NCBI GenBank assembly: GCA_028684935.1
Contig: JAQUEX010000009.1
Coordinates: 1-35,499, forward strand
Source: Kiritimatiellia bacterium
GTDB taxonomy: Bacteria; Verrucomicrobiota; Kiritimatiellia; RFP12; UBA1067
Direction: 5' to 3'
DNA: 35,499 bases
In this document: positions 1-35,499 of the stretch, one piece after another
How the letters are laid out: each line of letters starts with the position of its first letter
Position numbering within the stretch: the first letter of the stretch is position 1
The notes under the pieces: model-generated
What the model saw: the letters and a program-made list of their open reading frames with translations, nothing else
Told to the model about the DNA's origin: nothing
Database searches by the model: none
Program-made: the position numbers and the translations under genes

Positions 1-2
1 CG

Positions 3-116
3 CAACGTGTGCTGTGGAACGGCCAGCCGGTCGATTTCTGCTATCTGGCGGAGGCGCGCGTTCTCTGGGTCTCCGCGTCGGGCAGCGGCCGTCTGGATGT
101 GGTGGACGCTCCGTGA
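3..116 (+). CDS. C-terminal fragment of an unidentified protein (5' end outside window)
   Basis: Reading frame 3 is open from the window edge to a TGA at 114-116 and gives 37 residues ending RLDVVDAP. The composition is protein-like, with alternating hydrophobic residues and W-N-G, L-W-V-S and G-S-G-R turns that suggest beta strands of a C-terminal sandwich domain. The other two forward frames read as Arg/Ser-rich low-quality translations. The family cannot be named from so little sequence. It lies upstream of glycogen phosphorylase on the same strand, so a carbohydrate enzyme is possible but unproven. Confidence 0.55.
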   Translation, partial: QRVLWNGQPVDFCYLAEARVLWVSASGSGRLDVVDAP

Positions 117-131
117 GTGTGAGGCCTCGTC

Positions 132-177
132 GGTAACTTCAACGTTCGGCGTTCGATGTTCGGCGTTCAAAGTTACC
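132..177. repeat. Inverted repeat enclosing two copies of GTTCGGCGTTC
   Basis: Perfect 8-bp arms GGTAACTT (132-139) and AAGTTACC (170-177) flank two identical 11-mers GTTCGGCGTTC (144-154 and 158-168) set 14 bp apart. It sits in the 233-bp gap 117-349 and could be a weak terminator or a small dispersed intergenic repeat. No protein-coding reading is convincing here. Confidence 0.5.
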
Positions 178-254
178 TGCATCGTTTGTTCCCGCTCCGC
201 GGGCGGGGCCTTGCCGGTCGTACAGGCCGTTGGCGCATGACCGCGGCCCAAACA

Positions 255-308
255 CACGCGCGTGCCTCGCATATCGAGGTTCCTGCGTGACGCTCGGCCT
301 TTTTTTTT
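255..308 (+). terminator. Possible terminator in the gap before glgP
   Basis: The 10-bp palindrome CACGCGCGTG (255-264) is followed by a hairpin CCTCG-catat-CGAGG (265-279) and, 20 nt later, a run of nine T (300-308). The T-run is not directly joined to the stem, so the arrangement is not a textbook intrinsic terminator. It may still end transcription from the gene at the left edge. Confidence 0.25.
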
Positions 309-349
309 GTATCATCACGAGCTGTTTTGGGAATACTTAAGGAGTTGGT

Positions 350-2830
350 ATGGAATCGAAAAATACGCGGAAGCGGAGTCGCGATTGCCGTGTGGAGATG
401 AGTGTCGAGGGGCTGAAGGCGGATTTCGCCTGGCATTTGCGTTACACGCAGGCTCGCACGATGGAAATGGCAACGCCGCGTGACCTGTACACCGCGTTTG
501 CGTTCTGCGTGCGGGACCGCCTGATTGAACGGTGGATTGAAACCCGGTCAACCTATCACGCCACGAATGCGAAGTATGTCTATTACCTCTCGCTCGAATT
601 TTTGATCGGACGGCTGCTCGGCAACAATGTCATCAACATGAGGATGGATGAATTGTGCCGCAAAGCGTTGGAGGCGGAGGGGATCGACTGGAACTCCCTG
701 CGCGATTACGAGGTAGACGCCGGGCTGGGAAATGGCGGTCTGGGACGGCTGGCCGCGTGTTTTCTCGACTCGCTTTCCACGCTGAATCTGGCGGCGATGG
801 GTTACGGGCTGCGTTACGATTATGGAATTTTCAAGCAGCGCATCGTCGACGGCCAGCAGGTTGAGGAGCCTGATCACTGGCTGAAAGACGGTACGCCGTG
901 GGAAGTTGCCCGGCCTGAGCATACTCAGATTGTCCATTTCGGCGGGCGTGTCGAGTGCATCACCAATGGGCGTGTCGAATGGCGTTGGGTGGAGACCGAC
1001 AAGGTGCTGGGGATGCCGTATGATCTGCCGATCGTGGGCTACAGCCAGGCGGTGAATATCCTGCGGCTCTGGTCTGCCAAAGCCGATGACGAGTTCCACC
1101 TCGATGATTTCAACAAGGGTTCGTATGTCGACGCGGTGGAAAACAAGGTTCTCGCCGAGAACCTGACCAAAGTCCTCTATCCGAACGACAATGTGCTTGC
1201 GGGCAAAGAACTGCGCCTACGTCAGCAGTATTTCTTTGTCTCCTGCTCGCTGCAGGATATCCTGAGGCGTTTCCGCCAGCGCAACAACGACTGGACGGCA
1301 CTGCCCTCGAAGGCGTTCATCCAGCTCAACGAAACGCATCCGGCGTTGGTCATCCCGGAACTGATGCGGCTCCTGGTGGACCGCGAGGGGGTCGATTGGG
1401 AGACCGCTTGGTCCATCACGCGGGCGTGTACGGGGTATACGAATCACACCATTCTGCCTGAGGCGCTGGAGCGCTGGAGTGTGTCGATGATGGATCGGCT
1501 GCTGCCGCGCCACATGCAGATCATCTACGAGATCAACGGCCGTTTCCTGCGCCAGGTGGCGGCGATGTGGCCGGGGGATGAGGCGCGCCTCTCGCGCATG
1601 AGCGTGATCGACGAGCACGGCGAGCGGTCGGTCCGCATGGCGAATCTCGCGATCATCGGCACCAGCGCGGTCAACGGCGTCGCGCAGCTTCACACCACGA
1701 TCCTGAAGGAGTCGCTGTTCAAGGATTTCTACGAGATGTACCCCACCCACTTCTCGAACAAGACGAATGGGATCACGCCGCGCCGCTGGCTGTTGAAGGC
1801 CAATCCTCAGCTTGCGGAGCTGATTACGGAGGCGATTGGCCCGGAGTGGGTCACCGAATTGGACAACCTGCGGAAGTTGGAGGCGTTCGTGGATGACACG
1901 GCGTTTCTCACGCGCTTCCGCGAGGTTAAGCAGGCGAACAAAGTGCGCTTGGCTGATCACATCCGGTCCTCGATCGGGGTCGTGGTTTCGCCGGAGTCGA
2001 TCTTCGATGTGCAGGTCAAGCGCCTGCATGAGTACAAGCGTCAGTTGCTGCTGGCGCTCTACATCATCGTGATCTATAACCGTCTCGTGGCTGACGCGTC
2101 GTACGACCCGTTGCCGCGCACCTTTATTTTCGCGGCTAAGGCCGCGCCCGGGTACACGATGGCGAAATTGATCATCCGGTTGATTCACGGCATCGCGGAA
2201 GTGGTCAACGGCAACCCCCGCATGAAAGAAAAGCTGAGTGTGGTCTTTCTGCCCGACTACCGCGTCTCCCTGGCCGAAAGGATCATTCCGGCCGCGAACG
2301 TCAGCGAGCAGATTTCACTGGCCGGCACCGAGGCCTCGGGCACCGGAAACATGAAGATGATGTTGAACGGCGCGCTGACGCTCGGTACGCTGGACGGTGC
2401 CAATGTCGAAATCCATGAGGAGGTGGGTGACGAGAACATCTTCCTCTTCGGGCTGCGCACGGAGGAGGTCAAAGCCCTGCGCCCGACCTATTCGGCGCGC
2501 CAGATCTACCACACGGACCCCGAGATCCGCCAGGCGGTCGACATGATCCGGCGCAATGTGTTCTGCCTGCTCGCGCCGGGCCTGCTGGATCCGATCGTGC
2601 GCTCGCTGCTGGACTTTAACGACCACTATCTGCTGCTGGCCGATTTGCGTGACTACATGGACACGCAGGACCGGGTGGAGGCCCTCTACCGCGAGCCGTT
2701 GCAGTGGGACCGCAAAGCGCTGGTGAATGTGGCGCGCGCGGGACGGTTTTCGTCGGACCGCACGATCCGTGAGTATGCGCGCGACATTTGGCATGTGTCG
2801 CCCGTCGACCTCTCGCATCTGCATCTTTGA
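350..2830 (+). CDS. glgP: Glycogen/starch/alpha-glucan phosphorylase
   Basis: It releases glucose-1-phosphate from the non-reducing ends of glycogen in the cytoplasm, using pyridoxal phosphate (PLP). The 826-residue length fits the GT35 family, which is about 800-850 residues in bacteria. The N-terminal half has the nucleotide/glucose-site signature GNGGLGRLAACF near residues 127-138. The PLP site is the segment EASGTGNMK, whose Lys is residue 669, followed by NGALTLGTLDGANVEI. The start is supported by AAGGAG at 339-344, five bases before the ATG. No extra regulatory domain is seen at the N-terminus. The SDR gene follows after 14 bp on the same strand, so cotranscription is likely. Assignment is secure; substrate preference (glycogen versus maltodextrin) is not resolved. 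Confidence 0.97.
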   Translation: MESKNTRKRSRDCRVEMSVEGLKADFAWHLRYTQARTMEMATPRDLYTAFAFCVRDRLIERWIETRSTYHATNAKYVYYLSLEFLIGRLLGNNVINMRMDELCRKALEAEGIDWNSLRDYEVDAGLGNGGLGRLAACFLDSLSTLNLAAMGYGLRYDYGIFKQRIVDGQQVEEPDHWLKDGTPWEVARPEHTQIVHFGGRVECITNGRVEWRWVETDKVLGMPYDLPIVGYSQAVNILRLWSAKADDEFHLDDFNKGSYVDAVENKVLAENLTKVLYPNDNVLAGKELRLRQQYFFVSCSLQDILRRFRQRNNDWTALPSKAFIQLNETHPALVIPELMRLLVDREGVDWETAWSITRACTGYTNHTILPEALERWSVSMMDRLLPRHMQIIYEINGRFLRQVAAMWPGDEARLSRMSVIDEHGERSVRMANLAIIGTSAVNGVAQLHTTILKESLFKDFYEMYPTHFSNKTNGITPRRWLLKANPQLAELITEAIGPEWVTELDNLRKLEAFVDDTAFLTRFREVKQANKVRLADHIRSSIGVVVSPESIFDVQVKRLHEYKRQLLLALYIIVIYNRLVADASYDPLPRTFIFAAKAAPGYTMAKLIIRLIHGIAEVVNGNPRMKEKLSVVFLPDYRVSLAERIIPAANVSEQISLAGTEASGTGNMKMMLNGALTLGTLDGANVEIHEEVGDENIFLFGLRTEEVKALRPTYSARQIYHTDPEIRQAVDMIRRNVFCLLAPGLLDPIVRSLLDFNDHYLLLADLRDYMDTQDRVEALYREPLQWDRKALVNVARAGRFSSDRTIREYARDIWHVSPVDLSHLHL

Positions 2831-2844
2831 GGGGAGGATTGCGC

Positions 2845-3618
2845 ATGGGACGTGTGGCACTCGTGACCGGTGGCGCGCGCGGCATCGGCCTGGGCATCTC
2901 CGAGGCGTTGGCGCGCGAGGGCTTTGCGCTGGCCGTGTGTGGGACGCGGCCTGCTGAAGCGGCCGCACCTCAGCTTGAGGCGTTGCAGCGGCACGGCGGC
3001 GAGATCCTCTACATTCAGGCCGATGTCGCGCAGGGTGCCGACCGGTCGCGGCTGCTCGCTGCGGTGCGCGCCCGGTTCGGCGCACTCCATGTGCTGGTCA
3101 ACAACGCCGGTGTCGCGCCGCGGGTGCGCGCGGACCTGCTTGAGGCGACCGAAGAGAGTTTCGAGCGCGTCATGCGGATCAACCTGCAAGGGCCGTATTT
3201 CTTGACGCAGGCGGCCGCGCGCTGGATGGTCGAGCAGCGCCGTGCGGATGCCGCATTCGGCGGGTGCATCGTGAACATCGGTTCCGTGTCGGCGGAGGTG
3301 GCGTCGGTTTCGCGCGGCGAGTACTGTGTGGCCAAAGCCGGGGTGGCCATGATGACGCGGTTGTTCGCGAGCCGCCTGGGCCAGCATGGCTTGCCCGTGT
3401 ACGAGGTGCGCCCCGGAATCATCCGCAGTGATATGACGGGGCCGGTCCAGGCCAAATACGACGCGCTCATCGCAGACAGCGACCTGTTGATCCAGAAACG
3501 CTGGGGCGAACCTGAGGATGTAGGGCGCGCCGTTGCGGTGTTGGCGCGCGGGGAGTTTCCCTATTCGTCCGGCCAGATCGTGTTTGTGGATGGGGGACTC
3601 TCTGTGCAGCGGCTGTGA
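2845..3618 (+). CDS. SDR-family NAD(P)-dependent oxidoreductase (FabG-like)
   Basis: A 257-residue classical short-chain dehydrogenase. The cofactor loop TGGARGIG is at residues 8-15, the NNAG motif at 86-89, and the catalytic set is Ser147, Tyr160 and Lys164 (YCVAK). The C-terminal GQIVFVDGG segment is also typical. ATG 2845 is chosen because GGGGAGG lies just upstream (2831-2837) and the glycine-rich loop then falls at the usual position; an earlier in-frame ATG at 2788 would lie inside glgP. Classical SDRs named 3-ketoacyl-ACP reductase include many sugar and polyol dehydrogenases. The neighbours (glgP and an FAD-dependent reductase 10 bp downstream) favour a carbohydrate or redox role over fatty-acid synthesis. 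The substrate is unknown. Confidence 0.9.
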   Translation: MGRVALVTGGARGIGLGISEALAREGFALAVCGTRPAEAAAPQLEALQRHGGEILYIQADVAQGADRSRLLAAVRARFGALHVLVNNAGVAPRVRADLLEATEESFERVMRINLQGPYFLTQAAARWMVEQRRADAAFGGCIVNIGSVSAEVASVSRGEYCVAKAGVAMMTRLFASRLGQHGLPVYEVRPGIIRSDMTGPVQAKYDALIADSDLLIQKRWGEPEDVGRAVAVLARGEFPYSSGQIVFVDGGLSVQRL

Positions 3619-3628
3619 GCGGACTCTC

Positions 3629-5524
3629 ATGAAACAGACGTATTGCCATACGCTGGTGATCGGTTCGGGGGCTGCGGGGCTTCACGCCGCCGTGCAGCTC
3701 CGGCGGCGCGGGATCGACACGCTGATCGTCACAGAGGGGCTGCGAAAAGGCACGTCGATCAATACCGGCAGTGACAAGCAGACCTACTATAAGCTCGGAC
3801 TATGCGGCGCCGAGCCGGATTCGGTTTTCGCCATGGCCGCAGCCTTGTCGGCGGCGGGCGGCATGCACGGCGATCTGGCCGTGGCCGAAGCGGCCGGCTC
3901 GGTTCAGGCCTTCGCGCATCTGGTGTCGCTTGGCGTGCCGTTCCCGCACGATGACTATGGCCAGTTTCCCGGGTACAAGACCGACCATGATCCGGCGCGG
4001 CGCGCCACGTCGACCGGGCCTTATACATCCAGGGACATGTGCGTGGCGCTGCTTCGCGAAGTTCGGCGACTGGGCGTGCCGATCCATGAGCGGCGGTCGG
4101 TCACGTCGCTGCTGGTGAGCGGCTCAGGCACGCGCCGGCGCGTCTGCGGGGCGCTGGCTCTTGAGGCTTCCGGCGGCTGGCAGGCCTACCGGGCCGAAAA
4201 CGTGGTGTTCGCGGTCGGCGGTTTCGGCGGGCTGTATGCGGCCAGCGCCTATCCCGCCTGCCAGCTCGGGGGCATCGGACTGGCGTTTCGCGCGGGCGCG
4301 GCAGGGCGTAACCTGCCGGATTCCCAATACGGGCTGGCTTCGATCCGTCCGCGCTGGAACGTGTCAGGGAGCTACATGCAGGGGGTGCCGCGCCTGATAT
4401 CGACGGCCGCTGACGGCCGTTCCGATGAGCGCGAGTTTTTGCTGGCTGCATGTGACGATCCGGCGCAGGCTTACAGCCTGTTGTTCCTGAAAGGCTATCA
4501 GTGGCCTTTCGACGCGCGCAGGGCGGAAGCCGGGTCTTCGTGGATCGACCGGATGGTCTATGACGAACGCGAGGTCAAGGGGCGCCGCGTGTTTCTCGAC
4601 TACCGCCGCAATCCCGCCGGTTTTCTTTTTGACGCGCTGTCCGAGGAGGCGCGCAGCTATTTGGCCCGCTCCGGAGCGACGGGGCGCACGCCATTCGCCC
4701 GCCTGCTGAAGCTGAATCCCGGCGCGGTCGCCTTCTATCGCGAACGGGGCGTGGACTTGGCCGGGCAACCATTGGAGATCGCGCTCTGCGCACAGCACAA
4801 CAACGGCGGGTTGGCCGCCTCGCTCTGGTGGCAATCGGTCAATCTGGCGCATCTTTTTCCGGTGGGAGAAGTCAACGGTTCGCACGGCGTGGGGCGTCCC
4901 GGCGGCGCGGCGCTCAATGCGGGACAGGTCGGAGGAATGCGGGCCGCAGAGTTTATTGCCGCGCGCTATGCCGGCGCAACGCTTGCGGACGGTGCCTTCG
5001 CGGCGTCATTGGCGAACGCGCTCGAAGCGGAGCGCGAATATGCTGCACGGTGCCGGTGCTCGGGGTGGTCGTGGCGAGCGTGCCGACACGAGTTTCAGCA
5101 GCGTATGAGCCGGCACGGCGCACATCTGCGCCACGCCGCTGGACTGGAGCGGGCTGTCGCGGAGGCTCAGGCCCAGGTGCGGCGGCTTGAACGCGAAGGG
5201 TGCCGCGCGGCGGGACCGCTGGAGCTGATCAAGGCTTTTGAGAACCGCCAGCTCTGCACGGCGCATGCGGGTTATCTCTCGGCGCTGGCCTACAGTGTCC
5301 GGTCAGGCGTGGGCAGTCGCGGTTCGTCGCTGGTGATGGATGAGCAGGGCGCGAAGGTGCCGGAAGATCCGGCCTTTCGCGCACAGGTGCTGGAAACGCG
5401 GTGCAGCAAGGGGCACGGCTTTCGGCACCGCTGGCAGCCGTGTCGGCCGCTCCCCGCCGCTGAGTTCTGGTTCGAGACGGCGTGGGAAGCGTTCAGGCGC
5501 GGTGCGATTCCCGCGCAGACGTGA
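3629..5524 (+). CDS. FAD-binding protein of the fumarate reductase/succinate dehydrogenase flavoprotein family
   Basis: A 631-residue flavoprotein. The dinucleotide-binding GSGAAG is at residues 12-17, followed by a strand ending in a Val-Thr-Glu acidic turn. A substrate-domain motif HNNGG lies at about 390-394, where fumarate reductases and L-aspartate oxidases have H-x-x-G-G. A second FAD-contact segment GEVNGSHGVGRPGGAALNAGQ follows. The C-terminal third resembles the helical domain of these flavoproteins and has several Cys. ATG 3629 lies 10 bp after the SDR stop; upstream in-frame starts would run inside the SDR gene. No heme or iron-sulfur partner subunit is adjacent, so it may act as a soluble oxidase or dehydrogenase with the SDR. 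The substrate cannot be assigned; it is not clearly NadB or FrdA. Confidence 0.85.
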   Translation: MKQTYCHTLVIGSGAAGLHAAVQLRRRGIDTLIVTEGLRKGTSINTGSDKQTYYKLGLCGAEPDSVFAMAAALSAAGGMHGDLAVAEAAGSVQAFAHLVSLGVPFPHDDYGQFPGYKTDHDPARRATSTGPYTSRDMCVALLREVRRLGVPIHERRSVTSLLVSGSGTRRRVCGALALEASGGWQAYRAENVVFAVGGFGGLYAASAYPACQLGGIGLAFRAGAAGRNLPDSQYGLASIRPRWNVSGSYMQGVPRLISTAADGRSDEREFLLAACDDPAQAYSLLFLKGYQWPFDARRAEAGSSWIDRMVYDEREVKGRRVFLDYRRNPAGFLFDALSEEARSYLARSGATGRTPFARLLKLNPGAVAFYRERGVDLAGQPLEIALCAQHNNGGLAASLWWQSVNLAHLFPVGEVNGSHGVGRPGGAALNAGQVGGMRAAEFIAARYAGATLADGAFAASLANALEAEREYAARCRCSGWSWRACRHEFQQRMSRHGAHLRHAAGLERAVAEAQAQVRRLEREGCRAAGPLELIKAFENRQLCTAHAGYLSALAYSVRSGVGSRGSSLVMDEQGAKVPEDPAFRAQVLETRCSKGHGFRHRWQPCRPLPAAEFWFETAWEAFRRGAIPAQT

Positions 5525-5542
5525 AACGGCCTGAGCCCTGCG

Positions 5543-5571
5543 TTGACATTACCCCAGTAAATCCTTAAACT
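5543..5571 (+). promoter_or_regulatory. Sigma-70-type promoter before the Tat TIM-barrel gene
   Basis: A perfect -35 box TTGACA (5543-5548), a 17-bp spacer and a -10 box TAAACT (5566-5571, 4 of 6 matches). It lies in the gap after the flavoprotein gene, about 75 bp before the next start. It suggests that the two Tat-signal genes form a separate transcription unit. Confidence 0.55.
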
Positions 5572-5610
5572 CGTCGTCATTAGTTTGGGTATCGGGTTTG
5601 AGATCAGGGG

Positions 5611-5628
5611 CGTTGCACGAGAGCAACG
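5611..5628 (+). promoter_or_regulatory. Small hairpin in the 5' leader of the TIM-barrel gene
   Basis: CGTTGC (5611-5616) and GCAACG (5623-5628) form a perfect 6-bp stem with a 6-nt loop, 8 bp before the Shine-Dalgarno-like run GGGGGA (5635-5640). It could tune translation start. No known riboswitch is recognised. Confidence 0.3.
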
Positions 5629-5644
5629 AATGAAGGGGGATTTA

Positions 5645-6616
5645 ATGACCAGGCGTGACTTCGTGAGGATGACGGCAGGGGCAGGGCTGGCGGCTGGCGT
5701 GCCGGGGGTCGGGCGGACTGCGGAAGGCGTGGCCTTCAAAACCCGTCTGCAAAAGGCGTTGATCGCCGGCGTCGCCGATGACGCGACCTGCGAGCGGATC
5801 GCCAAGGCGGGATTTCCGGGCGTGGAGTTGACCCAAAAAGAGGTCACGCTTGAGCAGGCGTTGGCCGGGCGGGCCGTGGCGGAGAAGCACGGGGTGAAAA
5901 TCCACTCCTTTATGGGCGGCTGGGCCGACCTCGGCAATGCGGACGCAGAGGCACGCCGCAGGTCGATCGAGGATGTCAAACGCTTGATCCGTGTGACGGC
6001 CGCGTATGGCGCGGATGCCATGTTGCTTGTGCCCTGCCTCCGTATGGGTGGAACGATACCGAAGCCGACGCAATTCAAGATCGCATATGATCCGGCGACA
6101 TGCCGGATCGAATCGGTCGTGGCCGGCGACAATGCGCCCTTCGCCGAGTATATCGCCGCGCATAATCGCTCGACAGAGCTGGCGAGCGCGGCCGTTGAAG
6201 AGCTGATTCCGGTCGCGATTGAGAACCGCGTCACGATCGGGCTTGAGAACGTGTGGAACAGTCTGTGGGTGATGCCGGATTTTGCCGCAGCGTTTGTGCG
6301 GATGTTCAAGCATGATCGGGTTCGCGCCTATCTGGATCTCGGCAACCATGTGCGGTATGCGCCGACAGAAACGTGGTTGCGGACAATGGGGCCGCTGATT
6401 GTCAAACTCCACATTAAAGATTTCAAGATCGACCGAACGAAGAAAAATGACGGCGATTTCGTGCCGATCGGCAAAGGCGATGTGGACTGGGTGTCTGTGC
6501 GCAAGGTGATCGATGAGGTCGGATACAGTGGCTGGGTGACGATCGAAAGCGGCGGATATACGGATGCCGAACACAGTGCGCTGATGGATCGTTTTTTCGC
6601 GGGGCGCGGCGCCTAG
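5645..6616 (+). CDS. Tat-signal sugar phosphate isomerase/epimerase (hydroxypyruvate isomerase-like TIM barrel)
   Basis: A 323-residue protein of the xylose-isomerase-like TIM-barrel family (AP endonuclease 2 fold). The N-terminus has the twin-arginine signal RRDFVRM, then an Ala/Gly-rich hydrophobic stretch and a Gly-Arg-Thr-Ala cleavage region, so it is predicted to be exported folded. Likely metal ligands sit at barrel strand ends: Glu201 (GLENVWN), Asp231 (YLDLGN), His256 (KLHIKDFK) and Glu301 (TIESGG). ATG 5645 is preferred because GGGGGA precedes it and the Tat motif then starts at residue 2; in-frame ATG 5630 and TTG 5585 are less likely. The Gfo/Idh/MocA gene follows after 45 bp, a pairing common in PVC bacteria that degrade sugars. 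The exact substrate is unknown. Confidence 0.88.
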   Translation: MTRRDFVRMTAGAGLAAGVPGVGRTAEGVAFKTRLQKALIAGVADDATCERIAKAGFPGVELTQKEVTLEQALAGRAVAEKHGVKIHSFMGGWADLGNADAEARRRSIEDVKRLIRVTAAYGADAMLLVPCLRMGGTIPKPTQFKIAYDPATCRIESVVAGDNAPFAEYIAAHNRSTELASAAVEELIPVAIENRVTIGLENVWNSLWVMPDFAAAFVRMFKHDRVRAYLDLGNHVRYAPTETWLRTMGPLIVKLHIKDFKIDRTKKNDGDFVPIGKGDVDWVSVRKVIDEVGYSGWVTIESGGYTDAEHSALMDRFFAGRGA

Positions 6617-6661
6617 CCGCGATGGGCTGAACAGAGGATCGAGCTAACAGGAGAAAGACAG

Positions 6662-7963
6662 ATGCAGAATCGTCGTGCGTTTATCAAACGGACAACCGCG
6701 TTCGGTGCGGTGCTGGCGGCCGCCCCCTCCATCACGCTGGGGCAGGGGCAGCGCGTGTTCAAGTATGCGTTGGTCGGTTGCGGCGGACGCGGTTCCGGCG
6801 CCGCGCGCGAGATCACGGCTGCCGCAACGCGGCTGGGCCACAAGGCCGTGATGGTCGGCGCGGCTGACTTCTTTAAAGAAAAGGCGGCGGCCGCGTGCCG
6901 GGCTAACGGCTGTGACGAGAAATTTGCGTTCGGCGGTGCGGACGGCTATCTGAAGCTCATGGAATCGGATGCCGAGATTGTCCTGTTGTGCGCGCCGCCG
7001 ATCTTCCGCGCGCGGCATGCCGAAGCCTGTGTCAAGGCGGGCAAACACATCTTCGCGGAGAAACCGATCGCCACAGATCCCGCAGGCTTGCGCCACTTCT
7101 TGCAGGTGGTCGAGGCCGCCAAGACGGCCAAACTCTCAATCCTGTCCGGGACCTGCCACCGCCACAACAGTCGCGCCCTGCGCATGATCGGCCCGGTGCG
7201 CGACGGCATCATCGGCGAGATTCGGGGCGGCGTGGTCTATCGTTGCCATGGCTCGATGAGCCCGGCAAACTACTTGCGCAAGCGCAGGCCAGAAGACTCG
7301 AACGCCGCGTACATGGCCAATAACTGGTATCATTTCCGAGAGATGTCCGCCGATCACCTGACCGAACAGGCGGTGCATGAGATCGATCTGGCCAACTGGT
7401 TCATCGGGCGTTTGCCCAAACAGGCGATGGGCATCGGCGCGCGTCATCAGCGCTCGACCGGTAACACCTACGACTGCTTCGGTATCGATTACGACTACGG
7501 CAACGGCCTGCATATCCACGCGGTGGCGCGCCAGATCAATGGCTGTTTCGACCGTTGCTGCGCGATGCTGACCGGCACAAACGGGCAGATCGACGTGCTG
7601 GGAAGCAAGATCATGAAGCCGGACGGTGCCAGCGTGCCGTTCCCGTTTGACGAGAAGGCCGTCGAAGGGCGCGACAACAACATGTACGTCATGGAACATG
7701 CCGATTTCTTGTCGGGGCTGCTGAGCGGCAATCTGCTGCACGAGGGTGAGCAGGTGGCGATGGCGACAGCGACCGGCATTCTCGGGACGTTGGCCGCTTA
7801 CACCGGACAGATGGTGCGCATGAGCGACCTGCTTGAGAATAAAGAGTCGCCGTTCTATGCGATGAACCATCCGGTGACGGCGGCCGATTTCGAGAAGGGC
7901 GATGTGCCGATGGTGCCGGAGTTCAAGGCCGCCGTGCCCGGTAAACCCGAGGTCTCGGCGTAA
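6662..7963 (+). CDS. Tat-signal Gfo/Idh/MocA family oxidoreductase
   Basis: A 433-residue NAD(P)-dependent sugar or inositol oxidoreductase-like protein. It begins with a twin-arginine signal (N-R-R-A-F-I-K at residues 3-9, then a hydrophobic stretch and Ala-Pro-Ser). The Rossmann motif GCGGRGSG is at 39-46, the EKP motif at 133-135 and the HEIDLANWF segment starts at His239. The length, greater than the usual 330-380, comes from the signal and insertions typical of exported members. AGGAGA at 6649-6654 supports the start. It follows the Tat TIM-barrel gene on the same strand. Exported Gfo/Idh/MocA proteins are thought to carry tightly bound cofactor; some act as glycosidases or epimerases by transient oxidation. 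Here the activity is not determined. Confidence 0.92.
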   Translation: MQNRRAFIKRTTAFGAVLAAAPSITLGQGQRVFKYALVGCGGRGSGAAREITAAATRLGHKAVMVGAADFFKEKAAAACRANGCDEKFAFGGADGYLKLMESDAEIVLLCAPPIFRARHAEACVKAGKHIFAEKPIATDPAGLRHFLQVVEAAKTAKLSILSGTCHRHNSRALRMIGPVRDGIIGEIRGGVVYRCHGSMSPANYLRKRRPEDSNAAYMANNWYHFREMSADHLTEQAVHEIDLANWFIGRLPKQAMGIGARHQRSTGNTYDCFGIDYDYGNGLHIHAVARQINGCFDRCCAMLTGTNGQIDVLGSKIMKPDGASVPFPFDEKAVEGRDNNMYVMEHADFLSGLLSGNLLHEGEQVAMATATGILGTLAAYTGQMVRMSDLLENKESPFYAMNHPVTAADFEKGDVPMVPEFKAAVPGKPEVSA

Positions 7964-7973
7964 CGGCATGCCG

Positions 7974-7988
7974 GAGGCCCGACGCCTC
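7974..7988. terminator. Short hairpin between convergent genes
   Basis: GAGGC (7974-7978), loop CCGAC and GCCTC (7984-7988) lie in the 45-bp gap between the convergent oxidoreductase and pseudouridine synthase genes. No T-run follows on either strand, so a terminator role is only suggested by position. Confidence 0.25.
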
Positions 7989-8008
7989 TCCGCGCGGGGC
8001 ACCGCCGT

Positions 8009-8812
8009 TCATGCATGGCGTGGGGCGGCGGTGTCTGACAACGGCCGCTTCAGGGAGCGGACTTCGCTGTCGCTGAGTTCGCGCCACTCGCCGGGCTGCA
8101 TGTTGCCGATCTTGAGAAAGGCGATGCGCACGCGCGTGAGGCTGAGCACGACAAAATGTGCCAGTGAGCACATTTTGCGGATCTGGCGGTTGCGCCCCTC
8201 CGCGAGCGTGAAGGCGAGCCGGTGTGTGTTGTCGTGTCCCACTTTCAGCACCTCGACCTGCACCGGTTGTATGACGTAGCCGTCGATGTCGAGACGCGAG
8301 CGCAAGGTCTCGATCTTGCTCTCCTCCATGCGGCCCGCAACACGCGCGAGGTAGGTTTTGGTGTGGCCGAAGCGCGGGTGCGTCATGCAGTGGGTCAATT
8401 CGCCGTCGTTCGACATCAGGAGCAGCCCTTCGCTCTCTTTGTCGAGCCGGCCGACCGGCACGAGGCGTTCGCTGAAGTGCGGGCGCATCAGATCACAGAC
8501 TGTTTCGCCACGCGTGCTGTCCGCCGAGCAGATCAGGCCGCGCGGTTTGTAAAGCAGAACGGTCCGAGACCGTTCGGTTTGCTTGGGCAGCCGTTCGCCC
8601 CGCACACAGATCTCATCCCGTTCCGGCTGCACGCGCGCGCCGGGTTCGTAGACGGTCTGGCCGTTGACGGTGACTGCGCCGGCGGCAATCCACTCGGCCG
8701 CATGCCGGCGCGACGCAATGCCGCGGTGCGACAGAACATTCTGCAGGCGTTCGCCGGCTGCGGCGTGCACACGTTGCGGACCGGTGCGAGGTGTGGTATC
8801 GTTTGGCTTCAT
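8009..8812 (-). CDS. rRNA pseudouridine synthase, RsuA/RluB family
   Basis: A 267-residue enzyme that converts a uridine in rRNA to pseudouridine. An S4 RNA-binding domain spans about residues 22-68 (ERLQNVLSHRGIASRR, then GAVTVNGQTV). The catalytic domain follows, with the GRLDKESEGLLL motif at 121-132 and Asp124 as the nucleophile. The C-terminal segment EGRNRQIRKM is the usual family signature. Length and S4 domain fit RluB (23S U2605) or RsuA (16S U516); sequence alone does not separate them here. The start at 8812 has no strong Shine-Dalgarno sequence. The gene is convergent with the oxidoreductase and lies downstream of the ThyX-like gene on the same strand. Confidence 0.93.
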   Translation of the reverse strand: MKPNDTTPRTGPQRVHAAAGERLQNVLSHRGIASRRHAAEWIAAGAVTVNGQTVYEPGARVQPERDEICVRGERLPKQTERSRTVLLYKPRGLICSADSTRGETVCDLMRPHFSERLVPVGRLDKESEGLLLMSNDGELTHCMTHPRFGHTKTYLARVAGRMEESKIETLRSRLDIDGYVIQPVQVEVLKVGHDNTHRLAFTLAEGRNRQIRKMCSLAHFVVLSLTRVRIAFLKIGNMQPGEWRELSDSEVRSLKRPLSDTAAPRHA

Positions 8813-8844
8813 GTATGGGACTTTCTGATCGCGAGTATATGCAG

Positions 8845-8860
8845 CCCGGCTTCCGCCGGG
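8845..8860. repeat. REP-like palindrome CCCGGC-TTCC-GCCGGG
   Basis: A perfect 6-bp stem (8845-8850 with 8855-8860) and a TTCC loop, in the 120-bp gap between two minus-strand genes. Sequence and shape resemble REP elements with CCGG-type stems. It could equally serve as a weak terminator for the ThyX-like gene. No RAYT transposase is present in the window. Confidence 0.4.
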
Positions 8861-8932
8861 ACGATGCGGCAGCCCCGGCGAGCTGGTGGCAGTGTCTGCG
8901 TTTCTGGTTGTGGCGCGTCTGGAACGGGTGCG

Positions 8933-9502
8933 TTACAGTCCGGTGGCGCGATAGGCGGCCAGCGCCTCCTGGTAAGCGGCGGTTTTGACGTAGCCGCAGC
9001 TCTTGAACTCCGGGCAGAAGCCGCGGTAGACGCACTCTGGCACGCACACGCTGAAAAGTTCGGGTTCACACCGCTTGACCTCTTCCAGCACGAGTGCCCA
9101 GGCCGATGTCGTTTCGGATGAAGCCTGGCGGCAAAGGCGCTTGCGAGAAATGAAGATGACCGCTTGCGCGTTGGCAAAGCACTCGTGGTTGACCGGAGCA
9201 GACTGAGGCATGGACGTGCGGTCGACGCCGGTGCGGTCGGTACGCTGGGTGCTGACAAAGTGTTCAATGCCGATTTTGTGGCGTACGAAATGAACGCTCA
9301 CCCAGTAGGGCAGATCGATCCATTTCCACTTGAACGTCATCTGGCGAATGGGTGAATGCTCAGAGAGCAGGATGCGGCGCTTCCAGACGCTGCTGGGCTC
9401 TTTTTCGCCCTCCGTCATACGAATGGTGGTGCGCGCGGCATCCGCGACATCGCGCCATGCAAAGCGCGTTTTGAAATACTTGAGGGTTACAGCCTGTTCC
9501 AT
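8933..9502 (-). CDS. Divergent ThyX-like protein (FAD-dependent thymidylate synthase fold)
   Basis: A 189-residue protein with ThyX hallmarks. HSPIRQMTF at residues 49-57 matches the segment before the substrate helix. R74-H75-K76 followed by seven residues and Ser84 matches the RHRX7S flavin/dUMP motif, except that the third Arg is Lys. The C-terminal half keeps the L-C-x-Q-A-x-x-E-T helix and the CVYRGFCPEFKSCGY segment, which resembles the G-Y/F-C-P-E-x-K-x-C-G end of ThyX. Four Cys (153, 157, 163, 169) could bind metal. Known ThyX proteins methylate dUMP with methylene-tetrahydrofolate, FAD and NADPH; many are 200-260 residues. This one is short and substituted, so it may be a true ThyX or a relative with a new role. 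No thyA is seen nearby. Confidence 0.7.
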   Translation of the reverse strand: MEQAVTLKYFKTRFAWRDVADAARTTIRMTEGEKEPSSVWKRRILLSEHSPIRQMTFKWKWIDLPYWVSVHFVRHKIGIEHFVSTQRTDRTGVDRTSMPQSAPVNHECFANAQAVIFISRKRLCRQASSETTSAWALVLEEVKRCEPELFSVCVPECVYRGFCPEFKSCGYVKTAAYQEALAAYRATGL

Positions 9503-9579
9503 GAGCGTGAAGTTTGACTTTTTTTGCGGAGGAAATCAATCCGATTCACGCGTTTGAGTGTGGCGTGGTCGGAGGGTTG

Positions 9580-9588
9580 TGATATACT
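9580..9588 (+). promoter_or_regulatory. Extended -10 promoter TGATATACT close to the PhnP-like start
   Basis: TGATATACT (9580-9588) matches an extended -10 element (TG-n-TATAAT type). The expected transcription start, about 7 nt downstream, falls on or next to ATG 9596, which implies a leaderless transcript. No good -35 box is at the usual distance, as expected for extended -10 promoters. Confidence 0.45.
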
Positions 9589-9595
9589 GGGCCGA

Positions 9596-10417
9596 ATGTC
9601 CATGGAATTGACTTTTCTGGGGACGGGAACATCGGTCGGCATCCCCATGATTGGCTGTCATTGTCCGGTGTGTTCGTCCGCGAATCCGCGCAATGTCCGG
9701 CGGCGCACGAGCCTGTATGTGAAGACGGAGACGGTTGCTCTGGTCATCGACACGCCGCCGGATTTCCGTCAGCAGATGCTGGATTTCCGGATCGAGCGGC
9801 TGGACGCCGTGGTGTTCACGCATGCGCATGCCGACCATATCTTCGGGTTCGACGACATCCGCCGCTTCAACACCTTGAGTGGCAAAGTGATTCCGGCGTA
9901 CGGTGATGCCGAGACGCTGGATGATGTGCGGCGCGTGTTCAATTATATCGGCAACCGTCCTTCGTCGCAGGGCTTGTATCGGCCGCTGGCGGATTTCATC
10001 GAGGTCACGGGGCCGTTTCAGGTCGGGGATATCCGGTTTACGCCGTTGGATGTGCGGCATGGGCGCAAGATGACAGGCTACCTGCTGGAGGCAGGCGCGT
10101 TGCGTGTGGGATACGTGCCGGATTGCCATGAAATGCCGGCGGCGACGGTCAAGCGGCTGGTCGGCGTGGACGTCATGATTTTGGATGCGCTGCGCTACCG
10201 GCCGCATCCCTCCCACATCTGTGTCGAAGAGAGTCTTGCGTTGTTGGCGCAGATTGCTCCTCGGGCCGCGTATTTGATCCATCTGTGCCACGATCTGGAT
10301 CATGATGTGCTGGCGGGTGCGTTGCCGCCCGGGGTGCGGGTGAGCTATGACGGTCTCAGGGTCAGGCTTGAGGCGCGGGCAGAGGGTACGGTATGGTCAG
10401 AGGAGGGTGCATCATGA
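9596..10417 (+). CDS. MBL-fold metallo-hydrolase, PhnP-like
   Basis: A 273-residue metallo-beta-lactamase-fold protein. The metal motif HAHADH is at residues 76-81, after a D-T-P-P-D-F-R strand. The N-terminal segment GTGTSVGIPMIGCHCPVC has the Cys/His cluster seen in PhnP (phosphoribosyl 1,2-cyclic phosphate phosphodiesterase) and relatives. Later His and Asp ligands are in DVRHG, VPDCHE and HLCHDLDHD. There is no phn operon around it, so a different cyclic phosphate or phosphodiester substrate is possible. ATG 9596 is preferred (ATG 9602 is possible). No Shine-Dalgarno lies within 15 bp, matching the leaderless promoter noted just upstream. The stop overlaps the next start by four bases (ATGA). 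Confidence 0.85.
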   Translation: MSMELTFLGTGTSVGIPMIGCHCPVCSSANPRNVRRRTSLYVKTETVALVIDTPPDFRQQMLDFRIERLDAVVFTHAHADHIFGFDDIRRFNTLSGKVIPAYGDAETLDDVRRVFNYIGNRPSSQGLYRPLADFIEVTGPFQVGDIRFTPLDVRHGRKMTGYLLEAGALRVGYVPDCHEMPAATVKRLVGVDVMILDALRYRPHPSHICVEESLALLAQIAPRAAYLIHLCHDLDHDVLAGALPPGVRVSYDGLRVRLEARAEGTVWSEEGAS

Positions 10418-11247
10418 AACGAGGATCGGGATGGGCATGTGTCGTCAGCGCGGTTCTGCTGGCGGTGGCTGCTCGCGGGCAGCAGTTTGACGTCAAGCTG
10501 ACGTTGGCGTATTCGGTGTTTGTTATCGGCGAACCGGTTGTGGTTCAGGTTGACCTGTTGAACGCGACGCGTGACCAGGTCGATGTTGGCGCTCCGGGGT
10601 CGACGTCGGTCTTGCTGGTGGAGATTACGAAGGGGGGGGCGATCAATGAGTTGCCCCCGTACCGCGAGGATCCGGTTGTCGCGCCGTTCACGTTAAAACC
10701 GGGTGAGACGGCGCAGCGCCGCCTCGCGCTCGACAAGTGGTTTTCGCTCGAACAGGAGGGCAAATACATGGCGCGAGTGGTCCTTGTGCACCGCGGCATG
10801 CGCTATGAGTCGGTTAAAAAGAGCTTTGACGTGGTGCCGGGCATGTCGCTCGGCGGAGGCGTGCAGATGTTTGTGAACCATGACCAGCTCAAGCGTCAGT
10901 TCAAGCTGGTCTTTTGGCACCGCAATCAGGAAGACCGGCTTTTCTTGCGCATCGAAGACGATCCCGGCGAACGGATCTGGGATTCGATCGATCTCGGCAC
11001 GCTGATGCGCGCCACGCCGCCCAAGCTCGACATTTCGCCGGAAGGCGAGGTCACGGTCATTCACCGGGCGACACAGGATGCTTTCCTGAGGACGATGCTG
11101 TGGTCGCTGCCGGATGCTGTTGAGGTCATCGAGCGCAACTCGCTGGTAGATCCGGAAATCTCCGCCTCGCAACGGGTCAACGCCCTGTATGGCGAAGGCG
11201 CTGATGAGCGCAAAGATGAGAAAAAACCGTGGTGGAAATTCTGGTGA
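10414..11247 (+). CDS. Secreted hypothetical protein with beta-sandwich-like core
   Basis: A 277-residue protein I do not recognise. The N-terminus is a Sec signal: M-K-R, a hydrophobic stretch to about residue 19, then A-R-G-Q cleavage. The body is rich in beta strands (for example YSVFVIGEPVVVQVDLLN), resembling an Ig-like or intracellular-proteinase-inhibitor-like sandwich. The C-terminus ends in a charged tail followed by P-W-W-K-F-W. The start is strong: a perfect AGGAGG at 10401-10406 and a 4-bp ATGA overlap with the PhnP-like gene, implying coupled translation. The S41 protease follows after 45 bp, so a periplasmic function linked to that protease is plausible. Confidence 0.75.
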   Translation: MKRGSGWACVVSAVLLAVAARGQQFDVKLTLAYSVFVIGEPVVVQVDLLNATRDQVDVGAPGSTSVLLVEITKGGAINELPPYREDPVVAPFTLKPGETAQRRLALDKWFSLEQEGKYMARVVLVHRGMRYESVKKSFDVVPGMSLGGGVQMFVNHDQLKRQFKLVFWHRNQEDRLFLRIEDDPGERIWDSIDLGTLMRATPPKLDISPEGEVTVIHRATQDAFLRTMLWSLPDAVEVIERNSLVDPEISASQRVNALYGEGADERKDEKKPWWKFW

Positions 11248-11292
11248 ACGGCGCGCAGATGAGGAGCTGACCGCACGGGGAAGGGACACGTC

Positions 11293-12570
11293 ATGAGAGG
11301 ATGCTGGCAAACGTTTGGGGGCATGGTTGCGGTGGGCGTGACGCTGGGGTGTGCGTCGACGCGGCGCGATGCGCCGGCGGTTGAGACTCCGCCGGCGGAT
11401 GCTGATGTGGCGGCGTATGATGATCTCGCGGTGCTGACTGAAGCGCTGTTGCTGGTGCAGCGACATTATGTGGAAGAGGTCCCGCTGCAGGAGATCGTTT
11501 ATGGCGCGATCGATGGTATGTTGCTCGGGCTGGATCCCAATTCCTCATTCCTGCCGCCGAAGCCGCTGGCCGTTCTGGAGGAGGAGACGCGCGGCTCGTT
11601 CGGGGGCATCGGCGTCAGTGTCGGCTTGGAGGAGGACGGCGTCAAAGTGATCGCGCCGCTTGAAGACTCGCCGGCGTTCAAAGCCGGCATCCACGCGGGC
11701 GATACAATCAAGGCGGTCGATGGCAAAAAGATGTCCGGCGTCTCGATGGATGACGCCGTCAAGGCCATGCGCGGCGAAAAGGGCTCTGAGGTCAAGGTGA
11801 CGGTCGAGCGTGCGAATGGTGAAACGGTCGATGTGGCTCTGGTGCGCGATGACATCAAACTGGCCAGCGTCAAAGGCGTGCGTGAATTGGGCGACGGCAT
11901 TGGCTATCTGCGCATCACGCAGTTCAGCGAGCATGCGGGAGAGGATTTCGCTCAGGCGATGGCCCGGCTGGAAAAAGCCAAGGTCAAGGAGCTTATCCTC
12001 GATCTGCGCGATAATCCGGGCGGGCTGCTGGAGTCGGCTGTGGCCGTGACCGAGCAGGTCTTGGAGCGCGGCGCGGAAATCGTCAGCGTGCGCGGGCGCG
12101 ACGGCGAGCAGAAGCAGCAGCGCTTTGAAGCGGGGCCGTGCAAGAACCGGTTCGCTCAGATTCCGCTCGCGGTGCTGGTGAATGGCAGCAGCGCGAGCGC
12201 GGCTGAAATCGTGGCCGGCGCACTCAAAGCGCACAAGCGGGCCGTGTTGGTTGGCGAAACGACCTATGGCAAGGCATCGGTGCAGAATGTGATCAAATTG
12301 GCGCTACGCCCTGAGTGCGCGGTGCGGTTGACGACGGGCTATTATTTCACGCCGGACGGCGCGATGATCCACGGCAAAGGCATCGTGCCGGATGTGGAGG
12401 TGCCGGTGTCGAAAAGCGCTTGGCGGCAGACGCAAATGAGGCGCTTGTTTGAAGAGATGCCGGGCGCAGTGAGCAGCGGCATGACGAACATGGTTAACGA
12501 CGTCCGCGACATGCAGTTGGAGCGCGCCCAAGAGCTGCTGAAGGGCGCGCGCATTCTGAACAACGGGTGA
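11293..12570 (+). CDS. S41 family C-terminal processing peptidase (CtpA-type, PDZ domain)
   Basis: A 425-residue periplasmic serine protease. An N-terminal signal ends V-T-L-G-C at residue 20, possibly a lipoprotein site although Thr at -3 is unusual. An N-terminal helical part follows, then a PDZ domain (about 90-175, with the GIGVSVGLEEDG and AGIHAGDTIKAVDG stretches). The S41 catalytic core has Ser302 in GSSASAAE, Lys327 in YGKASVQ and Gln331; the Ser-Lys spacing of 25 matches characterised Ctp proteases. They cleave protein tails in the periplasm, often controlling cell-wall hydrolases. GGGGAAGGGA at 11277-11286 supports the start. tsaD follows after 20 bp. Confidence 0.94.
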   Translation: MRGCWQTFGGMVAVGVTLGCASTRRDAPAVETPPADADVAAYDDLAVLTEALLLVQRHYVEEVPLQEIVYGAIDGMLLGLDPNSSFLPPKPLAVLEEETRGSFGGIGVSVGLEEDGVKVIAPLEDSPAFKAGIHAGDTIKAVDGKKMSGVSMDDAVKAMRGEKGSEVKVTVERANGETVDVALVRDDIKLASVKGVRELGDGIGYLRITQFSEHAGEDFAQAMARLEKAKVKELILDLRDNPGGLLESAVAVTEQVLERGAEIVSVRGRDGEQKQQRFEAGPCKNRFAQIPLAVLVNGSSASAAEIVAGALKAHKRAVLVGETTYGKASVQNVIKLALRPECAVRLTTGYYFTPDGAMIHGKGIVPDVEVPVSKSAWRQTQMRRLFEEMPGAVSSGMTNMVNDVRDMQLERAQELLKGARILNNG

Positions 12571-12590
12571 GGGGAGGGGGAGGTCGGGCC

Positions 12591-13670
12591 ATGCTTGTTT
12601 TGGGGATTGAGACATCCTGCGATGAGTCCGCTGCCGCCGTGGTCGAGGATGGCCGGCGTGTGCGTTCCAGCGTGATCTTCAGCCAGGTCCCCCTGCATCA
12701 GCCCTATGGCGGCGTGGTGCCGGAGATCGCGTCACGGAGTCATGTCGAGAAGATCGGCGGGGTGATCGGCGAGGCCATGCGCGAGGCGTTTGCGTCCGGC
12801 GCCGGCGGCGGTCCGGTTTTGCCTGAATGGTGGCGGCAGATCGATGCGGTCGCCGTGACCTATGGCCCCGGTCTCGCCAGTTCGCTGATCGTCGGGCTCT
12901 CGGCCGCTAAAGGGCTGGCGCTGCGGCTGGGCAAACCGCTGGTTGGAATCAATCACATCGAGGCGCATCTGCACTCGGTTTTTCTGGCCCCGTCGGCGCC
13001 AGAGCCGTTGGAGACCGGGCCGTTGCTGGGGCTGGTGGTCTCGGGCGGGCACACCTGCTGGATCGATTCCGACCGGCCGGGCCGCTACCGCATTATCGGC
13101 CAGACGCTCGACGATGCGGCGGGCGAGGCGTTTGACAAGGCCGCGAAGCTGCTGGGGTTGGGCTATCCCGGCGGACCGGCGATTGACCGGGTCGCGCGCC
13201 AGGCCGCGCGGCGCGATGCCGTGGCGTTTCCCAAAGGCAGCCCGAGGCCGGGCAATCCGGCGCTCGGCGACATGCGCGCCGAGCTGTGCGTGAGCTTCAG
13301 CGGACTCAAGACCGCCCTGATGTACCGGCTGCGCGAGCACCCGCCGCGTGATGAGGCCGAGGTGGCGGAAATTGCGGCCGCGTATCAGGAAGCGATTGTG
13401 GAGGCTCTGGCTGAACGCTGCGCACGCGCCTTGCGCGGTTCCCGCTACCGTGCTCTGGCGGTTGGCGGCGGTGTCTCGCTCAATCGCCGCCTGCGCGAAC
13501 GGCTGCACGAGGTGACGGCGGATGCCGGCGTGACGCTGCTGATGGCGGAACCCCGTTTCTGCGGCGACAATGCCGCGATGATCGCCGGCTTGGCCGGCAT
13601 GGGCGTCGGGGTCACCGGCGAAGAGGCGATGCGCTTGGATGTGGCTCCCGCGCTGGAGGCCGGCGAATGA
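12591..13670 (+). CDS. tsaD: tRNA N6-adenosine threonylcarbamoyltransferase
   Basis: It transfers the threonylcarbamoyl group to A37 of ANN-decoding tRNAs, working with TsaB and TsaE in the cytoplasm. It is 359 residues long, against a usual length of about 340. The ASKHA-type N-terminus VLGIETSCDES is clear. The metal-binding HIEAH motif has His122 and His126. GLVVSGGHT and the C-terminal metal region FCGDNAAMIA are also conserved. ATG 12591 is chosen over upstream codons because GGGGGAGG precedes it and the family begins at this point. Partners tsaB and tsaE are not in the window. Confidence 0.97.
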   Translation: MLVLGIETSCDESAAAVVEDGRRVRSSVIFSQVPLHQPYGGVVPEIASRSHVEKIGGVIGEAMREAFASGAGGGPVLPEWWRQIDAVAVTYGPGLASSLIVGLSAAKGLALRLGKPLVGINHIEAHLHSVFLAPSAPEPLETGPLLGLVVSGGHTCWIDSDRPGRYRIIGQTLDDAAGEAFDKAAKLLGLGYPGGPAIDRVARQAARRDAVAFPKGSPRPGNPALGDMRAELCVSFSGLKTALMYRLREHPPRDEAEVAEIAAAYQEAIVEALAERCARALRGSRYRALAVGGGVSLNRRLRERLHEVTADAGVTLLMAEPRFCGDNAAMIAGLAGMGVGVTGEEAMRLDVAPALEAGE

Positions 13671-13911
13671 TGACCGTATACCTGTTACTTGCCGTGTGGA
13701 TGGCTTGGGCCGTCCCGGCTGCCGCCTCTTTGGCAGGCGAGACGCCTGTTTCTCTGGCCGCGCGAGGGTCGGACCAAGAGGCGACGCTGAGCCAGCAAAC
13801 GGTTGGTGGCAGGGATATGCGAGTGGAGCGCGTGTTTGACCGAAGAAGAGCAGTTGAACAGCCGGATTCAGGATGGATGCGGAGCACAGTCGTGTTACGC
13901 TCAGAGACGCG
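13667..13911 (+). other. Gene-poor stretch with a possible remnant signal-peptide ORF
   Basis: An ORF starts with ATGA overlap at the tsaD stop. Its first 21 residues (MMTVYLLLAVWMAWAVPAAAS) look like a signal peptide. Beyond about 80 residues it runs antisense through the well-supported minus-strand gene 13912-14763, ending at 14083. I treat it as a doubtful or decayed gene. The rest of the gap holds only the inverted repeat listed separately. Confidence 0.3.
13723..13783. repeat. Nested inverted repeat between convergent genes
   Basis: Outer arms CGCCTCTT (13723-13730) and AAGAGGCG (13776-13783) enclose a perfect hairpin CAGGCG-AGA-CGCCTG (13734-13748). It lies between tsaD and the end of the convergent minus-strand operon. 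It has no T-tract but could act as a bidirectional transcription barrier or be a dispersed repeat. Confidence 0.4.
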
Positions 13912-14763
13912 TCACTTCGTCTTGCGCGAGGGCTTGGGCCCGCCGATCGGAACGAAGGGTTTTGTCGCGCCCGGCTTGCTGCCCGTCCATGACTTGCCGT
14001 CGAATCCCTTGGTGGCCGCGCCGGCCGAGATCTTGACCTCGTCGGCCAGACCGATCTCCACGATCTTGACATCATCGACGTAGAGATAACCGGTGTTGCA
14101 CTTATCCACACCGGTGGCGTCAAGTGCAAGGATCTTGAGCATCAGCCACTCGCAATTTTCCAAATGGCTCTGCTGCAGCTCTGTGCGTCCGAACGTCGGG
14201 ATGACGCTTTCAACCCGCTTCCACTGTTTCGGCACATGGGAAAACTCGCCGGTGTCGGCGTTGTTAAAGTAGATAACTTGGAATCGCACGGCTTCGCGCA
14301 GGTCGGCGAAAGAGGGATTGTTGCTTTTGACCGCGCGCGGGTGCCACCGGTAGCCGATCGGATAGATGCGGCACTTGGGCCCCGGCCCGCCTGTCGTGCC
14401 GATCGATCGTGCCGAGAGCGAAATCATGTATTTCTTCTTGGGGTCGAAGCGGATGGGGGCCGTGTAAACCTGCACGCCTTGGTTGATGCACACCGTGTGG
14501 ACCGTGGCGTCCAGGCGCAGCACATGCGGCCGCATGGACGCTTTGTCTTCCACCACCGACACGTAGGTGTGGTTTTTCAGGTAGTGCTTGTTGTGGTCGA
14601 AGACGTAGAGCCAATGGTTGAGCGGATCAGCCGGGTCATCGAAATGCCCGTTTTTGAAGAGGTTCAATTCTGCAGGCTTGCTCTGCTGCGCGTGCGCGGC
14701 GTGTGCCGCGCAGAGGCCGAAGATCAATGCTGCTGTCCAAGAGAGTGTCTTTGTGGCGTGCAT
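13912..14763 (-). CDS. Secreted carbohydrate-binding-like (galactose-binding fold) protein
   Basis: A 283-residue exported protein. A signal peptide covers about residues 1-25 (ending A-H-A-Q). The mature part starts with the E-L-N-L-F-K-N-G-H-F-D-D pattern typical of CBM4/9-like or DUF642-like galactose-binding sandwiches (N-x-G-F/H-F-E/D near the start). Strands such as KYMISLSARS and a late YLYVDDVKIVEIG fit the same fold. The C-terminus is a Gly/Lys/Pro-rich tail. AAGGAGA upstream of the ATG supports the start. It is the last gene of the VWA/DUF4159 operon, 21 bp after the VWA/GATase gene. The ligand is unknown; the link to the operon may be only transcriptional. Confidence 0.7.
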   Translation of the reverse strand: MHATKTLSWTAALIFGLCAAHAAHAQQSKPAELNLFKNGHFDDPADPLNHWLYVFDHNKHYLKNHTYVSVVEDKASMRPHVLRLDATVHTVCINQGVQVYTAPIRFDPKKKYMISLSARSIGTTGGPGPKCRIYPIGYRWHPRAVKSNNPSFADLREAVRFQVIYFNNADTGEFSHVPKQWKRVESVIPTFGRTELQQSHLENCEWLMLKILALDATGVDKCNTGYLYVDDVKIVEIGLADEVKISAGAATKGFDGKSWTGSKPGATKPFVPIGGPKPSRKTK

Positions 14764-14784
14764 GGCGTCTCCTTGCGTTTTCGC

Positions 14785-17016
14785 TTACGACATGTTTTTC
14801 AACTTGCGTGTGACCCATTCTATCGCCAATAGTGCGATCAGGCAAGCCAGCACGAAAGGGGTTTGCCAGAGCGAACGGTACTCGAGCTTGCGTTCACGCC
14901 GCTCGTTGACGCGCAGGTCCTGAAGGGTGGCGTCGATCTCTTCCGGCGTGCCGTAGCGCCCGCCGCTCGAACGGGCCAGCGCCTTTAATACGTTGTCATT
15001 GATGGGCTTCAGCACCATTTCTTGCGAGGTCGCACGCACCGTGAAAAGGCACGGGGTCGACACAATTTTTTTGCCATCGATCTCGACCGTCGCCATGGCG
15101 CGGTAATTGCCGGGTTCGTTCGGCACGAACTCGGCGACATAGCCGGGGAGCTCTGCACCGCCCGAGGCCTGGATCGAACGGCCGGCCATGGCGAGCGGAA
15201 TGACGCGGTCGGAGGGCGTTGTGATCTCACACGACACCTTCCAGTTCTTGCGGGTCTCGTTGGGCGGGATGACCAGACGGCTTTGCAGGATCGCGGGGTC
15301 ACCCACGGCAATGGTGCCGGCGTCGGTGAAAAGTTCGAGATGATAGTTGTCGAGGTCGCTTTCAGAAGGCGACATCCACTGCACGATCTGGCGCCAGAAT
15401 TTCGGGTAAGGCTTGTCTTCGCCGGGCTGCATGACCCAGCGCCAGAGCGAGTCGGTCAGCACGGCCAGCACCTTGCCTTGGCCATAGATGCGTGAGACCA
15501 GGAGCGGGTGGGTGCCGCTGTCGGTCTGGGCCTCGGCCAGTGCGAAGGCGCCGCCGGAAAGGGTGACGCCGGTAAATACGGAAAGAACAGGCGGCAAGGC
15601 GGACGGCATGTCGGGGTTGTTGGCCAGTGCCGGATGGGCGCGTCCCTCTGCGGTCCACGCGACGTTGAATTTGCCCTCCAGCGCCGGTGAGCCGGCGCGT
15701 GTGAACGGCAGCAGCTTGGCGAGCTCGGTTTGGGCGATGCCGGACGCGCCCCACAGCTTCTGCCCGCCGAGGAGGATCAGGCTGCCGCCTTTTTCGACAA
15801 AGCCTAGAATCGTGCGGCAGTGTTCAGCCGAGAGCGCTTCGGCATCGAAGTCGCCGAGAACGATAATTTTGTTGAGGCTGATCTGCTCCGGTGTGAGGTC
15901 GAAGACGAGCCCTTGGCGATCGCCGTACGCGATCCACTCTTTGGTGCCGGGGGCGGTGCGGCTGGGCATTTGGAAGAAGGCCAGAGGCGTGATATCCTTG
16001 TTGGCGAACAGGGAACGGGCGAAGTGTTTGCTTTCGAAACGAGGCACGTCCTCGAGGAACAGCACGCGGTTTTTGGCATCCAGAACATCCACGGCAACAA
16101 CCATTTCGTTGTCATTGGTCTGCACCTCGCCGGGCAGGACCGGAATGCGTACGGTGTAGGTTTCGGTGCCCACTTCGGGATGGGAGAGCTTGAATTGCAC
16201 GTCGCGGCTGCCGCCTTCGGGCGGAAGCTGGACCGCAACCTTGTCGATCTCTTTCCCGGTTTTGAGCAATTGAACCTGAAAGGGCTCGCCTTTGCCGCCC
16301 TGACCGGCGACCGTGACCGACATCGCCGTATCCCAGCCGACGATCGCGCGGCGCGGCGTGTCGACCATGTCCACGCGCATGTCGGGCTTGTCGTCGGGCA
16401 GGCCGGGTTTTTCAAGTTCTGCGACGTAGAGGGGTGCCGGCCACGTCAGTTCGGCCCACGTGTCTTTCTTCTCACGCGTGTCGATCGCGTCTGTCAACAC
16501 CAGAACGCCCGCCAACTCCTGGCCGCGCAAGCGCTCAAAAAGCCGGTTGAGACTCAGGTTGAGGTGCGAAGACTTTCCCTCAGGTTTGAGTGTGCCGAGC
16601 TGGTCGAGGCCGACCGGCGAGTCGAGGTCAGCGTGGAAAGGATAGACCTCAAGCAAGCAAGAGGCCCGCAGCTTTTTGATCCAGTCAGCCTCGTTCAGCA
16701 GCGCCATGGCCGATTCCCAGCGGGTGCGCTGGGCAGTTACATCGGCGCTTTGACTCATAGAGCCGGAAACATCCAGCAGAACAATGAACCGTGGCTTGAT
16801 GACTTCTGTGAGCGCGCTTTTCTTGCCGGGCAGCAGCAGCACCCAGAAAAAGGCCAGCAGAAACAGCAGGCGCAAGCCGACCAAGGTGAAGCCGGTCGAC
16901 GAGCGTGGCAGATAACGCCACGCGGCATAAGCCACGACGGCAAGCGAAGCCACGAGCGCCAAGAGGATCATGGCGCCCGAGATGCTGTTTTCAAAAATCC
17001 ATTCTGCGGTAGGCAT
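14785..17016 (-). CDS. VWA-domain membrane protein with glutamine-amidotransferase-like domain
   Basis: A 743-residue membrane protein. Two N-terminal membrane helices (about 14-33 and 44-62) precede a VWA domain with MIDAS motif D82-V-S84-G-S86 and a VLVLTDAIDT strand. Beta-rich domains and a class-I-GATase-like region follow (about 300-520, including the LILLGGQKLWGASG stretch). A further beta sandwich comes next, then one C-terminal helix (about 720-735, ending I-E-W-V-T-R). Such proteins occur next to BatA and DUF58 in PVC bacteria. They may form a metal-dependent envelope complex with MoxR ATPases, but the function is not established. No strong Shine-Dalgarno is seen. It lies 33 bp after the BatA gene. 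Confidence 0.85.
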   Translation of the reverse strand: MPTAEWIFENSISGAMILLALVASLAVVAYAAWRYLPRSSTGFTLVGLRLLFLLAFFWVLLLPGKKSALTEVIKPRFIVLLDVSGSMSQSADVTAQRTRWESAMALLNEADWIKKLRASCLLEVYPFHADLDSPVGLDQLGTLKPEGKSSHLNLSLNRLFERLRGQELAGVLVLTDAIDTREKKDTWAELTWPAPLYVAELEKPGLPDDKPDMRVDMVDTPRRAIVGWDTAMSVTVAGQGGKGEPFQVQLLKTGKEIDKVAVQLPPEGGSRDVQFKLSHPEVGTETYTVRIPVLPGEVQTNDNEMVVAVDVLDAKNRVLFLEDVPRFESKHFARSLFANKDITPLAFFQMPSRTAPGTKEWIAYGDRQGLVFDLTPEQISLNKIIVLGDFDAEALSAEHCRTILGFVEKGGSLILLGGQKLWGASGIAQTELAKLLPFTRAGSPALEGKFNVAWTAEGRAHPALANNPDMPSALPPVLSVFTGVTLSGGAFALAEAQTDSGTHPLLVSRIYGQGKVLAVLTDSLWRWVMQPGEDKPYPKFWRQIVQWMSPSESDLDNYHLELFTDAGTIAVGDPAILQSRLVIPPNETRKNWKVSCEITTPSDRVIPLAMAGRSIQASGGAELPGYVAEFVPNEPGNYRAMATVEIDGKKIVSTPCLFTVRATSQEMVLKPINDNVLKALARSSGGRYGTPEEIDATLQDLRVNERRERKLEYRSLWQTPFVLACLIALLAIEWVTRKLKNMS

Positions 17017-17049
17017 ATCAAAAGTCTGGCGTGTCAGCGGGGTGAGTCA

Positions 17050-19212
17050 TCAGGAGGTTACGACTTTACCGGCGAGGTCGACCTTCATCTTTTCCGTTGC
17101 GCCGGTTTGAGCGCGCAACGCTCGGTTTGCGATCCACCACTCGAGCAGGGCGAACAGCAGCGCGAGCCAGAGGAAGATTTCGGCAAGGGAGCGTCCGTTG
17201 CGGTGTTCGTCAATCAGGCGCAGCAGTTCTTCGGGGTCGCTGGCGGTCAGCCATTTTTTGAAACCGGTCCATTCGGCCAGTTCATCCGATCCGGCAGGGG
17301 TCAGACGCGATTCGAAACGATCGGTGTTGACGGCCAGCACAGGTTCCGGTTCGGCCGCACCGGCCTTGGCGCGCGTGTAGATTCCGGGCTCGGGCAGGGT
17401 GTCGATGAAGAAGGTCCGGTTGCCGTTGTCCTTGATCGCTAAAGGCAAGCCGGACGGCATGCTGATCGCGTCGTCGTCGCGGTAATTGGGGACCGCCTCG
17501 TTGACCGGCAGATGCGCGCCCAGAGTGAGGTGCGGCGGCTGGACGGACGCGCCCGCGCCTTGGCGGATGAGCTGGTGCACGACCGGCAGGAAAAAAGCGG
17601 TGAGCGGGAAGGTGCTCCAGTCGCGGTTCGCGCCGACGGTAAAGAGGAAGACCCGGCCGCGGCCGACGGCACGGCCGGCCATGAAGGGCTGGTCGTCGCC
17701 GGCAGTGACCAGCACGGCCGAGCCCTCTTGGAGTTCGCCCAGCGTCATCACCCGTTTGAGGGCCACGGTTGGCACCGTGCCGGGCGGCAGGGGGAGGCTG
17801 AAGGTGACCACTTGCCCCTCTTGATTCGGAATACGCTTCAGCGGGCGCGCGGCCAGCTCGACGGGGATGTCGACGGTGCTGGCCGGGAAAGCCGGCAAGA
17901 TCTTCAATTCGGTATAGGCGCCGGCTTCCGCGCGATAGCCGGGAAACACCACGACCACGCCGCCGTTCTTTGCGTACTCCTCGACACGCAGGACGGTTTG
18001 TCCATCCAGCGGAAAGGCGTCGCAGAGGAACAGCGCCTGATAATCGCGGAGGTCGATTTGCGCGATCTCGGCCGCTTCCGCCTGCTTGACGCTCTCGTCT
18101 GCGGCGCCGGGGGCCAGCGCGGCCTTGAGGTAGCGCGTGGCGTCTTGGGGGCCGGCGATCAACACGGGGAGCTGCTTGCGCACGCGGATCAGGAATTGAA
18201 AGGTGTCGTCCTCCGGCAGCGCGTCTTGCGGCGTGGTCACGGTGGCGACATGGGTGCCCGGCTCAAGTCCGCTGAGCACAAAATCGACCGTGGCCTCGGT
18301 GTCGGCGTCTGTCGAGATGCTGCGGCGGCCGCGCTCCTGTCCGGCAATGTCCACAGCGACCGTGACGTGCTTGGCTGCGCCGGTACGGCCGACACGGACA
18401 TTCAGGCGCGCGGTCTGGCCGGCCAGCATCAGGGCGGGCGAGACCTTGACATCGGTGGGGCAGGCGTTGTCAGGCTGCAGCGCGCCTGCCAGCAGCGCGA
18501 AGAAGGAGACCTTGTCGCGCTGTTCGCGCGTGATGCGGGCCCGGTCGTCGCCGCGTGCGGCTGCCTCCGGGGGCGCGTCACGAAAACCTTGCCAGGCCAA
18601 AGCCTGGCCGTCGGTGAGGATGTAAACCTCGCGTTCGCGTCGTCCGTCCTGCTGTTCGAGCGTGTGCAGGGCCAAGGCGACGGCCTCGTCCAGTTTGCTG
18701 GAGCCATGCTGGCAGGCCAGGGCCTGAATCGCCTGCACGACGGTCGCATGCTCGGTAGTCGGTTTCTCGATGACCGGGATCGGCGTGTCGGCCGCCACGT
18801 AGACGCACACGCGGTCGCCGGCGAAGAGCCCGTTGACAATACTGACGGCGGCATCTTTGCAGATGGCAAAGATCTTGCCGCGGTCCAATTCATAATTCAT
18901 GCTGTAAGAGGCGTCGATCACGATCGCCACATCGCGGCGCGTCCGGCTCAGCCAGGAACCGCCAGTCGTGGAGCGCAGTACCGGCAAGGCGAACGCAAAG
19001 CCGATCATCAGCAACAACAGGGTGCGCAGCAGCCACAGCAGGAAATTCTCGAAGCGCACTCGGCTGGACGAGCGTTTCTGCGCGGCCTTGAGGAAGCGCA
19101 GGGTCGGGAACGGCGTGACGACAGTGCGGCGGCGCTGGAACATGTGCAGCATCAGCGGGATCGCGGCGGCCGTCAAGGCCCACAAAAAAGCTGGATTGGC
19201 GAAAACGAGCAT
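17050..19212 (-). CDS. BatA/VWA domain membrane protein (aerotolerance-operon type)
   Basis: A 720-residue protein. The N-terminal BatA region (PF07584-like; M-L-V-F-A-N-P-x-F-L-W and P-L-M-L-H) is followed by a second helix (about 57-79). The VWA domain has MIDAS D100-A-S102-Y-S104 and a VYILTDGQALAW strand. A long beta-rich and GATase-like C-terminal half (LFLCDAFPLDGQTVLRVEEY) leads to a membrane helix near 685-700 that ends L-E-W-W. The layout parallels the next gene, so the two are probably ancient paralogues. It lies 35 bp after DUF58 with no clear Shine-Dalgarno. Known Bat proteins pair with MoxR ATPases and are tied to stress or envelope maturation; here that is inferred. Confidence 0.87.
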   Translation of the reverse strand: MLVFANPAFLWALTAAAIPLMLHMFQRRRTVVTPFPTLRFLKAAQKRSSSRVRFENFLLWLLRTLLLLMIGFAFALPVLRSTTGGSWLSRTRRDVAIVIDASYSMNYELDRGKIFAICKDAAVSIVNGLFAGDRVCVYVAADTPIPVIEKPTTEHATVVQAIQALACQHGSSKLDEAVALALHTLEQQDGRREREVYILTDGQALAWQGFRDAPPEAAARGDDRARITREQRDKVSFFALLAGALQPDNACPTDVKVSPALMLAGQTARLNVRVGRTGAAKHVTVAVDIAGQERGRRSISTDADTEATVDFVLSGLEPGTHVATVTTPQDALPEDDTFQFLIRVRKQLPVLIAGPQDATRYLKAALAPGAADESVKQAEAAEIAQIDLRDYQALFLCDAFPLDGQTVLRVEEYAKNGGVVVVFPGYRAEAGAYTELKILPAFPASTVDIPVELAARPLKRIPNQEGQVVTFSLPLPPGTVPTVALKRVMTLGELQEGSAVLVTAGDDQPFMAGRAVGRGRVFLFTVGANRDWSTFPLTAFFLPVVHQLIRQGAGASVQPPHLTLGAHLPVNEAVPNYRDDDAISMPSGLPLAIKDNGNRTFFIDTLPEPGIYTRAKAGAAEPEPVLAVNTDRFESRLTPAGSDELAEWTGFKKWLTASDPEELLRLIDEHRNGRSLAEIFLWLALLFALLEWWIANRALRAQTGATEKMKVDLAGKVVTS

Positions 19213-19247
19213 GGTGTGTAAAAAAAGAAATTAAACGTCACAGGAGG

Positions 19248-20153
19248 TCAGCGCGAGAGGCGCTTGCGTTCCTCCAGATAGGCACGGACAAAGGTGTCGA
19301 CCGGTTCATCGGTTTTTACGAGGCGGTAATCCACTTTCATTTCAGAGCAGGCTTTGCGGTAGTCCTCGATAAACTGGCCCATTAAGTCTTTGTACTCTTT
19401 GGCCATGGCGCGCGGATCGGCGATCATGCGTTCGCCGGTTTCCAGGTCTTCGAATTCGGCACCGCGCTTGAGATCGAGATTCAACTCGACCGGGTCAAGC
19501 GTGTGGAAAACGATGACGTCGTGAAGGTTTTTACGGAAGTGCGCGACCGCCTTGATGATCTCGGGTTGGTCGTCAAGCAGGTCAGAAATGATGATCACCA
19601 TGGCGCGGCGGTTGATCGATTCGGCGATCTGGTGCATGACATCCGCACCTGCCGTGCCTTGCGCCGGCTTGTAGCCTTGCAGGATTTTCAGCGCGTTGTT
19701 GAGCTCGTTGAACGAGTTTTTACAGGGCAGCGCGGCATCCATTTTCTCGCCGTAGATGTACATGCCGACCGCGTCGCGGGATTTGAGGACCACGTAACCG
19801 AGCGCGGCCGCAAGGGTGCAGGCGTAATTGAATTTGGTCGGATGCTCGGCGGAGGTGTACCCCATGGAGCCGCTGCGGTCCACGAGCAGGTAGACGCGCA
19901 GATTCGTCTCGTCCTGATACCGACGGATATAATACTTGTCGGTGCGCCCCAAGACTTTCCAGTCGATCCGCTTGAGGTCGTCGCCCGGCATGTAGGAGCG
20001 ATGGTCAGCGAATTCGGTACTGGCGCCTTTCTGGGCGCTGCGGTGGCGTCCGGCGAGCGTACCTTCCACGACGTACCGCGAGTTGAGGGCGAGGCGATTA
20101 AGCTTCGACATCTGGGCGGGCGTGAGGTAGGCGGAGATTCCTTCTTTGCTCAT
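19248..20153 (-). CDS. DUF58 domain-containing protein (VWA-like)
   Basis: A 301-residue soluble protein. The DUF58 signature is present at residues 51-82: HRSYMPGDDLKRIDWKV followed by Y-Y-I-R-R-Y-Q-D-E. A VWA MIDAS motif D92-R-S94-G-S96-M follows, then the III-S-D-L-L-D-D strand. The start at 20153 is preferred because AGGAG precedes it and it overlaps the upstream stop by one base (TGATG); a start at 20186 would add 11 residues inside the previous gene. DUF58 proteins are core partners of MoxR ATPases. Here it lies between the small exported protein and BatA/VWA on the same strand. Confidence 0.92.
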   Translation of the reverse strand: MSKEGISAYLTPAQMSKLNRLALNSRYVVEGTLAGRHRSAQKGASTEFADHRSYMPGDDLKRIDWKVLGRTDKYYIRRYQDETNLRVYLLVDRSGSMGYTSAEHPTKFNYACTLAAALGYVVLKSRDAVGMYIYGEKMDAALPCKNSFNELNNALKILQGYKPAQGTAGADVMHQIAESINRRAMVIIISDLLDDQPEIIKAVAHFRKNLHDVIVFHTLDPVELNLDLKRGAEFEDLETGERMIADPRAMAKEYKDLMGQFIEDYRKACSEMKVDYRLVKTDEPVDTFVRAYLEERKRLSR

Positions 20154-21013
20154 CAGCGGCTCCTTGCAGGGGTCGCGACCACCCAATAGTCACACTCGCT
20201 GTCAATCATCAGCGCGAACCGTCCGTCGGAATCAAGCTTCAGGAAGCGGAGGCCGTTGAGCAGGCCGTTCTCGGTCGCGACGCCACGCTGCGTGCCGGCC
20301 TCGGTGACCGTTTCAAACTCCACACTGATTGGGGTCGCGGTCTTGCGGCCGAGGATCGTGGCGCTTTTTGGGCTGCCGTACCGATCAAGCGGCCATGCCG
20401 TAAGCTTTGTCAGCTTGTTGCCCATACTCTTGCTGAAGAGTGAGTAGCGCTGGTTGGCCAAGCCGGAGAGGCGGCTGAAGGGCGCGATCTTGTACACCCA
20501 CGGGTCGCCGAACCGGTCGTTTTTGGGTGGCGCTTTGCCGGCAGGAAGGTTGAACAGCGGGGCAAGGCTGGAAGGATATTCGACGTTATCGGCGTAATAG
20601 GTTTTGAGCGTAACCTCGACCTTGGCGTGGTCGATGCGAGTCAGCCAGCGGCGGGCCATGGTGTCAGCAAAACGCGTGATCGGGCGGGCCGCCTTGTCGC
20701 CGGTCACCGCGCTTTCGAAGATTCGGACCGCATCGGCCTGCCTGCCGCCGGCCAGCAGGTGCCAGGCGGCCAGCGTTTTGACCGCCGGCAGAAACTCGCC
20801 CAGCGTCGAGCTCTTGTCCATGACACTCTGGCAGGCCTCGATGACCGCCCTGTGGTCATTCGGGGTGCGGGCATGCGCACCCCACGCCTTGAGAAAGGCC
20901 TCTTCCTGCTGCGTTGCCGCCCGCGCGCAGAAGGCCACAAAAACCGCGGCGCCGAAGAGAGCCGCGGTCCGCTGCAGGGTGTATGACATGTCGAATGAAG
21001 GCATGGACGACAT
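20153..21013 (-). CDS. Exported hypothetical protein with pseudopilin-like C-terminal module
   Basis: A 286-residue protein. The chosen ATG at 21013 overlaps the stop of the DUF4159 gene (TAATG), so coupled translation is likely; internal starts at 21004 and 20989 are possible. A hydrophobic segment about 8-25 residues after the last of these starts looks like a signal peptide ending A-R-A-A. The middle is helical, with a TPR-like feel. From about residue 158, the order Y-P-S-S-L-A-P-L-F, then D-R-F-G-D-P-W-V-Y-K and R-Y-S-L-F-S resembles the C-terminal domain of type II secretion pseudopilin GspG, but no prepilin leader is present. I do not recognise the whole family. Its role within the VWA operon is unknown. 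Confidence 0.65.
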   Translation of the reverse strand: MSSMPSFDMSYTLQRTAALFGAAVFVAFCARAATQQEEAFLKAWGAHARTPNDHRAVIEACQSVMDKSSTLGEFLPAVKTLAAWHLLAGGRQADAVRIFESAVTGDKAARPITRFADTMARRWLTRIDHAKVEVTLKTYYADNVEYPSSLAPLFNLPAGKAPPKNDRFGDPWVYKIAPFSRLSGLANQRYSLFSKSMGNKLTKLTAWPLDRYGSPKSATILGRKTATPISVEFETVTEAGTQRGVATENGLLNGLRFLKLDSDGRFALMIDSECDYWVVATPARSR

Positions 21014-22551
21014 TAGCGCGTGCTGGAGTACATCAGGATGTTCACGCCAAGCTTGAGCGCGTCGTCCTCGAGGTAACTGTTGCAATACTTGTTGGGCGAG
21101 AGTTCCCAGGCCCCAGCCATGCCGATCGGGCTGTAGATGACGGCCGGGTTGCCGTCGATTTCGACCGTCAGCACCTGCGGCGCGATCGCCGGGGCGTTGT
21201 TGTAACTCTTGGCCAGCGCCGGCGTGACTTTCATGCTGGAGATGTCGTTCGGCATCCGGAAGAGCGGGTGGCCGCTGCGCAGTGCGCTGAAGGACGTGCC
21301 GGGAAGCACGCGAGCCAGATTCTCGCGGAACGAGACATCGAACGCCTTGCGCCCGCAGCAGGCCTCTGCAATCAGCAGGCCGCCATGGGTCAGATAGTTG
21401 CGCAGCGCCGTGATCTCATCCGGCTTCAACGTGAACGATTCATGACCCGTCAGGTAGAGTACCGGGGCGTCGAACAGCTTGGGGTCCGTCAAACGGAGTT
21501 CCTTCGTCGAAAATTTAACCGGAACGCCGGTTTTGACGTTGTATTGCGAAAGCAGCACCGAAAGGCCCACGTGACGGGTTTTCCATTCGCCGTCGTAGAT
21601 GACCTGGGCAATGTTCATCGAGCCGGCCACCGACACCTGCTTGGCATCCTCAAAACGGGTTTTCTTCATGTTCTCCAGCGTCCAGTTACGCATCGCGCTG
21701 GCGTAGCTCAGGATATTCATGCCGAGCTGCTGAGCGGACTCCGGCTCATAGGCGATGATCGCGTCGTCCTCGAGCGGGTCCCATCCCACTTCCATGCCGA
21801 AGCGAGAGACAATCGCGACCGTGCGGCAGTCGATCGTGACGCCGTCAAGCCACGGCTCGTTGCCGTTAAACAGCGAGCGGACCCCGGGGCGGTAGTTCAC
21901 GCGGTCGAGGCTGTAGTAGGCGTGAAAAATCGGATGGTCCGGACTGAGCCGCCTAACCGGCGCTTCAGGAAACACCTCATTGAGCACCTTGATCGCAGAG
22001 TCGTAGAAGGGCTTCGAACCCATGCCGGCATTTAAAATGATCGTCCCGCCGCGCAGCAGATACTCGCGCAGTTTCTTCTTTTCCTCATCGTTCAGGCTCC
22101 AGTGGTAGTGCCCCGAGCGGTAGAGGATCGGGTTCTGGTCGGGGTCCGCGTCGATCTCCGCAAATGACTTGGCCTCGAAGTCGTAATCAACCTCCGCCAT
22201 GCCTTTGAGCGCCTTTAACAGGTTGTTTAAGTCGTTCGGACGGGCGTTCCAATCCTGCTCGCCGTATTGAGAGGTTAACTTGGTGAACATCGTCGGAGGC
22301 TTGGGCGGATTCTTTTTTTCGGACCGCGAGGCTGGCGTGGCCGGCGGCGGTGGATAGGGGATAAACGTTTCGCCGCCTGCCATGTTGGCGGGGGGCGGCG
22401 GGATCTCCTTGCGGGGCGGCGGCGGAATAAAGCCGGCCTCATCGGAGCCGTCGCCATCGAAAATATGGGCGCCGCACACCGTCAGCGCCGTCATCACGGC
22501 AAGAAACGAGGCGAACGTCAACGGAACATAGCCTGATACGACTGACTTCAT
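21013..22551 (-). CDS. Exported protein with two DUF4159 domains
   Basis: A 512-residue protein, first gene of the VWA operon. Residues 1-28 form a signal or anchor helix, and 42-86 a Pro-rich linker with repeated PPPP. Two DUF4159 units follow. The first runs about 90-285 and has LYRSGHYHWSL, LREYLLRGGTIIL and a closing LGMNILSYA. The second runs about 310-512 and has LYLTGHESFTL, LRNYLTHGGLLIA and a closing LGVNILMYSS. Each has the G-H, R-x-Y-L-x-x-G-G and H-P-I/L-F landmarks, so it is a tandem duplication within one chain. The start is backed by AGGAG just upstream. DUF4159 proteins accompany MoxR/DUF58/BatA genes in many PVC genomes; the fold is GATase-like and the activity unknown. Confidence 0.88.
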   Translation of the reverse strand: MKSVVSGYVPLTFASFLAVMTALTVCGAHIFDGDGSDEAGFIPPPPRKEIPPPPANMAGGETFIPYPPPPATPASRSEKKNPPKPPTMFTKLTSQYGEQDWNARPNDLNNLLKALKGMAEVDYDFEAKSFAEIDADPDQNPILYRSGHYHWSLNDEEKKKLREYLLRGGTIILNAGMGSKPFYDSAIKVLNEVFPEAPVRRLSPDHPIFHAYYSLDRVNYRPGVRSLFNGNEPWLDGVTIDCRTVAIVSRFGMEVGWDPLEDDAIIAYEPESAQQLGMNILSYASAMRNWTLENMKKTRFEDAKQVSVAGSMNIAQVIYDGEWKTRHVGLSVLLSQYNVKTGVPVKFSTKELRLTDPKLFDAPVLYLTGHESFTLKPDEITALRNYLTHGGLLIAEACCGRKAFDVSFRENLARVLPGTSFSALRSGHPLFRMPNDISSMKVTPALAKSYNNAPAIAPQVLTVEIDGNPAVIYSPIGMAGAWELSPNKYCNSYLEDDALKLGVNILMYSSTR

Positions 22552-22589
22552 AACGACTCCTACACGTAAAATAGGATTTCCATCACCGT

Positions 22590-22624
22590 CGATAATTATC
22601 GTACGTGCGGCGTATGTAAGTCAA
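22590..22624 (-). promoter_or_regulatory. Promoter of the VWA/DUF4159 operon with a palindrome at the -10
   Basis: Read on the minus strand, TTGACT (22624-22619), an 18-bp spacer and GATAAT (22600-22595) make a good sigma-70 promoter, about 44 bp before the start at 22551. The -10 is embedded in a perfect 12-bp palindrome CGATAATTATCG (22590-22601), which may be a repressor operator. Confidence 0.6.
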
Positions 22625-22655
22625 GCCCGCACCCGAACAAACTGAAACAGCGCGG

Positions 22656-22684
22656 TTGACACTGTGCCGTACGCCATTCATACT
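22656..22684 (+). promoter_or_regulatory. Sigma-70-type promoter of the giant secreted protein
   Basis: A perfect -35 TTGACA (22656-22661), a 17-bp spacer and a -10 CATACT (22679-22684), about 57 bp before ATG 22741. It is divergent from the VWA operon promoter; the two -35 boxes are only 31 bp apart. Confidence 0.65.
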
Positions 22685-22740
22685 GGAACGGGTTTGGCGG
22701 ATAGGTCCGTTTCGTGAGGACTGCATGACGGGAGGTGCGT

Positions 22741-25700
22741 ATGACGCGTGGATTCTCGTGGGCGGTGTGTCTTTACACAAGCTTGGCGATTTCGGCGGCG
22801 GGTCGCGATGTACAAGAATGGGCCGGAGGACTCGAAGGGGACCCTGGGAGCCCTCACATCATTACGCCGCCGCAGGACGCGGCGATCACCAACCAAGAGT
22901 GCGTGTCGCTCAGCGTGGTCGTGTCGGGTGACACACCGTTTGGCTACCAGTGGTTTCTGGGAGAGTCGGGCGACAGTTCGGCGCCCGTCGCAGGGGCCAC
23001 CAACCGGACCTTCACGACGCCGCCGTTGAGCGCGGATGCCCAGTATTGGGTCCGTGTTGAAAATGTCAACGGCGTGGCGTATAGCCGTGCCGCCTCTATC
23101 CGGCAAGCGTTTGCCGTGTGGACATTGGCCGATCTTCAAAAAATCGGCAGCGGTGTCGACGGGTGGAGCCTGAATGCGGCGTATGCACTGATGGCGGACA
23201 TCGATGCGTCGGCGTCAGCGTCGTGGAATGATGCCGACACCGACGAGAGCCTCCTCGAGGGTTTCGCGCCTATCGGCAAGCCCTTCCGCGAATGGTATGA
23301 TGACGTCACTCAGACGTGGCTCTGGGAGGATGCGGTTCCTTTCGAAGGTCTTTTAGACGGTCGCGGCCACCTGATCTGCGGACTCACCCTCAACCGGCCG
23401 CATCAGGAGGGTGTCGCGCTGTTCGGGTGCCTCGGCACGGCGGCGAGCGTGCTGGATGTGGCACTGGTGAACGGTGTGGTGATCGGCAATCGTTATGTGG
23501 GCACGATCGCGGGATGGAATGACGGACGCGTATCGGGCTGCCTCGCGGCGCCCCGCGTCTTGCAGGGCGATGATGCCGGCGGTGTCGTCGGCTCGCATTT
23601 CGGCAGCTTGACCCGGTCCTGTGCGTTGGGACGCGTGTCGGGGGACGCCGCGGGCGGTCTGGTAGGGGCCAGCGGCGGAGAGGTGGCTTACTGTTATGCC
23701 GCGGCACGGTGCGAAGAGGATGCCGGCGGACTGGCGGGGGCTTTTTTCGATGGTTGCGTGACCAATTCATATTGGGATACGGACGCTTCCGGCCAGTCGC
23801 AGTCTGCCGGCGGCGAGGCACGAAGTGCGGAAGCCATGCGGCACGCGGACACGTTTGTCGGCTGGGATTTTGAAGAGACGTGGGATATTCAAGAGGGGGA
23901 TGGCGCGCCGTTTCTCAGACGTATCGCAACCGGGAGGACCTCGCACATGACGGCTCCGGACGGGCTCTCGCCCGACGGGATGCCGCCCGTCGTGCGCGTG
24001 CGGCCGGCGCTCACGGCCGAAGTGGCGAGCGCCGCCTGCGGCCTCGTCAACGCCCGTTGGCAGGTCGCCTCGTCCGGCTCGTTCGATACCCCCTCGGATT
24101 GGTTCGAACTCGCCTGCAGCACGAATCAGGACCTTCTCGTTGCCAGTGCGAAGGTGCCGGTCAGCGGTGCGCTGCGATACGGTTCGAACTATGTGTGGCG
24201 TGTCCGGACGCAATCGGCCTACGGCGTATGGAGCGCATGGTCGGCGACCGCCGAGTTTTCTGTTGAAAAGCCTGTCGATCCGCTGGCCAGCGGCAGAGAT
24301 ACGTTGGGGGTGTGGCTCGCCGGATTGGAGGCCGGCCTGTGGCCCTCGTTTTACTTGGCAAACGCTGAGGCCGATTTCGCGCAGGCCGTCGCGGCGGACG
24401 GCGCCGATCTCGAGGCGCGTATCGGTCATGCGCTGTCGCGGCTGATGACGCTCGCCGAAAACGAACCGCTCCGCGCGTTGCTCGGGGACTTCGGTTTCAC
24501 GTTTGATGAATCAGCGCACAGTGTGACGGGTGCTTTTTCAGGGACGGTCGCGCCGCCCTCCAATGACGCGGTGGACCGACTGGCTGCGAGTGTGCTGCCG
24601 GAACTTGAAACCGCACTGGCGGACCTGGCTGAGGTGCCGCTGGATTGGAGCGATTGCGTGACGGTCGCGCCGGATGATTTCCCGGTCGACGAGCCGGTCG
24701 CGGTGGACGCCGGCGACGTGCTTGGGGCACGGGCCGCGATCTCCGGCATACGCGCACTCTTGCTGACGGCCAAGGCGTATGACATGACCGCCGATTATTC
24801 GCGCACGAATGTGACGGTGGCATCGCCCGCTGTTCCGCTTTTATCGGTGACGCCGGATGGTGACGAGACGGAATGGGCGGGGGTGCAGCCGCGTCTGTTC
24901 GGTGACCGCAGCTTAATCGAATATGTGAAAACGGCCCGTTCTGAGGATGCCTTCTACACCCTGCTGCGGTTGCGCGAAGGTGAGATCTCTGACTTCATGT
25001 CGTGCGAGGTCGAGACGGCGGCCGGGACCGTGTGGTGCGGGTTTGACGGGTATGCGCCCGGGGCGACCGTATCCGACTGGAACGGCTGGGCGACGTTGTG
25101 TTGCTCCGGAGCGGGGGACGTGCTTGAGATTGTATGCCCGTTGCCGCCGGGGGCGGACGGCCAGCCGTGTGTGCTTGACGAGGCGTTCGTCCAATTCTCG
25201 CTGCCGCCGGTGCTGGCCCCATACGCCATGGTGACGGTTGACGGTTTTCCCGACGAGTGGGCGGGCATGCCGGTGGCGCTGGCGAACTGGGATGACGGCA
25301 GGCTTTCTTTTGTCAAAATCTCCGGCGACGGCGACAACGTTCAGGTGTTGGTGGTCCTGAAGGACGGCTATTCATTTTCCGGCATGCAGGATCTCTACGC
25401 CAGTGTGATGGTTGCCCCGGGCTGGGGGTTTTCAGTGTCGGCGGACACGCCCGGTTTCAGTCTGCAAGCGAACGAAAATGTGCTGGAATTTTCCGCGCCT
25501 GTGCCGATCGAGTACCAAGGGCAGGACTTCTATTTGAACGGGGTCGAGTTTACATTGCCGGACGGGGAGTCGGGGGTTGTGCTCGAGGGCGTGTTCTTCC
25601 AGTCGGCGGACTGGGATGACGTTGTGGAGGAAGAGCCGCTTCAGCCGCTCGCGTCCTTTATGCAAGACCATCCCGCCGCGTTGAATGCCGTGCGCGATCC

Positions 25701-26838
25701 CGCATCGCTGGCGATGGCGCGTGAAGCGGTGCGCCTGTCCTTGGAATGGGCGCTTGCGGCCGACGCCGCGATAACCGGGCGCACGGACACGGCGATGCAC
25801 TTCATCGAGTATGACCCGGCAGAAACCAATGAGCAGGCCGAGGTGCGGCAGCGCCTTGCCGAGGCGCGTGCGTCCCTCGACGCGCCGCAAAGCATCACGG
25901 TGGACGGCCACACGCGCACCGTGTTGGCGGGGGCGTTCTTTGCCATGCCCTATCTGACGCGCGCGCATGTGCCGTCGTTGACGGACGATGATGAGATCGT
26001 GCTGGGGTCGTTTGCGGACCCGACGATGGCGGGCATCTTGCCTGACATGAACCAGGCGACATGGCAGGACGATCTTTTGGGAGAATGGCCGGTGGTGCAG
26101 ACCAACGCGTTCGCGATGGACGGTTACGGCTTCACGGCCGGCGGCTATGCGCTGTGGCAGCTTGCCGCAGAGGTGGGTGAGCATGAGGAGGTCGCGGTGA
26201 GCGGTCTGCTGACCGATTCGACCGTGGCCTGGGTGGAGACCGCCTTCACGGGCCCCGGCACGCTGACGTTTTCTTGGGCAGTCTCTTCTCGCGCCCGCTG
26301 GAACCTTCTGAGCGTGTATGTGGATGGGGTTCGCCAGACCGGTTCTCTGTGGGGTGAAGAGGCGTGGGGGCCACGCTCGCTCTCACTGCCGGCCGGTGCG
26401 CACACCGTACGCTGGGCCTACGTCAAAAATGACAATGCCACGATGTTTATGGACGGCGGCGCTTTGGATATGCTCGAGTGGGTGTCTTCGCAGACGGCCA
26501 CAACGACCACGCCGGTTGCGGTGCCGTATGCTTGGCTCGACGGTTTCGAAGGTCTCGTCAGCGGGAACGATTATGAGTCCGCGGCGAGTGGGGATCCGGA
26601 CCAAGACGGACGCCTGACGTGGCAGGAGTATGTGGCGGGGAGCAACCCCATAGACGGCTCGTCCGTTTTCTTGGCGACGATTGATGAGGAGAACGGACAG
26701 TTGACGGTCGGCTGGACGCCTGATCTCGGTCCCGCGCGTGTCTACACCGTCGAAGGACGGTCCGCGCTGAATGATTCGGGGTGGGCACCGACCAATGGCG
26801 CCAGCCGCTTTTTCCGCGTCAAGGTGCAGCTTCCTTGA
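22741..26838 (+). CDS. Giant modular secreted protein (Ig-like, GLUG-type, CBM9-like and C-terminal DxDxDG segment)
   Basis: A 1365-residue exported protein with a signal peptide (about 1-20). Modules in order: Ig-like (38-121, with GYQWF and YWVRVENVNG); GLUG-like repeats (126-397, with LDGRGHLICGLTL, AGGVVGS and AGGLVGA); FnIII-like (408-510, YVWRVRTQSAYG-WSAWS); helical (513-686); two CBM9/DOMON-like units (700-810 and 830-955, each opening V-x-x-D-G-x-x-x-E-W-A-G); helical (963-1073); jelly-roll-like (1149-1250, GPGTLTFSWAVSS, DGVRQTG, AGAHTVRWAY); and a Ca-binding-like DPDQDG segment (1285-1290) before WQEYVAGSNP and an ending RFFRVKVQLP. GGGAGG at 22730-22735 supports ATG 22741; GTG 22735 is less likely. 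It may bind surface polysaccharide. No catalytic domain is recognised. Confidence 0.85.
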   Translation: MTRGFSWAVCLYTSLAISAAGRDVQEWAGGLEGDPGSPHIITPPQDAAITNQECVSLSVVVSGDTPFGYQWFLGESGDSSAPVAGATNRTFTTPPLSADAQYWVRVENVNGVAYSRAASIRQAFAVWTLADLQKIGSGVDGWSLNAAYALMADIDASASASWNDADTDESLLEGFAPIGKPFREWYDDVTQTWLWEDAVPFEGLLDGRGHLICGLTLNRPHQEGVALFGCLGTAASVLDVALVNGVVIGNRYVGTIAGWNDGRVSGCLAAPRVLQGDDAGGVVGSHFGSLTRSCALGRVSGDAAGGLVGASGGEVAYCYAAARCEEDAGGLAGAFFDGCVTNSYWDTDASGQSQSAGGEARSAEAMRHADTFVGWDFEETWDIQEGDGAPFLRRIATGRTSHMTAPDGLSPDGMPPVVRVRPALTAEVASAACGLVNARWQVASSGSFDTPSDWFELACSTNQDLLVASAKVPVSGALRYGSNYVWRVRTQSAYGVWSAWSATAEFSVEKPVDPLASGRDTLGVWLAGLEAGLWPSFYLANAEADFAQAVAADGADLEARIGHALSRLMTLAENEPLRALLGDFGFTFDESAHSVTGAFSGTVAPPSNDAVDRLAASVLPELETALADLAEVPLDWSDCVTVAPDDFPVDEPVAVDAGDVLGARAAISGIRALLLTAKAYDMTADYSRTNVTVASPAVPLLSVTPDGDETEWAGVQPRLFGDRSLIEYVKTARSEDAFYTLLRLREGEISDFMSCEVETAAGTVWCGFDGYAPGATVSDWNGWATLCCSGAGDVLEIVCPLPPGADGQPCVLDEAFVQFSLPPVLAPYAMVTVDGFPDEWAGMPVALANWDDGRLSFVKISGDGDNVQVLVVLKDGYSFSGMQDLYASVMVAPGWGFSVSADTPGFSLQANENVLEFSAPVPIEYQGQDFYLNGVEFTLPDGESGVVLEGVFFQSADWDDVVEEEPLQPLASFMQDHPAALNAVRDPASLAMAREAVRLSLEWALAADAAITGRTDTAMHFIEYDPAETNEQAEVRQRLAEARASLDAPQSITVDGHTRTVLAGAFFAMPYLTRAHVPSLTDDDEIVLGSFADPTMAGILPDMNQATWQDDLLGEWPVVQTNAFAMDGYGFTAGGYALWQLAAEVGEHEEVAVSGLLTDSTVAWVETAFTGPGTLTFSWAVSSRARWNLLSVYVDGVRQTGSLWGEEAWGPRSLSLPAGAHTVRWAYVKNDNATMFMDGGALDMLEWVSSQTATTTTPVAVPYAWLDGFEGLVSGNDYESAASGDPDQDGRLTWQEYVAGSNPIDGSSVFLATIDEENGQLTVGWTPDLGPARVYTVEGRSALNDSGWAPTNGASRFFRVKVQLP

Positions 26839-28177
26839 AACGTCGCAGCTCTGACGCCACCACGATCAAGGTGATGGCCGATGACAGCAGATCGGACACG
26901 GGGGCCGCCAGCCAGATGCCGGTGACGCCCCAGAAACGGGGCAGCAAGAGAATCAGCGGAATGAGCAGTCCCATCTGCCGAAGCATGCTCAAAAGAATGC
27001 CCAGCAGCGGGCGGCCGACAGATTGAAAATAGGTGATCGTCACAATCGGCACGCCGATGACCGCAAAGAGGCAGGCGTAGAGGCGCAGGCCGCGTGCGCC
27101 CGCCGCCAGCAACGCAGGGTCGGCCGTGAAGCAGCGGATAATCGGTCCGGCCGTCGCCAGCACGGCCAACGAGATGCACACGCAGAATGCCGTCGCCAGT
27201 TTCATGGTGAGCAGGTAGGCGTCTTTCACACGGTCCATGCGGCGGGCGCCGTGGTTGTAGCCGACAATCGGCTGCATGCCTTGCGTCAGGCCGAAAATCG
27301 GCATCAGCAAGAGAAAGGTCACACTGTTGGCGATGCCCATCGCGGCGATCTCGACGGTGGCGGCTTGGGTATCCGCTGCCCAGCGCAAAAAGGAGCGGTT
27401 GAAGGCGATGTTCACCGCTCCGGCCATGAGCTGGATAATGAAGGGCGAAAGCCCGATCGCGAAAACCGGGCCGATCATGCGCGGATAGATCCTGATCCGC
27501 CGCAGCCTCAGTCGCACCACGCTGTTGCGTGAGAGGTAGTGGTGGAAGGCGTAGAGCGCGGAGAGGGCCATCGCCAGGTTCGTTGCCCACGCCGCGCCGG
27601 CCACGCCCATGCCGAAGCCGAAGATGAAGAGCGGATCGAGCAGCGTGTTGGCCACCGCGCCGACCAGCATGCAGCGCATGGAACTGTGTGCGTTGCCTTC
27701 GGCACGCATCAGGTTGCTCAGCCCGAAACTGAGGTGCGAAAAGAGGTTGCCGTAAAGGATGATGCGCAGATAATCGCGGGCGTAGGGGAGCGCTTCGGGC
27801 GTTCCGCCGAACAGGGGCAGCAGCGTGTCGAGAAACAGCAGACCGATGACCGGCAAGGTTACGAAGAAGATGAGTTTAACCGCGACGCACTGGCCCAGCA
27901 CCTTTTCCGCGTCGACGCGGTTGCGTTCGCCCAACTTGATCGAGAGCAACGCGCCGGAACCGATGCCGATCAATGTGCCGAAGGCCACGAGAATCATCAT
28001 GAAGGGAAAAGCCAGCGCCACGCCGGCAATCGCGTCGCGTCCGCACCCTTGCCCGATGAAGAGGCGGTCGACGACGTTGTACAACGCGTTTACGACGGTG
28101 CCGACAATGGCGGGCAGGGAGAGTTCCCAGAGCAGCTTTCCAATGCCGTCATGCCGGAGGCGTTCAAGCGTGTTCAT
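26819..28177 (-). CDS. MATE family efflux transporter
   Basis: A 452-residue polytopic inner-membrane protein with about 12 hydrophobic helices in two similar halves. MATE landmarks include LPAIVGTVVNALYNVVDRLFIG in the first helix region, a GxGxGALLSIKLGE loop, an NxLLDPLFIFGFGMGVAGAAWAT segment and GxTQGMQPIVGYNHGA in the second half. Members export cationic drugs or metabolites using Na+ or H+ gradients, and MepA-like proteins fit this length. ATG 28177 overlaps the SNF2 stop by four bases (ATGA), so translation is coupled; longer in-frame extensions upstream lie inside SNF2. Its 3' end overlaps the convergent giant gene by 20 bp. The substrate is unknown. Confidence 0.92.
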   Translation of the reverse strand: MNTLERLRHDGIGKLLWELSLPAIVGTVVNALYNVVDRLFIGQGCGRDAIAGVALAFPFMMILVAFGTLIGIGSGALLSIKLGERNRVDAEKVLGQCVAVKLIFFVTLPVIGLLFLDTLLPLFGGTPEALPYARDYLRIILYGNLFSHLSFGLSNLMRAEGNAHSSMRCMLVGAVANTLLDPLFIFGFGMGVAGAAWATNLAMALSALYAFHHYLSRNSVVRLRLRRIRIYPRMIGPVFAIGLSPFIIQLMAGAVNIAFNRSFLRWAADTQAATVEIAAMGIANSVTFLLLMPIFGLTQGMQPIVGYNHGARRMDRVKDAYLLTMKLATAFCVCISLAVLATAGPIIRCFTADPALLAAGARGLRLYACLFAVIGVPIVTITYFQSVGRPLLGILLSMLRQMGLLIPLILLLPRFWGVTGIWLAAPVSDLLSSAITLIVVASELRRFKEAAP

Positions 28178-31100
28178 GAGAGTCCGATCAGGTCGCGGAT
28201 GTCGTCGAACGAAAGCTTCTGCATCACCGCTTCGTCGGTGACGCCGACAGTCGCATGGATGATCGCTTGCTTGCGGCGCTGCATCTCCAAGACCTTTTCC
28301 TCCACGGTGTGCTCGGCGATCAGCTTGATGCTGTAGACCGTCCGCTTCTGCCCGATGCGGTGGGCGCGGTCGGTGGCCTGGTCCTCGACCGCCGGGTTCC
28401 ACCAGGGGTCGAAGTGCACGACCATGTCGGCGCCGGTCAAGTTTAAGCCGGTGCCGCCCGCCTTGAGACTGATCAAAAAAACCGGAATGTCGGGGTTCAG
28501 GTTAAAACGCTGGCACTGCTGCATACGGTCCTGCGTCGAGCCATCCAGATAGCAGTAACTGTGGCTGCGCCGATCCAGTTCTTCACGCAACAGTTTCAGC
28601 ATGCTGACAAATTGGCTGAAGACCAGGATGCGGTGGCCGCCATCGACGGCCTCGTCCAACAGCTCCAGAAAGGCATCCAGTTTCGCGGACGGGGCCTCGT
28701 AAGCGCCGGGGCGGTGGTGGTCCTTGAGCAGGTCCAGATGGCAGCATGCTTGCCGCAGGCGCATGAGAATCGCCAGAATCTCAAAACGGGCGCGGTCAAA
28801 GCCTTTGGCGCCGACGAGGTCGCCCACCTTGCGGCGCGAGTCCTCGAGCAGCGCGTTGTAGACGCGTTGCTGGTCGAGCGTCAACGGGCAGAACGAGACC
28901 TTGGTGATCTTGTCGGGCAGATCTTTGGCCACGTCTTTTTTAAGGCGCCGCAGGAGGAAGGGGTGGATCTTGCGCCGCAGCTTGGCCTGAGCCAGTTCGC
29001 CCTCACGGTCACCGGCTGCAATCGGCTGCTCATAATCGCTCCGAAACGCTTCGTAGTCGCCCAGATAGTCCGGCATCAAAAAATCCATGATCGACCAAAG
29101 ATCAGCCACACTGTTCTCGACCGGCGTACCGGTCAACACCAGGCGGTTGACCGCATGGATCTGTTTTGCGGCAACCGCGTTCTGGGTTGAACGGTTCTTG
29201 ATGTGCTGGGCCTCGTCCAGTACCGCAACCGAAAAAAGAAACGGCCGGTAAGCCTCAAGGTCGCGACGCAGCAACGCATAGGAGGTGATGACCAGATCGC
29301 TCTCGGGAATTTTGGCAAAAAGCGGCTCGCGGTCAGGGCCGTTAATGACTAGACGTCGTAGACTCGGCACGAACGTCTCGGCTTCGCGACTCCAGTTCTC
29401 AACCAGGCTGGTTGGACAAACCACCAGCGCCGGTTTGCCGACGGCCTGCGCATCGGAGCGCCGCAGGTGGAGCCACGTCAGGGTCTGAAGCGTTTTGCCG
29501 AGGCCCATCTCGTCAGCCAAAAGGCCGTTAAGACCGCTGTTTTCCAGAAACGCGAGCCAATAGACCCCCTCCTTTTGATAAGGGCGCAGCGTGCTGTCAA
29601 GGGGGCCGAGCGGGACCGGCGAAAAACGGCGGTTGCCGGTACGGTTGCGCGCAGCCGCCTTTTCACGCCAGTCGGGCGGGTCTTCGACGTCGATACCGTC
29701 GAGCGCGTTGAGCGATGCCTGCACAAAAGGCGCGTAGACCGACGGCAACAGAAAGTGGCCGGGCTGCGCACTTTCCCGGCTGCGGCAATCGGTAAAGACG
29801 GCGCGCATCGATTCGACGGACTCCCGGTCGATCAACAGGGTTTTGCCGTCGCGCTGGATGAACGAATCGCCGCAGTTGATGGCACGTTGGACCTCGCCTG
29901 GAGGCAGCGCGCCGCGTCCAGGCAGATCGAAGCTGTAGCCGACGTCAAACCATCCCGCGCGCTGCTCAGCGATCTGTACCACCGGCGTGACAACCGGCAG
30001 ATCGTCCAGCAGGCTGAGCAGCCGGGGTGAGAGGCTGATCTTCCAGCCGGCGCGGACCAACGACGGATACCCGCTGCCGAAAAAATTCAAGACCTCACGC
30101 GTGCCCACCAATGTGACAGACGGTCCGTCGCCCGAAAACCCCAGTCGCGCTAACCGTGAAAGGGCCGTTTGCTCGGCTGACAGGTTACGCGTCTGATAGG
30201 CTAAAATGTCAGTAGGATCAGGCAGCGCGAACTCCGCCTGCGTGTCGGGCTGCGTGGCCGGTACGCGGTGCGTGCCGTAAACAGCGGTCAAGGTCGCGCG
30301 CAGCGAAGCGCCGCTGCCCTGCAGGTCCAGGTGAAACTCAGGCCTGCCCGGCGTGACCGAGAAGAGGTCGGGCTCCAATTCGAGTTCGACCTGAATGAGC
30401 GAACGGAGGTGGGGCAGATCACGCCGCAGGAAGTTGATGACCCGGTCGCGCGCGACGATTTCATCCTGCCGGTAGATGCTGTGGTAGGGCAGGGGCAGCA
30501 CGTTTTTCATCGGCCACAGGTGGCCGTTCGCGAGGATCAGCCCCAGGCGTCCGCTTACGAAAAAAAGCGGCAACTCGCCTTCGCGCGCGTGCGGCAGCAC
30601 CGCGAAAGGGTAGATCAGCAATTCTCCGGAATCCGGGTCCAGGTCGACCCGCAGGGTGACCGGCATCGGCGCGCTTTCCATGAGCAGCGGTCCCGTGCCC
30701 TCGATCTGCACCATAGCGCGCGAGGCGACTGTCAGCACGTTCAACAGGTCGGCTGCTGTGAGCGTGCAGCGTTCGGGCGGAGGCCCTTCGCAGATATCTT
30801 CCAGCACGGCGAGGAGAGCATCCTCTTCGGGGGAGAACGCGAAGCAGAGCTGTTTGGGCAAGGTCTCGGGAGAAAGCAGGCGGTCTTCAGCAACAAGCTG
30901 AAGGTGCAGCGCCACGGCTCCTTGCCAAAAGTCGGCGGTCCATGTCTGCGGCAGCGACACTTGTACGCGGGCCGGAACACCGCGCGCGCTGCGCTGGATA
31001 TAGGACGCGGCGTCGACCTCCGCCAGGCGGCGCGCACGGCGCTGCTCCTCGTTGTATTTCTGTTCGCGCAACGGGTCGGAATGGCGCAGCATCAAGGCGA

Positions 31101-31368
31101 TGCCGAGCGCGACCACATGCGGGCAGACCAGCCCCAGGTTGCGGTGGGTTGAACAGGGGCAGAGGCTTTCAATGGTTCCGTTGGAACGCAGCCTCAGCTT
31201 GGTGTAGATCTCAGACGACGATTCACGCGCGATCACGCCGCTGATCAGGTCGCCCTTTATGTCGGCCTTGAGGACGAGACCTTTGCGGACCATGCTCTCC
31301 GCTTGCGCGTACACCGCATCGCCGCCCCAGCCCAGGAGCATTTTCTTCGTTATGGCCGATGGCAGCAT
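28174..31368 (-). CDS. SWIM zinc finger and SNF2/RapA-type DEAD-like helicase
   Basis: A 1064-residue DNA-dependent ATPase. A SWIM zinc finger is near the N-terminus: C70-x-C72, then C82-x-H84. A long middle region (about 100-590) follows, as in bacterial SNF2 proteins with an SNF2-associated domain. The ATPase core has Walker A DEMGLGKT (Lys625), Walker B DEAQ (718-721) and a VLTGTPVENS motif. The helicase C lobe has VFSQFVSMLKLL, GGTGLNLTGA and DRAHRIGQKR (about residues 1000-1010). It may remodel nucleoprotein or RNA polymerase complexes; bacterial SWIM-SNF2 roles are poorly known and some defence systems use them. It starts 4 bp after the antiporter gene, with no clear Shine-Dalgarno. Confidence 0.93.
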   Translation of the reverse strand: MLPSAITKKMLLGWGGDAVYAQAESMVRKGLVLKADIKGDLISGVIARESSSEIYTKLRLRSNGTIESLCPCSTHRNLGLVCPHVVALGIALMLRHSDPLREQKYNEEQRRARRLAEVDAASYIQRSARGVPARVQVSLPQTWTADFWQGAVALHLQLVAEDRLLSPETLPKQLCFAFSPEEDALLAVLEDICEGPPPERCTLTAADLLNVLTVASRAMVQIEGTGPLLMESAPMPVTLRVDLDPDSGELLIYPFAVLPHAREGELPLFFVSGRLGLILANGHLWPMKNVLPLPYHSIYRQDEIVARDRVINFLRRDLPHLRSLIQVELELEPDLFSVTPGRPEFHLDLQGSGASLRATLTAVYGTHRVPATQPDTQAEFALPDPTDILAYQTRNLSAEQTALSRLARLGFSGDGPSVTLVGTREVLNFFGSGYPSLVRAGWKISLSPRLLSLLDDLPVVTPVVQIAEQRAGWFDVGYSFDLPGRGALPPGEVQRAINCGDSFIQRDGKTLLIDRESVESMRAVFTDCRSRESAQPGHFLLPSVYAPFVQASLNALDGIDVEDPPDWREKAAARNRTGNRRFSPVPLGPLDSTLRPYQKEGVYWLAFLENSGLNGLLADEMGLGKTLQTLTWLHLRRSDAQAVGKPALVVCPTSLVENWSREAETFVPSLRRLVINGPDREPLFAKIPESDLVITSYALLRRDLEAYRPFLFSVAVLDEAQHIKNRSTQNAVAAKQIHAVNRLVLTGTPVENSVADLWSIMDFLMPDYLGDYEAFRSDYEQPIAAGDREGELAQAKLRRKIHPFLLRRLKKDVAKDLPDKITKVSFCPLTLDQQRVYNALLEDSRRKVGDLVGAKGFDRARFEILAILMRLRQACCHLDLLKDHHRPGAYEAPSAKLDAFLELLDEAVDGGHRILVFSQFVSMLKLLREELDRRSHSYCYLDGSTQDRMQQCQRFNLNPDIPVFLISLKAGGTGLNLTGADMVVHFDPWWNPAVEDQATDRAHRIGQKRTVYSIKLIAEHTVEEKVLEMQRRKQAIIHATVGVTDEAVMQKLSFDDIRDLIGLS

Positions 31369-31372
31369 GGAC

Positions 31373-32881
31373 TCACTGGGCCGTCTTCGGTGACAAGTGC
31401 GGTTCGTGCAGCGGGCCGATCACTTCGCGCTCTACGACAGGGTGGCCCGCCGGATGGGGCATCGGCATGAAGGTGAGCATCAGCCATGCGATCACGCAGG
31501 TGACGATGCCGACGACCGCGCCGATCTTCAGCCATTCAAAGAACGCGATGTGCAGGTGGCCGCGTTTTTCAAGGAGTCCCAGCGCGACAATATTCGCGGT
31601 GGAGCCGACGGCCGTGATGTTGCCGCCGAAGCAGGCTCCGAAAAGCAGAGCCCACCAGAGCAGGGAAAATTCCGCCGAACGCTCCACGAGCGCTTGGATC
31701 ACCGGCGTGAACGCAGCGACAAACACGATGTTGTCCACAAAGGCCGAGCCGACTGCAGAGATGGCCAACACAAACGGCACCATGGCGGTTGGGCCGCCCT
31801 TGACAAGACCGGTCAGCTTGTCAGCGAGATTTTGTGTGATGCCCTGTTCTTCAAGTCCGCCGGCGATCGCGAAGAGCAACATGAAAAAGAGCAGCGTCCA
31901 CCATTCCACATCGTGCTCGATGTAGTGGCGCGCGCGGCCAGGCCGGTAGATCATCAACAAGCCGGCAATGACCAGCGGCGTGATGATGAGGAACGCGTTT
32001 TTGTTCTCCACGCCGGTTAAGCCTAGGATGTTCTCGATCTGGTGGTGGAAGGCGATGATGAGAACCGTGGCGACCAGGACGAACAAGCCGCGGCGGTAAG
32101 GGATGCGGATCAGCGGGCCCAGCCCGTGGTGAACTTGGCGATGCTCCTCCATGACGAGAGTCATCTGATGGATGGTTTTTCGATACCAGATCAAGACGAT
32201 GCCGAGCGTGACCAGCAACGAAACAAACGAGATGGGTGTGGCTCCGGAGAGGAACTGACTGAAATTGAACCCTGCCTTGTTACCGATAAAGATGCCGACC
32301 GGGTTGCCGAGCATCGTGGCGGCAGACCCGATGTTGGTACAAAGTACAGCCATCAGTACAAAGGGAGAGGAACGGACCTTGAGCGTGTCGCAGACTTGGA
32401 AAACCAGGGCCAGAACGACCACAATGGAGGAAACTTCGTCTACGACACTGGACAGCAGTGCGGACAGGCTGCAAAGGATGACCGTGAAGGTCATGCCGTT
32501 CATCCGTTTCTTGTTGATGATCGCTTGGATCACCCACGTGAGAAAGCCGAGGTCCTTTAAGGCACCGACAATCACCATCATGCCGATCAAAAAGAAAATG
32601 ATATCGAGTTCGGTTGCGCGCAGCATGCCGTGCAGGGTCATGGCACGCGAGCCAATGAGAACCGCAACACCGATGAAAGCAACCGCGACGCGATGCGTCC
32701 AGAAGAATAGCGTCGTGCAGATCACGGCGATGAAGGTGCAGACCGCAACCATCGACAGGGAGGTCGGCGCGAGTCCAAGCCGATGCGATCCCCAGCCAAC
32801 GAGGGCGGTGATGGCGGCCATGACTCCGATTTTGGCAACTGCGCGCAGCGGGGGGATGATGACGACCGGTTCGCTGTACAT
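31373..32881 (-). CDS. ArsB/NhaD-type ion transporter (probable Na+/H+ antiporter)
   Basis: A 502-residue inner-membrane protein with about 11-13 hydrophobic helices. Ion-transporter superfamily marks are the paired hairpin-type sequences: TMLGNPVGIFIGNKAG in the first half and AVGSTANIVALGL in the second. Also present are LLSSVVDEVSSIVVVLAL and SAFVDNIVFVAAFTPVIQAL, both with Asp in a helix. The family moves Na+/H+, arsenite or dicarboxylates; NhaD-like function is suggested by the conserved V-D-N/V-D-E helix acids but is not proven. It follows the PTS-IIA/CBS gene after 6 bp, which hints that the latter controls it. Confidence 0.85.
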   Translation of the reverse strand: MYSEPVVIIPPLRAVAKIGVMAAITALVGWGSHRLGLAPTSLSMVAVCTFIAVICTTLFFWTHRVAVAFIGVAVLIGSRAMTLHGMLRATELDIIFFLIGMMVIVGALKDLGFLTWVIQAIINKKRMNGMTFTVILCSLSALLSSVVDEVSSIVVVLALVFQVCDTLKVRSSPFVLMAVLCTNIGSAATMLGNPVGIFIGNKAGFNFSQFLSGATPISFVSLLVTLGIVLIWYRKTIHQMTLVMEEHRQVHHGLGPLIRIPYRRGLFVLVATVLIIAFHHQIENILGLTGVENKNAFLIITPLVIAGLLMIYRPGRARHYIEHDVEWWTLLFFMLLFAIAGGLEEQGITQNLADKLTGLVKGGPTAMVPFVLAISAVGSAFVDNIVFVAAFTPVIQALVERSAEFSLLWWALLFGACFGGNITAVGSTANIVALGLLEKRGHLHIAFFEWLKIGAVVGIVTCVIAWLMLTFMPMPHPAGHPVVEREVIGPLHEPHLSPKTAQ

Positions 32882-32887
32882 GAAACG

Positions 32888-33823
32888 TTACTCCCTGAAA
32901 ACCTTATTTAAAAAGATGGGCAGGTCGATGATCCCCATCAGTTTCTTGCCGTTCAACACATAGCACTTCGAAGCGTTGCGCCGCGTCATCTCGCCGGCCA
33001 CGGAGACTGCGGGCGCGTTCATCTGGACCGACGCGTACTCATTGAGGAGGATGTCGGAAAGCCAGGTGCTCTGCTCGTTGCGTAACACGCTTGTGAACGG
33101 CTCGAAGTTGACGATCGGTGACAGGTCACTCATCCAGAGCAAATAGTCCGGCAGGCAAACCTTGAGCAAGGTGCCGGCGCTGACGACGCCAACCATGTCG
33201 CCGTCACGGTCGACAACCGGGATTTCGCTGAGGTTTTCGCTGATGAAACAGTCGATCGCGGTCTTGAGGTTGTCATTGTTGCGCAGCGTGATCAGCTCGT
33301 CCCGCATGATGTCTGCCGCGCACACATACTCGGGCAGGACCATGCCGCCGCGTTCAAAAAAGCGCATGACTTCTTCCGCACCCTTGAGGTGCGAAACCGT
33401 TCTCGCGGCGTTGCGGTCGCGCAGAATACTGGCGAGTGAACGGAGGATCTGCAGGTAGAGGCCGGGCTGGTCACGCGGGATCAGGACCAGCAGAATCAGG
33501 TGAACAGGGGGTTTGTCTTCGGCAAAAGGAATGCCTTTTGCCGAGGTGGCGACGCCGACATAAGGACGCTGCAAATTGTCGAGGCGTGCATGCGGAATGG
33601 CGATCCCGTTGGCGACCACCGTGTCGTTCGCGTTTTCACGCTCAATGATCGCATTGTAATACCCGTCAACCTCCATCATGCCGTGACCGTTTGCTAAGTG
33701 CATCAGCAGATGACGGATAACTTGATTCCGCGAGCCCTCCTCCTGATGGATAAGGATGTCGTCAGCACTGAAAAAAGAGGTGAGCGCGAGGCTGTTTTTT
33801 GTGGGAACTGCTTTTTTTCGCAT
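32888..33823 (-). CDS. PTS EIIA type-2 (PtsN-like) and CBS-pair regulatory protein
   Basis: A 311-residue cytosolic protein. The N-terminal EIIA(fru/mtl/Ntr)-like domain (about 14-160) has His78 in the IPHAR phospho-acceptor motif, followed by YVGVATSAKGIPF. Two CBS-like repeats follow: AADIMRDELITLRNNDNLKTA with VVDRDGDMVGVVS, then a second half ending YVLNGKKLMGIIDLP. Such proteins are thought to sense phosphoenolpyruvate status plus an adenosyl ligand and to control a linked transporter; here the antiporter is 6 bp downstream. The start at 33823 is preferred because the homologous region begins there. In-frame ATG 33883 adds 20 non-conserved residues and has poor Shine-Dalgarno spacing. 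Confidence 0.85.
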   Translation of the reverse strand: MRKKAVPTKNSLALTSFFSADDILIHQEEGSRNQVIRHLLMHLANGHGMMEVDGYYNAIIERENANDTVVANGIAIPHARLDNLQRPYVGVATSAKGIPFAEDKPPVHLILLVLIPRDQPGLYLQILRSLASILRDRNAARTVSHLKGAEEVMRFFERGGMVLPEYVCAADIMRDELITLRNNDNLKTAIDCFISENLSEIPVVDRDGDMVGVVSAGTLLKVCLPDYLLWMSDLSPIVNFEPFTSVLRNEQSTWLSDILLNEYASVQMNAPAVSVAGEMTRRNASKCYVLNGKKLMGIIDLPIFLNKVFRE

Positions 33824-33905
33824 GCAATCATTCCGTCCCGTTTGTCCGTCGGCAGGCTGCCCCGGCACGTCGGGATGCGCCATGCCTTCTCAATTGACAA
33901 GACAC

Positions 33906-33934
33906 AGTATACCGGAATGAGGCAATCGATTCAA
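33906..33934 (-). promoter_or_regulatory. Sigma-70-type promoter of the PTS/antiporter/SNF2/MATE operon
   Basis: On the minus strand, TTGAAT (33934-33929), a 17-bp spacer and TATACT (33911-33906). The -35 overlaps the stop codon of the HAD gene. The expected transcript start, near 33899, lies beside an 8-bp palindrome TCAATTGA (33890-33897), a possible operator. It leaves a leader of about 76 nt to ATG 33823. Confidence 0.65.
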
Positions 33935-34842
33935 CCGTAACGGGCTGCATGTGGCGGGGAGGGTTGAGGCACTGAGGATGAAGACAGCCAGGGCGGCGCG
34001 TCGGGTAGCAGCGCATCGAATGACGCAATCAATCGCTGCTCGTAAGGCCCGGCATAGGTGCCGGCGAGAAACCGGGGATACGCCTCGTCGCAGAATCGTT
34101 CCCATGCGCGTTCCTCGGCGCCGGGGTCGATCGGATAAAAGAGGACGCCGGCCTGGCGCGCCGCGGCGAGGTCGCCCTGCGCGTCGCCGATCAGCAGGAT
34201 GCGGTCTGGGGCGTAACGTCCGTCGGAGGCCAGTCGCAGGTGCTCAGCCTTGCTGCCTTTCTCCTGTCCGGCGATCAGGCTGACGTACCCGGTCAGACCG
34301 TGCAGTTCCCACTCTTTGACCAAGGCGGTTTCCGGTGTCTGCGAAACGACCAGCGCGTCGCTCGCGGCATGGATCAGTCTGAGCGCCCGCACTGCCCCGG
34401 CGAAGGGCGGCACCGGGCGCATACGGGCGTCGATGTCGGCATTGAGCGCCAGGCTCCAGACCAGCACGCGCGCCAACTCGGGGTCCTGTGTGCGTGCGAC
34501 TTCGTCTTGCAGCGACGGATTACCCAGCGGCAGGCCCGAATGGACATACGCGCGCAGGGCGTCGGTCGCCGGCAGCGCGACGCCGGAGGCGCGCACGCCG
34601 GGATAGTCACGCAGCAGCTCGAAAACGCGCAGCAGCGCCGGAAAGCGATTGCTGCCGCGCGTTTTGGAGGTGAGATTGACGAACGCCGCGCAGGCGCGCA
34701 GCGCGTCAGCGCACGCTTCCAGCCCCCAGTGCCGGATGATGGCGGGGAAGAAGTGCTCCCGCTGCTTGACCGTCATCGTGTCGAAGACGCAGCCGTCGGA
34801 ATCGATGCCGACGAGCGTGTCGTGAAGTTTGGGCAAGATCAT
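33931..34842 (-). CDS. HAD family hydrolase (phosphatase-like)
   Basis: A 303-residue cytosolic HAD-superfamily protein. Motif I is D14-S-D16-G at the N-terminus (GIDSDGCVFD). Motif II is Ser167 in VVSQTP, motif III a Lys in QEKGSK (about 195-198), and motif IV D220-A-Q-G-D224. Asp14 would form the phospho-aspartate and Asp16 act as acid/base. The cap domain between motifs I and II is helical (about 25-145). It follows V-ATPase subunit K after 3 bp, so it is probably in the same transcript. HAD phosphatases of this size act on sugar phosphates or nucleotides; the substrate is unknown. Confidence 0.87.
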   Translation of the reverse strand: MILPKLHDTLVGIDSDGCVFDTMTVKQREHFFPAIIRHWGLEACADALRACAAFVNLTSKTRGSNRFPALLRVFELLRDYPGVRASGVALPATDALRAYVHSGLPLGNPSLQDEVARTQDPELARVLVWSLALNADIDARMRPVPPFAGAVRALRLIHAASDALVVSQTPETALVKEWELHGLTGYVSLIAGQEKGSKAEHLRLASDGRYAPDRILLIGDAQGDLAAARQAGVLFYPIDPGAEERAWERFCDEAYPRFLAGTYAGPYEQRLIASFDALLPDAPPWLSSSSVPQPSPPHAARYG

Positions 34843-34845
34843 GGC

Positions 34846-35313
34846 TTAGAGCTTGATCTGGAACACGGCGATCAGCGTGAAGACCATCGTGAAAATCGCG
34901 ACGGTCTCGACGATGCCGAGCGCGGCGAAATAGTTGGTGAGGCCCTGTCCGGTCTCGGCCTGGGCGTCGCAGGCGGCCGCAGCGGCACGCCCCTGGAACA
35001 GGGCGGAGAAGCCAATGCCAAGCCCCGCGAAGACGCCGAGAATCAACAGCGGCAGGCCGGCGGAGGCTTTGCCGAACATCACGAACATCAGGATCATGCC
35101 GTACAGGGTCTGCGTGATCGGCGCGCCGACCAGTCCGAGCAGGATGAAGGGCGCGGGCTTGCTCTGCGCATAGCATTTTTTCCAGGCGCCCATGGCCGAG
35201 GTCGCCGCGAAGCCGGTGCCGAACGCCGAGCCGGTGGCGCTGAGTCCGAGGCAGGCGACCGCGCCCGCGATGCCTAGGGTCTGATTGAAGGTTGCCAGTG
35301 TTTCAGGTGTCAT
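34846..35313 (-). CDS. ntpK: V/A-type ATP synthase subunit K (rotor proteolipid)
   Basis: A 155-residue membrane rotor subunit with four helices as a fused double hairpin. The ion-binding carboxylate is Glu136 in the last helix (GIVETVAIF). Thr67, Gln68 and Tyr71 (ITQTLYG) and Gln107 (FQGRAAAA) match, in spacing, the Na+-ligand set described for Enterococcus hirae NtpK (Thr64, Gln65, Tyr68, Gln110, Glu139). This suggests Na+ rather than H+ coupling, by inference. AAGGAG lies just before the ATG. Upstream V-ATPase genes are expected to the right of the window, and the HAD gene follows after 3 bp. Confidence 0.93.
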   Translation of the reverse strand: MTPETLATFNQTLGIAGAVACLGLSATGSAFGTGFAATSAMGAWKKCYAQSKPAPFILLGLVGAPITQTLYGMILMFVMFGKASAGLPLLILGVFAGLGIGFSALFQGRAAAAACDAQAETGQGLTNYFAALGIVETVAIFTMVFTLIAVFQIKL

Positions 35314-35330
35314 GGTTTTCTCCTTTTGTA

Positions 35331-35480
35331 GGCTGTGAGGTGGTAAGACTGTAAGGATGTGAGGTGGTAAGGCTGTAAGGCTGTGAGGTGGTAAGGCTGT
35401 AAGGCTGTGAGACTGTAAGGTTGTGAGGAGTAAGGCTACAAGGCCCTGACAGCCTCACAGCCTTAACACCTTACAGCCTT
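35331..35480. repeat. 24-bp tandem repeat with a facing inverted copy
   Basis: Direct units of 24 bp occupy 35347-35370 and 35371-35394. A partial unit precedes them (35331-35346) and a degenerating one follows (35395-35445). All are built from GGCTGTAAGG- and CTGTGAGG-like blocks with GTGGTAA spacers. At 35451-35480 the sequence is the reverse complement of the same blocks (CCTCACAGCC, CCTTACAGCC), so the RNA or DNA can fold into a long stem. It lies upstream of ntpK, possibly as a terminator for the preceding minus-strand gene or as a recombination-prone spacer. Confidence 0.75.
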
Positions 35481-35499
35481 TTGAAAGGTTTGAAGGCGT

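Follow-up and report, generated by a model that had tools for sequence, protein, structure and literature searches.

The window, by which we mean the whole stretch of 35,499 nucleotides analysed (contig JAQUEX010000009.1 of a Kiritimatiellia bacterium), contains six closely spaced genes on its minus strand (Table 1). The stop codon of gene 1 overlaps the ATG of gene 2 by one base (TAATG at 21013), as does the stop codon of gene 2 the ATG of the DUF58 gene, gene 3 (TGATG at 20153), and the ORF coordinates leave gaps of 35, 33 and 21 bp at the remaining junctions. An earlier note, made from the sequence alone, had described a minus-strand unit of six genes with 1-bp overlaps or gaps of at most 35 bp, and both the coordinates and a reading of the junctions bear this out. 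Plus-strand ORFs are found on either side of the unit (12567-13670 and 22735-26838), so that a common transcript with a moxR gene outside it is unlikely. Promoters and terminators were scanned for by consensus matching only, which gave five promoter-like sites in the scanned region where shuffled sequence gave 1.8 on average.

Table 1. Features of the six-gene unit, in window coordinates.
Feature	Coordinates	Strand	Description	Basis
Gene 1	21013..22551	-	512 aa; N-terminal hydrophobic segment, tandem DUF4159 domains	ORF, Pfam, hydropathy
Gene 2	20153..21013	-	286 aa; exported-looking; occupies the MoxR slot	ATG at 21013, model
Gene 2 parts, N- to C-terminal			hydrophobic segment, TPR part, GspG-like part, GspC-HR/PilP-like domain	
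Gene 3	19248..20153	-	301 aa (start ATG at 20153); DUF58 with VWA/MIDAS	
Gene 4	17050..19212	-	720 aa; BatA-like VWA membrane protein; three hydrophobic segments	
Gene 5	14785..17016	-	743 aa; VWA and GATase1-like membrane protein; three hydrophobic segments	
Gene 6	13912..14763	-	283 aa; small, exported-looking; last gene before the operon break	
Promoter-like site	22595..22624	-	upstream of gene 1	consensus match only, 10/12 positions

Pfam matched DUF4159 in two stretches of gene 1 (207.7 bits over the whole protein), DUF58 in gene 3 (149 bits), and BatA (54.6 bits) and VWA_2 (48.2 bits) in gene 4, which was also matched by TIGR02226. The GATase1_like match of gene 5 fell just under its cut-off (26.7 bits against 27, E = 5e-6), and the VWA domain of this protein was weakly detected (VWA_2, 15.8 bits, cut-off 27). 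The DxSxS motif is readable in the DUF58, BatA/VWA and VWA/GATase proteins (genes 3, 4 and 5); by a simple pattern it was also found in relatives' ORFs (DUF58 42/43, BatA 26/33, VWA/GATase 25/26), counted over fetched loci, where loci of the same genome that overlap are counted twice. The three MIDAS-bearing proteins and the DUF4159 protein recognised earlier are therefore upheld by Pfam and the motifs, weakly in Pfam for the VWA of gene 5. Gene 6 had been called carbohydrate-binding-like, a description that drew no profile support, as the protein had no Pfam or NCBIfam match; it is found at the corresponding position in relatives' loci.

No MoxR was found on the window's contig, either by PF07726 or by tblastn of the FHA-MoxR described below (no match at E 1), in agreement with the earlier observation that the window lacks moxR. 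That the system as a whole is MoxR-less did not hold. The PF07726 search revealed five strong MoxR genes in the genome, one of which lies on contig C296, in the order D1191-TPR-exported-FHA-MoxR, where D1191 is a 1191-aa protein to which, as to a 298-aa protein, profile searches assigned no family. The C296 FHA-MoxR matches AAA_3 (203.8 bits) and FHA (64.4 bits), is 84% identical to copies in cis in G015 and G028 and groups with them in the tree; the Walker and FHA residues are invariant across 13 FHA-MoxRs. The window DUF58 falls in a clade of window-type DUF58, in trees that have long branches and were relied on for close groupings only. In this genome the FHA-MoxR and the window's VWA genes are not in one operon, being on separate contigs.

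Comparison of gene neighbourhoods places these two loci in a common arrangement. Eight genomes (G015, G028, G408, G290, G490, G274, G353 and G260), two of them from the window's own family, carry DUF58-BatA-VWA/GATase-gene 6-D1191-TPR-exported-FHA-MoxR intact on one strand, no gap exceeding 242 bp and several junctions overlapping by 4 bp; in G408 a small exported gene and DUF4159 are placed between gene 2 and DUF58. The order is also intact in G469, where no TPR gene was detected, and in G034, where gaps reach 1271 bp, gene 6 was undetected and there is no gene 2 in cis. Other genomes are broken at different points. G172 and G426 are split after BatA, their back parts opening with VWA/GATase (the G172 MoxR being truncated by the contig end), the halves are divergent in G275, 9 kb lies between the parts in G355, and G021 has three pieces. 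In the window itself the break comes after gene 6. As the assembly is fragmented, with 430 contigs and 84% completeness, this separation might be put down to assembly or binning, the back half really following gene 6 on a misjoined contig. However, G001, of the same genus, shows the identical break, with a contig extending ~5.8 kb beyond gene 6 without D1191 (L221) and a back half lying inside another contig (L301); an artefact is thus extremely improbable and was rejected. Judged from the intact order in relatives and the genome's own back half on C296, the six window genes probably make up the front half of a cell-envelope operon, conserved and about ten genes long, that was split after the sixth. 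The proposal that the genes form one unit stands, as the unit recurs across the class. A moxR gene on the same transcript just outside, which the earlier note had considered as evidence against its reading, is present in relatives and was not found in the window's genome.

The two halves also occur together. Among the genomes searched, 50 carry the front marker (26 from a first search and 24 more from a phylum search), 49 of them in the window's class, and DUF58 directly follows gene 2 in 39/50 by eye (11/50 not); a scripted check gave 38, an overlong call of the DUF58 frame having hidden G007. Within the phylum set, 32/387 genomes have the front marker and the same 32 have D1191, 31 as a single match of at least 1251 bits and G265 as three pieces, by a score line set after inspection of the data (148/387 genomes have some D1191-like match at E <= 0.001). 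The next D1191 class begins at 734 bits, and the best single G265 piece (644 bits) falls below this. Restricted to the window's family in this set, D1191 is present in 6/6 genomes with the front marker, with no match in the 13 listed without it. An FHA-MoxR scoring at least 739 bits was found in 25/26 front-marker genomes of the order, as well as in G002 (56% complete), which is without the marker, and in 0/25 same-family genomes without it; these 25 include G133, whose weak gene-2 family match (E 0.001) was left out of all counts. G036 (66% complete) has the front marker and no full-length FHA-MoxR, and G009 has a full-length FHA-MoxR at a lower score (587 bits) without the marker. Most of the genomes behind the D1191 and FHA-MoxR models carry the front marker, and some of them also enter the counts, so that part of the co-occurrence reflects construction and shared ancestry. 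Eight genomes of the lower D1191 class were examined: in G264 the back half stands alone, and seven show D1191 alone within the fetched stretches, a pattern that suggests that D1191 and the back half may also function without the front half.

The window unit could be taken, as the earlier note implied, for a truly MoxR-independent machine, in which the DUF58/VWA proteins act without an AAA+ ATPase: the window is without MoxR, and where window-type DUF4159 and DUF58 are on one fetched stretch (26 genomes), none lies between the two. Such independence is nevertheless highly unlikely, given that the relatives' operon ends in FHA-MoxR and that this gene is kept in 25/26 marker genomes of the order, many with the operon broken or contig-cut. 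The MoxR is not lost; the genome carries it at another place, together with the back half, and MoxR loss was rejected because FHA-MoxR is kept in marker genomes and stands in cis in the operon of relatives. Five strong MoxR genes do leave room for another of them to serve the window's DUF58/VWA proteins, either the C125 MoxR, which is part of a paralogous MoxR/DUF58/BatA/VWA-GATase system, or any of the five. The paralogous type-A operon of the same family (L061, L064) reads TPR/PKD protein-DUF4159-MoxR-DUF58-BatA-VWA/GATase, and so matches the window in its DUF4159, DUF58, BatA and VWA/GATase families and in their order. However, in 4/4 loci showing both DUF4159 and DUF58 a MoxR without FHA lies between them, in the slot that gene 2 takes in window-type loci; type-A has no TPR/GspG/HR-like gene, and its DUF4159 proteins are 31-33% identical to that of the window. 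Service by another MoxR is quite unlikely, as those on C125 and C64 adjoin their own DUF58 and that on C304 a weak DUF58-like match, whereas FHA-MoxR is the only one of the MoxRs seen to continue in the same operon in the mapped window-type loci. The tree groupings and the place of FHA-MoxR within the window-type operon led us to reject a shared type-A MoxR as first choice. Because it closes the same operon in relatives and co-occurs with the front half, the C296 FHA-MoxR is assigned on sequence comparison to the window's VWA system, to which we consider it belongs. Our main reading is that the cognate MoxR would be supplied in trans from a split operon (probability roughly 0.85). The apparent absence of an ATPase from a VWA operon is thereby recast as a specific pairing of two loci that are not linked.

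Gene 2 was modelled from a later Met (278 aa, pLDDT 85.4). TPR-like helices (27-94) separate its N-terminal segment from a GspG-like part (model 108-201), which aligned with 3gn9_C at Z 5.3 and rmsd 3.2 over 85/111 residues, in row 46 of 50. T2SSG was matched by Pfam at E <= 1 in 8/26 gene-2 family members (best E 1.8e-4; 0.18 for the window protein). An N-terminal prepilin helix running directly into the globular domain is absent, no prepilin-type motif was seen by eye, and a PDB sequence search with the family returned no pseudopilin, giving a weak TPR match (E 0.0092) and a chance match. The label pseudopilin-like therefore suits the middle part of gene 2 and not its TPR and C-terminal parts. 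Taken alone, the C-terminal domain has six strands, and its top six VIA rows are GspC-HR, three PilP, a type IVa pilus machine chain and a Dot/Icm chain (Z 6.9-5.7, below 8; rmsd 2.4-4.8), the next row being at 3.7. Foldseek gave nothing at E <= 0.001 for the whole protein or this domain; for the domain, 3oss_C ranked 20th (E 0.42, probability 0.66), below proteasomal-ATPase and other chains. T2SSC and PilP were not matched in Pfam or PDB sequences. By its best aligned structures, the modelled C-terminal domain appears to resemble secretin-binding-type GspC-HR/PilP domains, with modest scores. The genome has six secretin-family matches, on five contigs.

An envelope role for the system is reasonable, because genes 4 and 5 have three hydrophobic segments each and genes 1 and 2 an N-terminal one. 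These calls come from a crude hydropathy scan, which found no segment in the DUF58 protein and missed signal-like starts in gene 6 (signal-peptide-like by eye) and in a 775-aa protein; it also over-calls, since three segments were flagged in FHA-MoxR, which is expected to be soluble. The earlier opposition of an envelope role to that of a chaperone is a false choice, since the system combines an ATPase with an envelope part. Taken together, gene content and order suggest a new variant of the MoxR-VWA system, with a MoxR ATPase and MIDAS-bearing VWA partners. The ancestral operon would have begun DUF4159-(small exported protein in some genomes)-TPR/GspG/HR-like protein-DUF58-BatA/VWA-VWA/GATase and ended small exported protein-D1191-TPR protein-exported protein-FHA-MoxR ATPase; in the window's lineage it would have broken after the sixth gene, the back half and cognate MoxR moving apart (C296). 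By analogy with NorQ on NorD, the FHA-MoxR hexamer may act in the cytosol on its DUF58/VWA partner. The FHA domain may read a phosphothreonine mark, as the genome encodes protein kinase domains. ATP-driven movement could be relayed through membrane proteins (BatA, VWA/GATase and D1191) to exported ones (DUF4159 and TPR/GspG/HR-like), and so assemble or remodel an envelope complex.

Envelope assembly or remodelling has about an even chance of being the role of the system; a secretin-based machine as its target is doubtful. An unlikely elaboration is that a phospho-regulated FHA MoxR and an inner-membrane VWA relay drive a periplasmic adaptor, AAA+ force thereby assembling, gating or recycling a secretin-based apparatus (type II/type IV pilus-like) in Kiritimatiellae. 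The adaptor so envisaged, gene 2, has pseudopilin-like and secretin-binding-like domains in one chain. For the targets of MoxR-VWA systems with membrane VWA proteins, the window-type system offers a periplasmic candidate in this exported-looking protein resembling parts of secretin machines.

No description of this MoxR-VWA system, nor mention of DUF4159, was found within a limited PMC collection. The bifidobacterial PFNA cluster (PMC8430577) keeps kinase, MoxR, DUF58 and, in some species, FHA as genes of their own, and nothing resembling the window unit appears in the excerpts of this source and of PMC7159879 on MoxR with an FHA domain. Gene 2 has one part resembling the T2SS pseudopilin GspG and another resembling GspC HR or T4P PilP. 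However, it joins both in one polypeptide behind a TPR part, the GspG-like part is not joined to an N-terminal pilin helix, and the HR-like domain had no detectable match at the sequence level. A precedent for MoxR-VWA remodelling is NorQ/NorD, and the available parts of the sources describe NorQ-NorD and RavA-ViaA, like the system proposed here, as a MoxR ATPase and a VWA partner acting on a membrane complex (PMC9976466, PMC13036017). These are described there as two-protein pairs, whereas the window unit includes several membrane and exported-looking proteins. The Bat (Bacteroides aerotolerance) operon of the MRP subfamily, in the excerpts of its source, likewise encodes MoxR, DUF58, VWA and TPR proteins together (PMC11834572), and the window system shares a BatA-type anchor in gene 4. 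In contrast to Bat, its MoxR is last in order, FHA-bearing and split off in this genome, and it adds DUF4159, the TPR/GspG/HR-like protein, the VWA/GATase protein and the 1191-aa membrane protein.

The six minus-strand ORFs that an earlier note had described as a VWA/DUF58/BatA/DUF4159 unit were confirmed by ORF calling, by their junctions and by domain matches (see table). The junctions of gene 1 with gene 2 and of gene 2 with DUF58 are one-base overlaps, the remaining three gaps measure 35, 33 and 21 bp, and both flanks of the unit are plus-strand ORFs. DUF4159 relatives were found on 16 named contigs, all from MAGs labelled Kiritimatiellae, Kiritimatiellaeota, Verrucomicrobia or Lentisphaerae. 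The contig is 37,838 bases long, the window being bases 1-35499 of it, and the genome is fragmented and 84% complete. The note's reading of 'no MoxR' was not borne out, as a profile search of this genome revealed five strong MoxR genes. Absence from the window is very probably explained by a split operon supplying its cognate MoxR in trans (probability roughly 0.85).

Features of the unit in the window and of related loci (L, fetched stretches; C, contigs of the window's genome; G, genomes compared)
Feature	Location	Strand	Description
Six-gene unit	22551 down to 13912	-	genes 1 to 6
Gene 1		-	tandem DUF4159; first transcribed
Gene 2		-	286-aa exported-looking protein; second
Gene 3		-	DUF58; third
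Gene 4		-	BatA/VWA; fourth
Gene 5		-	VWA/GATase; fifth
Gene 6		-	283-aa protein, signal-like start; sixth, last
Divergent ORF	22735-26838	+	1367 aa; weak Ig-like matches only; looks like a large surface protein
Small exported-looking protein	L131 10615-11301; L197 10250-10906		218-228 aa; several relatives have it between DUF4159 and either gene 2 or DUF58; absent from the corresponding place in the window
FHA-MoxR surroundings, G275	L197 17262-19899		FHA-MoxR is adjoined by a VWA-like protein and by ORFs resembling ExbD, ExbD and ExbB, named by eye without a profile
Back half alone, G264 (another class)	L284 12137-19900		D1191-TPR-exported-FHA-MoxR; front half not seen on the fetched stretch
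Type A, C125 part	L047 6584-11488		MoxR-DUF58-BatA-VWA/GATase; upstream ORF on opposite strand
Type A, C263 part	L045 323-3945		DUF4159 and TPR/PKD-type partner, near contig end

Two of the five MoxR genes (C125, C64) are each adjoined by a DUF58, a third (C304) has a weak DUF58-like match beside it and a fourth (C227) reaches the contig end. The fifth, on C296, differs from these in its N-terminal FHA domain (FHA-MoxR); it shares 84% identity with the cis MoxRs of G015 and G028 and nests with them in the tree. Three genes precede this MoxR, encoding D1191 (1191 aa), a 775-aa protein that matches TPR profiles weakly and an exported-looking protein of 298 aa. A rough hydropathy scan, prone to over-calling, marks three hydrophobic segments in D1191, as in BatA and VWA/GATase. 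Profile searching of C296 gave no DUF58 match. Type A, the paralogous system, likewise appears to be divided in the window's genome, between C125 and C263.

When loci were extended downstream, eight genomes, including G015 and G028 from the window's own family, were found to carry the window-type genes followed by D1191, a TPR-type protein, an exported protein and FHA-MoxR on a single strand, no gap exceeding 242 bp. DUF4159 was not seen in front within the stretches from G353 and G028 (where the contig ends), gene 2 stands in front of DUF4159 in G408, and the G469 operon is without a detected TPR gene. Gaps are larger in G034, with gene 2 not in cis, 9 kb separates the parts in G355, and the TPR, exported and MoxR genes of G275 are divergent to the front genes. 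The ExbD/ExbD/ExbB-like ORFs at the G275 FHA-MoxR are a possible energising module. G001 shares the window's break after gene 6; in G172, whose MoxR is cut by the contig end, and G426 the break follows BatA instead, and in G021 the operon is in three pieces.

The gene-2 family occurs in 27/161 genomes of the order (26 once one at E 0.001 is dropped) and 32/387 of the phylum set, giving 50 genomes together, and window-type DUF58 directly follows gene 2 in 39 of these 50 (38 by script). No MoxR lies between window-type DUF4159 and DUF58 in the 26 genomes with both on one fetched stretch; one does in 4/4 type-A loci showing both genes (G015, G028, G022, G034). The DUF58s of the two types form separate tree groups, as do their MoxRs; because several branches are long, only close groupings were used. 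D1191 was found in the same 32/387 genomes as gene 2 (31 as one match of at least 1251 bits, G265 as three pieces), using a score line set after the scores were seen and a model built from marker genomes. Some D1191-like match at E <= 0.001 exists in 148/387, the next class beginning at 734 bits; among eight genomes inspected from this lower class, the stretches fetched held the back half alone in G264 and D1191 only in the other seven. Within the window's family in the 387 set, D1191 is present in 6/6 genomes with gene 2, and 13 listed genomes without gene 2 gave no match at all. FHA-MoxR reached at least 739 bits in 26/27 genomes tried, namely G002 and 25/26 with gene 2, the exception being G036 (66% complete). 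Among genomes of the window's family that lack gene 2, 25 were searched and none reached that score; one, G009, matches over the full length with 587 bits. In the trees, G034 (L131, L202), a member of the window's family, has its DUF58 and its FHA-MoxR grouped with those of G408 (L179, L203), from another family; this position suggests that the system may have been replaced or transferred as a unit.

Gene 2 was modelled from a 26-member alignment with good confidence (pLDDT 85.4). Residues 24-121 match TPR proteins in structure comparison. For residues 108-201 the match is to the major pseudopilin 3gn9_C, in row 46 of 50, with Z 5.3 and rmsd 3.2 over 85 residues. Unrelated folds score this high as well, and Pfam T2SSG gives weak support for this GspG-like part. 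Folded alone, the C-terminal 78 residues form six strands (pLDDT 89.9). The six best VIA rows for this domain are GspC-HR, three PilP, a type IVa pilus machine chain and a Dot/Icm chain, with Z between 6.9 and 5.7, after which Z falls to 3.7. Three results count against this resemblance: Z stays below 8, Foldseek alone ranks 3oss_C 20th (E 0.42), and sequence searches with the domain found no GspC-HR or PilP relative. PMC3169554 describes GspC-HR as six strands in two sheets, similar to PilP and binding the secretin N0 domain.

The window's genome has secretin and GspF-type genes, which is compatible with a possible coupling of the system to such a machine. The FHA residues G27, R28, S42, H45 and N64 are invariant among 13 FHA-MoxRs, and seven matches to protein kinase domains were found in the genome; together these make phospho-regulation of FHA-MoxR a plausible inference. 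In NorQ-NorD the MoxR ring holds the VWA partner, whose MIDAS is required for the target (PMC9976466, PMC13036017). By analogy, the cytosolic partner on which FHA-MoxR acts would be DUF58, and BatA, VWA/GATase and D1191 would pass the effect on to the exported proteins. Whereas a pilin has its N-terminal pilin helix before the globular part, the GspG-like part of gene 2 comes after a TPR-like part with no such helix there, and gene 2 therefore does not have pilin architecture. The PMC literature searched, in the portions available, yielded no description of the whole system, which is a variant of the MoxR-VWA kind and apparently a new one.
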